Of a stretch of DNA of 64,000 bases, positions 1 to 64,000 are shown piece by piece. Position numbers and translations under genes: made by a program. The notes under the pieces were generated by a model. It saw nothing but the letters and a program-made list of their open reading frames with translations, was not told the origin of the DNA and searched no databases. Source of the stretch: Opitutia bacterium. Lineage in GTDB: Bacteria; Verrucomicrobiota; Verrucomicrobiia; Opitutales; Opitutaceae. Position 1 is the stretch's first letter, and every line of letters starts with the position of its first letter. The stretch lies in contig JACRHT010000017.1 of the NCBI GenBank assembly GCA_016217545.1, positions 868,001 to 932,000 of the forward strand, written 5' to 3'.

Positions 1-66
1 CCTGCTTGCCGGCAATCTTGAGATTGCTCCGCGGGCGCATTGGTCGCCTGCAAGCAGGGTCCTACA
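1..66. repeat. REP-type palindrome, TGTAGGAGC family (left partner cut by window edge)
   Basis: Positions 42-66 carry the inverted orientation of the 25-bp repeat that begins TGTAGGAGCCTGCTTGCAGG. The same repeat occurs at 16801-16890, 34901-34989 and, as a single copy, 23301-23325. Bases 1-13 (CCTGCTTGC and following) look like the end of the opposite-orientation partner, so this is probably the right half of an inverted pair. Confidence 0.7.
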
Positions 67-139
67 GCGGCATCCGCGCGCCGCGCGCTTGTTTTTGGGC
101 GCGTTCGCGGCTCTCATGGCGGCGACCTTCGATCGCATC

Positions 140-517
140 ATGGACGATACCCGCCTCGACAAATGGCTCTGGAGCGTGCGCGTGTTCAAAACCCGCGCCG
201 AGGCCGCCGCCGTCTGCCGCAACGGCCGCGTGCAGGTCAACGGCCTCGACGCGAAACCCGGCCGCGACATCCACGTCGGCGAAGTCGTGGCCGCGCGCGT
301 CGGCATGATCACGCGCACCCTCAAGGTCGTCGGCGTGCCGCGTTCGCGGGTGGCGGCGAAACAACTCCCGGACTTCATCGTCGATCTCACGCCCGCCGCC
401 GAATACGAGCGCGCGAAGCAGGCCAATCTCGAGCACCTGCTCGCCCGCGAGCGCGGTCGCGGCCGGCCGACCAAGAAAGAGCGCCGGCAGATGGGCGAGC
501 TGTTCGGCTTCGAGTGA
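140..517 (+). CDS. S4-domain RNA-binding protein (Hsp15/HslR-like)
   Basis: A 125-residue basic protein. Residues about 4-35 form an S4 RNA-binding domain (RLDKWLWSVRVFKT, then a VQVNG turn). The C-terminus is rich in Arg and Lys (RGRGRPTKKERR). Hsp15-family proteins bind free 50S subunits carrying nascent chains and help recycle stalled ribosomes; the length matches that family. ATG at 140 is chosen because the S4 domain follows at once. An ATG at 116 would add eight residues without family character, and neither start has a clear ribosome binding site. A REP element sits just upstream. Confidence 0.85.
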   Translation: MDDTRLDKWLWSVRVFKTRAEAAAVCRNGRVQVNGLDAKPGRDIHVGEVVAARVGMITRTLKVVGVPRSRVAAKQLPDFIVDLTPAAEYERAKQANLEHLLARERGRGRPTKKERRQMGELFGFE

Positions 518-607
518 CGATTCGGTCACGTCCGTTTTTTGAGTTTCCCCCTCCTCTCGGCGGCGCAGAATCCGTCCCGCACGGGCCGCTAACACGAGGA
601 GATAGTC

Positions 608-2329
608 ATGCACACCGCTCTCTCGGCCGTCCACACGCGGGACGGCCTGACGGTCAAAGGTTATCGCGGGGACCGCTCCGCTTTGCTCGCGTTCGATCTC
701 GCCGAGTCGCTCACCGCTGGCCTCGCCGGCTTCGCCATCCGAGTGAAACCGCCGAAGGGCGCCGCGTATTGGCTGCCGAACCGCCTGAGTTTCGCCACCG
801 CCTACACGAGCAAGACCACCGCCAAGGACCGCGTGTGGACGGATTCCGTCGCCGCGCCGTTCCAGAAATTCCACTGGGTGCATTTCCCCGCGAGCGTGCC
901 GCCTGGCGTCTTCACCTACGAGGTCACGGCGATGTATCACGGCGCGAGCGGCCTCAAGAAAGGTCCCACGGTCGCCACGCAACTGGACCTGCAGGCCGAC
1001 GGATTCGCGAACCTCGAATACGGATTCACGCGCGGCTACATGAGCTCGCAGGCCTACGCGACGCGGTTCAAGAACGCCGACGTTCGGCCTGGCAAGACGC
1101 TCGATTTCGACATCAAACCCTATGAGGAGCGCTGGGCCTGGCTCGGCGGCCACGGCCGCGAAATTATCAAGACGTTCGTCGCCGACTGCCTCGCCGCCGC
1201 GCAGTCGAGCGCCAACGTCAGCGTCGATGTGTTCGCCTACGACCTCGACGCACCCGATCTCCTCGCCGATCTGGCGAAGCTGAAGAACAAGCTCCGCGTC
1301 TTCATCGACGACTCCGACGGCCACACCAAAGCCGGCGCGCTCGAGCCTGTTGCCGGCCGCCGTCTGGCGGACGCCGGCGCCGCGGTGCGCTACGGACATT
1401 TCCGCCGCTACGCGCATCAGAAGGTGATGATCCTGCGCCGCAACGGCGTGCCCGTCGCCGCGATCAGCGGCTCGGCGAACTTCTCCGTCCGCGGCCTCTA
1501 CGTGCAGGCGAACAACGTGCTGCGCTGGAACGACGCCACCGTCGCCGGCTGGTTCGGCCAGGCCTTCGACCTCGCGTTCGCGAGCGGCGTCGAAAAGCCC
1601 GGCGATAAATTCAGCGGCACGGAACCGTTCAAGAAAAGCGCCCTCGCCAAGGCCTGGCTCGACGTGCCGCCGCTCGACCTGCCGACCGCGAAACTGAGTT
1701 TCGCCCCGCACACCGACGGCAAAATCTCGCTGGACCTCGTGAGCCAGGAACTCGCCGCCGCGGACAGCTCGGTCCTGTTCGCCGTGATGGAGCTCGGCGG
1801 CTCCGGCGCCACGCTCAAACGCCTCCGCGAAGTCGCGGCCGATCCGGGCATCTACAGCTACGGCATCACGCAGAAGACCAGCGGCGACATCAGCCTCTAC
1901 AAACCCGGCTCGAATCGCGGCGTGCTCGTGCCTTTCGCCGCGCTCTCCCAGCAGGTGCCGGCCAACTTCCGCAAGGAGACCGCGGGCGGCCAGGGGCAGG
2001 TGATCCACCACAAGTTCATCGTCGTCGATTTCAACGACACGAACCCCGTCGTCTTCGCCGGTTCATCCAACCTCGCTGAACTCGCCGAGCAGGAGAACAA
2101 CGACAACCTCTTCGCCCTCTACGATCGCAACGTCGCCACGGCCTACGCGATCGAGGCGCTGCGACTCGTCGACCACAACCACTTCCGCGCCGCATTGACG
2201 CAGGCCACAGCCGCCAAACCCCTGCGCCTGCAAGGACCGAAGCCCGACGGCAAGGCCGCGCCGTGGTGGCAGCGCTACTACGACCGCGACGACCTGCGCT
2301 GCCGCGAACGCACGCTCTTCGTCCGCTAA
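608..2329 (+). CDS. phospholipase D-like (two HKD motifs) protein
   Basis: A 573-residue protein with two PLD catalytic half-sites: YAHQKVMIL near residue 268 followed by SGSANFS, and VIHHKFIVVD near 465 followed by AGSSNLAE. Two HxK(x)4D-type motifs in one chain are typical of the PLD superfamily (phosphodiester hydrolases, transphosphatidylases and some nucleases). The first motif lacks the usual aspartate at the expected position and is less canonical. About 190 N-terminal residues form an uncharacterised beta-rich region. There is no signal peptide, so the protein is probably cytoplasmic. GAGGAG lies 8 bases before the ATG. The substrate cannot be inferred. Confidence 0.8.
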   Translation: MHTALSAVHTRDGLTVKGYRGDRSALLAFDLAESLTAGLAGFAIRVKPPKGAAYWLPNRLSFATAYTSKTTAKDRVWTDSVAAPFQKFHWVHFPASVPPGVFTYEVTAMYHGASGLKKGPTVATQLDLQADGFANLEYGFTRGYMSSQAYATRFKNADVRPGKTLDFDIKPYEERWAWLGGHGREIIKTFVADCLAAAQSSANVSVDVFAYDLDAPDLLADLAKLKNKLRVFIDDSDGHTKAGALEPVAGRRLADAGAAVRYGHFRRYAHQKVMILRRNGVPVAAISGSANFSVRGLYVQANNVLRWNDATVAGWFGQAFDLAFASGVEKPGDKFSGTEPFKKSALAKAWLDVPPLDLPTAKLSFAPHTDGKISLDLVSQELAAADSSVLFAVMELGGSGATLKRLREVAADPGIYSYGITQKTSGDISLYKPGSNRGVLVPFAALSQQVPANFRKETAGGQGQVIHHKFIVVDFNDTNPVVFAGSSNLAELAEQENNDNLFALYDRNVATAYAIEALRLVDHNHFRAALTQATAAKPLRLQGPKPDGKAAPWWQRYYDRDDLRCRERTLFVR

Positions 2330-2338
2330 CGCAAAAAT

Positions 2339-2369
2339 CCGGCTGCAGCCCGCCCCTCGCTGCAGCCGG
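2339..2369. terminator. strong hairpin after the PLD gene
   Basis: CCGGCTGCAGC (2339-2349) and GCTGCAGCCGG (2359-2369) form a perfect 11-bp stem with a 9-nt loop, starting 10 bases after the stop codon. No T-run follows on the plus strand. An A5 tract precedes the stem, so it resembles a terminator more on the minus strand, where no gene ends. It may instead be an RNA-stabilising hairpin. Confidence 0.4.
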
Positions 2370-2447
2370 CAGGAGTTTCCCCGTAATTTTCGGCGGTTTT
2401 TCCCGGCTGGGACTAAACCGCCACGGTCGCGAGCCGATGCAGGACAG

Positions 2448-4244
2448 GTGATTACCCCACTCTCGGCCACCGCGACGCTCGAGCGTGCCCGCGCCGCCCT
2501 GCAGAACGGCAAGGGCGCCGGCTTGCCCGAGCTGCTGGCCATCATCGAGACCATCTCCACCAACCTCGCCGAGGTGACCATTCAGGAGCTGGCCGACTTG
2601 ATCGAAAAGGACGCCGCCGTCCTCGCGCGGATCGTGCAAATCGCGAACACGATCGTGCACAACCCGAGTTTCACGCCCCTGTCGTCGCTCACCCACGCGA
2701 TCCACCAGATCGGCTTCAGCCGCGTGCGCAGCCTCACGCTCTCGATCATGCTGGTCGAAAACGCCGGCGGCCGCAACCCACCCGAGCAACGCGAGGCCGC
2801 GGCCCAGGCCCTGTGCGCCGGCCTGATCGCCCAAGGCTGCGCGCAGAAATTCGGCTACGTCGATCCCGAGCTGGCGTTCGCCGCCGCGACGCTCCGCAAT
2901 TTCGGCTACATCATCCTCCCCGCCGTTTCGCTCGAGCACTACCGCGAGGCGATGAACCGTCTGAAGGACAAGCCCGAGGACCTCGCCTTCCGCGGCATGT
3001 TCGGCACCACGCCGCTCGAACTCAGCCGCAAGCTCCTCGCCGGCGCCCGCCTGCCCGAGGAATTCATGAAGGCGCTGCGCGACGTCTCGCCCGAGGCGAT
3101 GGGCGGCACCGCCACGCTCCCGGAGACCCGTCTGCTCGCGATGGCCGACTTCGGCACCCGCATCGCCCGCGCTGCGCTCGACGGCAACAAGGGCTCCGAC
3201 ACCTTCGGCGAGGAAACCCGCGAGCTCGCGAAACGTTTCCGCCGAGTGATCCCCGACGCCCTCGAATACATTCCGGAGGCGCTCGCGCACGCCGACTCGC
3301 GACTCTCGAGTTTCCTCGGCACCGAAGGCATCGCGGCGCTGCCCACCACCAGCCTCAACCGCATCCGCGCCCGCGTGCAGCACGTGGCGCCCGACACGGT
3401 CGCGATCACGCCACCCGCCCCCGAAGCCGGCCCCGAGGTGCTCGTCACCGCTGCGCAGGACGACGCGATCAACACGACCCTCGCGCAAGCGCTCGGCGAA
3501 GCCGCGGTGGCTCCGATCGCCGCCGCCGAATCCGCCCCGCTCAACTCGTCGGCCGCTACCGCGCCGCGCCTCGATGCGGAATCGCCCAATCACGACACGC
3601 TCGCGCCGACCCATGAAGCCGCGAGCGAGATCATCGCGCCAGCCCCCGAGCCCGCCGCGGACGTCCCGCCTGCTCCGGAAGCCGAGCCGCCCGTAGAGGA
3701 AATCCGCGCCGCCACGCCGCTGCCGGAAGAACTCAAACCGATTTCCGCGCCGCCATTCGAGACCGCGCCCATGCCGGAGCCGCCCGTTCCCGTGGCGGGC
3801 GATCCGTGGCTCAGCGCGCTCGACCTCGTGCGCGACAGCTTCGGCGCACAGGAATGCTGGCACTTCGGAAGCCAGGCCGGCAGCCCCGTGCTCTCGCTCA
3901 ACCAAGGCGTCGGCGAGCGCTGGGCGCGCTTCCAGCTCGTCGCCACCGTGCGCTCGGATGAACGGACGGTCTTCGGCGTCTGCTTCACGCGGCGCGAGGC
4001 GGTCGTCATCCACGATCTCCGCGATCCCAAGCTGAAGCCCTATCTCCCGTCCTGGATGCTCGACGCCACCGGAGCGCCGCCCTCGTTCGTGCTCATCCCC
4101 ATGACCGACGGCAAACGCACCACCGGCCTCGTGCTCATCGGCTGGCACAGCGCGCAACGCATCGCGCTCAACAAAGCCCAGCTCGAGCTCGCGCGCCAGA
4201 CGCTCGACACCGCGCACGCCCTGCGCCACTCCGCCGCCGCCTGA
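2448..4244 (+). CDS. HDOD-domain signalling protein with C-terminal GAF-like domain
   Basis: A 598-residue cytoplasmic protein starting at GTG. Residues about 20-230 match the HDOD fold (a catalytically degenerate HD-type domain): a stretch starting LPELLAIIETIS, then QELADLIEKDAAVLARIVQIAN and SSLTHAIHQIGFSRVRSL. A low-complexity Pro/Ala/Glu linker spans about 325-440. The last 150 residues look GAF-like (FVLIPMTDGKRTTGLVLIGW). HDOD proteins act in signalling, stress and motility networks, usually as scaffolds. The start is uncertain because no ATG lies nearby and the upstream AGGACAG is only a weak ribosome binding site. Confidence 0.8.
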   Translation: MITPLSATATLERARAALQNGKGAGLPELLAIIETISTNLAEVTIQELADLIEKDAAVLARIVQIANTIVHNPSFTPLSSLTHAIHQIGFSRVRSLTLSIMLVENAGGRNPPEQREAAAQALCAGLIAQGCAQKFGYVDPELAFAAATLRNFGYIILPAVSLEHYREAMNRLKDKPEDLAFRGMFGTTPLELSRKLLAGARLPEEFMKALRDVSPEAMGGTATLPETRLLAMADFGTRIARAALDGNKGSDTFGEETRELAKRFRRVIPDALEYIPEALAHADSRLSSFLGTEGIAALPTTSLNRIRARVQHVAPDTVAITPPAPEAGPEVLVTAAQDDAINTTLAQALGEAAVAPIAAAESAPLNSSAATAPRLDAESPNHDTLAPTHEAASEIIAPAPEPAADVPPAPEAEPPVEEIRAATPLPEELKPISAPPFETAPMPEPPVPVAGDPWLSALDLVRDSFGAQECWHFGSQAGSPVLSLNQGVGERWARFQLVATVRSDERTVFGVCFTRREAVVIHDLRDPKLKPYLPSWMLDATGAPPSFVLIPMTDGKRTTGLVLIGWHSAQRIALNKAQLELARQTLDTAHALRHSAAA

Positions 4245-4427
4245 TGACGATGGACGCGCTCCGTTCACGATCATTCACCGGTGCCAAACCCTTCCGGTTC
4301 CGAGCGGTTGGGACGCGAGCCGCCGGATTTCTCCCTCGACGCAACGGAAGCGGACACTAGCAGTTGGCGCACGCGCTGCCCCCGGTCACCCGGCGCGATG
4401 GCGCCGATCGCAACCCAGAAGGCCCCC

Positions 4428-6194
4428 ATGCAACTCATGCAGGTTCGACGCCGCTCGCGTAATCGCGGCCGGTTCATTTTCCTCGGCGTGCTCGCGGGCA
4501 TTGCCGCACTCGCCTACGGCGGTTGGCGTTTGTATAACTACGCTGTGCCGCGCTACGCCCGCTGGAAACAGCAGCGCGCGCTCGTGCAGGCGCGCGAGTT
4601 CATGGACAAGCGCGACGCCGCGAGCGCCCAAGTCGCCCTCGAGGTCGCGCTGAAAGCCGTGCCCGGCGACCCCAACGCGCTCCGCCTCGCCGCGGACATG
4701 CTCGAACAAGTCGGCGCCCCGCAGGCGATGCGACTCCGCCGCGCCGTCGTCGAAGCGATGCCGAACTCCGCCGAAGACGCCGCCAAGCTCGTCGTATGCT
4801 GCATCCGCTTCGGCGATTTCAACGCCGCGAAGGACGCGCTCAGCGGCACCTCTCCCGCGCTCTCCGCGCAGACCCCGATGCTCCAGGCCGCCCTCGCCTA
4901 CGCGGCCTCGACCAGCGACACGATCGTCGTCGCCGCGCTGTTGGACGAGCTCCGCAAGCGCACGCCCGACAGCGTCGAACTGAAGCGCTCCGAAGCCCTG
5001 CTCTACCTGCAAAACCCCTCGGAGAAACGCCGCGAGGAAGCGCGGGCGCAGCTCGACCAGATCGCGCGCGAGAATCCCGCCCTCAGTCTCGAAATCGAGC
5101 GCGGCCTGGCGAGCGACGCGATCCGCCGCAAGGACTACGCCGATGCCGAACGCCGCTGGCGCGCGATCGTCGCGAACCCCAAGTCTGTTTTCAACGACCG
5201 CCTCCAACTCGCGAACTTGGAGCTGCTCGTGCAGAAAAAACCGCTCGAGCAACTGATGCCGCCACTCGCCAAAGCCGCCGGCACCGAGGCCGACGCGCCG
5301 GTTTTCGCGCAGTGGCTGCTCGTGCAAGGCCACGGCAAGGAAATGCTCGCGTGGCTCGACACGCTGCCGGCCAAGGTCCGCGACCTTCCCGCCGTGCAAG
5401 CGAGCCGCGTCGACGCTTACGCCCAGCTGAAAGACTGGGACCACCTTTTCCCCGCCCTCGAAGCCGGCGGCTGGGGCCCGTTCCCCCGCGAAGTGTTGAA
5501 GGTCGTTGTCGCCGCCCAAGCGCTCGACGAGCCCTCGCACCTCAACCTGCGCCGTGAAGCGTGGGATGTCGCCGTGACGAAGGCGCAAACCAGCCTGTCC
5601 GCGCTGCGCACGCTGCAACGCCTCGCCTCTCTCTGGGGCTGGACGGACGAAGCGGAGCGCGCGCTGTGGGCGATCGCTCGCGGCTATCCGGACCAGACGT
5701 GGGCGCATCAGGCGCTGTTCAACATCTTCCGCGAAAAGAAGCGCACCGCCGACATGCGCGATGTGCTGCGGACGCTGCGCGACTCCGATCCTTCCGTCCC
5801 GCGCTATCAGCATGACTGGGCGCTGCTCAGCCTGTTGATCGAGCCGAACTCCACCTGGAACCAGGCGAAGGAAACGCTGAAGAAGCTCCACGACGCCGAT
5901 CCGAAGAACGCCACCTACATCACCGACTACGCCTTCGCGCTCGCGCAGGCGGAACGCGGCGCCGAAGCCATCGCGCTCGTCAACCAGCTCGCCGAAACCG
6001 ACCGCGACTACCCGCCCCGCGCGCCCTACCTCGCCTTCATCTACGGCGTCGGCAAGAACGCCGCCGGAGTCGAAGCCGCGCAAAAACGCGGCGCCAACGT
6101 GGATTTCCTGCCGGAGGAAACGTTCTTGTTCAGCCGCGCGAATACCGAGCTGACGCGTAAGCCCGCCGCCAAGGCGCCGGCCAAGAAGAACTAA
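4428..6194 (+). CDS. membrane-anchored TPR-like repeat protein, exosortase-linked
   Basis: About 588 residues: a basic N-terminus, one transmembrane helix (about 15-32, FIFLGVLAGIAALAYGG), then a long alpha-helical TPR-like region with repeated AxxxLxxA patterns (for example DAASAQVALEVALKAVPGDPNALRLA). The C-terminus is Lys/Ala-rich. The start at 4428 has AGAAGG just upstream and places the basic cluster before the helix; GTG at 4281 would add 49 unconvincing residues. The stop is 6 bases before the exosortase start, so the two are probably cotranscribed. TPR proteins commonly accompany exosortase loci; a role in sorting or export of PEP-CTERM proteins is inferred. Confidence 0.75.
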   Translation: MQLMQVRRRSRNRGRFIFLGVLAGIAALAYGGWRLYNYAVPRYARWKQQRALVQAREFMDKRDAASAQVALEVALKAVPGDPNALRLAADMLEQVGAPQAMRLRRAVVEAMPNSAEDAAKLVVCCIRFGDFNAAKDALSGTSPALSAQTPMLQAALAYAASTSDTIVVAALLDELRKRTPDSVELKRSEALLYLQNPSEKRREEARAQLDQIARENPALSLEIERGLASDAIRRKDYADAERRWRAIVANPKSVFNDRLQLANLELLVQKKPLEQLMPPLAKAAGTEADAPVFAQWLLVQGHGKEMLAWLDTLPAKVRDLPAVQASRVDAYAQLKDWDHLFPALEAGGWGPFPREVLKVVVAAQALDEPSHLNLRREAWDVAVTKAQTSLSALRTLQRLASLWGWTDEAERALWAIARGYPDQTWAHQALFNIFREKKRTADMRDVLRTLRDSDPSVPRYQHDWALLSLLIEPNSTWNQAKETLKKLHDADPKNATYITDYAFALAQAERGAEAIALVNQLAETDRDYPPRAPYLAFIYGVGKNAAGVEAAQKRGANVDFLPEETFLFSRANTELTRKPAAKAPAKKN

Positions 6195-6200
6195 GCCGAG

Positions 6201-7735
6201 ATGGAAGCGACACGACGCACGACGCTCGCGGTCACCGCGATCGTGGCAGCAGGAGGTTTGCTCCTGCTCTCGCCGCTGGCCGCCGCTTGGTCCAACTCCG
6301 CTGATCTCGGCCACGCGTGGGCGGTGCCTGTCCTGATGGCGTTCTTGTGGTGGGAACGATGGACGGAGCGACCGATCGCGACCACACCGCGCGACATTCC
6401 CAAATGGCTGTGGGCCGCGGCGGCGCTCGTGGTGCTGCTGGCGGTGCCGGTTCGGCTGCTGACGATTCCTTATCCGCTCCTGCCGACGTTCCTGGCCGGC
6501 TCGGTGGCAGGCGCGGTCGTCGTGGTCGCGCTGGGCGCATGGCTGATCGGCGGTCGTGAAGGCCTACGCTGGACGTTGCCCCCGATGGTCCTGCTCATCA
6601 GCGCCCTCCCGACGCCGAGCGTGATCGAGTCGGGCTTGATCGTGCCGATGCGCGAGGTGTTCGCGAGCATCGTGGCGGAACTGGCCAACCTGTTCGGCCG
6701 GCCGGCGCTCGCGACCGGCACGAGCATCCGTCTCGCCACCGGCTGGGTCGGCATCGACGAAGCGTGCGGCGGCATCCGCTCGCTGCAGGCGTGTGTGATG
6801 ATCGGCCTGTTTTTCGGCGAATGGTATCGCTTCGGCTGGGCGCGCCGCGCGGGCCTGCTCGGCTTGAGCGTCGGCTTCGCGATCGCGGGGAATTTTTCCG
6901 CATCCTTTTCCTCGCCTGGCGCGCGGGGGAAGGCGAAGCCGCGGTGCTCGCGGCGCACGATATCGCCGGCTGGGCCGCGATGGTCGCGAGCGTGATCGGC
7001 ACCGGCTGGCTGGCGATCAAGTGGGCCGGCTACCGCATGCCGCAGCCGATTGTTCGCCAAGAGGCGCGGCCGACGCTGCCGGCACTGCACCCAGGCTGGG
7101 TTTGGGTGGGGGCGATTGTCAGCTTGCTGGCGATCAACGAGGCGGGCGCCCGCCTGTGGTATCTCCGCGGCGCACGCGCCCAAAATGAGGTTCCGCAATG
7201 GACCGTCCGCTGGCCGACCGGCCTGCCGACCTACCAAGCGGAGGGCTTGGGCGAGGTCGCCCGCGACATGCTCCGCCCTAATGGTTTCACGGCTGCCCGT
7301 TGGGCGTTGCCGAGCGGGGAGTGGGTCTGGGCCTACTACGTGCAATGGACGAAGGGACAGATCGCACGCTTCGTGCCGTTCCTCCACAACCCCACGGTCT
7401 GCCTTCCGCTGAGTGGGTGCGAATTGGTCGCCGATGAGGATCCGATCGAGATTCAGGTCCCCAGTAATCGATTGGTGTTCAACATTTACAGATTCCGACG
7501 CGCCGGCACGGACATGCTGGTCGCTTTCGTCATTTGGGACTCCGCCCGCGGCCAACCGCTCCTCTCAACCGACGGCTCCAATCGCACCGCTTGGGAGCAC
7601 CGATGGAGCGACATCCGAGAAGGCAGGCAACACCAGCCGGCCCAGCTGCTCTCCGTCGCCCTCGACTCCAACGGCGGCAACGCCCGCGCCCAAATGCGCG
7701 CCATCCTCCAAAGCATGGTGACGTCCGCTAGGTAA
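6201..7735 (+). pseudogene. exosortase with fused EpsI-type C-terminal domain, apparent one-base frameshift
   Basis: Exosortases are multi-pass membrane transpeptidases that cut PEP-CTERM sorting signals. The first frame (6201 to about 6896) gives several membrane helices and the catalytic Cys region DEACGGIRSLQ. At 6891-6899 the frame breaks: one extra T in the T5 run would read GNFFRILFLAWRA...AHDIAGW, the expected catalytic Arg and His segment. The second frame then runs to 7735 as a DUF3485/EpsI-like domain (NPTVCLPLSGCEL, NIYRFRRAG). Repaired, the protein would be 511 residues. The break lies between catalytic Cys and Arg. It could be decay, a -1 frameshift (GAATTTT is not a canonical slippery site) or a homopolymer miscall. 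Five potential substrates in this window suggest an active sorting system in the cell. Confidence 0.8.
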
Positions 7736-7799
7736 AATTCCCGCCTGTGAACAATTTTTAGTTGCCATTCCCGAAATACACTAAGGTAATCACCCCAGC

Positions 7800-8507
7800 A
7801 TGAAATTGCGCACCACGTTACTCCTCCTCGCGACCGGCCTTTTCGGCCTGGTTGGCTCTGCTTTGGCCGAACCTCAGACGTTTGACACTCGACCCGCTTA
7901 CAGCGGCAGCGTCTTCACCTTTAACGGAGGCACCTTCGGGCAGACCTTCACCGGCGTCTACTCGGTGCAGAGCATGACGTATAACTTTTTTGCAGGCGCC
8001 GGTGGGTCCTCGGCCGCGACCAACCTGAGTGCGACCTTTGGTCAATGGAATGGCTCCAGCTTCGTCGGCGGCACCACGGTCTCTTTCGGCACGATCAACA
8101 TTCCCGCGTCAAACTCCGGCTGGGCGCCTCTCCCCAATAACACCAGCCCCGGCGGCCCTTACAACACCTACGCATACACATTCGACCTGACGACGCTGGT
8201 CTCTCCGATGATTTCCGCCACCTATGGCTACAACACTAGCCCCGGCAACACCTACGCACTGATGCTCACCGATCTCACCGGCGGCACGAATCTCGGTCTC
8301 GGCGTCACGAACATCGATGCATTCGCTTACGGTGCCACGAATATCGGCTTCAACGATTGGACTTTCTCTCAGATCTCCGTTTTTACCACCCCCGTTCCCG
8401 AAGCCAGCACAGTCGCTTCGCTCGCCGCATTGGTGCTCGTCGCCGGTCTGGTCGCTCTCCGCCTCCGCCAGCGCCGCGCTCTTCAGCCCGCTCCGATCGC
8501 CGCCTGA
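7800..8507 (+). CDS. PEP-CTERM sorting-domain protein
   Basis: A 235-residue secreted protein. It has a signal peptide (MKLRTTLLLLATGLFGLVGS, cleavage near ALA-EP) and a Thr/Gly/Ser/Asn-rich beta-type middle. The sorting signal is C-terminal: VPEAS at about 199, a hydrophobic helix, then Arg-rich LRLRQRR and a 9-residue tail. The motif is PEA rather than the usual PEP, a known variant position. It is encoded 64 bases after the exosortase gene and closed by a strong terminator, so it may be the locus-specific substrate. The function of the mature domain is unknown. Confidence 0.88.
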   Translation: MKLRTTLLLLATGLFGLVGSALAEPQTFDTRPAYSGSVFTFNGGTFGQTFTGVYSVQSMTYNFFAGAGGSSAATNLSATFGQWNGSSFVGGTTVSFGTINIPASNSGWAPLPNNTSPGGPYNTYAYTFDLTTLVSPMISATYGYNTSPGNTYALMLTDLTGGTNLGLGVTNIDAFAYGATNIGFNDWTFSQISVFTTPVPEASTVASLAALVLVAGLVALRLRQRRALQPAPIAA

Positions 8508-8533
8508 GCCAAACGAAAAGCCCTTTCGTGCTA

Positions 8534-8560
8534 AACCCGCACCTCAGTGCGGGTTTTTTT
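8534..8560 (+). terminator. rho-independent terminator after the PEP-CTERM gene
   Basis: AACCCGCAC (8534-8542), loop CTCA, GTGCGGGTT (8547-8555), then TTTTT. This is a 9-bp stem with a U-tract. It lies between plus-strand 8507 and the 3' end of minus-strand ettA at 8671. Confidence 0.9.
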
Positions 8561-8670
8561 GCGCCCGTTAGCAGCGACCGCGAGTCGCGCAGCCAGATTC
8601 GGTGGTGGGCGTCGGCGTCCTCGACGACGCCTGTCGCCGCCGCGGCGGCGGCGACCACCTTCGCCCGTGC

Positions 8671-10362
8671 TCAGCGGGTCAAACGCCGATACTTCACCCG
8701 GTGCGGCTGGTCGGCCTCCTTGCCCTTCCGACGGTGGTAATCCTCCATGTAGCTGGAGTAATTGCCCGCGAACCAGTGCACGTAGCTGTCGCCCTCGAAC
8801 GCCATGATGTGCGTCGCGATGCGGTCGAGGAACCAGCGATCGTGCGAAATGACCACCGCGCAACCGGCGAAATTTTCGAGACCTTCCTCGAGTGCACGGA
8901 TCGAGTTCACGTCGAGGTCGTTCGTCGGCTCGTCGAGCAGGATGAGGTTCGCGCCGCTCTTCAGCACGCGCGCGAGAAGCACGCGGTTGCGCTCGCCACC
9001 GGAGAGCACGCCGACCTTCTTCTGCTGGTCCGCGCCGGTGAAACCGAACTGCGCGCAATACGCCCGGCTGTTCACCGTGCGCGCGCCGAGCGGCATTATT
9101 TCCTGGCCGTCGCTGATCACCTCCCAAATCGTTTTCTCGTTCTGCAACGAGTCGCGCGACTGCTCGACGTAGGCCGTCTTCACCGTCTCGCCGACGCGAA
9201 ACTGGCCCGCGTCGGGCTGCTCGAGCGCCGTCATCATCTTGAACAACGTCGTCTTGCCGACGCCGTTGGGACCGATCACGCCGACGATGCCGCCAGGCGG
9301 CAGCGAGAAGGACAGGTTTTCATAGAGTAACTTGTCGCCGTAAGCCTTGGTGATGCCCTGCGCTTCCACCACAAGCGTGCCGAGGCGCGGACCGGGCGGG
9401 ATGATGATTTCGAACTTCTTCTCCTGCTCCGCCACATCCTGCTTGAGCATCGCCTCGTAGGCATTGATGCGCGCCTGACCTTTCGCCTGCCGCGCCTTCG
9501 CGCCGGCGCGGATCCACTCGAGTTCGCGCGCCATTGCCTTCTGGCGGCGGTCCTCGGTGCGCTGCTCGATCGCGAGGCGCTTCTGCTTCTGCTCGAGCCA
9601 GCCGGAGTAATTGCCCTTCCACGGGATGCCGTGGCCGCGGTCGAGTTCGAGGATCCAGCCCGCGACGTTGTCCAAGAAATAGCGATCGTGCGTCACCGCG
9701 ATGACCGTGCCCTCGTAACGCGCGAGGTGCTGCTCGAGCCAGCCTACGCTCTCGGCGTCGAGGTGGTTCGTCGGTTCGTCGAGGAGGAGAATCGACGGCT
9801 TCTGCAACAGCAACCGCGCCAGCGCGACGCGGCGGCGCTCGCCACCCGACAGCGTGTCGACGATCGCGTCCGGCGGCGGACAACGCAGCGCGTCCATCGC
9901 CTGCTCGACCATCGGTGCCGTGTCCCACGCGCCGAGCGCGTCGATCTGCTCCTGCAATTTCGTCTGCTTCTCCGTGATCGCATCGCGCGCCGCGTCGTCC
10001 TCGGCCGCGGCGATCTCATCCCACGACGCATCGTAGGCGGCCGTGAGATCGGTGAGGTGCTTCACGCCCTCCTCGACGCACGCGCGCACCGTCGCGCCGG
10101 GCGTGAGCGCGGGTTCCTGCGGGAGAAAACCCACCGGATAGCCCGGCTCGAACGCCACATGCCCGTCGAACTCCTTGTCGAGCCCGGCGAGGATGCGCAT
10201 CAGCGAGGACTTGCCGGAGCCGTTGAGGCCGAGCACGCCGATCTTCGCGCCGTAGAAAAACGACAGCGAGATGTCGCGGAGGATTTCCTTGCGCTCGATT
10301 TTCTTCGAGACGCCGAGCATCGAGAAGATGATCTTCGGGGTGGATTCGTCGGACTTGGCCAT
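8671..10362 (-). CDS. ettA: energy-dependent translational throttle protein EttA (ABC-F ATPase)
   Basis: A 563-residue ABC-F protein with two ATP-binding cassettes and no membrane domain. Cassette 1 has Walker A GLNGSGKSS (about 45-53), signature LSGGERRRVALARLL and Walker B LLLDEPTNHLDAES. Cassette 2 has GPNGVGKTT, LSGGERNRVLLARVL and LLLDEPTNDLD. The P-site tRNA interaction region (KQKRLAIEQRTEDRRQKAM) lies between them. EttA binds the ribosomal E site and gates entry into elongation according to ADP/ATP ratio. Length and both signatures match EttA (about 555 residues). ATG at 10362 precedes MAKSDESTPK; upstream in-frame codons would read through a non-conserved leader containing a decamer repeat. 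Confidence 0.95.
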   Translation of the reverse strand: MAKSDESTPKIIFSMLGVSKKIERKEILRDISLSFFYGAKIGVLGLNGSGKSSLMRILAGLDKEFDGHVAFEPGYPVGFLPQEPALTPGATVRACVEEGVKHLTDLTAAYDASWDEIAAAEDDAARDAITEKQTKLQEQIDALGAWDTAPMVEQAMDALRCPPPDAIVDTLSGGERRRVALARLLLQKPSILLLDEPTNHLDAESVGWLEQHLARYEGTVIAVTHDRYFLDNVAGWILELDRGHGIPWKGNYSGWLEQKQKRLAIEQRTEDRRQKAMARELEWIRAGAKARQAKGQARINAYEAMLKQDVAEQEKKFEIIIPPGPRLGTLVVEAQGITKAYGDKLLYENLSFSLPPGGIVGVIGPNGVGKTTLFKMMTALEQPDAGQFRVGETVKTAYVEQSRDSLQNEKTIWEVISDGQEIMPLGARTVNSRAYCAQFGFTGADQQKKVGVLSGGERNRVLLARVLKSGANLILLDEPTNDLDVNSIRALEEGLENFAGCAVVISHDRWFLDRIATHIMAFEGDSYVHWFAGNYSSYMEDYHRRKGKEADQPHRVKYRRLTR

Positions 10363-10388
10363 GTCGGGAAGCGGAGCGATCAGAGGGG

Positions 10389-10418
10389 AACCACTAATGG
10401 ACACGAATCGACACAAAT
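10389..10418 (-). repeat. decamer-periodic leader tract upstream of ettA
   Basis: On the minus strand the leader reads three 10-bp units, ATTTGTGTCG, ATTCGTGTCC and ATTAGTGGTT, ending 26 bases before the ettA ATG. The same arrangement occurs at 61968-61997 before chrA. The remainder of the 316-bp gene-free interval 10363-10678 shows no other recognisable element; it must hold the divergent promoters of ettA and the gene at 10679. Confidence 0.75.
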
Positions 10419-10678
10419 CTTGCCGCCCGGCGCCGGCGCAATCTGGTCCGGCCACGCGTTTCCCACCCTCTCCACGCTCACGGAGCGGACGGGGCCGAGC
10501 ACTCCCGCCAGTTTAATTGCTGGGGCGCCCGCCGTATCACCCGCCTCGTCTCCTCCACCCCGCCAGCCTGAGTTCGCCTCTGTTCCTGAGCGGGCGGGAA
10601 ATGCGCGCCGCGCCCTTCGGTTCAAAACGACGCCGGGAATACAGTAGCCGCCGGTCTCGCCGCCCGCACACTGCGGAC

Positions 10679-11404
10679 ATGCCTTCGCCCAAGCCGTTCT
10701 TCGAGGAACTCGATTTCCAACCGACGCCGCTGGGCGACCTCGTCCTGCGCCGCCGCACCGTCGCCATGCTCGGCGATCTCACGGTGCACGAAGTGATGCT
10801 CGGCGACTCCTTCCTCATGACGAGCATGTTTCACGCGGTCGAGGACGCCGTGTCCGATCTCGCGCTGCGCGAACTCGGCGGCGGCCCCTGCGACGCGGTA
10901 GTCGGAGGGCTGGGCCTCGGCTACACGGCGGCCGCAGCGCTTGCCTACCCGCAGGTTCGCAGCCTCCGCGTGGTGGAGTTCCTCCCGCCCGTCATCGACT
11001 GGCATCGGCGCGGGCTGGTTCCGCTCGGGCCGCGTCTCACCGCCGACCCGCGCTGCGTGTTGGCGGCGGGCGATTTTTTCGCGCTCGCAACCTCGCCTCT
11101 CGGTTTCGATCAGGCGCGGAAATACCACGCCATCCTGCTCGACATCGACCACACCCCGCGCGACCACCTCGCGAGCGCCAACGCCGGTTTCTACACGACG
11201 GCCAGTCTCCGCGCCATGACCGCCCACCTCCACCCCGGTGGCGTGTTCTCGATGTGGTCGGACGACCCGCCGGACGCGGTGTTCGTCAGCGTGCTCCAGA
11301 CAGTCTTCGCCACCGTCCGCGCCGAAGTCATCACTTTCCCGAATCCGCTCCTCGACCGCGACTCCGCCGGCACGGTCTATCTCGCGCGCACCGCCAGCGC
11401 GTGA
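10679..11404 (+). CDS. spermidine-synthase-like methyltransferase-fold protein
   Basis: A 241-residue cytoplasmic protein with a Rossmann methyltransferase/spermidine synthase core. The glycine-rich motif is VVGGLGLGYTAAAAL (about 77-91), followed by an acidic VVEFLPPV and later HAILLDIDHTP. The N-terminal beta region resembles that of polyamine aminopropyltransferases, but diagnostic substrate-binding residues could not be confirmed. It may be a spermidine synthase homologue of unknown function. ATG at 10679 is the first start giving a conserved-looking N-terminus. It is divergent from ettA. Confidence 0.7.
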   Translation: MPSPKPFFEELDFQPTPLGDLVLRRRTVAMLGDLTVHEVMLGDSFLMTSMFHAVEDAVSDLALRELGGGPCDAVVGGLGLGYTAAAALAYPQVRSLRVVEFLPPVIDWHRRGLVPLGPRLTADPRCVLAAGDFFALATSPLGFDQARKYHAILLDIDHTPRDHLASANAGFYTTASLRAMTAHLHPGGVFSMWSDDPPDAVFVSVLQTVFATVRAEVITFPNPLLDRDSAGTVYLARTASA

Positions 11405-11559
11405 CGCGAACCGGTCGCAACCTACCACGCTCCCGCGCCAGTTCCGCGCGCCTGCGGCCAAGCCCGGCCGCAGGGCATTTTTTGGCGCCATTTCACACTC
11501 CGGCGCTATGACCTGACCCGGCGTAGGCAGTGGGCGACGTTCATGTTTTTCTCCGCCGT

Positions 11560-11859
11560 ATGCTCCATTTCGTCGTCGAAATCACCTTCACCGTCGAACT
11601 CAGCCGCATCGAGCCGATCCTGCCGGAGCACCGCGCGTTTCTCCAAACCGGCTACGACCGCGGCTGGCTACTCATGTCGGGTCCGCAAAATCCGCGGGTG
11701 GGCGGGATGGTGATCGCCCGCGCTCCCTCCAAGGCCGAACTCGAGACCTTCTTCCGCAACGATCCCTACGCGCAAGCTGGCGTCGCCACCTACCGTTTCG
11801 TCGAGTTCAACCCCGTTAAGCGACAGACCTTCCTCGAAAACTGGGCCGCCGGCGCCTGA
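11560..11859 (+). CDS. YciI/YCII-family small protein
   Basis: A 99-residue protein with the YCII ferredoxin-like fold pattern. Marker features are FTVELSRIEPILPEHRAFLQ early, the turn LLMSGPQNPRVGGMVIARA, and the C-terminal stretch ETFFRNDPYAQAGVATY, where FxxDPY is typical of the family. Some YciI relatives are dehydrochlorinases or degradative enzymes; no substrate is implied here. ATG at 11560 is preferred over TTG at 11530, which adds ten atypical residues. It probably forms a single-gene unit upstream of the ars operon. Confidence 0.8.
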   Translation: MLHFVVEITFTVELSRIEPILPEHRAFLQTGYDRGWLLMSGPQNPRVGGMVIARAPSKAELETFFRNDPYAQAGVATYRFVEFNPVKRQTFLENWAAGA

Positions 11860-11929
11860 GGCGGCCCCGAACCCGCCGGCCGCCGCACCGCGTCACGCAA
11901 AAGTAACGTCGCCGCGCGTCAGCCCCTCA

Positions 11930-11947
11930 TATTCGCCTTGGCGAATA
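11930..11947. promoter_or_regulatory. ArsR-type operator upstream of arsR
   Basis: TATTCGCC-TT-GGCGAATA is a perfect 18-bp inverted repeat ending 25 bases before the arsR GTG. Such hyphenated palindromes are typical SmtB/ArsR operators, where the dimeric repressor binds and releases on arsenite. Its position implies autoregulation of the arsR-acr3-arsC unit. Confidence 0.8.
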
Positions 11948-11972
11948 CGAATCCGCGTGCCTTCCTGTCCGC

Positions 11973-12359
11973 GTGCACCTGCTCCGCATCTACGACTGCC
12001 TCTGCGACGCGACGCGGCTGCGCCTGCTCAACCTCCTCGCGCAGCAGCCGCTCTGCGTCTGCCACCTCGAGGCGGCGCTGAAGCTCCCGCAGGCGCGCAT
12101 CTCCCGCCACCTCGCCTACCTCCGCCGCAACGGCTTGGTCGCCACGTCGCAACAGGGTCCCTGGCGCGTCTACGCGCTCGTCGATCCCGCGCCGCCCGCG
12201 CTCACGGCCAACCTCGGCTGCCTGCAGGACGCCCGCGCGACCGAGCCGCAGTTCGCCCGCGACCTCGAGCGCCTCGCCCATCTCTCCACCCAAATCGATT
12301 GCGGCTGCGCCACGCCGGCCGTGCCCCGCCGCCGCATCCTCCGTCTCACCCGCCGCTGA
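11973..12359 (+). CDS. arsR: ArsR-family arsenite-responsive repressor
   Basis: A 128-residue winged-helix regulator, GTG start. The core reads DATRLRLLNLLAQQPLCVCHL, with Cys28 and Cys30 (CVC) at the position of the arsenite-binding Cys-Val-Cys of ArsR, followed by the recognition segment PQARISRHLAYLRRNGLV. A second thiol pair near the C-terminus (DCGCATP) could contribute an extra site. First gene of an operon with acr3 (12 bases downstream) and arsC. Repression through the palindrome at 11930 and relief by As(III) is inferred from family knowledge. Confidence 0.92.
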   Translation: MHLLRIYDCLCDATRLRLLNLLAQQPLCVCHLEAALKLPQARISRHLAYLRRNGLVATSQQGPWRVYALVDPAPPALTANLGCLQDARATEPQFARDLERLAHLSTQIDCGCATPAVPRRRILRLTRR

Positions 12360-12371
12360 ACCTTCCCGCAC

Positions 12372-13427
12372 ATGAGTGACTCCGTCGCCCAGAAAATGTT
12401 CTTCCTCGACCGCTACCTCACGGTCTGGATTTTCGCCGCCATGGCGGCCGGCGTGCTGCTCGGCAATTTCGTCATCGCCGACCCGGCCGCGTTCTTCGCG
12501 CCGCTGACCGTCGGCACCACGAATCTCCCCATCGCGATCGGCCTCATCGTCATGATGTATCCGCCGCTCGCGAAGGTGAAATACGCGCAACTGCCCAAGG
12601 TCTTCGCGGACGTCCGCGTGCTCTCGCTTTCGCTCGTGCAGAACTGGCTCGTCGGTCCCGTGCTGATGTTCCTGCTCGCGGTGACCCTCCTGCGCGACCA
12701 CCCGGACTACATGGTCGGCCTCATCCTCGTCGGCATCGCGCGCTGCATCGCGATGGTGCTCGTCTGGAACGATCTCGCCAAGGGCAGCCCCGAATACGCC
12801 GCCGGCCTCGTCGCGTTGAACAGCATCGCGCAAATCGTGTTCTACAGCTTCTTCGCGTGGATTTTCATCACCGTGCTGCCGCCGTATTTCGGCCTCGCTG
12901 GCGCGGTCGTGCCGGTGCGCATGATCGACATCTTCTGGAGCGTGATGATCTACCTCGGCATCCCGTTCGCCGCCGGTGTGCTCAGCCGCGTGCTGCTCGT
13001 GCCGCTCAAGGGCGAGGAATGGTATGAGCGGAAATTCATCCCGCGCATCTCGCCGCTCACGCTCGGCGCGCTCCTCTTCACCATCGTGGTGATGTTCACC
13101 TTCAAGGGCGGCGCCATCGTGAAACTCCCGCTCGATGTCCTACGCATCGCGCTGCCGCTCGTGATCTATTTCGCGATCATGTTCCTCGTCAGCTTCGCGA
13201 TGGCGAAGAAACTCGGCGCCGACTACCCGCGCGCCACCACGCTCGCGTTCACCTCAGCGGGCAACAACTTCGAGCTCGCGATTGCGGTCGCCATCGCGGT
13301 CTTCGGCCTGAACTCCGGCGTCGCGTTCGCCGCGGTGGTCGGACCGCTCATCGAAGTCCCCGCGCTCATCGGCCTCGTGCACGTCGCCTTCTGGTTCCGC
13401 CGCCGCTGGTTCGGCCAAGCCGCCTGA
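12372..13427 (+). CDS. acr3: ACR3-family arsenite efflux transporter
   Basis: A 351-residue membrane protein with about ten hydrophobic helices. Family marks include [15 protein letters not shown] in the N-terminal third, [16 protein letters not shown] with the conserved Cys of ACR3 in helix 4, and [20 protein letters not shown] with the helix-9 glutamate region. It belongs to the bile/arsenite/riboflavin (BART) superfamily and exports As(III), driven by the proton gradient. Second gene of the ars operon; arsC follows after 57 bases containing a heptamer leader tract. Confidence 0.95.
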
Positions 13428-13444
13428 GCCGCCGCCACCGGCCC

Positions 13445-13479
13445 CTCTCAACTTTCATCCCTCAACGCTCAACTGCTTC
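13445..13479 (+). repeat. heptamer-periodic leader tract before arsC
   Basis: Five consecutive 7-bp units, CTCTCAA, CTTTCAT, CCCTCAA, CGCTCAA and CTGCTTC, end 5 bases before the arsC ATG, where a Shine-Dalgarno sequence would be expected. No AGGAGG-like motif is present. Confidence 0.8.
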
Positions 13480-13484
13480 CCCGC

Positions 13485-13931
13485 ATGTCCCAACCCAACG
13501 TCCTCATCCTCTGCACCGGCAATTCCTGCCGCAGCCACATGGCCGAAGGCGTCCTCCGCGCCGCCGCCGGCGATGTCGTCGCCGTCCACAGCGCCGGCTC
13601 GAAACCCGCCGGCTACGTGCACCCGAAAGCCATCGAAGTGATGCGCGAGATCGGCATCGATCTCTCCGCGCACACCTCGAAGCACATGAAGGAATTCATG
13701 CACACGCCGATCACCACCGTGATCACCGTCTGCGGCGTCGCCGACCAAGCCTGCCCCATCTTCCCCGGCCAGGTGAACCGCCACCACTGGCGCTTCGACG
13801 ATCCCGCACACGCCACCGGCACCGACGCCGAAGTGCTCGCCGAATTCCGCCGCGTGCGCGACGAGATCCGCAAGGTCTTCACCGCCTACGGCACCGGCCT
13901 GCGCGAAGGCGCCGCCCTCCGCACCGCGTAA
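13485..13931 (+). CDS. arsC: thioredoxin-coupled arsenate reductase (LMW-PTP fold)
   Basis: A 148-residue enzyme of the low-molecular-weight phosphatase fold that reduces As(V) to As(III). The P-loop is C10-TGNSC-R16. Two further cysteines, C83 and C90 in CGVADQAC, have the 7-residue spacing of the redox triad (C10/C82/C89) of staphylococcal plasmid pI258 ArsC. That marks the thioredoxin-dependent rather than the glutaredoxin type. Third gene of the ars operon. It lacks a visible ribosome binding site and is preceded by the heptamer tract. Confidence 0.95.
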   Translation: MSQPNVLILCTGNSCRSHMAEGVLRAAAGDVVAVHSAGSKPAGYVHPKAIEVMREIGIDLSAHTSKHMKEFMHTPITTVITVCGVADQACPIFPGQVNRHHWRFDDPAHATGTDAEVLAEFRRVRDEIRKVFTAYGTGLREGAALRTA

Positions 13932-13940
13932 CCCGCGCGC

Positions 13941-14210
13941 TCAGGTCAACTCGCGCGGCGGCGGCTCGACCTTGCGCGTCTCGACGTCGATGACGTCTCC
14001 GCCCGCCGGCGGCGCGGCCGTTCCATTGGGCGCGCCCGTCCGCGAAGCCGGGCGCGTGGCAACGTTTACCTTGAACCGCTTGCCGCCCAGCAACGCCAGC
14101 AGGCCCGTCGCGATCAGAATCGCGCCGACGACCAACATCCCGAAGAATGCGGCCACCGCGCCGACGAGAACGGCGAGTGCCACCGCGACCATTTTCACGA
14201 ACCGAGTCAC
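13941..14210 (-). CDS. small membrane protein of unknown function
   Basis: About 89 residues with two hydrophobic helices ([18 protein letters not shown] and [18 protein letters not shown]), then a Pro/Ala/Gly-rich polar tail. It overlaps no other gene and is convergent with arsC, 9 bases away. The start is uncertain: GTG at 14210 has AGGGG very close, ATG at 14192 lies just before the first helix, and TTG at 14246 is possible. No family recognised. Confidence 0.5.
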
Positions 14211-14283
14211 GCCCCTATCACTCGGCCCGACCGCCGAAAGTTGCAAGCGCCCACCGTGTGTCGTCCGCTCGCGACTCGACTAG

Positions 14284-14967
<684 letters not shown>

Positions 14968-14999
14968 GCGACGGCCACGCGATCTTCGCCCGCCTCACG

Positions 15000-15030
15000 A
15001 GCCCCGCGTCCACGCGGGGCTTTTTATTTT
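15000..15030 (+). terminator. terminator after the aquaporin gene
   Basis: AGCCCCGCG (15000-15008), loop TCCA, CGCGGGGCT (15013-15021), followed by TTTTATTTT. The U-tract overlaps the 3' end of the minus-strand gene ending at 15024, so the hairpin may serve both convergent genes. Confidence 0.9.
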
Positions 15031-15275
15031 GTCTGCTGTTCCAGCCGCGTGAGGAACGCCAGCGCTTCCTCACGCGACCCGCCACACATCTCCTCGCTCG
15101 GCCGCAAGCTCGCGCAAAACACCGGTCGCTCCGGCCGTCCGAAAATCGCGCACCGCATGTCCGGCAACAGCTGCACGCACGGAATCCCCGCCGGCTTGCC
15201 GCGCGGCATGCCCGGAATCGGCGACGTGATGCTCGGCGCGATGCAACACGCACCGCAGCTGGAACGGCATTCCAT
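15024..15275 (-). CDS. YkgJ-type cysteine-cluster protein
   Basis: An 83-residue protein rich in cysteines. The N-terminal [12 protein letters not shown] matches the CxxCxxCC signature of the zinc/iron-chelating UPF0153 (YkgJ) family. Further Cys residues occur in [15 protein letters not shown] and [16 protein letters not shown]. Metal or iron-sulfur binding is likely; the biochemical role is unknown. ATG at 15275 starts three residues before the first Cys cluster. Divergent from the yjbQ remnant 36 bases away. Confidence 0.85.
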
Positions 15276-15311
15276 GCTGACACCCTGCGACCCGCGCGCA
15301 TCGTCGCCAGC

Positions 15312-15730
15312 GTGAAATCCCACCGTCAGGAACTCTGGTTCGAGACGCCGACGCGCCGCGCATTCCTCAACATCACCCCGCAGGTCGAGGCCGCAGTCGC
15401 CGCCAGCGGCGTGCGCGAAGGACTTGCCTCGTCAACGCCATGCACATCTCCGCCTCCGTCTTCATCAACGACGACGAGCGCGGCCTCCACGCGGACTATG
15501 AACGCTGGTTGGAAAAACTCGCGCCCGAGAAGCCGCACAGCGCCTACGACCACAACCGCACCGGCGAGGACAACGCCGACGCGCACCTGAAACGCCAGAT
15601 CATGGGCCGCGAGGTCGTCGTCGCCATCACTGCCGGCGCACTCGATTTCGGGCCGTGGGAACAGATCTTCTACGGCGAGTTCGACGGCCGCCGGAAAAAG
15701 CGCGTGCTGATCAAAATCATCGGCGACTGA
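15312..15730 (+). pseudogene. yjbQ: YjbQ/UPF0047 family protein, single-base frameshift
   Basis: The first frame (GTG at 15312) gives [21 protein letters not shown]...ASGVREGL, and the second (to 15730) gives [20 protein letters not shown]... and ends [18 protein letters not shown]. Both parts are well conserved YjbQ (secondary thiamine-phosphate synthase-like) sequence. They join only if one base, most simply a T, is added near 15425: CTT-GCC-TCG would become CTT-TGC-CTC-GTC, giving the expected GLCLVNAMH. Repaired length is 139 residues, normal for the family. An ATG at 15440 could give a 96-residue C-terminal fragment, but this would lack the N-terminal strands. Confidence 0.85.
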
Positions 15731-15769
15731 TCCCAGTCCGCAACCAGCCCAGCTGCCGCGTCGCGCGAC

Positions 15770-16126
15770 TCAGTGCTTCACCGGCCGCACCTCGACCACG
15801 AGCCGATGATCGAGCCCCGGACAGCGCCGCGCCACCGCCGTGGCCTGAGTCAGGCTCCGCGCGCGAATCAGCACGTAGCCGCCGACGATTTCCTTCGCCT
15901 CCGCGTAAGGACCGTCCGCGATCGTCGCGCCGCGCCGACCACGCAGGACCTTGCCCTTGTTCTTCAAACCGTGCGACGCCACCAGCTGTCCGTCGGCGCG
16001 GATGCGATCCATCCATTGCGCAAATTGCTCCATGATTTCGCGCATCTGTGCCGCCGTCGGGTGCGGACCGACCGCGGGTTGGTGAAGCAGGAGCAGGTAG
16101 AGTGAACGGTCGTCGGAGGATTTCAT
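15770..16126 (-). CDS. YCII/DGPF-domain protein
   Basis: A 118-residue member of the YCII-related family. The diagnostic segment is ADGPYAEAKEIVGGYVLIRA (DGPY/F motif), with SLYLLLLHQP at the N-terminus and MEQFAQWMDRIRADGQLVAS in the first half. These small proteins often accompany ECF sigma factors, but none is present here. Function unknown. ATG at 16126 is preferred to the upstream codon at 16186. Confidence 0.85.
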   Translation of the reverse strand: MKSSDDRSLYLLLLHQPAVGPHPTAAQMREIMEQFAQWMDRIRADGQLVASHGLKNKGKVLRGRRGATIADGPYAEAKEIVGGYVLIRARSLTQATAVARRCPGLDHRLVVEVRPVKH

Positions 16127-16254
16127 GGAGTGAGGAGTTGCAACTCTACAACGCACCAGCGCGTCGCCGCAGGACAAATTCGCCACGCTTCGAATCTCCG
16201 ACGGCAGAACAAACCTTGCCCGCGCCCGGGACGCACCGCCATTTTGCGCCCCGC

Positions 16255-16722
16255 ATGAGCCACCTCGTCCCCGACAGCGTCACCGCCGACGGACTCACCG
16301 CGTTTCTCCACGAGCAAATCCCGCTCACGCGGGCGATGGGCCTGCGCGCCGTGGAAGCGAGCGCGCAACGGCTCGTCCTCGAAGCGCCGCTCGAGCCGAA
16401 CAAGAACCACCTCGGCACCGCGTTCGGCGGCTCGCTCCACGCGCTGCCCACGCTCGCGTGCTACGGCTCACTCTGGATGGTGCTGCGCGACGCCGGCCTC
16501 GACGGCCACGTCGTCGTGAAACGCAGCAACGCCCTCTACCGCGCTCCCGTCACCGGCCCGCTGCGCGCCGTGTGCGAGCGTCCGTCGCCGGAACTCGTCC
16601 GCGCTTTCCTCGCCGATCTGGGTCGCAACCAAAAGGCACGCATGGAACTGCGCGCCATCGTCGAAGGCCCCAACGGCAAGCCCGCCGTCGAATTCGACGG
16701 GAGCTTCGTCGCGGTGATCTGA
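16255..16722 (+). CDS. hotdog-fold thioesterase (YiiD C-terminal type)
   Basis: A 155-residue protein of the thioesterase_put/YiiD-C type. LTAFLHEQIPLTRAMGLR leads into EAPLEPNKNHLGTAFGGSLH, where NxNxxGTxFGGSL is the hotdog helix signature, then VVKRSNALYRAPVTGPLRA. Acyl-CoA or acyl-carrier thioester hydrolysis is the family activity; the substrate is unknown. ATG at 16255. Possibly a single gene, with a gene-free interval downstream. Confidence 0.85.
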   Translation: MSHLVPDSVTADGLTAFLHEQIPLTRAMGLRAVEASAQRLVLEAPLEPNKNHLGTAFGGSLHALPTLACYGSLWMVLRDAGLDGHVVVKRSNALYRAPVTGPLRAVCERPSPELVRAFLADLGRNQKARMELRAIVEGPNGKPAVEFDGSFVAVI

Positions 16723-16800
16723 AGCGCGCGAGCGCGGCATCGCCGCGCCGCCGCGCCGCGCTCAAAGCGCAACGTCACGCGCCCAGACCCCGCCCAGTCT

Positions 16801-16890
16801 TGTAGGAGCCTGCTTGCAGGCGACCCTCCGCGTTTCGAGGAGTCAAAACGCGCACGAACTCGCTTCATCGCCTGCAAGCAGGCTCCTACA
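16801..16890. repeat. REP inverted pair (REPIN-like), TGTAGGAGC family
   Basis: Positions 16801-16825 begin TGTAGGAGCCTGCTTGCAGG; 16868-16890 is the near-complete reverse complement (TCGCCTGCAAGCAGG...CCTACA). The copies are 42 bp apart. The pair could fold into one long hairpin. Confidence 0.9.
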
Positions 16891-16929
16891 CCAAGGCACC
16901 ACGGACCGCTCAGCCGCCTCCGTGCACAC

Positions 16930-17034
16930 CTCTGCCCTCTGACCGCGCTGATTGCTGAAAGCTGCACCGCGCACTCCTGCCGGCACCGCTCTCCCTCATC
17001 ACGCTGATCGCTGACCGCTGAAACCTGCCCCCTG
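16930..17034. repeat. heptamer-periodic CTGA tracts
   Basis: In the second tract the trinucleotide CTG ends at 17006, 17013, 17020, 17027 and 17034, an exact 7-bp period (GCTGATC, GCTGACC, GCTGAAA and so on). In the first it ends at 16934, 16941, 16950, 16957 and 16964, with one 9-bp step. This tract lies 3' of both flanking genes, unlike the leader tracts. Confidence 0.75.
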
Positions 17035-17054
17035 AACCGGCGCGCTGCGCCGGC

Positions 17055-17426
17055 TCAGATGTGCTTCGAGTCCGCCTCGTCCTTCTTGGCGTAGCCCGAA
17101 TCCTGACGCGCGTGGTTCACCTGGTTCTTCTTCAGGTAAGCCTGGTAAACATCGTCCGCGGTCATGCCCAGCGTCTGCGCGAGCGACACGAGGAAGTGGA
17201 ACAGGTCGACGACCTCCACCTTCGCGTTCTGCTCGTCGAACTTCTGGTATTTGGCCCACCACTTCCACGGCACGGAGTCGATCAACTCGGCGGTTTCCTG
17301 CTGCATCGCCCGCGTGTAGTTCAGGATCCACTTCGCCTTTTCCTCGTCGGTCGGCGGCGGCAGATTCACCCCAATGCGCTTATTCAGCGCATCTTGCATG
17401 CGGAAGATCTCCTCGAGTTTGTCCAT
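17055..17426 (-). CDS. dUTPase, all-alpha (MazG-like) type
   Basis: A 123-residue helical protein. LEEIFRMQDALNKRIG opens the fold; ETAELIDSVPWKWWAK and KVEVVDLFHFLVSLAQ supply the paired acidic motifs (ExxE and ExxD) that bind the Mg2+ ions of dimeric all-alpha NTP pyrophosphatases. It would hydrolyse dUTP (and possibly dUDP) to dUMP, keeping uracil out of DNA. Size and W-rich motif fit the dUTPase_2 family. It stands alone on the minus strand, followed by a repeat-filled interval. Confidence 0.88.
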   Translation of the reverse strand: MDKLEEIFRMQDALNKRIGVNLPPPTDEEKAKWILNYTRAMQQETAELIDSVPWKWWAKYQKFDEQNAKVEVVDLFHFLVSLAQTLGMTADDVYQAYLKKNQVNHARQDSGYAKKDEADSKHI

Positions 17427-17645
17427 GGCGCCGCAGCGTGGGAGCGGCCGGAGCGACTGGCAAGCCCCGGACCGGAAAAATTAGCTGTTGCGCGGGAGTG
17501 CGGGTTTGCCGACCGTGGCTTCTCCTATTGCCGCCGTTTCACTGCGCCCTGCGCGGTGTGTCGAGACCGCCCCGCGGGCTCCGGCCGGCACCAACCCACC
17601 AGCGCCGCCGTTCCCGGCAGGCGCTTTCCAAACAAGAAGATAGAC

Positions 17646-18809
17646 ATGTCCACCAATGACCAGTCCGGTGCGCCCGCCGAGGCCGCCGCGACTCCGCCGG
17701 CAGACGCTGCGAGCGCGCCGGTCTCCTCGTTCGGCTCCAGCCGCGGCTCGGGCCTGGCCCGCGGCAAACGCCCCAGCGCCGCCTCACCCGCAGCCGCCGC
17801 GGCCCCCGCCAAGTCAGACTACAAGCCCACCGCGATCGAGATCGTCAACGCCCCGCGCGAATACCAGAACCCGTTCGCTCCCGCGACGCCCGAGCCCGCC
17901 CCGCAAGCCGAGGCCGCTCCCGCCGCCGAAACCGTTGCTCCGGCCCCGGTCGCCGAAGCCCCCGCGCAAGCGACTGCCGTCGCCCCGACTGCGAAGCCCG
18001 CCGAAGCCTCGTCGAAGGCCGCTCCCGCCGAGCTCTTCCCGCTCGATGGTCCCGCCGCCACTCCGGCCGCGTCCACGCCCGAGGAAAAAGCCGAACTCAA
18101 CATTCTCCCGCCCGAGCGTCCGAAGTCGGTCGCCCCGCAAACCTGGGAAAGCGACAGCTTCCGCGGCCCGCGCGAACCGCGCGGTGACCGTCCGCGCCGC
18201 GAAGGCCGCTATGAAGGCGACCGTCGCGACCGCCGCGAAGGCGGCGAGCAAGCGCCCCGCGAGCCGCGCCCCGAGGGCCAGCCTCCGCGCGAGCAGCTGC
18301 GCCACCAGCGCCCGGAATTCCGCCGCGAAGATCGCGAGCAACGCGCGCAGGAGGCCACGCAGGCCGCCGCCGCGAAGCCCACCGGCTTCTTCGCCAAGAT
18401 CAAAGCCTTCTTCACGGGCGGCAGCGCCCAACCCGAAGCCAAGCCCGAGCAACCGCACTCGCACGGCGGCGGCGAACACCGCGGCGAACGCGGTGGTCAT
18501 CGTCATCACCGCGGCGGACGCGGCGGTCATCGCCACCATCGTGGCGGCGATCGTCCTTACGGCCAAGGCGGCGACAATGCTCCGCGCGGCGAACAAGGTG
18601 GCGAAGGCCAGCCCCAAGGCGGCGGTGAAAACCGCGGCGGTGGCGACTTCCGCGGCGAAGGTCGCGGTGGTGACGGCGGCCGGAGCGGTAGCGCGGACGG
18701 CTTCCGTCGTCGTCGCCGGGGCGGACGTGGCCGCGGTGGCGATCGCGGCGGCTTCCGCGGCGACAACCGTGGCGGCAACGGCGGTGGCGGCGACGCCCCG
18801 CAGGCCTGA
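17646..18809 (+). CDS. disordered Ala/Pro-rich protein with Arg/Gly/His-rich C-terminus
   Basis: A 387-residue protein with no folded domain recognised. Residues 1-160 are Ala/Pro/Glu low complexity, and 175-240 are Arg/Glu/Pro-rich. A short hydrophobic helix follows (TGFFAKIKAFFTGGS, about 250). The last 120 residues are RGG-type repeats with His (GGHRHHRGGRGGHRHHRGG) ending in RRRRRGGRGRGG. RGG regions bind RNA in known proteins; an RNA- or ribosome-associated role is plausible but inferred. AAGAAG lies 7 bases before the ATG. A strong terminator follows, so it is expressed as a single gene. Confidence 0.75.
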   Translation: MSTNDQSGAPAEAAATPPADAASAPVSSFGSSRGSGLARGKRPSAASPAAAAAPAKSDYKPTAIEIVNAPREYQNPFAPATPEPAPQAEAAPAAETVAPAPVAEAPAQATAVAPTAKPAEASSKAAPAELFPLDGPAATPAASTPEEKAELNILPPERPKSVAPQTWESDSFRGPREPRGDRPRREGRYEGDRRDRREGGEQAPREPRPEGQPPREQLRHQRPEFRREDREQRAQEATQAAAAKPTGFFAKIKAFFTGGSAQPEAKPEQPHSHGGGEHRGERGGHRHHRGGRGGHRHHRGGDRPYGQGGDNAPRGEQGGEGQPQGGGENRGGGDFRGEGRGGDGGRSGSADGFRRRRRGGRGRGGDRGGFRGDNRGGNGGGGDAPQA

Positions 18810-18834
18810 GCCCTCGCTCACGAAAAATTCTTCC

Positions 18835-18864
18835 AAGGCGCTCCGTTCCGGGGCGCCTTTTTTT
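18835..18864 (+). terminator. terminator after the RGG-rich gene
   Basis: AAGGCGC (18835-18841), 11-nt loop, GCGCCTT (18853-18859), then TTTTT. A 7-bp GC-rich stem with a U-tract. Confidence 0.85.
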
Positions 18865-18947
18865 GTCGCATCGCAGGACGCTTCGACGGAAGTTCGCGCA
18901 TCCCTTTTCATATCCCTCGCGCCGGCGATCACCTCTGCGGCCGAGTT

Positions 18948-18982
18948 GCTCTTAGCTCTCAACTCTCAGCTCTCAACTTCCC
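18948..18982 (+). repeat. heptamer-periodic leader tract before murA
   Basis: Five units, GCTCTTA, GCTCTCA, ACTCTCA, GCTCTCA and ACTTCCC, then TTC and the murA ATG at 18986. There is no purine-rich ribosome binding site in the 40 bases before the start. Confidence 0.85.
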
Positions 18983-18985
18983 TTC

Positions 18986-20275
18986 ATGGCTGACCTCATC
19001 GTTCACGGCGGCAAGCCCCTCAGCGGCACCATCACGCCGTCCGGCAACAAGAATTCCGTCCTCCCGATCCTCTGCGCCACGCTCCTCACCGACGAGAAGG
19101 TGACGCTGCTCAACGTCCCGAACATCACCGACGTCGACAAGCTCGTCGGCTTTTTCGTGGAGCAGGGTTCGCGCATCAACTGGGACCGCGGCGCCGGCCG
19201 CATGGACGTCGACCACTCCACCTTCGACGCCGCGCGCCTCGACGGCGAGCTGCCATCCGGCATGCGCTCCTCGGTGCTCCTCTTCGCGCCGCTGCTCCAG
19301 CGCATGAAGAAGCTCGTCGTGCCGACCAACGCCAAAGGTTGCTCGCTCGGCATCCGCGAGCTCGATCCGCACCTCGAGATCCTCGAAAAACTCGGCGCCA
19401 CGATGAGCCGCGGCGAGAAGCTCACCATCCGGCTGAAGAACCGCTTCAAGGGCGCGCGCCACTGGCCCGACTACATGTCGGTCACCGCGACGGAGAACTT
19501 CGTCATGGCCGCCGCGCTCGCCGAGGGCGAATCCGTCATCATCAACGCCGCGAGCGAGCCGCACGTGCAGGACCTCTGCGCCGCCCTCGTCGGCATGGGC
19601 GCCGACCTCGAAGGCCTCGGCACGAGCAAGATCACCGTGCGCGGCGTGAAAAAACTCAAAGGCGGCTCGTTCACCATCAACACGGACCACCACGAGGTCG
19701 TCACTTTCCTCGCCCTCGGCGCCATCACCGGCGGCGAAGTGCGCGTCACGAACTCGCTCCCGCACCACTTCGATCTCATCAACCGCTCCTTCGCCAAACT
19801 CGGTGTGCAGGTCGGCTACGAAGGCGACACTGCGTTCGTCGCGAAGAAGCAAAAACTCGTCGTCGAGCAACCGTTCACCACGAACCTGCTGCCGAAGATC
19901 GAAGCCGCGCCGTGGCCCTATTTCCCCGTCGACCTGCTGCCCGTTATGATCGCGCTCTCCGTCCGCGCCAAGGGCGAGGTGATGTTCTGGAACAAGGTCT
20001 ACGAAGGCGGCTTCACGTGGATGGCCGAGCTCTCGAAGTTCGGCGCGCACATCGTCGTCAGCGATCCGCATCGCATCACTGTCTTCGGCGCCAAGCCGCT
20101 GCGCCCCACCACGGTCGAGGCGCCCTACATCATCCGCGCCGCCGTCGCGCTCTACATGGTCGCCGCGAGCATCGAGGGCAAATCCGTCGTGAAAAACGCC
20201 GACACCATCAAGCGCGCCCACCCGAACTTCGTCGAAAACCTCCGCAGCATCGGCGCGCAGGTGGAATGGAAGTGA
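18986..20275 (+). CDS. murA: UDP-N-acetylglucosamine 1-carboxyvinyltransferase (MurA-type)
   Basis: A 429-residue EPSP-synthase-fold enzyme transferring enolpyruvate from PEP to UDP-GlcNAc, the first committed peptidoglycan step, in the cytoplasm. The substrate motif LSGTITPSGNKNSVLPIL opens the protein. The catalytic-loop Cys is C119 in KGCSLGIRELDPHLEILEKL, aligning with the MurA GCxxGxRxxDxH motif; the Cys form is the fosfomycin-sensitive type. Length is normal (about 420). The sequence is somewhat divergent, so a MurA-like paralogue cannot be excluded. It stands alone between terminators, with the heptamer tract as its leader. Confidence 0.88.
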   Translation: MADLIVHGGKPLSGTITPSGNKNSVLPILCATLLTDEKVTLLNVPNITDVDKLVGFFVEQGSRINWDRGAGRMDVDHSTFDAARLDGELPSGMRSSVLLFAPLLQRMKKLVVPTNAKGCSLGIRELDPHLEILEKLGATMSRGEKLTIRLKNRFKGARHWPDYMSVTATENFVMAAALAEGESVIINAASEPHVQDLCAALVGMGADLEGLGTSKITVRGVKKLKGGSFTINTDHHEVVTFLALGAITGGEVRVTNSLPHHFDLINRSFAKLGVQVGYEGDTAFVAKKQKLVVEQPFTTNLLPKIEAAPWPYFPVDLLPVMIALSVRAKGEVMFWNKVYEGGFTWMAELSKFGAHIVVSDPHRITVFGAKPLRPTTVEAPYIIRAAVALYMVAASIEGKSVVKNADTIKRAHPNFVENLRSIGAQVEWK

Positions 20276-20399
20276 GATGATCTTGGATTTCCGACTTTGG
20301 GTTTGGGATTCCCCAATCCCTCTACTCTCGGAAAAATCCGCCCCGACTCCCGCACCGTAAGCCGCCCGGGCCAGCGCGGCCCCAAGTCTCCCCCGTGAG

Positions 20400-21038
20400 C
20401 TAGCCGCCCGGCTTGGCGCCGACCTTCGGCGCCGTTTCCAACAGCGCGCCCATCCACGCCGCGAGCAGTCGACCAGCGGGCGACTTCGCCGGATCGCCGA
20501 GACCGCTCTGACACGCCAGTCCTTCCGCGAGCGCCGAACAACCACGCGCCAGCTCGGCAACCGGCACCGGCGGCTTTCGCCCCGCAGCCGCAAAGAATCG
20601 CCCGATCAACTCCGCCAAGCGCGCCCGGTGTTCTTCGAAGAGCCGGTCGGCCCTCATCCCGAAACGCCGATCGCGCCGCGCATGCAGCTGAAGTTCGAGC
20701 GCAAGCAGCGGCCAGTCCGCGACCGCATTCGTGGCCCCGAGCCATTGCTCCAGATGATCCAACCGCGGTCCCTCGATTCCGGCGGGTAGCAACGCCGCCT
20801 CGAGGCTCTGCAGTTTGGCCTCCATGTGCTCGCCCAGCAGCTGCAGCAGCAGGTCCTGCTTGCTGTCGAAATTCGCATACACCGCGCCTTTCGAGTAGCC
20901 GGCGGCCTCCGCCACTTCGTCGATCGACACTCCGTGATAACCGCGCCGCGCAAACATCTGCGCTGCCGCATCCAGCAGGAGCCGCCGGGTTTCCGCCTGG
21001 GTTTCCGCGCGCGAGCGCTTAAGGGGTCGTCGGTTCAT
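20400..21038 (-). CDS. TetR/AcrR-family transcriptional repressor
   Basis: A 212-residue regulator. The N-terminal helix-turn-helix is RRLLLDAAAQMFARRGYHGV then SIDEVAEAAGYSKGAVYANF (about 18-57), a canonical TetR DNA-binding domain. The C-terminal ligand domain is variable. It is transcribed divergently from the epimerase at 21094, and a perfect palindrome at 21075-21088 lies in the 55-bp gap. It probably represses both genes until an unknown ligand binds. Confidence 0.9.
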   Translation of the reverse strand: MNRRPLKRSRAETQAETRRLLLDAAAQMFARRGYHGVSIDEVAEAAGYSKGAVYANFDSKQDLLLQLLGEHMEAKLQSLEAALLPAGIEGPRLDHLEQWLGATNAVADWPLLALELQLHARRDRRFGMRADRLFEEHRARLAELIGRFFAAAGRKPPVPVAELARGCSALAEGLACQSGLGDPAKSPAGRLLAAWMGALLETAPKVGAKPGG

Positions 21039-21074
21039 ATCGGCAAATTACTCTGGACAGTCGAGTTCCTCCAA

Positions 21075-21088
21075 ATACCGTCCGGTAT
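21075..21088. promoter_or_regulatory. TetR-type operator between divergent genes
   Basis: ATACCG-TC-CGGTAT is a perfect inverted repeat, 6 bases upstream of the epimerase ATG and 37 bases from the regulator start. This form (ATACCGNNCGGTAT) is typical of operators for TetR-family repressors. Its position would block promoter clearance or translation of the epimerase mRNA. Confidence 0.75.
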
Positions 21089-21093
21089 CTGAA

Positions 21094-22161
21094 ATGAAAA
21101 CTCGTCCTTCTCCGCCGCCAGCCCCTCCGCGTCGAGCCTTCGTCACTGGCGCCACGGGCCTGCTCGGCAGCAATCTCGTCCGCGCGCTCGTCGCCCGCGG
21201 CATCGGCGTCCGCGCCTTGGCCCGCTCCCGCGCCAAGGCGGAAAAGCAGCTCTCCGAACTCACGGGAGTGGAAATCATCGAGGGTGATATGACCAATGTC
21301 GGCTCGTTCGCCAAGGCCTTGGCGCAGGTCGACGTCGTTTTCCACACGGCCGCCCACTTCCGCGCCGCCTACCAAGGCGGCGATCACCGCGAGCGCCTGC
21401 ATCGCGTCAACGTCTCCGGCACCCGAGACCTCCTGCACGCGGCTTGGGACGCCGGTGTCCGCCGGTTCGTCCACACTTCCTCCATCGCCGTGCTCAACGG
21501 CCCTCCCGGCGCGTTGATTGACGAGACCATGCGCCGCACCCCCGACGAAGCCGACGACTACTATCGCAGCAAGATTCAGTCCGAACACGAAGTGGAGAAA
21601 TTCCTCGCGCGCCACGCCGACATGTGGGCCTGTTTCGTCCTGCCCGGCTGGATGCACGGCCCCGGCGACAGCGGACCGACTTCCGCGGGACAAACCGTCC
21701 TCGATTTCGTGCAACGCAAACTCCCCGGCGTGCCGCCCGGAACGTTCTCGATCGTTGACGCGCGCGACGTCGCCGCGGCGCTGATCGCTGCCGCCGAACA
21801 CGGCCGGCGCGGAGAGCGCTACCTCGCCGCGGGCCGGCACTGCGACATGGCGGGCCTGTTCGCCGAGCTCGAGCGCGCCAGCGGCGTGCCCTCACCGCGC
21901 CGCCGCATCCCGCTCTTCGCGCTTCGGCTCCTCGGCTTGATGGAAGAATCCGTTGCGCGGATCGCCAGACGCCCGGCGCTGCTCAGTCTCGCCACCGTGC
22001 GTCTCATGGCTCAAGAAAACGACCGCTCACGCTTCGATCATCAGAAAAGCTTCCGCGAGCTGGGCCTCTCTTTCCGTCCGCTCGCCGACACGCTCCGCGA
22101 CGAAATCGCGTGGTATCGCGCTCAGGGCTGGCTGCCCGCCACCGCCGAAAAATCCGGCTGA
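21094..22161 (+). CDS. NAD(P)-dependent epimerase/dehydratase (extended SDR)
   Basis: A 355-residue extended short-chain dehydrogenase. The nucleotide-binding motif is FVTGATGLLGSNLVRALVAR (about 16-35), and the catalytic pair YxxxK is in DDYYRSKIQSEHEVE, with HTSSIAVLNG supplying the Ser. The family oxidises, reduces or epimerises sugars, flavonoid-type or steroid substrates; the substrate is unknown here. Under probable control of the adjacent TetR repressor, which suggests an inducible detoxification or secondary-metabolite role (inference). Confidence 0.88.
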   Translation: MKTRPSPPPAPPRRAFVTGATGLLGSNLVRALVARGIGVRALARSRAKAEKQLSELTGVEIIEGDMTNVGSFAKALAQVDVVFHTAAHFRAAYQGGDHRERLHRVNVSGTRDLLHAAWDAGVRRFVHTSSIAVLNGPPGALIDETMRRTPDEADDYYRSKIQSEHEVEKFLARHADMWACFVLPGWMHGPGDSGPTSAGQTVLDFVQRKLPGVPPGTFSIVDARDVAAALIAAAEHGRRGERYLAAGRHCDMAGLFAELERASGVPSPRRRIPLFALRLLGLMEESVARIARRPALLSLATVRLMAQENDRSRFDHQKSFRELGLSFRPLADTLRDEIAWYRAQGWLPATAEKSG

Positions 22162-22201
22162 CCGGGCTGGCATTCCGTCCTCAAAGTGCTGAACTGAGCG
22201 C

Positions 22202-23300
<1,099 letters not shown>

Positions 23301-23305
<5 letters not shown>

Positions 23306-23325
23306 GAGCCTGCTCGCAGGCGACG
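23301..23325 (+). repeat. single REP copy overlapping the ruvB stop codon
   Basis: TGTAGGAGCCTGCTCGCAGG and the following GCGACG match the 25-bp family (one internal T-to-C change). The TAG at its positions 3-5 is the stop codon of ruvB. Confidence 0.9.
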
Positions 23326-23340
23326 AAAAGCTGCCGCCGC

Positions 23341-23895
23341 ATGACCAAACAGCAGTTTCTAGAATCCGAACTCCGTCCCGGCGAAACCCTCCTCTGGAGA
23401 GAAGAACCCGAAGCGCTGGCTTTTCTGAGCGGCGATAAAATCTTCGTCCTGCTCTTCATGACTGCTTGGCTCGCCTTCGCAGGTGCTGGCGCATGGGAAA
23501 CCGACTTCAACTTCATTTCTCTGCTCATGTTCGCCGGCGGATTGTTCATGTTTGGCGGTATCATCTGGGAGATAATTCAGTCGCTCTTCACGCTCTACGG
23601 CATCACCGAATCTCGGCTGCTCATCGTTCGCGTCCTCCCTTGGCGTAGCGAAACCGAAAGCTACATCGACCGCGACATCCGCTTCCTCCGCAAGACTCGT
23701 CGCAAGCTGACCGGTGGCTCCGTCGTCTTCACCACGATTCCCTACCAAGGCACCAAGGGCCGCGTGAATCATCGCGACGTCGGTTTCCTCGGTATCGAGG
23801 ATCCCGATTTCGTCGAGGCGCTGATCGAAAAGCACTTTCGCTACCGCGACTTCAATACCCACTCGGCCCATGCGGACGCCAACCGCGTTACCTGA
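23341..23895 (+). CDS. PH-domain-like membrane protein of unknown function
   Basis: A 184-residue protein. The N-terminal LRPGETLLWREEPEALAF resembles the start of bacterial PH (YdbS/YdbT-like) proteins. Two hydrophobic segments follow (FVLLFMTAWLAFAGAGAW and ISLLMFAGGLFMFGGIIW), then a beta-rich part ending in IPYQGTKGRVNHRDVGFLGI and ALIEKHF. The 'LYGITESRLLIVR' segment matches PH-domain strands ('YxxTxxRLI'). Membrane location is likely; function unknown. It starts 15 bases after the REP element at the ruvB end. Confidence 0.65.
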   Translation: MTKQQFLESELRPGETLLWREEPEALAFLSGDKIFVLLFMTAWLAFAGAGAWETDFNFISLLMFAGGLFMFGGIIWEIIQSLFTLYGITESRLLIVRVLPWRSETESYIDRDIRFLRKTRRKLTGGSVVFTTIPYQGTKGRVNHRDVGFLGIEDPDFVEALIEKHFRYRDFNTHSAHADANRVT

Positions 23896-23965
23896 GCGCA
23901 CAGTCCAACGCTGCGGCCGCTACCCTGCCCAACGCCGCCACTAAGTGATTCATCGGCGTTCTCGC

Positions 23966-24688
23966 TCACGCCCGCACTTCCTTCCCTGCCTCCTGCGCGA
24001 ACCAGTCGACCTTCCGCGTGAACCACATCAGCGCGGCGAGCACCGCAAACAGCGCCGCTGTGCCGGCGAGCAGCGCGTAATTCTCCATTCGCAGCACGAC
24101 GTAGAGCACGCTGTGTTCGCTCGCGAGCAGCGCCGCGATCGACGCCGCCCGCGCGTAGCTCCGCAGAATCGACGCACTGTAACCCACGATCAGCAGCGAC
24201 GACGCCACCGCCGCGCCGACATACGCCCAACCCGGATCGAGCACCTCGCCGAGCGCCAGCAGCGCCAGGTAGAACAAACACAGCGCCGCGCCCACCAAGC
24301 CGTAGTGCACCGCGTGCAGCCGCAACCCCGCCAGCGTCTCGAAGAGGAAAAACGCCGTGAACACCAGCGTCAGCACCAGCACGCTGTGTTTCAGCGCCCG
24401 CTCGACCATCCGGTAACCTTCGGCGGGCGCGCTCTCGGTCGCCGCCGACGTTGGCGGCGTCACGCGCTGCGTGTCGACATCGCCCGTTTTCCGCGCCGCC
24501 ACGCGACGCTCGATCACCGCCCTCTCGCCCTCCACGCGATTCTGCGCGCGCTCCTGCCGCAGATCGTTGATCAGCGCCAGCGGCCCGTGCAGCACCAACA
24601 CGAGCAACGCGATGAAGAGCAGCTTGAGGCTGACGTGACTGCGCCGCTTGGCCGGCGCGACGATGACGGGAGGCAAGGCGTTTTCCAT
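23966..24688 (-). CDS. creD: CreD-like inner-membrane protein, shortened
   Basis: A 240-residue membrane protein. The N-terminal helix (LKLLFIALLVLVLHGPLALI) and the C-terminal multi-helix block (VHYGLVGAALCLFYLALLAL, SEHSVLYVVLRMENYALLAG, FTRKVDWF) match CreD. CreD of E. coli is about 450 residues; here the large periplasmic domain between helix 1 and the C-terminal block is reduced to about 60 polar residues. The reading frame is intact, so it is a compact family form or an internal deletion. It is the last gene of creB-creC-creD. In E. coli CreD is induced by CreBC and affects envelope and beta-lactam responses. Confidence 0.8.
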   Translation of the reverse strand: MENALPPVIVAPAKRRSHVSLKLLFIALLVLVLHGPLALINDLRQERAQNRVEGERAVIERRVAARKTGDVDTQRVTPPTSAATESAPAEGYRMVERALKHSVLVLTLVFTAFFLFETLAGLRLHAVHYGLVGAALCLFYLALLALGEVLDPGWAYVGAAVASSLLIVGYSASILRSYARAASIAALLASEHSVLYVVLRMENYALLAGTAALFAVLAALMWFTRKVDWFAQEAGKEVRA

Positions 24689-24752
24689 GCACTCATCCTG
24701 TCCGGCGTCTGTGAAATCCCGATGAACCGTGGATGAAATCCTGACGCGAAAG

Positions 24753-24824
24753 GTAGGGCGCGACCGCTGGGCGCGCCGAGAAGGTGATGCCAGCTGCGCG
24801 ACGAGCCGAGCGGTCGCGCCCTAC
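24753..24824. repeat. REP inverted pair between creC and creD
   Basis: GTAGGGCGCGACCGCT (24753-24768) and its exact reverse complement AGCGGTCGCGCCCTAC (24809-24824) are separated by 40 bp. The last four bases overlap the creC stop codon (TAG on the minus strand, 24823-24821). Confidence 0.9.
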
Positions 24825-26185
24825 TCCGTCGGCACACTCAACACCGCCCGTGCCCCCGCGCCGTCCGCGCGATTCTCCAACGTCGCTTCGCCGCCGTGCA
24901 GATGCGCGATCTCGCGCACGAGCGCGAGTCCGAGGCCCGTGCTTTTCCGCTCCGTGCCCGGCCGCGGCAGCGAATAAAACCGCTCGAACACCCGCGGGAG
25001 CGCGTAGTCCGGCACGCCCGGCCCGCGATCCTCGACGACGAATCTCACGCGTCCCTCCGCCTCGACCGCGCGCAGCGTCACCTCCGCCCCGCGCGGCGAG
25101 AAATCCAGCGCGTTCTGCAACAGATTCACCAGCGCCTCGCGCAACAGCACGCGCTCGCCGCGCACGTTCGCTCCCTCGGCGGCCTCCACCCGCAGCGTCA
25201 CGCCCGCCGCCGCGAACGCCCCGCGCAGCACATCCGCCGCCTCCGCGACCAGCGCCGCCGGCGCGAGCGCTTCGGTGCGTTGCAACTGCTTCCGCGCCTC
25301 CAGCGACGACAGCTCGAGCAGCCGTTCGATGATCGCCTGGATGCGCGCCGCTTCCGCGCGGATATTGGCCAGAAATCTCGCGCGCTGCTCCTCCGGCATC
25401 GTCTCGTCCATCAGCTCCGCCGCCCCGCGAATCGCGGCCAGCGGCGCCTTCACCTCGTGCGCTAGCACCTGCGTGTAGCGCTCGACGTGCTGCCGCCCCT
25501 CCAGCGCATCGCGCATCTCCTCGAACGCCCGCGCCAACTCCGCGATCTCTCGCGCCCGCGACGTCGGCGCCACCGACGCGCGCCCGTCACGCACCGCCCG
25601 CGCGTGCACCGTCAGACGCTCGAGCGAGCGCACCAATTGCGCCGACACCCACCAGCCGACCGCGATCATCACGAGGGCGATCGCGCCGGCCCAGAAAACC
25701 AGCCGCCAGCGCGCGCGGGTCACGCCCTCGACCACCGTCGCCAGCGGACGGCCCACGCCGACCCAGCCGACGATTTCGTTGCCCCGCCGCACCGGAGCGC
25801 GCACGCGCAGCTCGTTGTCCACGACCGCGACGTTCGGCAGCGTGTAGTTCTCCGAGGCGAATTTTCCACCGCCGAACATGCCCCACTCATAAACCTGCCC
25901 GACGTCGCGCCGGCCGGCGTCGAACGCCACGCGCCCGTCCGCATCGCACGCGAACACCCGCAACAGCTCGGCCTGCGCCGGCATTTGCCGCAGCCGCCGC
26001 GCCCAATCCGCCTCTGGCTCCTGCGCCGCAAAATTCGCGAGGAACACCGCCGTGTCGCCCATCGTCCGGCGCATCGACTCCACGTAGCGCAGCCGCACGT
26101 CGCGCAGCGCCATGCCCATCACGGCCGCGAATCCCAAGGCCGACACGCCCACGTAGACGCCAAAAATGATCGTGCGAATTTTCAT
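24821..26185 (-). CDS. creC: CreC-type sensor histidine kinase
   Basis: A 454-residue sensor kinase. An N-terminal helix ([18 protein letters not shown]) precedes an extracytoplasmic domain, then a second helix ([18 protein letters not shown]) and a HAMP. The H-box is [19 protein letters not shown] with His243; the N-box is [15 protein letters not shown] and the G-boxes [10 protein letters not shown] and [12 protein letters not shown]. The [15 protein letters not shown] form is close to CreC. It follows creB on the same strand. ATG 26185 is right after a REP hairpin and has no Shine-Dalgarno. The stop codon lies in another REP. Confidence 0.9.
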
Positions 26186-26187
26186 CC

Positions 26188-26282
26188 GTAGGGCCGGTCT
26201 CCGACCGGCCAAGTTGCACCCAAACACGCGGCCGCTACCGCCGAGCAGCCCTCAAACCCGGCCGGTCGGAGACCGGCCCTAC
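26188..26282. repeat. REP hairpin pair between creB and creC
   Basis: Two copies of GTAGGGCCGGTC-loop-GACCGGCC in opposite orientation (26188-26210 and 26260-26282). Each copy is itself an 8-bp stem (GGCCGGTC/GACCGGCC) with a 3-nt loop. The first copy ends two bases before the creC ATG on the minus strand. Confidence 0.9.
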
Positions 26283-26315
26283 GCCAAAGGCCAGCGGCGC
26301 TGTGCCACGCGCCAC

Positions 26316-27008
26316 TCACGTTTCCTCCCTCAGCGAATACCCCAGCCCGCGATGGGTGACGATCGGATCGCTCTCCGCGTCCACCTCGCGCAGCTTCGCG
26401 CGCACCTGTTTCACGTGGGCATCGACCGTGCGATCGAGCGCCGCGCCCGGATCGTCCCACGCCGCGGTCATCAGCTGGTCGCGACTGAAGACGCGGCCCG
26501 GCGCGGCTAGCAGCGTCGCCAGCAACCGATACTCGTTGCGCGTCAGATCGAGCGTGCGCCCTCGGAACACGATGCGACAGCGCTCCGCGTCGTGTTGCCA
26601 CACCGCCCCGGCCGTCGCCGCCGTGCGCGGCGCGCCCTGCGTGCGCCGTAGCACCGCGCGCACCCGCGCCGTGAGCTCGCGCGGACTGAACGGCTTGGCC
26701 AGATAGTCGTCCGCCCCGAGCTCGAGCCCCACGATCTTGTCCACCTCGCTCGCGCGCGCCGTCAGGAAAATCACCGGCACCGGCGAGAGACGCTGCAGCT
26801 CGCGGCACACGTCGAAACCGCTCATATCCGGCAAACCGACGTCGAGCACCACCAGCGCAACCGGCTCCGTCCGCAAGGCCGCGAGCGCGTCGCGTCCGGT
26901 CGTTTTCCAGAGCGGCGCGAACCCTTCGGTGCGCAGCGCATACACGATCGTTTCGGCGATGCCCGCTTCGTCTTCGACGACGAGCACGATGGGACGGCTG
27001 GTGGTCAC
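26316..27008 (-). CDS. creB: CreB-type response regulator (OmpR family)
   Basis: A 230-residue regulator, GTG start. The receiver domain has acidic pocket VVEDE (11-14), phospho-acceptor Asp56 in LDVGLPD, and the conserved Thr/Lys in FLTARASEVDKIVGLELGADDYLAKPF. The C-terminal winged-helix has LDLTRNEYRLLATLLAAPGRV and THRGLGYSLR. Pairs with creC downstream. The TRNEYRLL segment and gene order creB-creC-creD support a Cre system rather than a generic OmpR pair. The REP pair between creB and creC may uncouple their expression. Confidence 0.9.
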   Translation of the reverse strand: MTTSRPIVLVVEDEAGIAETIVYALRTEGFAPLWKTTGRDALAALRTEPVALVVLDVGLPDMSGFDVCRELQRLSPVPVIFLTARASEVDKIVGLELGADDYLAKPFSPRELTARVRAVLRRTQGAPRTAATAGAVWQHDAERCRIVFRGRTLDLTRNEYRLLATLLAAPGRVFSRDQLMTAAWDDPGAALDRTVDAHVKQVRAKLREVDAESDPIVTHRGLGYSLREET

Positions 27009-27072
27009 GCGCCTGTTTCGGCACGAATCGCCGAGGCGCGCAAGCCTGCTTCCCCGCGAACCGCGCGGCGCC

Positions 27073-28233
27073 TCAGCGTTTTTCCGGGAACTTGAAGCCG
27101 ATGTAGGTGCCGGCGCTCATGCCCATCAGGCCGAGCATCGTCGCGCTGAATTCCGGCATCGCGAGGCTGTTGTAGACCGAGGAGAGAAAGACCAGCCCCA
27201 GCGCGAGCGTCCACGCGACGATTTGGAAACGGTGGAAGCTGTAGCCCTGCGCGTCGGACAGGATGTCGACGAGGAAACCGCCCGAGACGTTCGCGCCGGG
27301 AGTCGGCGCCAGCGCCGGGAGTTGCGCGTCGATCTGCGCGAGTCGCGTGCGCTGCTCCGTCAGCTGGCGCGTCGAGTCTGAGCGGGCGCCGACCGCGTCG
27401 TCCGCGAACGTGGCGAGTTTCGCTTCGGTCTCGCTGACCGCCTGCGCGAGCGCTTGGCGCTCCGCACTCAAAGCCTGGCGCTGCGTGTCCGCCGTCGCGT
27501 CCTTGTTGGCATCGATGAAGACCTCGCCGAGCGCCGTCGTCGCGCTGATGCCCATCAACCCGAGCAAACCCGGTGTGATCGTGTCCGCCGCATCGGTGAT
27601 GAGCCAGATGACGATGTAGGAGACGAACGTGAGCAAAAACCAAAACGCCATCTGGCAGCGGCCGAGATTGTAGGGACGCAGCTGACCCGCGGGACCGGCG
27701 TCACGGAGCAGCCCGGTGCGCTGGCCAAGCCACACGCACGTGGTCCCGATCAACGCCACCAACACGAGCGCGATTGCGCCGTAGACGCCGGAAATCACCG
27801 TGAGCTGCGGGCTGGCCTTGCCGGTCAGCGCGGTAGCGAACGGCGAACGATCCTCCTGCTCGACCGAGAACGCCACCGCCTTCGTCCGCGATTTTGGCTC
27901 GCCCAACAGATCAACCCAGACGTCGCGGTTTTGCGGAAGAATCTGCGGGCGGAAATTCACCGTGCCGTCCGCGAGGTCCTGCTCGATCGGGTAACAACCG
28001 CGAATCGCGCGGCCGTTGATCACCGGCACGAGTCGCCCGACGTCGTTGCCCGGTTGCGCCGCCCACGCCGCCAAGCCCGCGATGGTCACCCGGATGTCGT
28101 AGCCCAATTCGAGATGTCCGGTGAGCGCGGTGACCCGCGGCTCGGCCGTGGTTTGGGCCGCGACACGCGCGGCGAGCGACAGGAGAATGCCGACCGCGCA
28201 AAGCGCGGCGCGAAGCGAACGAGGGATGTTCAT
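27073..28233 (-). CDS. secreted-leader membrane protein with internally duplicated helix module
   Basis: A 386-residue protein of unknown family. It has a signal peptide (RAALCAVGILLSLAARVAAQ), then about 120 residues of periplasmic domain, then membrane helices. Two modules share a pattern: LGRCQMAFWFLLTFVSYIVI ... LGLMGISATTALGEVFID, and FHRFQIVAWTLALGLVFLSS ... LGLMGMSAGTYIGFKF. Between them is a predicted coiled coil of about 60 residues (SAERQALAQAVSETEAKLA; RQLTEQRTRLAQIDAQL). The RxQ...W and LMGxSAxT elements repeat at the same spacing, suggesting an ancient duplication. Role unknown. It ends 65 bases before creB and may be unrelated. Confidence 0.7.
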   Translation of the reverse strand: MNIPRSLRAALCAVGILLSLAARVAAQTTAEPRVTALTGHLELGYDIRVTIAGLAAWAAQPGNDVGRLVPVINGRAIRGCYPIEQDLADGTVNFRPQILPQNRDVWVDLLGEPKSRTKAVAFSVEQEDRSPFATALTGKASPQLTVISGVYGAIALVLVALIGTTCVWLGQRTGLLRDAGPAGQLRPYNLGRCQMAFWFLLTFVSYIVIWLITDAADTITPGLLGLMGISATTALGEVFIDANKDATADTQRQALSAERQALAQAVSETEAKLATFADDAVGARSDSTRQLTEQRTRLAQIDAQLPALAPTPGANVSGGFLVDILSDAQGYSFHRFQIVAWTLALGLVFLSSVYNSLAMPEFSATMLGLMGMSAGTYIGFKFPEKR

Positions 28234-28414
28234 GGGGCCGGAGACGATCGGGAGATACGCGTGGGGATCGACCCGCCGTGGCCCCGGCGCGCCGCGGCGT
28301 CACACGACGCCGACTCGCGGAGTGTGCCGCGCCGCGCCCCGCCTTCGAGCCGAAAACTCGCGGCGCTTGCGCACGGCCGCGGCGAACGGCAGCGTGAACA
28401 AACCGGCTCCGCCC

Positions 28415-29257
28415 ATGCCCACTCGCCCCCTCACCCGCCGCGCCTTTCTTGCCGCCGCCGCGGGCGTGCCGTTGACCTTCCTCTACACTTGGCGCGTCGA
28501 GCCGCATTGGCTCGAGATCACCGAGCGCGAGCTGCCGATCCGCCACCTGCCGACGCACCTTGTGGGTCGCACGCTGGCCCATTTTTCCGATGTGCATGTC
28601 GGCTGGACCGTCGATCCCGACTACATCGCCGAGACGTTTCGCCGCGTCGCTGCGCGCCGGCCGGATATCGTCGTGCAGACCGGCGATCTCATCACCTCCA
28701 GCGGCGCGGCCGGTCTCGCCGAGCTTCGGCGGCTCCTCGCGGGATTTCCGCGCGGCTCGCTCGGCAGCTACGCCGTCCTCGGCAATCACGACTACGGCCA
28801 CAATTGGAGCCACCCCGACGAGGCCGACGCCGTCACCGCCGAGCTCACGCGCGCCGGCGTGCAGGTGCTGCGCAACGCCCAGGCGGATTGCGCCGGCTTG
28901 CGCATCGTCGGCTTCGACGACCTCTGGGCCGGCCGCTTCAACCCGACGCGTGCGCTGGCCGGATTGCCCGCCGGCGCGCCGGTTCTCGCGCTTTGCCACA
29001 ACCCGGACGCATGCGACCTGCCGGGCTGGGAAAATTTCCACGGCTGGATCCTCGCCGGCCACACGCACGGCGGCCAATGCAAACCCCCGTTCCTCCCGCC
29101 GCCCATCCTGCCGGTGAAAAACCGCCGCTACACCTGCGGCGCCTTCGATCTCGCCGGCGAGCGCCAGCTCTACATTTCCCGCGGCGTCGGCCACCTGATG
29201 CGCGTGCGCTTCAACGTCCGGCCCGAGGTCGCGCTGTTCACGCTTCGCCGCGCGTGA
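28415..29257 (+). CDS. Tat-exported metallophosphoesterase (YkuE/YaeI-like)
   Basis: A 280-residue enzyme. TRRAFLAAAAGVPLTFLY is a twin-arginine leader. The calcineurin-type metal motifs are all visible: SDVHVGW, QTGDLITSSG, LGNHDYGHNW, CHNP and AGHTHGGQCKPP. This matches the YkuE/YaeI subfamily, which includes lipid-head-group phosphoesterases; the substrate here is unknown. The enzyme would act in the periplasm with two metal ions. ATG at 28415 gives a compact Tat signal. Its own stop is 254 bases before the next gene. Confidence 0.88.
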   Translation: MPTRPLTRRAFLAAAAGVPLTFLYTWRVEPHWLEITERELPIRHLPTHLVGRTLAHFSDVHVGWTVDPDYIAETFRRVAARRPDIVVQTGDLITSSGAAGLAELRRLLAGFPRGSLGSYAVLGNHDYGHNWSHPDEADAVTAELTRAGVQVLRNAQADCAGLRIVGFDDLWAGRFNPTRALAGLPAGAPVLALCHNPDACDLPGWENFHGWILAGHTHGGQCKPPFLPPPILPVKNRRYTCGAFDLAGERQLYISRGVGHLMRVRFNVRPEVALFTLRRA

Positions 29258-29511
29258 ACCAGGCCGCATCGCCACGGCAGCAATTTTGGGGAAATCCCCC
29301 ATGAGCGAAACCTTGGCAGGCGCGAGCAGCCGAATTGATTGACCGCGGCGTCGCTCGCGCGGTCAGTGCGATAGCACGGGTTCGCTTCCACGCACGCGCG
29401 CGAGCGCGCCGCCAATTCGCCGCCGCTGCGGCGACCGCGTCTGTTTCGACGCGGATCTTCATCCACCGCCCGCCGCCGACTCAGCGTGCCCGGGCCGAAC
29501 CAAAGGATCGC

Positions 29512-30849
29512 ATGCCCAACAAGCTCCCTGAGTCCCGCCTGCCGCGCATCGGCATGGTCTCCACGCACGGCTACGTCGCCGCCCAGCCGCCACTCGGCGC
29601 CGCCGATACCGGCGGCCAGGTGGTCTACGTGCTCGAACTCTCGAAGAAGCTCGCGCAACTCGGCTACGAGGTCGACATCTGGACGCGCCGCTTCGAGGAC
29701 CAACCCGAAATCGAAGCCGTCGCCGAGCGCGTGCGCATCATCCGCATGCCGTGCGGCGGCCCGAACTTCATCGACAAGGAATACCTCGCGCGCCACCTCG
29801 CCGAGTGGGCGGAACACGCCTTGCGCTTCATCGCCCGGCACCGGCTGCGCTACCAATTTTTCAACAGCCACTATTGGGACGCCGGCGTCGCCACCCGGCG
29901 TCTCGCCGAGGCGCTCGACGTGCCGCACATCCACACGCCGCACTCGCTCGGGCTGTGGAAAAAGCAGCTGATGGAACGCGACTACCCGCACGACGTCGCG
30001 CGCTTCGAGGAGAAATACAACTTCACCCAGCGCATCCAGGAGGAGCGCCACCTCTACGCCACCTGCGACGAGGTCATCGCCACCACGCCGCTCCAAGTCG
30101 ACATGATCGCCGCCGACTACGGCGCGCCCGCCGAGCACGTGCACATGATCCCGCCGGGCTACGACGACAACCGCTTCTTCCCCGTCAGCGCCGCCTCGCG
30201 CAACACCCTGCGCCGTCGCCTCGGCTACGACGGCAAGGTCGTCCTCGCGATCGGCCGCCTCGCCCGCAACAAGGGCTACGACCTGCTCATCGACGCCTTC
30301 TCCATCGTCGCTCCGCGCATCGAGGATGCGCATCTCCATCTCGCCGTCGGCGGCACGCGCCTCAACGCGGCGGAAAAAGAAATCCTCGCCGATCTGAAGA
30401 AACGCGTCCGCCGCTACCGCTTGCAATCGCGCGTCACGTTCGGCGGCTTCGTCTCCGACCGTGACCTCGCCAACCGCTACCGCGCCGCGGACGTCTTCGT
30501 GCTCAGCAGCCGCTACGAGCCCTTCGGCATGACCGCGATCGAGGCGATGGCCTGCGGCACGCCGACGGTGGTCACCACGCACGGCGGTCTCTACCGCGCG
30601 CTCACCTTCGGCCGCCACGCGCTCTACGCCGACTCGTTCGACAAGCTCGACCTCGGCATCTCCATCGTGAAGGTCCTGAAACACCCGCGGCTCTCCCAAC
30701 GGCTTTCGCGCATGGGCGCGCACAAGGCCCGCAGCCTCTTCACCTGGACCGGCATCGCCCAGCAGCTCGTCAGCCTCATCGAGGAACGCGCCACCGCGCT
30801 CGCCTTCAGCGACACCGAGTGGGACGAGCCGTGGAACGACGGCGACTAG
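29512..30849 (+). CDS. GT4 glycosyltransferase, sucrose-phosphate-synthase/mannosylfructose-phosphate-synthase-like
   Basis: A 445-residue GT-B enzyme. The N-terminal STHGYVAAQPPLGAADTGGQ is the Gly-rich loop of sucrose synthases and SPS; HTPHSLGLWKKQLME is an SPS-type acceptor element. The C-terminal EPFGMTAIEAMACGTPTVVT carries the EX7E motif binding the nucleotide sugar. It would transfer a sugar from a nucleotide donor to a phosphosugar (fructose 6-phosphate in the characterised relatives). AAGGA lies 7 bases before ATG 29512. The next gene supplies the matching phosphatase. Confidence 0.88.
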   Translation: MPNKLPESRLPRIGMVSTHGYVAAQPPLGAADTGGQVVYVLELSKKLAQLGYEVDIWTRRFEDQPEIEAVAERVRIIRMPCGGPNFIDKEYLARHLAEWAEHALRFIARHRLRYQFFNSHYWDAGVATRRLAEALDVPHIHTPHSLGLWKKQLMERDYPHDVARFEEKYNFTQRIQEERHLYATCDEVIATTPLQVDMIAADYGAPAEHVHMIPPGYDDNRFFPVSAASRNTLRRRLGYDGKVVLAIGRLARNKGYDLLIDAFSIVAPRIEDAHLHLAVGGTRLNAAEKEILADLKKRVRRYRLQSRVTFGGFVSDRDLANRYRAADVFVLSSRYEPFGMTAIEAMACGTPTVVTTHGGLYRALTFGRHALYADSFDKLDLGISIVKVLKHPRLSQRLSRMGAHKARSLFTWTGIAQQLVSLIEERATALAFSDTEWDEPWNDGD

Positions 30850-30860
30850 GGACTGTTAAT

Positions 30861-30957
30861 AGTTGAGAGGTGAGAGTTGAGCGCAGACCGCCAGCAACGC
30901 ACCGCGCTTCTCCTCCACTCGGTCCCTCAACTCTCAACCCTCACTCTCAACTCCCGC
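30861..30957. repeat. inverted pair of heptamer tracts between the GT4 and HAD/glycosidase genes
   Basis: 30861-30881 is AGTTGAG, AGGTGAG, AGTTGAG. 30924-30957 is CCCTCAA, CTCTCAA, CCCTCA (6 bp), CTCTCAA, CTCCCGC. The first is close to the reverse complement of the second, so the pair could form a long leader hairpin. The second ends 5 bases before the next ATG. Confidence 0.8.
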
Positions 30958-30962
30958 CCCCG

Positions 30963-33050
30963 ATGCCTTCCATTCGCCTCTTCAGCTCCGACCTCGACGG
31001 CACGCTCCTCGGCAATCCCGAGGCGACGCGCCGCTTCAAATTTGCCTGGGAAGCACTCGACCCGGCCGCGCGCCCGCTCCTCGCCTACAACAGCGGACGC
31101 TTGGTGGACGACCTCCGGCGCTTCATCGACGACGGCACGCTGCCCGCCGCCGAATTCTACATCGGCGGGGTCGGCACGCAGATCTACGACGTGCGCGCGG
31201 GCGCCTTCCTCACCGAATTCCACGCGCACCTCCGGACCGGCTGGGACCTCGCGCTCGTCCGCCAGATCGTCGGCCAGTTTCCCGGCGCCCGGGCGCAGCC
31301 CGACGAGTTCCAACACGAGTTCAAGTCCAGCTGGTTCCTCGACCGTGCGCCGCGCAGCGCGGTCCGCGAGTTGCGCGCGCAGCTCGCGCTCGCGGGTCTC
31401 GAGGTCAACGTCGTCTACTCCAGCTCGCGCGACCTCGACATCCTTCCGCGCCAAGCCACCAAGGGCGGCGCGCTCGCCTGGCTCGCTCCGCGCCTCGGGA
31501 TCGCCTTCGACGAAACTCTCGTCGCTGGCGACACGGGCAACGACGCCTCGATGTTCCGCCTGCCCGGCGTCCGCGGCATCATCGTGGAAAACGCCCAGCC
31601 CGAACTCTTCGAGGCCACGGTCGACATCCCGATCTACACCTCGCGCCAGATCCTCGCCGAGGGCGTGCTCGATGGGCTCTGCCACTTCGGCGTGGTCTGC
31701 GCCGTGCCGAGCCGCGCCGAGGCTCGCATCGCCGCCGACGATCTCGCGCCGAGCTTCCGCCAGCTCTTCACCGGCACGCACCTCGGCGGACTCGCCGATC
31801 ACGAACGCGAACTGCTCCGCACCGGCTACGCCCGCGCACTTGAGGCGTTGAAGCGCAACATCACGCCGCTCGGCTTCTCCGCCTGCTCGCTCGCCGACAA
31901 CACCGTCACCGGCACCGACGCCAACTACCGCAGCGTCTGGGCGCGCGACGGCGCCATCACGATCTGGAGCACTCTCTCCGTGGACGACCCCGAGGTGCGC
32001 GCGGCGCAGGTCCGGACCTTCGAGACGCTGCTCGGCGCCGTCTCCGTGCACGGCCAGATCCCGGCCAACGTCCGCATTGACACCGGCGAAGCCGACTACT
32101 CCGGCGTGGGCAACATCGCCTCGATCGACAGCGGCCTGTGGGTCGTCATCGCGCTCTACAACTACGCCGCCCGCACCGGCGACCTCACCCTGCTCTACCG
32201 CCACGCCGACCGCCTGCACGACGTCATGGTCTGGCTCGCCGCCCACGACGCCAACAACGACGGCCTGCTCGAGATCCCGGAAGCCGGCGACTGGACCGAC
32301 CTCTTCGGCCGCAGCTACAACGTTCTCTACGACGAGGTGCTGTGGTTCGGCGCGAACGTCTGCTACGGCCGCATCCTCGAGCTCATGGGCCAGTTCGACC
32401 AAGCCGCGGCCTACCTGCGTCGCTCGCAAAAAATCCGCGCGCGCGTGCTCGAGGCCTTCTGGCCGACCACGAACGGCGCCAGCACCGAGACGCGCCCGCA
32501 CCGCTTCGCCGACCGGCAGTTCGCGCTCGGCGACACGCAATATCTCTTGGCCGAGATCACGCCCTTCGCCTTCAACTGGCGCTGCGACACCTACGCGAAC
32601 ATCCTCGCGTTCCTCATGAACGTGCTCGACGTCGAGCGCGCGCGCACGGCCTTCCGCTTCATGTGGGGCGTCGGCGTCAACCAGCCCTGGCCCGTCGCCA
32701 ACCTTTACCCGGTGGTGCAGTCAGGCGATCCCGACTGGCGCGCCTACTACACGGTCAACCTGCTCAACCTGCCGCACCACTACCACAACGGCGGCATCTG
32801 GCCCTTCATCGGCGGCCTGTGGGTGCGCTTCATCCAGCGACTCGGTTTCCACGAAGTCGCCTGCCGCGAGCTGGTGCGCCTCGCGCAAGTCAACCAACTC
32901 GGCCGCGACCGCGAGTGGGAATTCAACGAGTGGGTGCACGGCCAGACCGGCCGGCCGATGGGCAAGGCCTACCAGGCGTGGTCCGCCGCGACCTTCCTCC
33001 ACGCCTGCCACGAACTCGACGCCGAGCCGCGTGCAAGCGACAGGGACTGA
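30963..33050 (+). CDS. fused HAD sugar-phosphatase and glycoside-hydrolase-like (amylo-glucosidase/invertase-type) protein
   Basis: A 695-residue two-domain protein. Residues 1-250 are a Cof-type HAD phosphatase, the sucrose/mannosylfructose-phosphate phosphatase type: nucleophile motif SDLDGTLLG, then YNSGR, KGGALAWL and AGDTGNDASMF. Residues about 285-695 form an (alpha/alpha)6 glycosidase-like domain with NYRSVWARDGAITIW, SIDSGLWVVIALYNYA, PEAGDWTDLFGRSYNVLYDE and HNGGIWPFIGGLWV, resembling GH100 invertases and glycogen-debranching C-domains. With the upstream GT4 enzyme it would dephosphorylate a newly made disaccharide and possibly cleave one. Whether both domains act on the same sugar is unknown. 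Confidence 0.85.
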   Translation: MPSIRLFSSDLDGTLLGNPEATRRFKFAWEALDPAARPLLAYNSGRLVDDLRRFIDDGTLPAAEFYIGGVGTQIYDVRAGAFLTEFHAHLRTGWDLALVRQIVGQFPGARAQPDEFQHEFKSSWFLDRAPRSAVRELRAQLALAGLEVNVVYSSSRDLDILPRQATKGGALAWLAPRLGIAFDETLVAGDTGNDASMFRLPGVRGIIVENAQPELFEATVDIPIYTSRQILAEGVLDGLCHFGVVCAVPSRAEARIAADDLAPSFRQLFTGTHLGGLADHERELLRTGYARALEALKRNITPLGFSACSLADNTVTGTDANYRSVWARDGAITIWSTLSVDDPEVRAAQVRTFETLLGAVSVHGQIPANVRIDTGEADYSGVGNIASIDSGLWVVIALYNYAARTGDLTLLYRHADRLHDVMVWLAAHDANNDGLLEIPEAGDWTDLFGRSYNVLYDEVLWFGANVCYGRILELMGQFDQAAAYLRRSQKIRARVLEAFWPTTNGASTETRPHRFADRQFALGDTQYLLAEITPFAFNWRCDTYANILAFLMNVLDVERARTAFRFMWGVGVNQPWPVANLYPVVQSGDPDWRAYYTVNLLNLPHHYHNGGIWPFIGGLWVRFIQRLGFHEVACRELVRLAQVNQLGRDREWEFNEWVHGQTGRPMGKAYQAWSAATFLHACHELDAEPRASDRD

Positions 33051-33076
33051 CTACGCCCACACCGGACGCTCGGCGC

Positions 33077-33916
33077 TCAACCGCGCCGACGGCGCCAAGC
33101 CGCCACTCCGACCAAACCGAGCCCGAGGCCGAACAGCGCGTAGGTCGACGGCTCCGGAATGACTGAAATTCCGCCCGGGACATACGTGTCGGAGAAAGCG
33201 AAGGACAGCAGCTGGTGCGTCCCCGTGGCGGAGCCGGTCGCGCCGGTGAAGCCGATGTAGGCGTTCGCGCCGCCGATCGCCGTCGCGAGATCGAACGGAT
33301 TCTGCGCCGTGCCGTAGGTCAGCGACGCCGTCGTGGGGCGCACGCCCGTCGTGCTCGCGCGCACTTCCAAGGCCGTGCCGTTGTAGTCCACCCACACGGA
33401 CCACTTCTGGCCGTTGTCGAATCGCGTCGACTCCGCCGCCGTGACGACCGAGTTCACGCTGCCATTGAGATCGAGGCCGTAGTGGTTGGAGTCGGGATCG
33501 GCCCGGGTGGAGTTGAACCACGTGTCGAATTCGACCGCGACGCTTTGATTGATTCCCAGATAGCCGAGGCCCTCGCCCGAGCTGCCCAGCGCATTCGCTT
33601 GCGCGCGCTGGATGACGAACGCGAGTCCGTCCGCGCCCTGCTGGTTGAACGAATCCGTGCCACCGCCCGGATTGGTGATCCGGAACTCAAACGCGGCGCT
33701 GAAGCTCGAGATCGAATAGGTCGACGACGTGAAAACCGACCCGCGGTCGTTGGCGTTGTCCGCCAGAGTGATCGCACCGCCGGAGACGGAGACGCTGTTC
33801 CGAGTCAGGCCGGTCGTGCTCGTGAAATCACGGTAGAGCACGGTCTGCGCGGTCCCGCGCGCCGCGAGGGTCGCGAAAAGGAATAGCGCAAGTATGCTGA
33901 GTCGTGGGGAGCTCAT
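33077..33916 (-). CDS. lectin-like PEP-CTERM protein
   Basis: A 279-residue secreted protein. A signal peptide (LSILALFLFATLAARGTAQ) leads into a beta-sandwich resembling legume-type lectins: FSAAFEFRIT, GADGLAFVIQRA, LGYLGINQSVAVEFDTW and WSVWVDYNGTALEV. The C-terminal sorting signal is VIPEPSTYALFGLGLGLVGV then WRRRRG. It would be sorted by exosortase at the outer envelope, possibly binding glycans. Facing the sugar locus, but on the opposite strand with its own promoter region. Confidence 0.9.
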   Translation of the reverse strand: MSSPRLSILALFLFATLAARGTAQTVLYRDFTSTTGLTRNSVSVSGGAITLADNANDRGSVFTSSTYSISSFSAAFEFRITNPGGGTDSFNQQGADGLAFVIQRAQANALGSSGEGLGYLGINQSVAVEFDTWFNSTRADPDSNHYGLDLNGSVNSVVTAAESTRFDNGQKWSVWVDYNGTALEVRASTTGVRPTTASLTYGTAQNPFDLATAIGGANAYIGFTGATGSATGTHQLLSFAFSDTYVPGGISVIPEPSTYALFGLGLGLVGVAAWRRRRG

Positions 33917-34081
33917 GCCGGTCGGGGGCGAAGGTGAAATCGCCGCGCCTGCGCGCGAGCCAATTTACTCGCGACTGGGTGAATACCCCGAGGGCCTTTC
34001 GGCTAGGACGCCCGCCCCGGTAAATCTCCGGTGAATCTCTGCCCCATCCAGCCCTGGTGGCACGCGGGACGCGCGAAACTT

Positions 34082-34816
34082 TCAGAGGTCGCCCAGCTGT
34101 GGACGCAGCACGATTTCCTCGACCACCGTCGTGCGACCGAGCCGGTAAACATCGAGGAACGCGCGCGCCACATCCTCGGCGGGCATGATGCGCTCCGGCG
34201 TCACGCCGCTGCCGCTCCACGACGGCGACCACGTCGCGCCCGGATGCACGCAGCACACCCGCACACCTGCGTCGCGCGTTTCCGCGCGCAACACCTGCGC
34301 GAGACCGGTCACGCCGAACTTCGCCGCGCAATACGCCGCCGCATTCGGATACGCGCCGAGCCCCGCGATCGAACTCATGAAGAAGATGTCTCCGCTGCCC
34401 CGCTCCGTCATCGCCGACAGGAACGCGCGCGTGACGAGGAACGCGCTGCGCAGGTTCACCGCGATCATGCGATCGAACTCCGCGACCGTCGTGTCGGCGA
34501 ACTTCGCCTGCGTAAACGCGCCGGCGTTGTTGATCAGGACATCGACGGTGCCGAAACGCCTCGCGACACCGCGCGCCATCTTCGCCACTGCGGCCTCGTC
34601 GCTCGTGTCGCACGCGAACGTCGCGGCTTCCGCGCCGAACTGGGCGCACTCGGCCGCGACCGCGCGCAGGTTGCGCGCGTTGCGAGCGACGAGTGCGAGG
34701 CGCACGCCTTTCAGCTCGGCGGCGAAGACGCGCGCGATGGCGGCGCCGATGCCTTGCGAGGCGCCGGTGATGAGCACGACGGGAGCGGGAGCGACGGGCG
34801 GAGATTTTTTCGGCAC
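34082..34816 (-). CDS. short-chain dehydrogenase/reductase
   Basis: A 244-residue classical SDR. The cofactor motif VVLITGASQGIGAAIA (about 13-28), NNAG (INNAGAFTQ), catalytic Ser in FFMSSIAGLG and YxxxK (AAYCAAKFGV) are all present. Substrate unknown. The longer in-frame start at 34927 is inside a REP element (reading MVACKQ), so the GTG at 34816, just before the nucleotide-binding strand, is preferred. A heptamer-like GTTTGGG/ATTTGGA/GTTTGGC tract lies upstream at about 34842-34862. Confidence 0.85.
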   Translation of the reverse strand: MPKKSPPVAPAPVVLITGASQGIGAAIARVFAAELKGVRLALVARNARNLRAVAAECAQFGAEAATFACDTSDEAAVAKMARGVARRFGTVDVLINNAGAFTQAKFADTTVAEFDRMIAVNLRSAFLVTRAFLSAMTERGSGDIFFMSSIAGLGAYPNAAAYCAAKFGVTGLAQVLRAETRDAGVRVCCVHPGATWSPSWSGSGVTPERIMPAEDVARAFLDVYRLGRTTVVEEIVLRPQLGDL

Positions 34817-34900
34817 CGCGCCACCGTGGGCGGAAAATCGCCAAACTCCAAATCCCAAACCACGGCGGCCCTCGTGTGCCGCGGTCTTGCGGGGTTTGCC

Positions 34901-34989
34901 TGTAGGAGCCTGCTTGCAGGCGACCAAAGATGGCCGAAGTTCGTTTCTGCTGCGGAGCCGCGGCGGTCGCCTGCAAGCAGGCTCCTACA
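34901..34989. repeat. REP inverted pair (REPIN-like), TGTAGGAGC family
   Basis: 34901-34925 begins TGTAGGAGCCTGCTTGCAGG; 34965-34989 is its exact 25-bp reverse complement, 39 bp apart. It sits between the 5' side of the SDR gene and the 3' end of the small membrane gene at 35000. Confidence 0.93.
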
Positions 34990-34999
34990 ATCGGTCAGT

Positions 35000-35278
35000 T
35001 CACCGCAGTCGCAGCAAACCAACGGCACCGAGCGCGAGCGCGGCGACGACCAAAATCCGGCCGTAGAGCGGCAACCGTCGCGCAAGCCCGCGCGTCTCAG
35101 CGTCGACGCGGTCCGCCTCGGCCGTCCGGCCGGCGCGGCGCAGGTTTTCCGCGTAGCTCTCGCGATGGCGGAAGGCGTTTTTCAGCGCGCTGTTCACGCG
35201 CCAGAGGAAAAAGCCGAGCAGCAGCAGCAAGGCGGCCGCGGTCAACAAGGCCGTGCCGCGCGTGAGTTCCTGCCACAT
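35000..35278 (-). CDS. small two-helix membrane protein of unknown function
   Basis: A 92-residue protein with a helix near each end (LTAAALLLLLGFFLW and LYGRILVVAALALGAVGLL) and a charged linker (NAFRHRESYAENLRRAGRTAEADR) predicted helical. It begins 16 bases after folE2 ends, on the same strand, so it may be cotranscribed. No family recognised. Confidence 0.65.
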   Translation of the reverse strand: MWQELTRGTALLTAAALLLLLGFFLWRVNSALKNAFRHRESYAENLRRAGRTAEADRVDAETRGLARRLPLYGRILVVAALALGAVGLLRLR

Positions 35279-35294
35279 GCGCCGCCGCCTTTCG

Positions 35295-36275
35295 TCAACA
35301 GAGCAGCGCGCCGAAGTCCATGAAGTCGGCGGTGAAGCCGCCCTTCACGCCCTTGCAGATCACGCTCACGGCGTCGTGCGAGTGCAGCGACTCGAGGTGC
35401 GAGCACGCGATGCGGAAATCGATGATGCGCTTCTCGGCGTCGAACTCCTTGTAGAGCAGGCGCGCGGCGTCCTCGACGAATTTGAGGTAGGCGCCGTTGA
35501 GCTCGGCGAACGCCTGCTCGTCCTCGCGCTTCACCATCACCTGCGTCTCGGTCTGGAGCGCGCGGAGGCAGAGCGCGTGGATGTCCTCGATCCAGATTTT
35601 CTTCCCGGGCGCCTCCTCGACGGTGACGCGCGCCTTGCTGCGCTGCGAGTGCGGCACGGTGTAGGCGCCGCGCTGGTCGCGCGCATGCTCGCTGAGTTCC
35701 GCGGAGCACGGGCAGGCGGACGAGTAGACGAAGTCGAAGTGGATGAAGCGCCGATAGCGTCCGTCGCGGGTCATCACGCCCTCGAACGCGACGTTGTAGA
35801 ACTGATAACCCTCGAGGCCGCTGCGCAGGCTCTCGCGCACCATCGGGTAGGAGAACGAGATTTTCAGCCGCGCGTCCTTGCTGTCGATGTTGCGCAGGTA
35901 GTTTTTCAGGACCTTGCCCATCCACTCGCCGGTCGTGACCTCGTCCTTGTGCTCGTAGAAGGTCCGCATGATGCGGCTCATGTTGATGCCCTTCAGCTCG
36001 GCCTCGAGCGACACGGTGCCGGTGACGCTCGTCTCGAGCGTGAGGGTCTCGCCGGACTTCGTGCGGTATTTCAGCGGGAGTTTGAAATTATGGATGCCGA
36101 CCTGCTGGATCGGCACGTTCGCGCCTTGGATGGCGTCGTGCGCGGCCTCCATCATGTCGGGCAGCGAGGCGCGGTAGGCCGGCGTGGCGCGGAACTTCGC
36201 ATCGTAGCTCCGGGCGGTGCGCGGCGCGGTGCCGGCAGCGGAGCGATGCAGATACATCGGCTTGGATTTGCTCAT
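35295..36275 (-). CDS. folE2: GTP cyclohydrolase I, type IB (FolE2)
   Basis: A 326-residue enzyme of the FolE2/COG1469 family that opens GTP to 7,8-dihydroneopterin triphosphate. It is the metal-promiscuous (non-zinc-strict) form used where FolE is absent or zinc is scarce. Marks: [32 protein letters not shown] with the metal-ligand Cys near residue 188, and [12 protein letters not shown] near the C-terminus. The PTPS-type gene queD lies 65 bases upstream, so the two probably form a pterin or queuosine unit. ATG at 36275. Confidence 0.92.
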
Positions 36276-36340
36276 GTCGTTTTTGAGTGCGTGGAACGCC
36301 AGGCGGTTGGGACGATAACCGTAGCCCCGGGTCGTCGGGG

Positions 36341-36847
36341 TTAGCTGGCGTCGGGGCCGAAATACTCGGCGAAGTTGCGTGGGGTTTCGTAGAGGCGCAC
36401 GCAATGCAGGCGCGCGTGCGGGAGATTGATGTGCGGGGCGATCTCGTTCCAGAACGCGATCACGAGGTTCTCGGTCGAGGGAATGATGCCGCGAAGGAAA
36501 TCGACCTCGTCGTTCAGGTTGCGGTGGTCGCACTTGTCGACGATCGCGCGCTGGAGGATGCGCTTCAGCTCGGCGAGGTCCATGAGGTAGCCGGTCACCG
36601 GATCGGGGCGGCCGCGCAGCGAAACCTCGAGCACGTAGTTGTGGCCGTGCCAGTGCGGGTTCGTGCAGAGGCCGTATTGCTGCTGGTTCCAAGCGAGGCT
36701 CTTCGTCGGGTTGTAGAGCCGGTGCGCGGAGTTGAAGTGCACCTGGCGCGTAATGGTCACGACGCCATCGAGCACGCGCACGGACGCCGGCTGGGCCGCG
36801 CGGGCGGTGGCGGGACGTCGGGAACGGGCGGTGCGTTTCGCGGGCAT
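36341..36847 (-). CDS. queD: 6-pyruvoyl-tetrahydropterin synthase / QueD family
   Basis: A 168-residue protein with about 28 residues of basic leader before a PTPS domain. The zinc ligands appear in VHFNSAHRL (H42) and WHGHNY (H67, H69), with catalytic Cys61 in [12 protein letters not shown]. The Asp/His/Glu triad is in [10 protein letters not shown] and STENL. QueD makes 6-carboxytetrahydropterin, an intermediate of 7-deazaguanine/queuosine biosynthesis; retention of the Cys argues against the folate-only PTPS-III form. Upstream of folE2, which would supply its substrate. ATG at 36847. Confidence 0.88.
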
Positions 36848-36971
36848 GGAGGGACGAGCCAAGCCAGTTTCCCCGCCGCGTCAACTGCGCCGCCCGGGAC
36901 GCGGCCCCGCTCCGGTCAAGTTCGCCGTTGCCGGGTCCGGCGCCGCTCGCGACGATGGACCTCCGGCCGCC

Positions 36972-37817
36972 ATGAAAATCCGCAAAGCCCTCATCACCGC
37001 CGCGAACCCCAAGCAGCGCGCCCTGCCCTTGCAAACGCTCGTCGACCGCGACGGCGAAACGAAATCCGCCCTCCAGATCGTGCTCGCTGAAGCGGCCAGC
37101 GCCGGGATCGAGGAATTCGCCGTCGTCGTGTGCCCCGGCGACGAGGCCGCCTATGCCGCCGCTTGCGGGCCGCTGCGCGACCGCGTGCGCTTCGTCCCGC
37201 AAAATGAACCACGCGGCTACGGGCACGCCCTGCTTTGCGGTCGCGAATTCTGCGGCACCGATGCCTTCCTTCACCTCGTCGGCGACCACTTGCATGTCGC
37301 CTCGGGTGCCGTGAGCTGCGCCCGCCAGCTGATCGATGCCGCCGCACAGGAAAACGCGCCGGTGTCCGCCGTGCAGCCCACGCGCGAGAGTCTCCTCACT
37401 TCCTACGGCGCCATCGGCGGCCACCTCGTTGGCAACGGCGAGCGCTCGCTCTACCAAATCGAGACCGTCCTCGAAAAACCGACGCCCACCCTCGCCGAGC
37501 AACAGCTTATCGTCCCCGGCCTGCGCGCCGGGTTCTACCTCTGTTTCTTCGGCCTGCATGCGCTCGACGGCGAAATCTTCACCTTGCTCGAAGAGCGGCG
37601 CGCCGCCGCGCCGGACGCCGCGCTCGGCCTGTCGCCCGCCCTCCACGCGCTCGCCGCGAAACGCCGCTACCTCGCGCTCGCCCTCGCCGGCCGCCGCTAC
37701 GACATCGGCGCGCCCTACGGCCTGCTCACGGCGCAACTCGCGCTCTCGCTCGCCGGCCGCGACCGCGACCTCGTGCTCACGCAGGTGATCGAACTGCTCG
37801 CTATCCGCGCCAACTAA
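36972..37817 (+). CDS. sugar nucleotidyltransferase (GalU-like)
   Basis: A 281-residue protein with a GalU/RmlA-type Rossmann start: [28 protein letters not shown], then [24 protein letters not shown] and VGDHLHVA. These match UTP-glucose-1-phosphate uridylyltransferase elements, although the usual GxGTRxxP loop is replaced by [10 protein letters not shown]. It may make an NDP-hexose or be regulatory. The next gene starts 3 bases after its stop and carries another nucleotidyltransferase domain, so the two probably act in one pathway. Confidence 0.78.
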
Positions 37818-37820
37818 GCC

Positions 37821-40800
37821 ATGACGCCGCGGATCACCGACATCATCGCCGGCGCGGAGCCCGCGCTGCGCGACCTCGCCCTCGAACGCTGGTGCGCCGG
37901 CCGCTCCGTCGCCGAGCTTCTCGCCGCCTGCGCCGAGCTCGAGGCCTTCCGCCGTCGCGAGACGAACCTCTACCACCGCGTGCGCGCGTTGTTTTTCCTC
38001 GCCGCGATCCACCGCTACGAGCTGCCCGCCCGCGCCGGCTACGCCCGCACGGGACGCGTGCCGCAAAAGGGTTTTGCCCAGCTGCTCGACCGACGCTTCG
38101 AGGAGGCAATCTCGCACTTCCAGGCCGCCTTCGCCGAGCAGGGCGCGAACGAGACGCTCTCCTCCGCGCTCGCCGCCGCGTATCACCAGCTCGCGTTTCA
38201 AACCCTCGCCGACCAAGTGCGCCGCACCGTGCGCTCCACGCGCGGCAACGCCTGGATGTTCCGCCTCGGCCATCCGCTCGACCAGCCGCTGCGGGTCCAT
38301 CCGGAGCTGCTGCGACGCGAGCACGCCGCCGCGCCCTTCCCCGTCCTGCGCGAATGCACGCCCGTGCGCATGGACCTCACGCACTGCGGCTGGAGCGACA
38401 TCTTTTTCCTCGGGATGGATTTTCCGGAAGGCGCGCGCGTGCTCAACATCTCCATCGATCTCGGCGTCCACGGCCGCGACGCGGCGCCGCGTCCGCCGGT
38501 CGAAGCCTACTTCCGCGTCATCGACGAACCCGTCATCCGCCTCGCGAGCGTCGACCTTGAGGCGAGCGCGCGACTCGAGAAACTCGACGACGTCTTCGAT
38601 TTCGGCCGCGACTATCTCGGCTTGCTCAAGGCCGCGATCATCGCCGCCGGCCTCGTTCCTCCGGGCATCGAAAGCTCGGGCACGCAGCTCGCCGACCTGC
38701 TCGCGCGCATCTTCGGCCCCGGCCGCGGCTTCGAGCTGGTCAGCAACGTCAACCGCATCCCCAAGGGCTCGCGCCTCGCCGTCTCCACCAATCTCCTCGG
38801 CGCGCTCATCGGCGTGTGCATGCGCGCCACCAGCCAGATCGCGTCGCTCTCCGGCCCCATGACCGAGCCCGAGCGCCGCATGGTCGCCGCCCGCGCCATC
38901 CTCGGCGAATGGCTCGGCGGCTCCGGCGGCGGTTGGCAGGACTCCGGCGGCCTTTGGCCCGGCATCAAGCTGATCGAAGGCGCCGTCGCGCGCCCGGGTG
39001 ACGCCGAACACGGCACCAGCCGCGGCTGCCTTCTCCCGCGCCACACGCTGCTCGGCCCCGACCGCGTGCCGGCCGAGGCGCGAAAAAAACTCCAGGACTC
39101 GCTCGTGCTGGTCCACGGCGGCATGGCGCAAAACGTCGGCCCGATCCTCGAAATGGTGACCGAGAAATACCTGCTGCGCAGCGACGCCGCTTGGCGCGCC
39201 CGCGGGCAAGCCGTCGCCACGCTCGACGAGATCCTCGCGCTCCTCGCTCGCGGAGACATCCGCGCGCTCGGTCGCGCGTTGACCGACAATTTCTTCGGCC
39301 CGCTCCACACGATCATCCCGTGGGTGACGACCTCCTACACCGAGCAGCTCATCGAAAAAGTCCGCGCCGCGTTCGGCGACGACTTCTGGGGTTTCTGGAT
39401 GCTCGGCGGCATGTCCGGCGGCGGCATGGGCTTCATCTTCGCGCCGGAGAAGAAACGCGCCGGCCAGGAATTTCTCCAGCGCACGATGCTCGAGACGAAG
39501 CGCGAGCTCGCCGCCGCGCTGCCGTTCGCGATGGACCCGGTGGTCTACGACTTCGCCATCAACGAGCACGGCTCCGTCGCCTCGCTGCTCGCCGGTCCCG
39601 CCGCGCTGCTGCCCGTCGGCTACTATCAGGCCGCGATGCCCGCCGTCCTGCGCCGCGAGGTTCGCGACCTCTCCGCGCGCGAACGCAGCGACGTCCAGCA
39701 ATTCACCGCCGCCGCACGCACGCTGCCCGAATATTCCTCCGCGCTGCCCACATTGCTCGACCGCCTGCTGCCGTCGGCGGCGGACAAGGACGACGCAGCG
39801 CAGCAACTCCACGCACAACTCACCGCGAACGGCTTCGATCCCGTCCAGCACGAGCAAATCCGCGCCGACCTCCGCAACGGCCGCATCGGTCTCGCGATGA
39901 ACCGTCTGCCGACCACGACGCGCATCGACGACGTGCCCGCCCGCGAACTCTTCGACGCCACGCGCGTCGACGCCGCGCATCGCGCCGCCGGCGAGGCCGC
40001 GCTCCGTCGCGGCGAGGTCGCCGTCGTCACCTACGCCGCCGGCGTCGGCAGCCGCTGGACGCAGGGCGCCGGCGTGGTGAAGGGCCTGCACCCGTTCGCG
40101 AAATTCTCCGGCCGCCACCGCAGTTTCATCGAGGTCCATCTCGCCAAGACGCGCCACCTCGCCCGCGCGCACGGCGCGACGATTCCCCACGTGTTCACCA
40201 CGAGCCATCTGACCCACGCGCCGATCGAGTCCCGCTTGCGCCAGCTCGTGGGCGACGCACTCGGCCGCGACGTCTGGCTCTCGCCGGGCCGCTCGATCGG
40301 CCTGCGCCTCGTGCCGACCGTGCGCGACCTCCACTTCGCGTGGGAGGAGACCGCGCAGCAGCGTCTCGACGAACAGAAGCAGAAAATGCGCGACAGCGTG
40401 CGCGCCGCGCTGACGAACTGGGCGCGCGCGACCGGCGAAGGCGCCGACTACACGGACAACCTGCCCGCGCAGTGCCTGCATCCCGTCGGCCACTGGTTCG
40501 AGATTCCCAATCTCCTCAAGAACGGCGTGCTCGCCCGCCTGCTCGCCGCGCATCCGCAGCTCCGCACGCTCGTCGTGCACAACATCGACACGCTCGGCGC
40601 CACGCCCGATCCCGCGATGGTCGACTGGTTCCAATCCGCCGGCACCACGCTCGGCTGGGAAGTCATCACGCGCCGGATCGACGATCACGGCGGCGGCCTC
40701 GCACGGGTCGACGACCGCGTGCGCCTCGTCGAAGGCCTCGCCCTGCCGCGCGAGGAGGACGAGTTCGCGCTGACCTACTACAACACGAACACCTGCTGGA

Positions 40801-41141
40801 TCGACCTCGACCGCCTGCTCGCGCTCTTCTCCCTTACTCGCGCCGATCTCGCCGATGCGGAAAAATGCGCCGCCGCCGTCCGCACGCTCGGCGCTCGCCT
40901 GCCGACTTACGTCACGCTCAAGGACGTGAAGAAGCGCTGGGGTCACGGCCAGGAGGACGTCTATCCCGTCGCGCAGTTCGAAAAACTCTGGGGCGACATG
41001 ACCGCCCTGTCCGAGTGCTCCAACACCTTCGCCCTCGTCTCGCGCCTCCGCGGGCAGCAACTGAAGGACCAGGCGCAACTCGACGGCTGGGCCCGCGACG
41101 GCTCCGCCGCCGCGATCGGCGAGCTCTGCGACTTCTCCTGA
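37821..41141 (+). CDS. bifunctional GHMP sugar kinase / UDP-sugar pyrophosphorylase-like fusion
   Basis: An 1106-residue protein. The N-terminal 175 residues are helical and unknown. GHMP kinase motifs follow: [17 protein letters not shown] (about 180), [19 protein letters not shown] (about 313-332), [12 protein letters not shown] (about 367) and [12 protein letters not shown] (about 529). The layout resembles L-fucokinase. From about 730 to the end lies a UDPGP-type nucleotidyltransferase ([11 protein letters not shown], then [20 protein letters not shown]). This is kinase then pyrophosphorylase, the reverse order of Bacteroides FKP. It would phosphorylate a free sugar and convert it to an NDP-sugar (inference). 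It is paired with the GalU-like gene 3 bases upstream. Confidence 0.8.
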
Positions 41142-41199
41142 ATGCCGCCGGCGCCACGCACCGCCGGCTCCCCATTCGCCCCCACGTCTATCGGAATCG

Positions 41200-41216
41200 G
41201 TCACCTAATCGGTGAC
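41200..41216. repeat. TAAT-core palindrome
   Basis: GTCACC-TAATC-GGTGAC, 6-bp arms, in the gap before the MBL gene. Related to the palindrome at 53642-53666, which has a perfect GTCACCTAATAGGTGAC core. Confidence 0.6.
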
Positions 41217-41358
41217 AATTCGCTCGGCGCCAACTCGGCGCGTCGGGCGAAGACCTTCGGCACGACGCGCCGCGCGAAGGCCAAACGCACGGCGGGCGTG
41301 GAGCGATTCCGGACTTTTCCCTTGCTCCGCGCCGCGCGCGCGCCGCTCAATCGCCGCG

Positions 41359-42156
41359 ATGCCCGTGCGCTTTCGCATTCTCGGCAGCGGCAGCAACGGC
41401 AACGCCGCTCTCCTCACCACCGACGACACGCGGGTGCTCGTCGACGCCGGCTTCTCCGCGCGCCGGCTCGGCGAGATGCTGGCCGCCGCCGGCGAGTCGC
41501 TCGAGCGCATCGACGCCATTTTCCTGACGCACGAGCACGGCGACCATGCCTCCGGACTGGGCGGCCTCGCGAAGCACCCAAACATCCGCGTCTTCGCGAA
41601 CCACGGCACGGCGCAGGCCGTGCAGCGCACGCTCAAGCACCGCGCCAACTGGCAGGTCTTCGAGACCGGCGCGACGTTCCGCTTCCGCGACCTTGAGGTC
41701 AGCGCGTTCTCGGTGCCGCACGACGCGCAGGATCCGGTCGGGTTCTTCATCTCGCACGGCCAGGAGGGCGACCTCTTCGCTCCGCGCCGCACGCTCGCTT
41801 GGCTCACCGACCTCGGCCACGCGCCGCAACACGTGCGCGAGCGCGTGCGCGACGCCGACGTGCTCGTGATTGAGGCGAACTACTGCCCGCGCCTGCTCGA
41901 GGCCGACACGAAGCGCCCGTGGTCGGTGAAACAGCGCATCAACGGCCGGCACGGCCACCTCTCCAACGAAGCCGCGCGGGAGCTGCTGCAATCGGTGGCG
42001 AACCCGCGCTGGCGCCACGTGTTTTTCGCGCACCTCAGCCGCGACTGCAATTCGCCGGCCGCCGTCGAAGCCGCGTGCGGTCCCGCGCTCGCGGCGCTGC
42101 GGTGCAACTTCTCGGTCGTCGCCCCGGGCGGCGCGAGCGAGCCGTTGGAGTTTTAG
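41359..42156 (+). CDS. MBL-fold metallo-hydrolase (YycJ/WalJ-like)
   Basis: A 265-residue metallo-beta-lactamase-fold protein. RILGSGSNGNAALL opens the fold; the HxHxDH motif is LTHEHGDHASGL. WLTDLGHAP, EANYCPRLL and FFAHLSRDCNSP follow, as in the YycJ/WalJ group. These enzymes are putative nucleases or phosphodiesterases, linked to DNA or cell-wall control. ATG at 41359 is the first start just before the conserved RILGSGSNGN. Stands alone. Confidence 0.9.
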   Translation: MPVRFRILGSGSNGNAALLTTDDTRVLVDAGFSARRLGEMLAAAGESLERIDAIFLTHEHGDHASGLGGLAKHPNIRVFANHGTAQAVQRTLKHRANWQVFETGATFRFRDLEVSAFSVPHDAQDPVGFFISHGQEGDLFAPRRTLAWLTDLGHAPQHVRERVRDADVLVIEANYCPRLLEADTKRPWSVKQRINGRHGHLSNEAARELLQSVANPRWRHVFFAHLSRDCNSPAAVEAACGPALAALRCNFSVVAPGGASEPLEF

Positions 42157-42211
42157 GCGAAAACAGAAACGCCGTCCCGCGGGCCGGCGTCGGAGGGGGA
42201 TGGCGCGCGCG

Positions 42212-43687
42212 TCAGGCCTTGGCCGGCTTCTGCGCCTTGCTCTCGTTTTCCTCGATGTATTTCCGGGTGGCCGCCGGCAGCTCGTGCCACATGCGCCAGG
42301 CGATGAACGCGCCGACGAGCGCGAAGGGCATGAGGAAGATCGGCCACCAGCGCCAGCTGTTGGCGGAGAGGTAGCCGACGCAGATCGATTGGATGCCGCT
42401 GCCAAGATAGACGCAGCCGTCGACGATGCCCGAGCAGGTCGCCGTCGCCTTGCGGCCGCCGAAATCCGCCGCCGCCGTGCCCGACATCAGCGAGTGCACG
42501 CCGGTGACGGCCGCGACGATGAGCAGTGCAGCAACGCCGACGAGCCACGGCATCGAGAAGATGAACATGGCCATGACCGCCGCCATCATGAGCATGAAGC
42601 ACGAAAACAATGCCGCCGGCGGTCCGCGGCGGGATTGGAAATACTTGTCGGAGATGAGGCCTCCCGCGAAACCACCCACGATGCCGAAGATGCAGAGTAG
42701 CAGGCCCCAGTTGTTGAGGATGCCCTCGGCCCCCTTTTGCGGCACGTCGTGCGCGAAGACCGTATACCACTGCATGATGCCGTTGCGGAGCACGCCGGAG
42801 GTCAGTTCGACGCCGGCGACGAGGAGCATGATCGGACTGCCGAAGACTTTTTTCAGCAGATCCATCGTGGTGTATTCCTCGTGCATGTGACCGGAGGACG
42901 CGTCGTGGGTGTCGAGGTGCGGGAAACCGGCGTCCTCGGGCAGTTCCTTGATCAGCCAGGCATCGAGTGCCATCCAGATGATGAGCAGCGCCGCCGGCAC
43001 GAAGAACACGGTCCAAGTCGCATCGACATGGACGCCGTCAGGCATGAAGAGCGCGCGGAGCGTATCTTGCAGCCAGCCGACGTTCCACGTCGGGCTCTTC
43101 CTCGTCATCTCGATGAGCGCGCGGCCCCAATCGAAGGCGAAATACACGCCGAACGAAATGAGCGTGCCGAAGATCGCGCCGAACACGCCGCGCTCGCGGA
43201 CGTGGAACCAGTTCGCCTTCACCTTGATGATCGAGACGGCGCCGTAGCTCTGGAAATACATGTTGAGCGCGTAGACGATCGAGAACACCACGACCAAGTT
43301 GAACTGCGCGCGGTCCGTCACCGCCATCCACGTGAGGACGCCCATCGCGATGTTCGCGATCGCCGAGCCGGCGGCGGCGATGAGGATGCCGGCCTTGCCA
43401 CCGATCTTGTCGACGAGCGGGCCGTTCACGAGGAACGAAAGACCGTAGGTGATCGTGCCCGCCGCGAAGATGAGGCCGAAGTCCTCGTTCGTCATCCGCG
43501 CGCCGAAGGAATTCTTCGCCACCGTGAGGTTGTAGCGCCCCATGTAGAGGAACGCATACGTCATCCCAAGCGGGAACCAGTTGATGAACCGCCGGCTCAG
43601 GAACCACGGGCCGTGCTTGAGCGGGTTGTTGTAGAAGTAGATGCCGACGACACAGAGTAGGCAGAGGGCGACGATGCTGAGCGACAT
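42212..43687 (-). CDS. MFS organophosphate/hexose-phosphate antiporter (GlpT/UhpC-like)
   Basis: A 491-residue transporter with an extra N-terminal helix (VALCLLCVVGIYFY) before the 12-helix MFS core. Family marks: NWFPLGMTYAFLYMGRYNLTVA, where the MGRYN element is close to the GlpT/UhpT MxRxN, and FVNGPLVDKIGGKAGI (motif A-like). In the second half are GFAGGLISDKYFQSRRGP and SGIVDGCVYLGSGIQS. A central hydrophilic loop (DAWLIKELPEDAGFPHLD) separates the halves. It would exchange phosphate for a phosphorylated sugar or glycerol. Divergent from pyruvate kinase, with a 171-bp shared upstream region. Confidence 0.88.
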   Translation of the reverse strand: MSLSIVALCLLCVVGIYFYNNPLKHGPWFLSRRFINWFPLGMTYAFLYMGRYNLTVAKNSFGARMTNEDFGLIFAAGTITYGLSFLVNGPLVDKIGGKAGILIAAAGSAIANIAMGVLTWMAVTDRAQFNLVVVFSIVYALNMYFQSYGAVSIIKVKANWFHVRERGVFGAIFGTLISFGVYFAFDWGRALIEMTRKSPTWNVGWLQDTLRALFMPDGVHVDATWTVFFVPAALLIIWMALDAWLIKELPEDAGFPHLDTHDASSGHMHEEYTTMDLLKKVFGSPIMLLVAGVELTSGVLRNGIMQWYTVFAHDVPQKGAEGILNNWGLLLCIFGIVGGFAGGLISDKYFQSRRGPPAALFSCFMLMMAAVMAMFIFSMPWLVGVAALLIVAAVTGVHSLMSGTAAADFGGRKATATCSGIVDGCVYLGSGIQSICVGYLSANSWRWWPIFLMPFALVGAFIAWRMWHELPAATRKYIEENESKAQKPAKA

Positions 43688-43858
43688 GAGGGCGAGAGAA
43701 GAAGTGGGCCAACGACGCGAAACGCGCCTTTTTGTGTAGTGGAACCCCCGGGCATGGCACGGAAAAACTACTAACCGCCTGTAACAAATCGTTCCGCTCA
43801 TGGTGACACAGCCTTTTGCTTTGCACCGGCCCCCGGCCGGGCCTTCTTTTCGCCCCGC

Positions 43859-45292
43859 ATGACGCCCGTGCCTTTCCGCCGCACCAAAATCATCGCGACT
43901 CTCGGCCCCGCCACCGAGAGCGAAGCGATGCTCACGCAATTGATGGAGGCCGGCGTCGATGTCGTCCGCCTCAACATGGCGCACGCCAACCACGACTGGA
44001 CCCGCACCATCATCCGCCGCATCCGCGAGGTTTCGCGCAAATGCGGCCGCGAAGTCGCGATCATGATGGACATCAAGGGACCCGAGATCCGCACCGGCGA
44101 CGTCGCCCTCCCCATCGAGCTGAAGGCGGGCGAGATTTTCGACTTCTCCGTCAAACCCGACAACGAGACCGAACGCGCCGAGGAGGTCCGCTCCGTCGAC
44201 GTCAACTACCGCAATCTCGTCAACGACATCCGCGTCGGCGACACCGTCCTCGTCGACAGCGGCCTCATCCGCCTCGAGGTGCTCGAGAAAAACGACACGC
44301 GCATCCGCTGCCGTGTGCTCACTCCGGGTGAGCTGAAGTCCCGCCGCCACATCAACCTCCCGGGCGTGCGGGTGAATCTCCCGTCCTTCACGGAAAAGGA
44401 CCGCGGCGACACGCTCGTCGGCATCCAGGAAGGCATCGACTTCGTCGCGCTGTCCTTCGTCCGCGAAGGCAGCGACGTGCACGACCTCCGCACTTTCCTC
44501 AAGCAACACGGCTCGGCCGCGCGCATCATCGCCAAGATCGAGGACCAATCCGCCATCGAGCACCTCGAGGAAATCATCCGCGCCACCGACGTCCTCATGG
44601 TCGCCCGCGGCGATCTCGGCATCGAGATCCCCCTCGAAGACCTCCCCGTCGTCCAGCGCCGCTCCGTCTCCATCTGCCTCGCCATCGGACGCCCCGTCAT
44701 CATCGCCACCCACATGCTCGAGTCGATGATCGGCCAGCCGATGCCCACTCGCGCCGAGATCACCGACGTCGCCAACGCCGTCTACGAACGCGCCGACTGC
44801 GTCATGCTCTCCGGCGAAACCACCGTCGGCAAATACCCCCTCGAGTGCGTCGCCATCCTCGACAAGATCTCCCGCCGCATCGAACAGGAGATGGCCGCCG
44901 ACATCGAGGAACCCGCCGTCTTCATCGCCGAGCGCATGAAGCTCCTCCGCTCCGCCGTCATCATGGCCAACGAGCTGCCGAACTCCTCGCTGCTCTGCTT
45001 CACGCGCCGCGGCATCACCGCCGCCGGCCTCGCCGCCCACCGCCCCACCTGCGCGCCGATCCTCGCCGTCACCGACTCGATCGACACGCTGCGCCACCTG
45101 AAGATCGTCCGCGGCGTCGAACCCTATCTCCTCCACCCCTTCGGCGATCCGGAAAAAACCCTCGAGCGCGCCGTCTCCGCCCTGCGCAAACTCGGCCGCC
45201 TCAACGCCGGCGACAAAATCGTCATCGTCTCCGACATCACCACCGAGACGAATCAGCGCGTCGACAGCATCCAGCTCCGCACCGTCGAGTAA
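43859..45292 (+). CDS. pyk: pyruvate kinase
   Basis: A 477-residue glycolytic enzyme making pyruvate and ATP from PEP and ADP. RRTKIIATLGPATES opens the barrel. The PEP/metal sites are in MMDIKGPEIRTGDV, FVALSFVREGSDV and IIAKIEDQSAIEHL; MVARGDLGIEIP is the signature. The C-terminal allosteric domain is present (VAILDKISRRIEQEMA onward). Normal length. The start ATG lies 171 bp from the divergent transporter gene, so both may be regulated together. Confidence 0.96.
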   Translation: MTPVPFRRTKIIATLGPATESEAMLTQLMEAGVDVVRLNMAHANHDWTRTIIRRIREVSRKCGREVAIMMDIKGPEIRTGDVALPIELKAGEIFDFSVKPDNETERAEEVRSVDVNYRNLVNDIRVGDTVLVDSGLIRLEVLEKNDTRIRCRVLTPGELKSRRHINLPGVRVNLPSFTEKDRGDTLVGIQEGIDFVALSFVREGSDVHDLRTFLKQHGSAARIIAKIEDQSAIEHLEEIIRATDVLMVARGDLGIEIPLEDLPVVQRRSVSICLAIGRPVIIATHMLESMIGQPMPTRAEITDVANAVYERADCVMLSGETTVGKYPLECVAILDKISRRIEQEMAADIEEPAVFIAERMKLLRSAVIMANELPNSSLLCFTRRGITAAGLAAHRPTCAPILAVTDSIDTLRHLKIVRGVEPYLLHPFGDPEKTLERAVSALRKLGRLNAGDKIVIVSDITTETNQRVDSIQLRTVE

Positions 45293-45372
45293 GGTCGCGC
45301 CGGACGAGCGGTGACGCACCGTTCGTCAACGTTCTATCGACACCGTGCGCAGCGCGTGTTCAATCCGCCGGC

Positions 45373-46062
45373 ATGTTACGTTGTGCGGTTTTGTTCACGC
45401 TCGTCGTTAGCCTCGCGCGCGCAGCCTTCCTCGCCCCAGACGCGCTCGATCCGCTCCAAGTCGTCCCGCCGCCGCCCGCCCCCGACTCCATCGTCGCCGA
45501 AGCCGAACGCGCCACGCTTGCCCTGCTCGCGCAGAACCGCACGCCCGAACAGGTCGCCCTCGCCCGCCGCTGGGAAAAATACGACGTCTTCAAGATGGTC
45601 CAGCCCGTCGTCGGTGACTGGGCGACGGCGCAGACGCTCCCGAAACTCGCGGCGTTCATCAAAAACTCCACCGGCGAAACGCGTCCCTTCACCGACCGCG
45701 CCAAGAACACCTACGCCCGCCTCCGGCCCCATCAGGACAACCCCGCGCTCGTCCTCGCCCTCGAAAACAAACCCGACGGCGCCTCCTACCCCAGCGGACA
45801 CTCCACCGCCGCTTGGCTGCACGCCACGCTGCTCGCCGCCGCGCTCCCGGAACACGCCGCCGAATTCACCCACCAAGCCGAGCTCGTCTGCCTCAGCCGC
45901 CTTTACGGCGGCGCGCATTATCCGAGCGACGTCGTCGCCGGCCGCCGCCTCGGCACCGCGATCGCACAGGCCATGCTGAAGTCCCCCGAGACCCAGCACG
46001 CTCTGGAGGAAATCCGCGCAGAATTCGCCGCCGCGCTCGCCGCGCACAAAAAAGCCGCATGA
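45373..46062 (+). CDS. class A acid phosphatase (PAP2, PhoN-like), secreted
   Basis: A 229-residue exported enzyme. A signal peptide (LRCAVLFTLVVSLARA) precedes a PAP2 domain with all three catalytic motifs: KNTYARLRP (K111, R118), PSGHST (140-145) and SRLYGGAHYPSD (175-186). These match nonspecific class A acid phosphatases, which release phosphate from diverse monoesters in the periplasm. ATG at 45373 starts the signal peptide. Stands alone between pyk and a REP hairpin. Confidence 0.94.
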   Translation: MLRCAVLFTLVVSLARAAFLAPDALDPLQVVPPPPAPDSIVAEAERATLALLAQNRTPEQVALARRWEKYDVFKMVQPVVGDWATAQTLPKLAAFIKNSTGETRPFTDRAKNTYARLRPHQDNPALVLALENKPDGASYPSGHSTAAWLHATLLAAALPEHAAEFTHQAELVCLSRLYGGAHYPSDVVAGRRLGTAIAQAMLKSPETQHALEEIRAEFAAALAAHKKAA

Positions 46063-46122
46063 GGCAGCCCGCGCTCTCCGAGCGAGGGTGCTCCGCCAAC
46101 GCATCGGCCCCTCGCCCTCCGG

Positions 46123-46146
46123 TAGGGGCGGTTGCCCCAACCGCCC
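46123..46146. repeat. REP hairpin, GTAGGGGCGGTTG family
   Basis: GGGCGGTTG (46126-46134), loop CCC, CAACCGCCC (46138-46146), preceded by TAGG. A single copy after the phosphatase gene. Confidence 0.75.
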
Positions 46147-46216
46147 TCAGCCGCTCCGCTCAAGTTCGTTTCCGCGCCGTCGCCCCCTGCGCCGCCGCAC
46201 GCCTCGGCTCGCCCGC

Positions 46217-46453
46217 TCAATCGCCGATCCGCGCAAACCGCACCACGCGCTGCCCGCCGACCTCGACGATCTCGCTCCACATCCCCGCGGGCCGCACCCA
46301 CGTGCCACGCTCGCCGTAGAGCGCCTGATAAACCACGAGCGGCTCCAGCGTCTCCGAATGCCGCGCCAGCCCGAGCACGCGATACTCGTTGCCCTTGTAG
46401 TGGCGGTAGAGTCCGGGTTTCGGTTCAGTCGGCAACGGCGGCAAATCGCTCAT
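46217..46453 (-). CDS. DUF1653 family protein
   Basis: A 78-residue protein matching the DUF1653 pattern throughout: [20 protein letters not shown], then [32 protein letters not shown] and VVRFARIG. The family folds as a small SH3-like beta-barrel and is common in bacteria; function unknown. ATG at 46453. The 263-bp region upstream contains the divergent CobW gene's leader. Confidence 0.9.
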
Positions 46454-46669
46454 GGCCGCCAATCCACCGCGCCCCTCGCCGCAGCGCAAGCCTCCCCGCC
46501 ACCCGGCGAAAGTTCTTAATGAGCAACTTTGCTCGAACGCGTTGCGTCGTCTCGCGCTCGCGCGTCGTGCGGCCGCGCTCCGAACCGGAGCGACGCACCG
46601 CGCGCACGCCGCCTGCGACGTCTACGCGCCGCGCCGGTGCCGCAAGCCCCGCTTGCCTCTGCGCCCTTT

Positions 46670-46711
46670 CTGTCCTCTGTCTTCTGTTCTCCGTCCTCCG
46701 ATTTCCGTCCT
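46670..46711 (+). repeat. heptamer-periodic leader tract before the CobW-type gene
   Basis: Six in-register units, CTGTCCT, CTGTCTT, CTGTTCT, CCGTCCT, CCGATTT and CCGTCCT, then CCGAC and the ATG at 46717. This is the longest regular tract in the window. No purine-rich ribosome binding site is present. Confidence 0.9.
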
Positions 46712-46716
46712 CCGAC

Positions 46717-48243
46717 ATGGCCAACGCTCCCATTCCCGTCACCGTCCTCACCGGCTTCCTCGGCGCCGGCAAAACCACGCTGCTCAACCGCATCCTCACC
46801 GAGCAGCACGGCAAGAAAATCGCCGTCATCGAAAACGAGTTCGGCGAAGTCGGCGTCGACAACCAGCTCGTGATCCAGAGCGACGAGGAAATCTTCGAGA
46901 TGAACAACGGCTGCATCTGCTGCACCGTGCGCGGCGACCTCCTCCGCATCCTCGCGCGCCTCATGAAGCGCAAGGACCGCCTCGACGCCATCCTCATCGA
47001 AACCACCGGCCTCGCCAACCCCGCGCCGGTCGCACAAACCTTCTTCACCGACCCGGAGATGCGCGAGCAGTTCTCCCTCGACGGCATCGTCACCGTCGTC
47101 GACGCGAAACACATCCTGCTCCACCTCGACGACTCGCCCGAAGCGCTCAAGCAAGTCGCTTTCGCCGACGTCATCCTGCTCAACAAGACCGACCTCATCA
47201 CGCCCGCCGAACTCGACGCGCTCGAGCAACGCCTCCGCCGCATCAATGCCGTCGCGAAAGTCTACCGCGCGCAAAACGCCGCCGTCCCGATCGACCGCGT
47301 GCTCAATCTCGGCGGTTTCAAACTCGAGCGCGCCGTCGAAGTCGACCCGCAGTTCCTCGAGATGGAATACCCCTTCGAGTGGGCCGGCGGCTACGAACTG
47401 CAACCCGGCGAACACGAACTAGAGATCGGCCACGATCCCGCCGAAGCCGACGAGCACGACTGCGGCCACGACCACGATCACGGCGACCACGCGCACCACC
47501 ACCACGGCGAACACGATCACGAGTGCGGTCCCGACTGCGGCCACAACCACAACGAACTCGATGTTGTCGTTCTCCCTGTAGCCGGGGTCGTTGACCCCGG
47601 TTGGCCAGGCTCAGCGAGCCCGGCTACAACCGCTGCTTTCGAGAAAGTCATCCACGAGGTCGTCCAAGTCTTCTCCGACTGGGAAAACATCGTCCTCCCC
47701 GGCGAGCCGCTCATCGTCGGCTCGAAACTCAACCGCCTCAAACTCGCCAACGAATACGGCAAGTTCCGCCTCACGATCCCCGCCGCCGGCCGCTATCTGC
47801 TCTTCACCGGCCACGACGTCCCCACGCATCTCTATGCTGTAGCCGGGGTCTCCGACCCCGGCCCGGGCTCAACGAGCCCGGCCACAGAGCCACGCTTCCT
47901 CCGCTACGCCTGGGACCGCACCTTCCGCCACGAACACTCGCACGACGAAGCCGTCTCCTCCGTCGGCATCAGCGTCCCCGGCGACCTCGACGGAAAGAAG
48001 CTCAACGACTGGATCTCGAACCTCCTCCAGAAACACGGCGGCGACATCTACCGCATGAAGGGCGTGCTCTGCGTGAAAGGCACCAACAAGCGCCTCGTCT
48101 TCCAAGGTGTGCACATGCTCTTCGACGCGAAGTTCGACCGCGAATGGCAGCGCGACGAAAACCGCACCAACACCCTCGTCTTCATCGGCAAAAACCTCGA
48201 CCGCGCCGCGTTGACCGAAGGCTTCAAAGCCTGCCTCGTCTGA
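46717..48243 (+). CDS. CobW/COG0523-family metallochaperone GTPase with two REP insertions
   Basis: A 508-residue G3E GTPase. Walker A is GFLGAGKTT (13-21), the metal-binding CxCC is NGCICCTVR (C66-C69), and the guanine specificity motif is LLNKTDL. A His/Asp/Cys-rich metal-binding linker spans about 243-285 ([19 protein letters not shown]). The C-terminal CobW domain follows. In-frame REP palindromes encode [17 protein letters not shown] (about 288-304) and [16 protein letters not shown] (about 375-390), interrupting the C-terminal half. The family delivers or inserts metals such as zinc or cobalt. Preceded by the six-unit heptamer leader. Confidence 0.9.
47578..47627. repeat. REP palindrome inserted in frame in the CobW-type gene (copy 1)
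   Basis: A 50-bp element starting GTAGCCGGGGTC and ending CCCGGCTAC, with an inner CCGGGGTC/GACCCCGG stem and an outer GTAGCCGGG/CCCGGCTAC stem. Read as GTA GCC, so its TAG is out of frame. Confidence 0.88.
47839..47885. repeat. REP palindrome inserted in frame in the CobW-type gene (copy 2)
   Basis: GTAGCCGGGGTCTCCGACCC and continuing to GAGCCCGGCCAC, the same family as copy 1. The reading phase is the same as copy 1, giving the parallel peptide VAGVSDPG. Confidence 0.85.
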
Positions 48244-48269
48244 CCGCGCCGAATAGTTCCTGTAATCAC

Positions 48270-48289
48270 CGACCAGCGTTCGCTGGTCG
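48270..48289. repeat. short palindrome after the CobW-type gene
   Basis: CGACCAGCG-TT-CGCTGGTCG, a perfect 9-bp-arm inverted repeat in the 128-bp gap before the convergent luxR-type gene. It may be a REP half-site or part of a bidirectional terminator. Confidence 0.6.
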
Positions 48290-48371
48290 CCCCCCGGCAG
48301 CGGTTGGATGCGCAACGAAGCGCTCGTAAACCCAGCGGCTTCTCTCCTCCACCGTCCGTCCGCCAATTTCC

Positions 48372-49022
48372 TCACGTCGTCCCGGACCGCCGCGCGATCG
48401 CGTGCAACTCCGCGACGCTGGTCGCGCCGAGTTTCGTCATGACGTTCGCCCGATGAAACTCCACCGTGCGCACGCTCACGCCGAGCGCCTCGGCGATCTC
48501 GCGGCTCGTTTTTCCCTCGAGCACGTGGCTCATCACCTGTTGCTCGCGCCGCGAGAGAACCTTGCCGACCGCCGCCGCGTTGGCGCGCTCGGCCGCCAGC
48601 GCCGCACGGAACCGCGCCGAGAAATACTCGCGCCCTCGCGCCACCGCCCGCAGCGCCTCGCCCAACTCCGCCGGCGGCGCATCCTTCTCGAGATAGCCTT
48701 CCACGCCGCTTTCCCGCACCCGCGTCAGCGCCAGCGGATCCATCAGCGACGACAGCACGAGCGAACGAAGTTGCGGCCGCGTCTGCCGCGCCGCGCGCAC
48801 GAAACCCAGCCCGTCCACGCCCGGCAGCTGCAAGTCGACGAGCAACACGTCCGGGCGCGCCGCTTCGAGCGCCGCGAGCGCCTCCTCGCCCGTGCGCGCC
48901 GTCCCCGCGAGCGCGAAACCCGGCTGCGTCGCCAGCCATCGCTCCAGAAACGCGCGAAACATCCCCTGGTCTTCCACCACGAACACGCGGCACGTCGCCG
49001 CAAACTCCGCGGGCGCGCTCAT
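48372..49022 (-). CDS. LuxR/NarL-family response regulator
   Basis: A 216-residue regulator. The receiver domain has VVEDQ at the acidic pocket, Asp63 in LLVDLQLPGVDG and SLVLSSL / GYLEKDA (the switch region). The C-terminal LuxR HTH is VLSRREQQVMSHVLEGKTSR then EIAEALGVSVRTVEFHRANV (about 160-200). It overlaps the upstream kinase by 4 bp (ATGA), indicating translational coupling, so it is the partner of that kinase. Confidence 0.92.
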   Translation of the reverse strand: MSAPAEFAATCRVFVVEDQGMFRAFLERWLATQPGFALAGTARTGEEALAALEAARPDVLLVDLQLPGVDGLGFVRAARQTRPQLRSLVLSSLMDPLALTRVRESGVEGYLEKDAPPAELGEALRAVARGREYFSARFRAALAAERANAAAVGKVLSRREQQVMSHVLEGKTSREIAEALGVSVRTVEFHRANVMTKLGATSVAELHAIARRSGTT

Positions 49023-51013
49023 GCGACCTGCCGCGCCTCCCGCGCCGCCGGCAACACGAAACCGAACTCCGCTCCACCGCCCGGCGCCGCTCGGTTGCTC
49101 AGCGGCACGTTCAACTGTCGGCAAATTTCCCGGCACAGGCGCAGTCCGAGACCGCCCGCGCTGAACACCGCCCCGTCATCCTGCAACCGCGCCGCGACTT
49201 CCGCCGGCAGGCCCGGACCGTCATCGCTCACCACGAGTTGCACGCCGCCGGCCGTCGCGCTCGCGGATACGATCACCCGCGTGCGCGCGTGCTTCACGGC
49301 GTTGCCGATGAGATTGCGCACGAGCGTCTGTGCGAGGACGAGATCGGTCTCCACGCGCAGACCCGCCGGCAGTTGCAGCTGCAACTCCACCCGCGCCCGA
49401 TCCGCGAGGCTGCGATGCATGGTCACCGCCGGCGCCACCAACAGGTCGAGCGAACGCGACGCGATCTCCGGCGTCCCGGCGCGCAACCGCGCCCACAACA
49501 CCAGATCCTCGATCAGCAGCAGCAGCGCGCGGCCCGTGCCGGCAACGTCGCGCGGGAAACTCGCGTCGCCGCGCGCATCGCGCTGCTCGATCAGGTGCTC
49601 GGCGGTCTGCGTCAGGCCGCTCAGCGGGCCGCGCAGATCGTGGCCGAGCACCGCGAGCATGCGATCCTTGTCCGCGTTGGCCGCCTCCAGTTCGCGCGTG
49701 CGCTCGCGGACCTCGAACTCGAGTTCGTCGGCATAAGCCTCCTGCATCGCGTGGCGTTGCTCGGCCTCGGCCATCGCGCGCTGTTGCGCGGCGATCTTTT
49801 CCTCCTGCAGGCGGGCAAAGCGATCCGCCAGCGCCAGCGAGAGCAGCAGCATTTCCACCGCCGAACCCATCATGATCGCGCGCGCGGAGAAATTCAGCGG
49901 CAGCGACAGCAACCAGATCGTCGCCGCCGGCGCAGCTCCGGCCGTCAGCAACGCAAACGAGAGCACGAAATACCGCGCTTGCGCCGCGCCCGCCCGCCAC
50001 GCGACACCCGCCGCCACGAACAACACCACGTGCGTCGCCGCCACTCCGCCCACGACAAAGTGCAGCCAGATCGTGTTGTTGACCCACAGCATCGTCGGCG
50101 CGCCCGCCGCGAGCACGAGCGTGAGCGAACGCGCGACGCGCACGACGAAATCGAGCCGCGGCGTGCGCTGCGGCAGTTCGAGGAACACGCGCGCGAATTG
50201 CACGAGACAGAACCCGCTGCCCGCCAGTCCGAGCATCAGGCAGGTTTCCATCACGGGCGAACCGAGCGCCAAACCGAACACCTGATGCTCGCTCCGCCAG
50301 AAAAACATGAACACGCCCGCCGCGCCGAGATAGCCGAGATACCAGCCGATGTCGCGATGCCGCAGCCGCACGCCGAGCACACCGTTGTAGACGAGCAGCG
50401 CGAGCAGGATGCCGAAATAACATGCCTCAACGACCGTGTTCTTGGTTTGCGCGGCGAGGAACACCCGCACTTCCGGCCACCACACCGGCCGCAGCCACAC
50501 GCCGAAATGATCCTCGAGCCGCATCACGCACACCCGCTCGCCGTGCGCCGGCACCTCGACGAGGAATGCCGCATCGCGCCCCCACAGCGATTTCTCCGCC
50601 GCCGGCACCCACTCGCCGGCGCGTTGCCGGTTCCAGCCGCCGCGGCCGTCGCTCGTCCAAAGATCGATGCGATCGGTGTAATACTCCGCATCCGCCAGCA
50701 CGCCGCGCTGCGGCGCGTCATTCGTGTTCCGCAAAACGAATTTCACCCACACCGCCTCGCCGTAGAACGACTGAATGTAGCCCGGCCCGCTCCAGCGCCG
50801 CCACTCCGCCGCCGGCTGCGCGAGCGCCTGCGCGAACGTGAAACTCGCCACCGGATCGTGCAGCACCTCGACCGTCGCGTCCGCGCCCTCCGGCAGCGCA
50901 TGCATCCCGGCGCGATCCCCCGCCACGCCCAGCATCAGCACGCCGACCACGGTGACGGTCAGCACCAACACGAAGAACAAATCGAACCTGCGGGCCAGCA
51001 CAGCCGGGGGCAT
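49019..51013 (-). CDS. 7TM-DISM-type sensor histidine kinase
   Basis: A 664-residue sensor. An N-terminal helix leads into an extracytoplasmic 7TMR-DISM-type beta domain (SFYGEAVWVKFVLRNTND; EYYTDRIDLW), then about seven helices (VEACYFGILLALLVYNGVLG onward), a coiled coil (EEKIAAQQRAMAEAEQRHAM) and a kinase core. The H-box is VLGHDLRGPLSGL with His458, the N-box LVRNLIGNAVKHA and the G-box VSDDGPGLP. These sensors are widespread in Opitutaceae and Bacteroidetes and are thought to detect small molecules, often carbohydrates. ATG 51013. Divergent from a PEP-CTERM gene 140 bp away. Confidence 0.9.
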   Translation of the reverse strand: MPPAVLARRFDLFFVLVLTVTVVGVLMLGVAGDRAGMHALPEGADATVEVLHDPVASFTFAQALAQPAAEWRRWSGPGYIQSFYGEAVWVKFVLRNTNDAPQRGVLADAEYYTDRIDLWTSDGRGGWNRQRAGEWVPAAEKSLWGRDAAFLVEVPAHGERVCVMRLEDHFGVWLRPVWWPEVRVFLAAQTKNTVVEACYFGILLALLVYNGVLGVRLRHRDIGWYLGYLGAAGVFMFFWRSEHQVFGLALGSPVMETCLMLGLAGSGFCLVQFARVFLELPQRTPRLDFVVRVARSLTLVLAAGAPTMLWVNNTIWLHFVVGGVAATHVVLFVAAGVAWRAGAAQARYFVLSFALLTAGAAPAATIWLLSLPLNFSARAIMMGSAVEMLLLSLALADRFARLQEEKIAAQQRAMAEAEQRHAMQEAYADELEFEVRERTRELEAANADKDRMLAVLGHDLRGPLSGLTQTAEHLIEQRDARGDASFPRDVAGTGRALLLLIEDLVLWARLRAGTPEIASRSLDLLVAPAVTMHRSLADRARVELQLQLPAGLRVETDLVLAQTLVRNLIGNAVKHARTRVIVSASATAGGVQLVVSDDGPGLPAEVAARLQDDGAVFSAGGLGLRLCREICRQLNVPLSNRAAPGGGAEFGFVLPAAREARQVA

Positions 51014-51064
51014 CACGGCAGTTCACGACACCACTCCCGCCGCCGCAAGCGCCCAATCCCCCGA

Positions 51065-51082
51065 CCTCGTAGAACTACGAGG
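51065..51082. promoter_or_regulatory. perfect 18-bp palindrome between the sensor kinase and a PEP-CTERM gene
   Basis: CCTCGTAG-AA-CTACGAGG lies 52 bases from the kinase ATG and 71 bases from the PEP-CTERM ATG. NarL/LuxR-family regulators bind such dyads, so it could be the target of the regulator at 48372. A REP-type origin is the alternative. Confidence 0.5.
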
Positions 51083-51152
51083 TTTGCCGCCTTGGCCCCA
51101 CCGCAGCCGCGCGCAGCTTCACCGCACCGAACCTTTCCGCCCCCACTTTTCC

Positions 51153-51890
51153 ATGCTCCACCGCATCGCCGCTTTCCTCCTGGTCGTTTCTCTCGCCACC
51201 GTCGCTTCGGCCCAACTCATCGTCGGCCAGAGGATCGGCGTGGACATCAACACCACTTCGCCCGACGGCAACAACGGCACCGCGACCAATTGGACCTCGA
51301 TCAACACGTTTGGTGGCAGCGAAACGGGACTTGAACTCACCACCGGCAACTCGACGAGCGTCAGCGCCACACTCACGACGAATGGCAGCGGCGGATTCAA
51401 CACCCTCGGCGACTACGCCGCCGGAAACGGAATCACCAGCGCACCGGCTTCCGTCACGAGCGACGGTGCTTGGGGCACCGCCACCGGCACCAACACGCTC
51501 ACGCTCACCTTTTCCGGCTTGGACAATTCGCTCATCTACAGTCTTGAGATTTTCAGCGTCGCGCACGGCCTCAGCTTCTTCCTAGACAGTGACACGCCGA
51601 GCATCAATGGCGTCGCGACCGTCTGGTCCACTGGCTTCGAAAGCCGGGGTGTCCGATACTACCAGACCACCGGCGCCATTTTTGCCGACCTGACCACCGA
51701 TGGCGCGGGCAACCTCTCGTTTGCGATCAGCGACGCCATCAACCGCAACGCGATCCTGAACGGCGCCATTCTCACCGCGACCCCCAGCGCCGTGCCGGAA
51801 CCGTCGACCTACGCCGCCGCCCTCGCCGCCGTAGCTCTATGCGTGACCGCGATCCGCCGCCGCCGCGCCACCGCCGCACCGACAACTTAA
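51153..51890 (+). CDS. PEP-CTERM sorting-domain protein
   Basis: A 245-residue secreted protein: signal peptide (IAAFLLVVSLATVASAQ), a Thr/Gly/Asn/Ser-rich beta-type body, and C-terminal AVPEPSTYAAALAAVALCVT then IRRRRATAAPTT. No catalytic motif is visible. It lies in tandem with the next PEP-CTERM gene, separated by a terminator, so the two are transcribed separately. An extracellular or envelope role via exosortase is inferred. Confidence 0.9.
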   Translation: MLHRIAAFLLVVSLATVASAQLIVGQRIGVDINTTSPDGNNGTATNWTSINTFGGSETGLELTTGNSTSVSATLTTNGSGGFNTLGDYAAGNGITSAPASVTSDGAWGTATGTNTLTLTFSGLDNSLIYSLEIFSVAHGLSFFLDSDTPSINGVATVWSTGFESRGVRYYQTTGAIFADLTTDGAGNLSFAISDAINRNAILNGAILTATPSAVPEPSTYAAALAAVALCVTAIRRRRATAAPTT

Positions 51891-51920
51891 ACTCAAACTC
51901 TCCACCTGAACTCGCGAGAA

Positions 51921-51944
51921 AGCCCGGCCCGCGCCGGGCTTTTT
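51921..51944 (+). terminator. terminator between two PEP-CTERM genes
   Basis: AGCCCGGC (51921-51928), loop CCGC, GCCGGGCT (51933-51940), then TTTT. An 8-bp GC-rich stem with a short U-tract. Confidence 0.88.
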
Positions 51945-51962
51945 GGTCGATCCGCCCGCCAC

Positions 51963-53642
51963 ATGCATCCGTCTCCGCGCGCTTCACTCCGTCCGCTCCA
52001 GCACGCTCTCTCGCTCGGTCTCGCCACGTTGCTCATCCCGGCCGTCGAAGCGCAGGTTCAAATCACCAGCACCGTCACTGTGCCCACCGACCAGTCCTCG
52101 CCTTGGGACATCGGCAACGATCTCTACGTCGGATTCATCTTCACGGACGGCACGCTGAACATCCAGAGCGGCAGCGCGGTCACTAACACCTACGGCTACA
52201 TCGGCTACGCCGCGAATGGCACCGTCAACGTCGACGGCGCCGGCTCGACTTGGACGAACCTCAACGAACTCAGATTGGGCAACTACTACTCTAGCATCGG
52301 TCAGCTCAACCTCACCGGCGGCGCCACCGCCTCCGCGGACTTGACGGTTTTCGGCACCGCCTCAAGTAACTCGCAGGGCAAAATCTCGATCGACGGCCCC
52401 GGTTCGTCGTTCACCACCGGCTACTTCTACCTCGGTGAGTCTGGCTCCGGCTCACTCTCCGTCACCGGCGGTGGCACGTTCGCCACCACTGTCACCTGGA
52501 CGTCGAACCACGTCGGCCATAACGCGGGTTCTAGCGGCGCGATCACTGTCAGCGGCACCGGCTCCACCTTCACCAACGCCAGCGACCTCTTCCTCGGCTC
52601 CAGCGCCACCGGCACGATGACCGTCGCCGACGGCGCCCACGCCAGCAGCGCCCGCTACACCTATCTCGGCTACCAAAACGACGGCACCGGCACACTCACG
52701 GTCAACGGCACCGATGCGGTCTACACGGCCCACGACTACATCTGGAACGGATACAACGGCAACGGCACCCTCATCGTGAAAGACGGCGGCGCGATCAATT
52801 TCGACTCGGGCTCCACGCAGCGCGTCATCCAACTCGGCGTCAACAGCGGCAGCTCCGGCACGCTCAAGATCGGCGACGGCGGAGCCGCCGGCACCATCGC
52901 AGCCGCCATTGCCGGTGGCTCCGGCACCGGGCAAGTGGTTTTCAACCACACCGGAGCGGTCGGCGGCGGCACCTACATCTTCGCCTCGACGATCGAGGGA
53001 GGAATCGACGTCGTCCATCGCGGTCCGGGCGCCACGTCCCTCACCGGCGCCAACACCTACACCGGCAGCACCACGATCGAGGACGGCACGCTGCTCGCCA
53101 ACAACACCACCGGCTCGGCCTTCGGCTCCGGCAGCGTCACCGTCCAAGCGGGCGCCACGCTCGGCGGTAGCGGTTTCATCGACGGTCCCACCACGCTCGA
53201 GTCCGGCGCCCACCTCGCGCCCGGCAACTCGCCCGGCACGCTCTCGTTCACCAACGGCCTCACGCTCAACGATGGCGCCGTGCTCGATTTCCAACTCGGC
53301 ACCACCAGCGACCTCATTCGCGTCAGCGGCGGCACTCTGACCGGCTCCGCCTCCGCCGGCGGCATCACGCTCAACCTCAGCAACGCCGGCGGCTTCACCG
53401 CCGCCAGCTACACGCTCTTCGATTTCTCCGGCGCCACCACCAGCAGCTTCACCGCCAGCGACTTCATTCTCGGTTCCACGGTCAGCGGCTACACCTACTC
53501 GCTCGCCCTCGTCGGCTCCACGCTCCAACTCACCGCCGTCCCCGAGCCCGCCACCACCGCCGCCCTCCTCGGTGCCGCCGCTCTGAGCCTGGCCGCCTAC
53601 CGCCGTCAGCGCCGCGCGTCGGTCCAGTCGCGCGCCGCCTGA
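51963..53642 (+). CDS. autotransporter-type beta-helix PEP-CTERM protein
   Basis: A 559-residue secreted protein. The body consists of 20-30-residue beta-helical repeats with Gly/Thr/Asn/Ser turns (GTVNVDGAGSTWTNLNELRLG; GSLSVTGGGTFATT; TGTMTVADGAH). The autotransporter-associated beta-strand motif is TSLTGANTYTGSTTIEDGTL. The C-terminal sorting signal is AVPEPATTAALLGAAALSLA then YRRQRR. Probably a surface adhesin or structural protein anchored through exosortase. The N-terminus is a weak signal peptide (HALSLGLATLLIPAVEAQ) after a basic stretch. Confidence 0.9.
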   Translation: MHPSPRASLRPLQHALSLGLATLLIPAVEAQVQITSTVTVPTDQSSPWDIGNDLYVGFIFTDGTLNIQSGSAVTNTYGYIGYAANGTVNVDGAGSTWTNLNELRLGNYYSSIGQLNLTGGATASADLTVFGTASSNSQGKISIDGPGSSFTTGYFYLGESGSGSLSVTGGGTFATTVTWTSNHVGHNAGSSGAITVSGTGSTFTNASDLFLGSSATGTMTVADGAHASSARYTYLGYQNDGTGTLTVNGTDAVYTAHDYIWNGYNGNGTLIVKDGGAINFDSGSTQRVIQLGVNSGSSGTLKIGDGGAAGTIAAAIAGGSGTGQVVFNHTGAVGGGTYIFASTIEGGIDVVHRGPGATSLTGANTYTGSTTIEDGTLLANNTTGSAFGSGSVTVQAGATLGGSGFIDGPTTLESGAHLAPGNSPGTLSFTNGLTLNDGAVLDFQLGTTSDLIRVSGGTLTGSASAGGITLNLSNAGGFTAASYTLFDFSGATTSSFTASDFILGSTVSGYTYSLALVGSTLQLTAVPEPATTAALLGAAALSLAAYRRQRRASVQSRAA

Positions 53643-53731
53643 ACTGTCACCTAATAGGTGACAGTTTCTCGCACGCGCCAGAGCGAGAAACTCCCGCCGC
53701 ACCGCCCGCTGAGTAACCTATTAGGTTACTC
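53642..53731. repeat. three consecutive palindromes in a convergent gap
   Basis: AACTGTCACCT-AAT-AGGTGACAGTT (53642-53666, 11-bp arms) overlaps the stop codon of the upstream gene. GTTTCTCGC/GCGAGAAAC follows (53664-53691, 9-bp arms), then GAGTAACCT-ATT-AGGTTACTC (53711-53731, 9-bp arms). All three can form hairpins and lie between two convergent genes. Confidence 0.85.
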
Positions 53732-53745
53732 GCCCGATCACTCGC

Positions 53746-54606
53746 TCACCGCGCCAGCGCCGGATAGGTGAACAGGAAAAAGTGCAGCGCGTTCAGCGAC
53801 CAGTGCGCGAGCACGCTCGCCTCGACGCGCTGCGTCCGCTCGTAAACCCAGCCATAGCCCGCGCCCGCCACCGTCGCGAGCGCCACGTATTTCCAACCGC
53901 CCGCCGCGTGCGCGAGGCCGAACGTCACCGCGCCGACCGCCAGCGCGAGCCAGTTGCCGCCGCGCCGCTGCGCCCACGCTCGCCGCAACCCGCCTTGCAC
54001 GAACCCGCGGAACAGCGCCTCCTCCGCCGTGCACGTGAACAGCAAATTCACCGCCAGCCACAGCGGCGCCTCCGCCGGCAGCTTCGGCGCCCAGCGCACG
54101 TAGCCGAGCGCGAACGATCCTGCCAACACGACCGCAATCGTCAGCGGTGCAATCTTCGCGACCTCGCCCAGCACGCTGCGCCCCTCGCGCGCCGAGCCCA
54201 CGCGCGCGTGCGCCAGCCCGAGCAGCGCGAGCGCGATCAGTGTCTTGTCGAAATTCACATAGAGCGAAAACGGCACCGCATCCGGCGTGAACCGCACCGG
54301 CCCGATCACGCGCGGATTCGCGAAGCCCGGCATTCCGTGCGTCATCAACGCCACCGCCGCCACCAGCACGATGCCTGCCTCCAGTCCCCGCCGACCGCGC
54401 GGCGCGCCGCCATCGCTCGCCCACAAGTGCGCGGCCCAGAACCACACGACGGCCACGCACGCGCCGGTCGCGTCGAGCGCGCCCGCCCACCACGACACAC
54501 CGAGCGCGGCCACCGTGATCCACTGCCACGCCGGCCGGCCGAACCACACGCCCGGTAGCCACAACGCCGCCACCGCCACTGCCAGGAACGCGCACGCCAA
54601 CATCAT
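53746..54606 (-). CDS. CPBP-family intramembrane metalloprotease
   Basis: A 286-residue membrane protein with about eight helices. The conserved motif EEALFRGFVQGGLRRAW carries the EExxxR of CAAX/Abi-type proteases. Two His-bearing helices follow (GLAHAAGGWKY and VLAHWSLNALHFFLF), giving the His and Asn metal or substrate ligands. Substrate unknown. Two adjacent ATG codons (54606 and 54603) are possible starts. Convergent with the beta-helix gene. Confidence 0.9.
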   Translation of the reverse strand: MMLACAFLAVAVAALWLPGVWFGRPAWQWITVAALGVSWWAGALDATGACVAVVWFWAAHLWASDGGAPRGRRGLEAGIVLVAAVALMTHGMPGFANPRVIGPVRFTPDAVPFSLYVNFDKTLIALALLGLAHARVGSAREGRSVLGEVAKIAPLTIAVVLAGSFALGYVRWAPKLPAEAPLWLAVNLLFTCTAEEALFRGFVQGGLRRAWAQRRGGNWLALAVGAVTFGLAHAAGGWKYVALATVAGAGYGWVYERTQRVEASVLAHWSLNALHFFLFTYPALAR

Positions 54607-54715
54607 GCGGCCACCCTACGCGCTCCGCCGCCCGCCGCGCACCAAAATTCCCGCGCTCCCGTGCCACACGCCGCGCGCTTGACCCGCCCCGACGGCATTG
54701 CGAACGTCGCCCCGC

Positions 54716-56122
54716 GTGACGTCCCCCGCCACACCGACACCCAAGCCGACGCTGTTCATCAGCTACGCCTCCGAGGATCGCGAAGCCGCGCGTCGACTGC
54801 GCGACACGCTCGCCGCGGCCGGTCTCGACGTGTGGTATGACGAAAACGAACTCGGCGGCGGCGACTCGTGGGACGCCAAGATCCGTCGCCAGATCCGCGA
54901 GTGCGACTACTTCATGCCCGTCATCTCGGCCAACACCGAGCGACGCAAGGAAGGCTACTTCCGCCGCGAGTGGCGCCTCGCCGTCGAGCGCACGCTCGAT
55001 ATGGCCGACGACGTGATGTTCCTCCTGCCCGTCTGCATCGACGGCACCTCGGAGAACAACGCCCGCGTCCCGGAAAAATTCTTCGCCGTGCAATGGCTTC
55101 GTGCTGCCGGCGGCGCCGCGACACCGGCCTTGGAAAACCTCGCGCGCCGCATCGCCACCGGCGAGCACCTTGCACCGCTGCCGCCGCGCGGCCGCGCCGA
55201 GCCGCCGATCTCACGCGCCACGACCACGCCCGCGCACGGTGCTCCTCCGCCGCTGCCGACGAGCCCGGCGCCGCACGACTCTCATTCCGCCAACCACGAC
55301 GGCCCGCCGCCGATGCCGCCGTTTCCCCACGTGCAAGGCAACGGCATGCCCGCCGGCCTGAAATTCCTCGCCGAAGTGATCTGGTGGGTCATCACCGCGG
55401 CGTGGCTGCTCCTCCGCCGCGCGCCGAAGTGGATTCGCATCATCCTCATCGTCTGGGCGTGCATTTCGTTTTTCTCCTATTGCGTGCGCAGCCGCTCAGC
55501 GCCCCCGACCGGGAAAGCCCCCGCGGAGAAAACCGAGAAGCGCAACAAGCCCCAGCTCACGGCCGCCGACCTCGCCGCCGCGCAGAAGGCCCTCAAGGAA
55601 TCCGGCCTCCCCGCCGGCCTCGCCGAATTCGGCAACGAAGTGGCCAAGCGCCTCGCCACCGAGATCAAAAACTCCGAAGCCTCCGACAAACAGATCGTCG
55701 CCGTCCCCTTCCACGCGGGCATCACCGACGAAAAGGACGCAGCGTTTCTCCGCCAGGTCTTCACGCCGCTCTGGGGCCGCCTCTCCATTGAGCGCGCCGG
55801 TGAAACCGGTCTCATCGCCACGCCGCTCCCCGCGCCGTCGAATGAAGCCCTCGCCGCCCTCGGCAAACGCCTCGACGCCGGCTTCGTGCTCGGCGCGCGC
55901 ATCGTTCGCCCCACCGCGACTCCCGCCGCACCCGCAAATCCGCCCGCCGGCGAAACGGCCGCCCCGGCGACTCCCGCGAGCGAGGCCAGCCTCGAGATCG
56001 TTCTGATCAAAAGCGAGACCGGCGCCGTCGCGTGGTCCGGCACTTTCGTGCTCACGGAAGATCCCTCGGCAATCGCGAACCGCATCGCGGATGGCGTGCT
56101 CACCGCCGCGAAGCCGCAGTGA
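54716..56122 (+). CDS. TIR-domain membrane protein
   Basis: A 468-residue protein. Residues about 12-140 form a TIR domain: FISYASEDREAARRLRDTL, LDVWYDENELGGGDSW and RECDYFMPVISANTERRKEG. A Pro/His-rich linker is followed by one or two membrane helices (about 214-258, LAEVIWWVITAAWLLL; WIRIILIVWACISFFSYC). A C-terminal domain of about 200 residues with no recognised family follows (GITDEKDAAFLRQVFTPLWG; DAGFVLGARIVRP). Bacterial TIR domains can be NAD+ hydrolases or scaffolds; neither is shown. GTG 54716 is chosen as start; TTG 54698 is an alternative. Confidence 0.8.
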   Translation: MTSPATPTPKPTLFISYASEDREAARRLRDTLAAAGLDVWYDENELGGGDSWDAKIRRQIRECDYFMPVISANTERRKEGYFRREWRLAVERTLDMADDVMFLLPVCIDGTSENNARVPEKFFAVQWLRAAGGAATPALENLARRIATGEHLAPLPPRGRAEPPISRATTTPAHGAPPPLPTSPAPHDSHSANHDGPPPMPPFPHVQGNGMPAGLKFLAEVIWWVITAAWLLLRRAPKWIRIILIVWACISFFSYCVRSRSAPPTGKAPAEKTEKRNKPQLTAADLAAAQKALKESGLPAGLAEFGNEVAKRLATEIKNSEASDKQIVAVPFHAGITDEKDAAFLRQVFTPLWGRLSIERAGETGLIATPLPAPSNEALAALGKRLDAGFVLGARIVRPTATPAAPANPPAGETAAPATPASEASLEIVLIKSETGAVAWSGTFVLTEDPSAIANRIADGVLTAAKPQ

Positions 56123-56128
56123 CGCGCC

Positions 56129-57043
56129 TCACCGCGCCGCCTGCCGCTCTTCCCACTCGTCGATCGTCTTCGGCCAATCCGAGTTGAGCAGCCGCGAGAG
56201 CGAGCGATCCGCCAGCAGCTTCCCGCCCGTCTGGCAGCGCGGGCAATAGTTCACCTCGTTCTCCGCGTAGCGGATCCGCTGCACCGCCGTGCCGCACACC
56301 GGACACGGCTCGCCGAACTTCCCGTGCACCGCCATCTCCGGGCGAAACGCCGTGACGTTCGCCGGGAATTTTTCTCCCGCCTCCGCGCGCAATCGCTCGG
56401 TCCACTCGCGCAGCGTGCGCTGCGTCGCCCCGTGCAGTCGCGCGATCTCCCGGTCGCCGAGCTTCGACGTCAGCGCAACCGGCGACAGTCGCGCCGCGTG
56501 CAGGATCTCGTCCGAGTAGGCGTTGCCGATGCCGTCGAACAGCCGCGGATCGGTCAGCGCGCGTTTCAATGTGTGATTCTCGCTCCGCAACCGCGCCGCG
56601 AATTCCGCTGCCGTTGCCGCAAAGACATCCAACCCGCCGCGCGCGTGCGCCGCCAGACCCGCCTCGTCCGCGACGACATGCAGCGACGCCCGATGTTTCG
56701 TGCCCGCCTCGGTGAGCGTCAGCACGCCGTTCGCGAACCCGAGATGCGCGAGCGCGTTCTTCACCTTCAACTGCGCCGGCCCGGCGAGCGCGCCCCCAGT
56801 CCACTGCAGTCGCCCCGCGATCATCAGGTGCAACACGAGCCACTTCCCATCCTCGAATCCGAAAGCGATCCGCTTCCCCATTCTCCGCAACCGCGCCACC
56901 CGCTGCCCCGTGAGCGCATCGATCGGCGGCAGCGCCGTGCGCAGCACGAAAATATCGAGCACCCGCACACGTTCGAGCACCTGGCCCACGACACGCGCCT
57001 CCAGCGCTTCGAGGTAAACAGTGATGTCCGGCAGCTCGGGCAC
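56129..57043 (-). CDS. Fpg/Nei-family DNA glycosylase
   Basis: A 304-residue enzyme, GTG start, beginning (V)[16 protein letters not shown]. The Pro2-Glu3 pair is the catalytic N-terminus of the Fpg/Nei family, which excises oxidised bases and cleaves the strand by beta/delta elimination. [14 protein letters not shown]-type helix ([13 protein letters not shown]) and the C-terminal zinc finger ([20 protein letters not shown] then CPRCQTGG) are present. The 8-oxoG (Fpg) versus pyrimidine (Nei) class cannot be settled from sequence alone. It runs opposite to and converges with the TIR gene, 6 bp apart. Confidence 0.88.
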
Positions 57044-57227
57044 GCGCCCAAGCAAACAGGCCCGCCGCAAAAGACACGCCAATCCGGCGCGCAATCGCAG
57101 GCGACGGAGTTATCTCCGCGCCGAAGGTCGCAACGAGCGCCGCCTGGTCGAACGAACATGGTCTTCTTCGGTCCGGCCGAACGCGGTTTCACGTAGCGCC
57201 ACCGCCCAGCCATTTTCATCGTGCCGC

Positions 57228-58394
57228 ATGCCCCGTCGCTCCCTGCTGCTTCCCGCCGTCGCGTTCCTTCTGTTCTCCGCGCCGCTCGCGTTGGCGCAAT
57301 CCTACGTCGGCTCCGGCCTCACGACGTTGCCGTTGATCGCCACCACGAATCGCTACCTGGACAACGCAGCCTGGGCGATCAACTCCTCCGGCGTCGTCGC
57401 CGGCGCCTCGGCCAACGATCTCTCCGAAAGTTATCCGGTCAGCTTCTCGAACGGCGTCCTGACCCAGCTGAGCCTCACCTACGGCGGCTGGGCCTACGGC
57501 ATCAATTCGAACGGCGCCGTCGTGGGCGAGGCCTACTTCGGCGCCGGCTCGAGCCACCCCTTCGTCTACAGCGCCGGCGTGATGACCGACCTCGGCACCC
57601 TCGGCGGCGAAAACAACAGCGCCGCCTTCGGCATCAACAACTCCGGGGTCGTCGTCGGCTACGCCGCCACGGCCGGCGGCAACTCGTTCGCCTTCTCCCA
57701 CTCCGGCGGCACGATGCAGAATCTCGGCGCCCTCGGCGGCGACTACAGCGGCGCGCGTGCCATCAACAGCTCGGGCACCATCGTCGGCTACGCCGGCAAC
57801 GCCAGCAACAACGACCGCGCCTTCGTCTACAGCGGCGGGGTCATGTCGGACCTCGGCACGCTCGGCGGCGACACTTCCGATGCCTTCGCGCTCAACGATG
57901 CCGGCGCGATCGTCGGCGTCTCGCGCAACAGCAACGGCGACAACCACGCCTTCGCCTATTCCGGCGGCGTCATGCGCGACCTCGGCACGCTCCTCGGCGA
58001 CACGTCCAGCGTGGCGCGGGGCATCAACGCCTCCGGCGCGGTCGTGGGCTACTCGACCGACGACGACGACAACAGCCGCGCCTTCTACTACGCCAACAGC
58101 GAGATGATCAGCCTCAACACACTCTTCGTCGGCTCGTTCAGCGACGGTGCCACCGCGAGCGGATTTGTGAGCCTCAACTACGCCTACGGCATCAACGACA
58201 GCGGCCAAATCGTCGGTTCAGGATCCTACTTCGACCTCGAGACGATGAACATCACCTCGCGCGGTTTCGCACTCACCGTGAGCGCCGTGCCCGAGCCCTC
58301 GACCTACGCCGCCATCCTCGCCGCCGCCGCTCTCTGCGCGGCAGCCCTGCGTCGCCACCGATCCCGCGTCAGCGCCGCCCGGACTTCGGCATAA
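57228..58394 (+). CDS. HAF-repeat PEP-CTERM protein
   Basis: A 388-residue secreted protein: signal peptide (LLLPAVAFLLFSAPLALAQ), then about seven repeats of roughly 45 residues of the form MxDLGTLGGxxSxAxxINxxGxIVGY, matching the HAF (probable extracellular repeat) family, for example MTDLGTLGGENNSAAFGINN and MSDLGTLGGDTSDAFALND. The C-terminal signal is AVPEPSTYAAILAAAALCAA then RRHRSR. Probably a beta-propeller-like surface protein. Exosortase-dependent anchoring is inferred. Confidence 0.92.
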   Translation: MPRRSLLLPAVAFLLFSAPLALAQSYVGSGLTTLPLIATTNRYLDNAAWAINSSGVVAGASANDLSESYPVSFSNGVLTQLSLTYGGWAYGINSNGAVVGEAYFGAGSSHPFVYSAGVMTDLGTLGGENNSAAFGINNSGVVVGYAATAGGNSFAFSHSGGTMQNLGALGGDYSGARAINSSGTIVGYAGNASNNDRAFVYSGGVMSDLGTLGGDTSDAFALNDAGAIVGVSRNSNGDNHAFAYSGGVMRDLGTLLGDTSSVARGINASGAVVGYSTDDDDNSRAFYYANSEMISLNTLFVGSFSDGATASGFVSLNYAYGINDSGQIVGSGSYFDLETMNITSRGFALTVSAVPEPSTYAAILAAAALCAAALRRHRSRVSAARTSA

Positions 58395-58574
58395 GTGGTT
58401 CACCGGCCGCGACACGCTCGGCGCGAGTGGACGCCTAAACTTCCACCTTCAATTTCAACGGGCGCAGAGCGCCCCGGCCGCACACCGCACAAGCAGGACG
58501 CTGCTCGCAGTGATCTTGGTGCGCCGCATTCGGCGCGGACGAGTCGACGTCGCGCTCAGTGCCTCGCGGGTTCT

Positions 58575-58609
58575 CTTTCTACTCGCTACCCGCTACCCGC
58601 TACTCGCTA
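58575..58609 (+). repeat. heptamer-periodic leader tract before the WD40 gene
   Basis: Five in-register units, CTTTCTA, CTCGCTA, CCCGCTA, CCCGCTA and CTCGCTA, then CTGGGGAACC and the ATG at 58620. Here a GGGGA stands just before the start, so the tract and a ribosome binding site coexist. Confidence 0.9.
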
Positions 58610-58619
58610 CTGGGGAACC

Positions 58620-59672
58620 ATGAATTTTGCCAAGCATTGGGCCGCCACGCTCGACGACTACGCGATCGACCTCGCGTGGTCGCCGGACGGCTCACTCCTC
58701 GCCGCCGCGTCCGCCGCCGGCGGCATCTCGCTCTACGACGCCGCGACCGGCGCCGTGAAGCACACGCTCACGGGCCACGAAGACGGCGCCAACTGCCTCG
58801 CGTGGTCGCCGTCCGGCGACGTCCTCGCCAGCGGCGGCCAGGACGGCTGCGTGCGTTTCTGGAGCGCCGCGACCGGCGCCCAAACCGCGGAAGCCAAACT
58901 CGGCAACGCGTGGGTCGAGCACCTCGTCTGGACCACCAGCGCTCAACCCTCCGCTCTCGGCGCTCAGCTTCTCTTCGCCGCCGCCGGCCGAAAACTCCTC
59001 GCTCTCCGCGCCGACGGTTCGACCGCGCACGCATTCCCCGACGCCCCAAAAACCATCGCCGCCCTCGCCGCGTCGCCATCCCTCAACTCTCAACCCTCCA
59101 CTCTCAACTCCCCCGTCCTTCTCGCCGCCGCCTGCTTCGGCCACGTTTCCCTCTGGAACACCGCCGATTTCACGGCACACAAGGAATTCTCCTACGGCAA
59201 CGCGATCTACGCGCTCACGTGGTCGCCCGACCGCCGCTGGCTCGTCGCCGGCTGCCACGACAACGCCGTGCACCTCTGGGCGCCCGCCGAGGATCTCGAG
59301 CTGCACATGAGCGGCTACGAGACGCGGCTGAAGGAACTCTCGTTTTCCCACGACTCCAAATGGCTCGCCACCGGCGGCGGTCGCGACGCTTGCGTCTGGG
59401 ATTGCAGTGGCGCCGGCCCCGAAGGCCGCGAGCCGCTCATGCTCCCGCACAACAATCGCGTCGTCGCGGTCGCGTTTCAAAATTCCCACGGCCTGCTCGC
59501 CAGCGGCTCCGCCGAAGGCGAGTTCTCGCTCTGGGCGCCAGCGCGCAAGAATCCGCTTTTCGCCGAAGTGAAAATGCCCTCCGCCGCGACCAAGTTCGCG
59601 TGGCGCGGCGACGACGCGCTGCTCGCCGTTGGCACCGCCAAGGGCCAGCTCTTCGTCTTCAAGACCGCCTGA
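58620..59672 (+). CDS. WD40-repeat protein with in-frame heptamer tracts
   Basis: A 350-residue predicted beta-propeller with about six to seven WD40 blades (LAWSPDGSLLAAASAAGGIS; CLAWSPSGDVLASGGQDG; LTWSPDRRWLVAGCHDNAV; LSFSHDSKWLATGGGRDA), with no enzymatic domain or signal peptide. It would act as a protein-interaction platform in the cytoplasm. Two loops are encoded by heptamer tracts: SAQPSALGAQ (58940-58974) and SLNSQPSTLNSP (59080-59114). These break the blade pattern and look inserted. Partners unknown. Confidence 0.85.
   Translation: MNFAKHWAATLDDYAIDLAWSPDGSLLAAASAAGGISLYDAATGAVKHTLTGHEDGANCLAWSPSGDVLASGGQDGCVRFWSAATGAQTAEAKLGNAWVEHLVWTTSAQPSALGAQLLFAAAGRKLLALRADGSTAHAFPDAPKTIAALAASPSLNSQPSTLNSPVLLAAACFGHVSLWNTADFTAHKEFSYGNAIYALTWSPDRRWLVAGCHDNAVHLWAPAEDLELHMSGYETRLKELSFSHDSKWLATGGGRDACVWDCSGAGPEGREPLMLPHNNRVVAVAFQNSHGLLASGSAEGEFSLWAPARKNPLFAEVKMPSAATKFAWRGDDALLAVGTAKGQLFVFKTA
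58940..58974 (+). repeat. in-frame heptamer tract in the WD40 gene (copy 1)
   Basis: CGCTCAA, CCCTCCG, CTCTCGG, CGCTCAG, CTTCTCT: 7-bp period. Three units equal seven codons, so the reading frame is preserved every 21 bp. Confidence 0.75.
59080..59114 (+). repeat. in-frame heptamer tract in the WD40 gene (copy 2)
   Basis: CCCTCAA, CTCTCAA, CCCTCCA, CTCTCAA, CTCCCCC. It encodes a stretch with NSQPSTLNSP and is nearly identical in DNA to the leader tract at 30924-30957. Confidence 0.8.
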
Positions 59673-59686
59673 CGCTTTCCTTGGTG

Positions 59687-59800
59687 GAACGCGTTGACCT
59701 CAACGCGTTCTGCTTGCCCGCAGTGGCATCCCCGCCGCGCCGCGCTCGCATCTGTGCCGGTCAAATTAGGCGAAAGCAGAGCGAGCGGAACACGTTCCGC
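59687..59800. repeat. two palindromes upstream of the EamA gene
   Basis: GAACGCGTTGA-CC-TCAACGCGTTC (59687-59710) is a perfect 11-bp-arm inverted repeat 14 bases after the WD40 stop. GCGGAAC-AC-GTTCCGC (59785-59800) is a perfect 7-bp-arm repeat. The EamA start is 37 bases further on. Either REP-like or regulatory. Confidence 0.7.
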
Positions 59801-59836
59801 CCTTGCTGCGCGCCGCGCCGCCGCAACCTTCCCGGC

Positions 59837-60736
59837 GTGCCTTCCACGCTTCCGCTCCGCCATCTTTTGCTCGCCCTCCTCGTCGTCGCGATTTGGGGCT
59901 CCAATTTTGTCGCGCTGAAGCTCGCGCTCGTCGATCTGCCGCCGCTGCTGCTCTGCGCCGTGCGCTTCGTCTTCGTGTCGCTGCCGCTCGTGTTCTTCCT
60001 GCCGCGGCCGGCGATCACCTGGGCGCAGCTTCTCACCTACGGCCTCACGATGTTCGCCGCGCAATTTGCCTTCATGTTTCTCGGCATGCGACTCGGCATG
60101 CCCGCCGGCCTCGCCTCGCTCGTGCTCCAGTTCCAGGTTTTCGTGTCGCTCGCGCTCTCGGTCGTGATGCTCGGCGAACGCGTGCGCCTCGTGCAGGTGG
60201 CCGGCGCGCTCGTCGCCGCCGGCGGTTTCTTCATCGTCGGCCGGCACACCGGCGGCGAGATGACGCTCGCGGGTTTCCTCTGCCTGCTCCTCGCCGCGGC
60301 CTCGTGGGGCTTCGCCAACGTCACCTCGCGCCGCCTCGGCAAAGTGAACCCGCTCGCGCTCGTCGTGTGGGGCGGGCTCGTGGTGCCGCTCCCGATGTTG
60401 GCCGCCTCGCTCGCCTTCGAGGGTCCCGGAGCCATCGCGCATGCCCTCACGCACACCGGCGCCACCGCTTGGGTGTGCGTCGCCTACACCGTCTACCTCT
60501 CGACGCTCGTCGCCTACACCATCTGGAGCTGGCTGCTCGGCCACTACCCCGCATCGACCGTCACGCCATTCACGCTGCTGGTGCCGGTGTTCGGCATGGT
60601 GACTTCGGCGATCTATCTGCATGAGTCGCTGCCGGGCTGGAAAATCGCCGCGGCCGCCTTCGTGATTTCCGGCCTCGTGCTGTGCGTCTTCGGCCCGCGT
60701 TTCACAGGGAAAATCCCCCAGGTCGCCCGGTCCTGA
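59837..60736 (+). CDS. DMT-superfamily EamA transporter
   Basis: A 299-residue protein with about ten helices arranged as two EamA repeats. The first starts LLLALLVVAIWGSNFVALKL, the second LAGFLCLLLAAASWGFANVT. Conserved exit elements LGERVRLVQVAGALVAAGGF and LHESLPGWKIAAAAFVISGL end the repeats. Such proteins export amino acids or metabolites; the substrate is unknown. GTG 59837 is chosen because no ATG precedes the first helix. Confidence 0.88.
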   Translation: MPSTLPLRHLLLALLVVAIWGSNFVALKLALVDLPPLLLCAVRFVFVSLPLVFFLPRPAITWAQLLTYGLTMFAAQFAFMFLGMRLGMPAGLASLVLQFQVFVSLALSVVMLGERVRLVQVAGALVAAGGFFIVGRHTGGEMTLAGFLCLLLAAASWGFANVTSRRLGKVNPLALVVWGGLVVPLPMLAASLAFEGPGAIAHALTHTGATAWVCVAYTVYLSTLVAYTIWSWLLGHYPASTVTPFTLLVPVFGMVTSAIYLHESLPGWKIAAAAFVISGLVLCVFGPRFTGKIPQVARS

Positions 60737-60806
60737 CGCGCCGCTCGTCAACCGCCCAGCTCCGTTCGTCAGTTCGTCTTCGAGGCGGCGACGCTCGCAC
60801 CGTCGG

Positions 60807-61166
60807 ATGCGCGTCCGCATGCCCACCATCGCCGAGCGCTACTGTGCCCGCCATCGGATCAACGCCGAGCATTTCGCGCGCCGTGCGCTGCTGCGCTCAT
60901 TGCCGCTCCAAGGACTGCTGCTTTATCCGCTGCTGAGCGCGCTTCCCGGTTTTTTCGATCCGGATCTCGAATTCGTTCGCGACATCGGCCGCCAGCGCAC
61001 CCTGCGCGACTTCGCCGTCGACGCCGTCGATTTCAAAATCCATCCGGACAACTCCTCGTTCGCGCGCCGCGTCCTGAAGCTCCGCGTGTCCTCGCGCAAA
61101 CTGCGCCGCCACCTGGCGACCGCGCTCGCGGAGAACGACGCCTCGCAAACACCGGCCCGCGCGTGA
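60807..61166 (+). CDS. small basic protein of unknown function
   Basis: A 119-residue basic protein without recognised family: MPTIAERYCARHRINAEHFA is followed by one short hydrophobic helix (LLLYPLLSALPGFF) and a conserved-looking RTLRDFAVDAVDFKIHPDNS then RRVLKLRVSSRKLRRHL. Alternative start ATG at 60819. A DNA- or RNA-binding role is possible from the basic residues but unsupported. Confidence 0.55.
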   Translation: MRVRMPTIAERYCARHRINAEHFARRALLRSLPLQGLLLYPLLSALPGFFDPDLEFVRDIGRQRTLRDFAVDAVDFKIHPDNSSFARRVLKLRVSSRKLRRHLATALAENDASQTPARA

Positions 61167-61199
61167 CTCGGCGGCCCGGGCGGCCGCGATGGTCCTGCT

Positions 61200-61775
61200 T
61201 CAAGCGGCGAACACCACGTCGCGTTCCCCGCGCGTGAGTTCCCGCCAACGGCCAGGCGACAGCTGGAGCGACGCGAGCGTCAACGCGCCGATCCGTGCGC
61301 GCACCAGCCGCAACGTCGGATGCCCCACCGCCGCGGTCATGCGTCGCACCTGCCGGTTTTTTCCCTCGCTCAATTCCAGCGCCAGCCAGCAATCCGGCAC
61401 GCTCTGCCGCACGCGGATCGGCGGCTCGCGCGGCGGCAACTCCGGCGCCGGCTCCAACCGCCGCACGCCGCACGGTTGCGTGCGATAGTCGCCGATCGTC
61501 ACGCCGCGCGCGAGCTGCGCCAGCGCCGCGTCGGTCGGGATGCGCTCCACCTGCACCCAATATTCCCGCCGGTGCCCGCGCTCCGGATCGAGCAACCGCG
61601 AATTCAACCCCGCCTCGTCGCTGAGCAGCAGCAATCCCTCGCTATCCGCATCGAGCCGCCCGAGCGCGTAAACGTTCTTCGGCAAACCAAACTCCGCGAG
61701 CGTCCGCCACCGCGAGCCGGGCTCGGGCGTGAACTGCGAGAGGACGCCGTAAGGTTTGTGAAGAGCGAGGAGCAT
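61200..61775 (-). CDS. rluE: rRNA large-subunit pseudouridine synthase (RluE-like)
   Basis: A 191-residue RsuA-family enzyme without an S4 domain. MLLALHKPYGVLSQFT opens the fold, the catalytic Asp is in ALGRLDADSEGLLLLSDE, and the third motif is EGKNRQVRRMTAAVGHPTL. It isomerises a specific uridine in 23S rRNA (position 2457 for E. coli RluE). ATG at 61775 starts directly at the conserved N-terminus. Converges with the small gene ending at 61166. Confidence 0.9.
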   Translation of the reverse strand: MLLALHKPYGVLSQFTPEPGSRWRTLAEFGLPKNVYALGRLDADSEGLLLLSDEAGLNSRLLDPERGHRREYWVQVERIPTDAALAQLARGVTIGDYRTQPCGVRRLEPAPELPPREPPIRVRQSVPDCWLALELSEGKNRQVRRMTAAVGHPTLRLVRARIGALTLASLQLSPGRWRELTRGERDVVFAA

Positions 61776-61850
61776 GGTGCGTCGCGCGACCAGATTGAGC
61801 GTCGCCCTATTCCCCGGCGCAAGCCTCCGCAAAACCGCGCGGGATCCACT

Positions 61851-61870
61851 GTGGGAGCGAGCTTGCTCGC
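61851..61870. repeat. REP-type sequence like Pseudomonas REPs
   Basis: GTGGGAGCGAGCTTGCTCGC contains a GCGAGC-TT-GCTCGC palindrome and matches, from general knowledge, the form of gammaproteobacterial REPs (GTGGGAGCGAGCTTGCTCGC). It sits in the 242-bp gap between rluE and chrA. Confidence 0.75.
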
Positions 61871-61967
61871 GACGCTCCAAGCCACACCCCAGTCGGCACG
61901 CCGCGCCACTCGTGCTCGGAAACAGGTCGCCATGCCCTGACGCGAAAAAGTCACACCGCCTCTCGTC

Positions 61968-61997
61968 ATTTGTGTTCATTCGTGTCCATTCGTGGTT
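61968..61997 (+). repeat. decamer-periodic leader tract before chrA
   Basis: Three 10-bp units, ATTTGTGTTC, ATTCGTGTCC, ATTCGTGGTT, ending 20 bases before the chrA GTG. The same units precede ettA on the other strand. Confidence 0.85.
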
Positions 61998-62017
61998 CAA
62001 CTGCTTCGCTCCTCCCC

Positions 62018-63214
62018 GTGGCCAATCCACCGCCGCCTCCGACCGTCCCGCAGATCTTCCTCGCCGCGCTGCGCCTCGGTTGCACGTCGTTCGGCGGACC
62101 GGTCGCGCACCTCGCCTACTTCCGCCGCGACTACGTCGAGCGCCGCCGCTGGATCGACGAGGCGCACTACGCCGACCTCGTCGCGCTCTGCCAATTCCTC
62201 CCCGGCCCCGCGAGCAGCCAGACCGGCTTCGGTCTCGGCTACCTCTGGCGCGGCTGGGCCGGCGGGATCGCCGCGTGGCTCGGCTTCACGCTGCCGAGCG
62301 CCGCGCTGATGACGGCCTTCGCGCTCGGCACGGGACAACTCAGCGCGCTCCTCGGCACCGGCTGGCTGCACGGCCTCAAACTCGCCGCCGTCGCCGTCGT
62401 CGCCCAAGCCGTGCTCGCGATGTGGCGCACGCTCGCCCCCGACACCACGCGCTCCGCCCTCGTGCTCGCCAGCGCCACCACGCTGCTGCTCGCACCCGTC
62501 GCGTGGATGCAGTTCGCCGTGATCGTCGCCGGCGCTGCCATTGGCGTCGCGTGGCTCCATCGTGACCGCACCGCGAAGCCGCAACGCCCCGCCGCAGCGT
62601 CCGCGCTTCCGTCCTTCCGCGCTTCCGCGATTTTTCTGGCGGTATTCCTCTGCCTCCTCGTCGCGTTTCCGGCAATTTGCCGTAATACGGCAAATTGGCC
62701 TGCGGCGTTGGCGGACAAATGCTACCGCGCCGGCGCGCTCGTCTTTGGCGGCGGCCATGTCGTGCTGCCGCTGCTGCAGCGCGAGTTCGTCGCAACGGAC
62801 GGCGTCACGGCGGAGCAATTCCTCGCCGGTTACGGCGCGGCGCAGGCGATGCCGGGACCGCTCTTCACGTTCGCTGCCTTCCTCGGCGGGACCACGCACG
62901 GCATCGCCGGCGCGGCGTGGGCCACGCTCTGGATTTTTCTTCCCGGCCTGCTGCTCGTCGCCGCCGCACTGCCCTTCTGGCAAACGCTCCGCACCGATCC
63001 GCGCGCGCAAGCCGCTCTGCGGGGCGCCAACGCCGCCGTCGTCGGCCTGCTGCTCGCCGCGCTCATTCACCCGATCGGCCGCGCGGCGCTCGGCGATTGG
63101 CGCAGCGCGGTGCTCGTCGCCGCGGCGTTCATCGCGCTGCTCGTGCCCCGCGTGCCGGCGTGGGCCGTCGTGCTCGCCTGCGCAGTCACAGCGCAACTTA
63201 TCGGACTCGCTTAA
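62018..63214 (+). CDS. chrA: long-form chromate transporter ChrA, palindrome in the interdomain linker
   Basis: A 398-residue protein with two CHR domains. The first has SFGGPVAHLAYFRRDYVERR and FLPGPASSQTG, the second VFGGGHVVLPLLQREFV and AMPGPLFTFAAFLG. The domains carry paired helices and export chromate with proton antiport in the characterised members. The linker between them contains CRNTANWPA, encoded by a perfect palindrome (62673-62697). GTG at 62018 is chosen since earlier in-frame codons would translate the decamer tract. Confidence 0.9.
   Translation: MANPPPPPTVPQIFLAALRLGCTSFGGPVAHLAYFRRDYVERRRWIDEAHYADLVALCQFLPGPASSQTGFGLGYLWRGWAGGIAAWLGFTLPSAALMTAFALGTGQLSALLGTGWLHGLKLAAVAVVAQAVLAMWRTLAPDTTRSALVLASATTLLLAPVAWMQFAVIVAGAAIGVAWLHRDRTAKPQRPAAASALPSFRASAIFLAVFLCLLVAFPAICRNTANWPAALADKCYRAGALVFGGGHVVLPLLQREFVATDGVTAEQFLAGYGAAQAMPGPLFTFAAFLGGTTHGIAGAAWATLWIFLPGLLLVAAALPFWQTLRTDPRAQAALRGANAAVVGLLLAALIHPIGRAALGDWRSAVLVAAAFIALLVPRVPAWAVVLACAVTAQLIGLA
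62673..62697. repeat. TAAT-core palindrome inside chrA
   Basis: CAATTTGCCGT-AAT-ACGGCAAATTG, 11-bp perfect arms, in frame at about residues 219-227. It shares the AAT centre and CC..GG flanks of the 53642 palindrome. Confidence 0.85.
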
Positions 63215-63288
63215 CGGCGTGATTCCGCGCGTCACGTTTCGCGAAAGCGCTTGCCCTGTGCGCGCCGCGTGCGCATGCCTCCCCGCCG

Positions 63289-63672
63289 ATGCGCCGCAAA
63301 TTCTCCACGATCGCGCTGCTCGTCGCCTGGCTTTGTGCCAATGGCGCGGTGTGGAACGTCGTGCAGGTCGTCGCGTGGGCGAAGATGTTTCAGGACTACT
63401 CCGCCGTCATGCCGGTGCACGAGGCGCTGCGCGTGACCTTCGTCGGCGGCGAGGCGTGCGACCTCTGTCACGTTGCCCAATCCGCGCAGGACACCGCGCG
63501 CGACCAATTGCCGCGCGACGACGCCCTCGGCGGCAGCGACCGTGTCGTCCTCGCTTTTCACGCCACGCCTCCGGTCGTGGTGATCGCTCCTGATTTCGCC
63601 TGGCCGGGCCTCGCCAACGAGGCCGGCCTCACGCGCACCGATGCGGTGCCCGTGCCGCCCCCGCGCGTTTAA
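63289..63672 (+). CDS. small membrane-anchored CxxC protein
   Basis: A 127-residue protein with an N-terminal signal anchor (FSTIALLVAWLCANGAVW), then NVVQVVAWAKMFQDYSAVMP, a CDLC motif (GGEACDLCHVAQ) and a Pro-rich tail. It is likely periplasmic. The CxxC pair could bind copper, other metals or a thiol partner. It lies 136 bases upstream of a TonB-dependent receptor on the same strand, suggesting a linked role in metal or siderophore uptake (inference). No named family recognised. Confidence 0.65.
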   Translation: MRRKFSTIALLVAWLCANGAVWNVVQVVAWAKMFQDYSAVMPVHEALRVTFVGGEACDLCHVAQSAQDTARDQLPRDDALGGSDRVVLAFHATPPVVVIAPDFAWPGLANEAGLTRTDAVPVPPPRV

Positions 63673-63808
63673 CGCGCCCCCGAGCCCTCCCACCACGCTC
63701 CCGTCGACGCGCGCCTCGTAGCGCTGCGTCCGTTGCGTTTGGCCGCGCCGGCCTCCGTCCGCGCGCGCACGTCCCCGTCTCCCTGCGCGTTTTTCGCGCT
63801 CCTTCGTC

Positions 63809-64000
63809 ATGCACTCGTTTTTCCGTTTCGCCGCTTCCCTCTCTCTCACGGCTCTGGTCGCCACCGCGTCCGAGCCCGCCTCTCCACCCGCCCGCGAGCC
63901 CGCCGTCGAACTCGACCCGTTGGTCGTCACCGGCGCCAGGGCCGCGCAGCCGCTCGTCGTCACCACTGATCCGAAAGCCCCCGCGCAACCCATGCCCGCG
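63809..64000 (+). CDS. TonB-dependent receptor, N-terminal fragment (runs off the window)
   Basis: Only 64 residues are inside the window. A signal peptide (MHSFFRFAASLSLTALVATA) is followed by a Pro-rich stretch and LDPLVVTGARAAQPLVV. The LDPLVVTG segment is the usual TonB-box/plug entry (xxPxVVTGxR) of outer-membrane receptors. The remaining plug and barrel would lie beyond 64000. The small CxxC gene upstream suggests a metal or metal-complex ligand. Confidence 0.85.
   Translation, partial: MHSFFRFAASLSLTALVATASEPASPPAREPAVELDPLVVTGARAAQPLVVTTDPKAPAQPMPA

Follow-up and report, generated by a model that had tools for sequence, protein, structure and literature searches.

Palindromes that bracket a gene and recur as dispersed copies have been tied to the RAYT transposases. 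Dispersed palindromic sites of one DNA-binding protein are known from MatP-matS, ParB-parS, and Noc, and these are conserved more widely. The palindromic elements of Rickettsia are not known to have a partner gene. The features of REP/RAYT and REPIN systems compared here are drawn from three reports (PMC2817692, PMC3116915, PMC3733652), in which the GI REPINs of P. fluorescens are described as doublets at 71 bp. The last of these records GTAG repeats in O. terrae, and TAATA has no occurrence in its main text (PMC3733652).

The palindromes from which this analysis started lie in a 64-kb stretch, the window (C17:868001-932000; G+C content, 67.6%), of the genome G000 (5.09 Mb, 17 contigs). Others like them are scattered through the genome, and together with the gene for a small, fast-changing protein, here named PAH, these palindromes appear to evolve as one seemingly new system.

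Palindromes with a common TAATA centre

All four palindromes that the earlier note had reported from the window, CTGTCACCTAATAGGTGACAG, GAGTAACCTATTAGGTTACTC, GTCACCTAATCGGTGAC, and CAATTTGCCGTAATACGGCAAATTG, were recovered where it had placed them. The first two form a pair, 67 bp apart, that sits between convergent genes and adjoins both stop codons. CTGTCACCTAATAGGTGACAG (53644-53664) has the core GTCACCTAATAGGTGAC (53646-53662) and extends to a perfect palindrome at 53642-53666. This palindrome shares its first base, 53642, with the end of the stop codon of the gene before it, a forward-strand gene with a PATR motif (52029-53642). GAGTAACCTATTAGGTTACTC (53711-53731; core GTAACCTATTAGGTTAC, 53713-53729) lies 14 bp from the stop codon of an Rce1-like gene on the reverse strand (53746-54606). 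Between the two, 16 nt beyond the first core, the forward strand reads CAGAGCGAGAA (53679-53689), which fits the consensus of a box, CNGAGYGRRAR. The third palindrome, GTCACCTAATCGGTGAC (41200-41216), is a single, weaker copy flanked by two co-directional genes; its arms comprise six pairs around a five-base centre, TAATC, that is not itself perfectly palindromic. The fourth, CAATTTGCCGTAATACGGCAAATTG (62673-62697), has the form TTTGCCG-TAATA-CGGCAAA and is read in frame as AICRNTANW within chrA, a forward-strand gene (62018-63214) with two chromate transporter stretches. Arms of 12 bp occur in the window only at 53642-53666 and 62673-62697, and none longer than 11 arose in three first-order Markov simulations of the window.

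A further element, GCCGGGGTCTCCGACCCCGGC (47842-47862), is by sequence of the CCGGGGTC type, which, as GTAGCCGGGGTC..., adjoins a Y1 gene in L043; it looks like an ordinary REP/RAYT repeat, separate from the TAATA family.

The window copies fall into two arm families, GTMACC (the pair and GTCACCTAATCGGTGAC) and TTTGCCG (CAATTTGCCGTAATACGGCAAATTG), that have the TAATA centre in common. The earlier note had proposed a conserved centre between differing arms, and this held in a larger sample. When 800 kb of G000 was searched for odd palindromes that are perfect over arms of 8 or longer, TAATA was the most frequent centre (15 of 56), followed by CGACG (13). Family A, GTMACC-TAATA-GGTKAC (GTNACCNAATNGGTNAC), has 62 strict copies in G000, against none for a reversed-pattern control, and 38 of these form 19 pairs, 45 to 67 bp apart. 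Family B, TTTGCCG-TAATA-CGGCAAA (AATTTGCCGTAATACGGCAAATT, up to three mismatches), to which the chrA palindrome belongs, has nine sites in the same genome, its control again giving none. Perfect palindromes centred on AAT or ATT were also found in a P-type ATPase linker, in 13 of 107 sequences (10 with TAATA and 3 with CAATG; 0.09 expected), three of the 13 being repeated sequences that probably come from the same genomes (L251/L188, L254/L189, L258/L190). The arms at this linker vary widely (GTAACC, GTCACC, CTTGCT, GTCATA, ATGCCG, GTCACG, and GTAATC). With the centre kept and the arms differing in this way, A and B look like two members of a single superfamily. The palindromes flanking PAH genes, described below, have the same kind of centre.

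Family A is unevenly distributed: none of the 62 copies in G000 lies in C17:1-816,000, and the first 1.7 Mb of C1 in a second genome, G007, holds 4 of that contig's 24 loci (p 0.003, post hoc). A role as a chromosome macrodomain site was considered and set aside; in the single-contig genome G032, copies are widely spread.

Placement relative to genes

In the stretches examined with a custom gene caller, 65 sites with at most one mismatch could be placed: 29 were flanked by co-directional, 20 by convergent, and 2 by divergent genes, and 14 fell within a gene. Grouped by hand into 33 loci, co-directional, divergent, and convergent positions numbered 18, 2, and 13, compared with 19.2, 9.7, and 4.1 expected by length (p 3e-6). 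That divergent genes so seldom have a site between them speaks against ordinary promoter operators. Copies within genes are all read in the single stop-free frame and encode peptides such as [SG]N[PL][LI]GY; this common frame is forced, because the remaining frames contain TAA or TAG.

PAH, a small protein encoded between palindromes

Clustering of the proteins encoded near the sites in six genomes yielded, besides orthologous neighbours, one small recurrent protein, PAH. It was called in five of the six, where its gene has palindromes on both sides or, in G032, a pair next to it; in the sixth, G007, it is present as an open frame between palindromes. PAH has about 120 residues, with a basic stretch (RR.RG.T.RPG), TPLWN, and a half resembling a helix-turn-helix (HTH). 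The best YdaS profile match had an E value of 1e-4, and 21 of 28 members matched at 0.1 or below. In the members checked (three in one search and two in another), every Pfam and NCBIfam model stayed below its curated cut-off, YdaS and HTH_3 included, and the YdaS and HTH_3 matches span only the HTH-like half. Profile matches to PDB entries were marginal (best E value, 0.008, to DUX4; a Cro protein, 0.05). PAH is probably a DNA-binding protein, its similarity to Cro/YdaS-like HTH proteins being weak.

PAH was found in 30 of 95 genomes searched (G000 included), all of one family, and in none of the 34 outside that family. Among 387 genomes of the phylum, 22 had matches, of which 17 were strong and all within the family, which is apparently Opitutaceae, and 5 were weak, partial, and outside it. 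Searches of the open-licence literature in PMC listed no description of TAATA palindromes or of a PAH-like gene in Opitutaceae. One genome, G242 (3.0 Mb), has eight PAH matches and would lend itself to the matching of arms to recognition helices. Viral carriage of PAH was considered and rejected: no member occurred in viral contigs, six members gave no PADLOC match, and PHROG matches were weak.

Palindromes centred on AAT or ATT stand on both sides of 34 of 51 PAH genes, on one side of 9, and on neither side of 8, the figure for control windows being 29 of 935. One mismatch was allowed within 260 bp of the gene, and a few of the palindromes counted (e.g., L323, L331 upstream, L357 downstream) are likely to have matched by chance. 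Out of 64 listed places, the genes examined were taken from all 30 loci and from 20 chosen stretches, the latter contributing 21 genes, with six partial HMM matches left out (three in L324 and one each in L318, L339, and L342). The stop codon of a PAH gene in G000 overlaps a palindrome, and the start codon of one in G006 directly follows a palindrome. G000 has four PAH genes, associated with GTMACC, TGTTCG, and TTTTGCG arms and, at C17:1217719, with none; this last, one of the eight unbracketed genes, has on either side inverted copies of TTGCTTAATAGGAACATTGGC that are not themselves palindromic. At the TTTTGCG locus, the PAH gene of G007 has AATTTGCCG on both sides, with the same arms as the chrA palindrome. 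The nine family-B sites of G000 retain TTTGCCG, although its own PAH gene at that locus stands between TTTTGCG palindromes.

The proteins themselves have diverged. At the three loci that G000 and G007 share, PAH is 67, 66, and 58% identical; of the neighbouring genes there, five are 95 to 97% and two are 88 to 89% identical. In two further comparisons (L346/L348 and L347/L349), DNA that is otherwise 85 to 91% identical in two species holds differing PAH genes and palindromes, as if by cassette swap or very fast divergence.

Arm type and PAH lineage

On the whole, arm type tracks PAH lineage. The protein tree groups the arm types GTAACC, GTCAAC (in three genera), and GTAGTC, and TGTTCG, TTGCCG, and ATGGCG are among the arms of a further clade, which belongs to the window's genus; genes with GTCACG and GTAACG arms are dispersed over the tree, and the G032 gene with GTCACC arms stands apart. 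Across 42 genes, PAH distance correlated with arm distance (Mantel r, 0.335, reached by none of 5,000 permutations), which indicates coinheritance rather than recognition, because common descent alone could produce it.

Among the 61 genomes of the family, at least five copies of family A were found in 16 of 30 genomes with PAH and in 3 of 31 without (Fisher test, 0.0003). These last are G030, G033, and G043, with five to eight sites and no PAH found. Family-A copies are likewise present in G015, G054, and G012, although the arms at the PAH genes examined in them are of a different type, and in G049 and G057, although no cognate palindrome was found at their PAH genes.

We put to the test the prediction that genomes with a PAH gene bracketed by GTNACG arms are rich in GTNACG-TAATA palindromes. 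At least eight copies occurred in 6 of 8 genomes with such a gene and in 2 of 53 without. The matching genomes have 41 (G039), 35 (G018), 21 (G038), 18 (G054), 12 (G022), and 4 copies (G009), with G040 (8 copies) and G010 (3 copies) added from the genome coordinates of their PAH genes and GTNACG sites. The two exceptions, G032 (20 copies) and G034 (18 copies), have no GTNACG-bracketed gene among the PAH genes found there. G045, with a GTNACG-type PAH whose palindromes have a TATTT centre, has no strict copy and was not counted as GTNACG bracketed.

Pair spacing and a proposed dimeric DNA-binding protein

In G000, G007, and G018, the last of which has arms of a different type, 48 distances are below 150 bp; 44 of them are between 40 and 75 bp, and every one of the 44 belongs to one of three classes, 45 to 48, 52 to 56, and 65 to 68 bp (14, 14, and 16 distances, respectively); G001, G006, G032, and G034 were left out of this tally. 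Spacing is looser in G032, where one of eight family-A distances below 300 bp falls within these classes, and in G034, with two of seven below 400 bp. The box CNGAGYGRRAR (at most one mismatch, 14 to 16 nt after one palindrome) was found in 13 of 23 pairs of the 65- to 68-bp class, a count obtained on the very sequences on which the motif had been defined, compared with a mean of 0.08 and a maximum of 2 in 1,000 shuffles. It occurred in 2 of 19 pairs of the 52- to 56-bp class and in 1 of 6 of the 45- to 48-bp class. Arm type and spacing can change while a site persists: beside an epimerase gene, the pair is spaced by 66 bp in G000, 54 bp in G007, 54 bp in G006, and 45 bp in G004. The G004 pair has other arms, neither PAH nor a strict family-A copy having been found in that genome, and G011 is empty at this position.

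From these patterns we infer, with a probability of roughly 45%, that the palindromes are sites of PAH acting as a homodimeric HTH protein and are paired and bridged on one face of the DNA. PAH homodimers would bind the palindromes, and each PAH gene, bracketed by its own type, would probably be autoregulated; the same type would recur elsewhere, at most in tens of copies, for the most part downstream of genes or in the linkers of proteins. The arms would be read by the HTH, and the TAATA centre would be contacted or bent by a part common to all PAH proteins, possibly the basic RR-RG-T-RPG stretch that precedes the HTH. Spacings of about 45, 54, and 66 bp correspond to 4.3, 5.1, and 6.3 helical turns, so that two dimers could share a DNA face and bridge, and the box between the palindromes might be bound by a further subunit or partner. 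A change in PAH specificity would then be followed by both arms of its sites. Such a protein would account for most of the pattern, namely, the symmetry, the arm types, the nearly constant centre, and the helical spacing in three genomes.

A possible mobile origin of the palindromes

Because the layout and the doublets equally recall REP/RAYT and REPIN, a mobile origin is a serious rival, and one that we regard as quite possible if short of probable. The palindromes would be REPIN-like, selfish or domesticated mobile elements, in which the pair with its box is the mobile unit, PAH is a specificity factor, cutting is provided in trans by a host or Y1 enzyme, and single palindromes are relics. 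Besides the gene between inverted repeats, this explanation draws on the range of family-A copy number within one genus, from 0 to 62, and on protein linkers. In a TrmA-like gene, the linker measures 39 nt in four species (G004, G009, G003, and G011) and has an extra 96 to 183 nt in five, with pairs in G000, G007, G001, and G002 and a single palindrome in G006. Across 12 species, this gene has four empty sites, four pairs, one single, one GTAG-type REP, one other repeat, and one site with nothing recognisable. Some copies also match past the palindrome. The long arms of G034 (GGCCATCGTGTAACC...GGTTACACGATGGCC; L215-L228) are followed in some copies by further likeness, which extends, for example, over 107 bp at 89% in L216/L224 and perhaps reflects recent spread. 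A conserved interior and near-identical copies would mark an insertion sequence or MITE, and on this point the likeness in G034 and the interiors of the G000 pairs (below) point in opposite directions.

Repeats of other kinds also occupy protein linkers, in L052 and in the TrmA-like genes of G005, G006, G008, and G010; their peptides are NSQLSTLNS, NPKSKIQN-like, and SAVSG-like, and a ctctcaactctc tract was seen as well.

Against mobility stand the interiors of 22 pairs in G000, which are unrelated to one another (two matches at E values of 0.01 or less, of 14 and 12 nt), and the stability of the sites. Within 400 kb of synteny, a counterpart at or within about 100 bp of the corresponding position was found for five of six loci in G000 and five of five in G007. 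The chrA palindrome is identical in G000 and G007. The earlier note had expected the chrA linker to differ in length in relatives without the palindrome, an expectation that failed: in a comparison that left out the orthologues of G006 and G010, the linkers of G001 and G002 lack the palindrome and equal that of G000 in length. Linker length therefore gives no sign of an insertion into chrA, and insertion was rejected on this ground; either the palindrome formed where it now lies, or G001 and G002 lost it by decay.

The families matched by PAH include neither Y1 nor any other transposase family. G000 also holds Y1 genes with other palindromes, and an origin from RAYT was rejected, since none of its 10 Y1 loci has a family-A palindrome (fewer than three mismatches) within 1.5 kb. 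Tags within 8 nt of the core on either strand in G000, G007, and G006 were GTAG in 0 of 124 copies and CGTC in 9 of 124.

Compensating changes in the arms

The earlier note had suggested that the arms compensate for each other's changes, and this was borne out. At arm positions 6 to 12 of orthologous sites, 10 compensating double changes were counted, compared with a permutation mean of 2.3 and maximum of 9 (5,000 permutations), alongside 11 one-sided and 3 other double changes. The set consisted of 13 sites at 11 loci in G000, G007, and G006, with orthology shown by the flanks and a total offset difference of at most 3; looser orthologue pairs were left out. Within the 17-base core, 9 of 221 positions had changed, compared with 173 of 624 in the flanks, a low figure that is partly due to site selection, because at most one core mismatch was required on both sides; position 6 and the outer arms were unconstrained. 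Within genomes, three positions paired more often than in shuffles in G000, G007, and G006, namely, position 6 of the core and positions 9 and 10 of the outer arms; position 11 did so in G000 and G007 (p 0.07 in G006) and position 12 in G000 only. A compensating double change is seen, for example, at L087/L136, where GTCACC/GGTGAC faces GTAACC/GGTTAC between flanks that are otherwise alike.

Much of the arm symmetry would follow if each site were bound by a symmetric dimer, with no need of a hairpin. Pairing of the outer arms within one genome is not predicted by a dimer that reads each half-site separately, and the joint change of both arms is not explained by a dimeric binding site. A further reading is self-rewriting recognition: a fast-changing HTH family and its palindromes throughout the genome would coevolve, and sites would be converted in place, both arms at once, to the type of the protein then present, by a directed process rather than by transposition or selection on point changes. 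We think this unlikely.

The earlier note had further read the conserved centre and compensating arms as selection for structure rather than sequence. In that form the reading was not borne out: the arms are not arbitrary sequence kept by pairing alone but recur as discrete types that broadly track the lineage of a neighbouring gene, so that arm sequence probably matters too. It seems quite improbable that the hairpin itself is functional, as single-stranded DNA or as mRNA stem-loops with an AAT loop (terminators or mRNA stabilisers) whose arms are free to covary. Each of the four palindromes in the window is predicted to form a stable DNA hairpin (z, -5.6 to -6.8), the outer arms pair beyond the core, and many sites follow stop codons or lie between convergent genes, all of which would suit such a role. 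At orthologous sites, however, the centre flips between AAT and ATT, the orientation of copies relative to genes appears mixed by eye, the window pair has no U-tract, arm types track PAH lineage, and helical spacing classes would be unexpected for RNA. Very improbable is a purely mutational origin, in which template switching in quasi-palindromes perfects the arms without selection, for it would fit the compensating double changes amid like flanks and the unchanged chrA length but leaves unexplained the fixed TAATA centre, the recurrence of arms at dispersed loci, the spacing classes, and the PAH gene.

Comparison with known systems

A REP/RAYT-like layout around another, unrelated family of proteins would show that a transposase is not required for it. 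Dozens of natural combinations of arm sequence and recognition helix would then be available for decoding within one bacterial family, and what maintains REP-like repeats would become testable with a partner only about 120 residues long.

The likeness to REP/RAYT and REPIN systems comprises dispersed palindromes whose types are specific to a lineage, a gene that stands between inverted copies of its own palindrome, and doublets. In both cases, palindromes favour positions behind genes, some are read in frame within proteins, and complementary changes occur. In contrast to REP/RAYT, the TAATA system has no GTAG tag and no Y1/HUH transposase, its partner being the HTH-like PAH; its palindromes are perfect, their conserved part is the A/T centre, and they come in several spacing classes with a box inside the pair. 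Whereas the sites of MatP, ParB, and Noc are more widely conserved, TAATA arms change between species and paralogues, and the sites are often paired and bracket a gene. The Rickettsia palindromic elements, named in PMC3733652, are likewise read in frame within proteins but belong to another lineage. Among DNA-binding proteins, YdaS, HTH_3, and Cro-like proteins resemble PAH through weak profile matches, confined for YdaS and HTH_3 to its HTH-like half.
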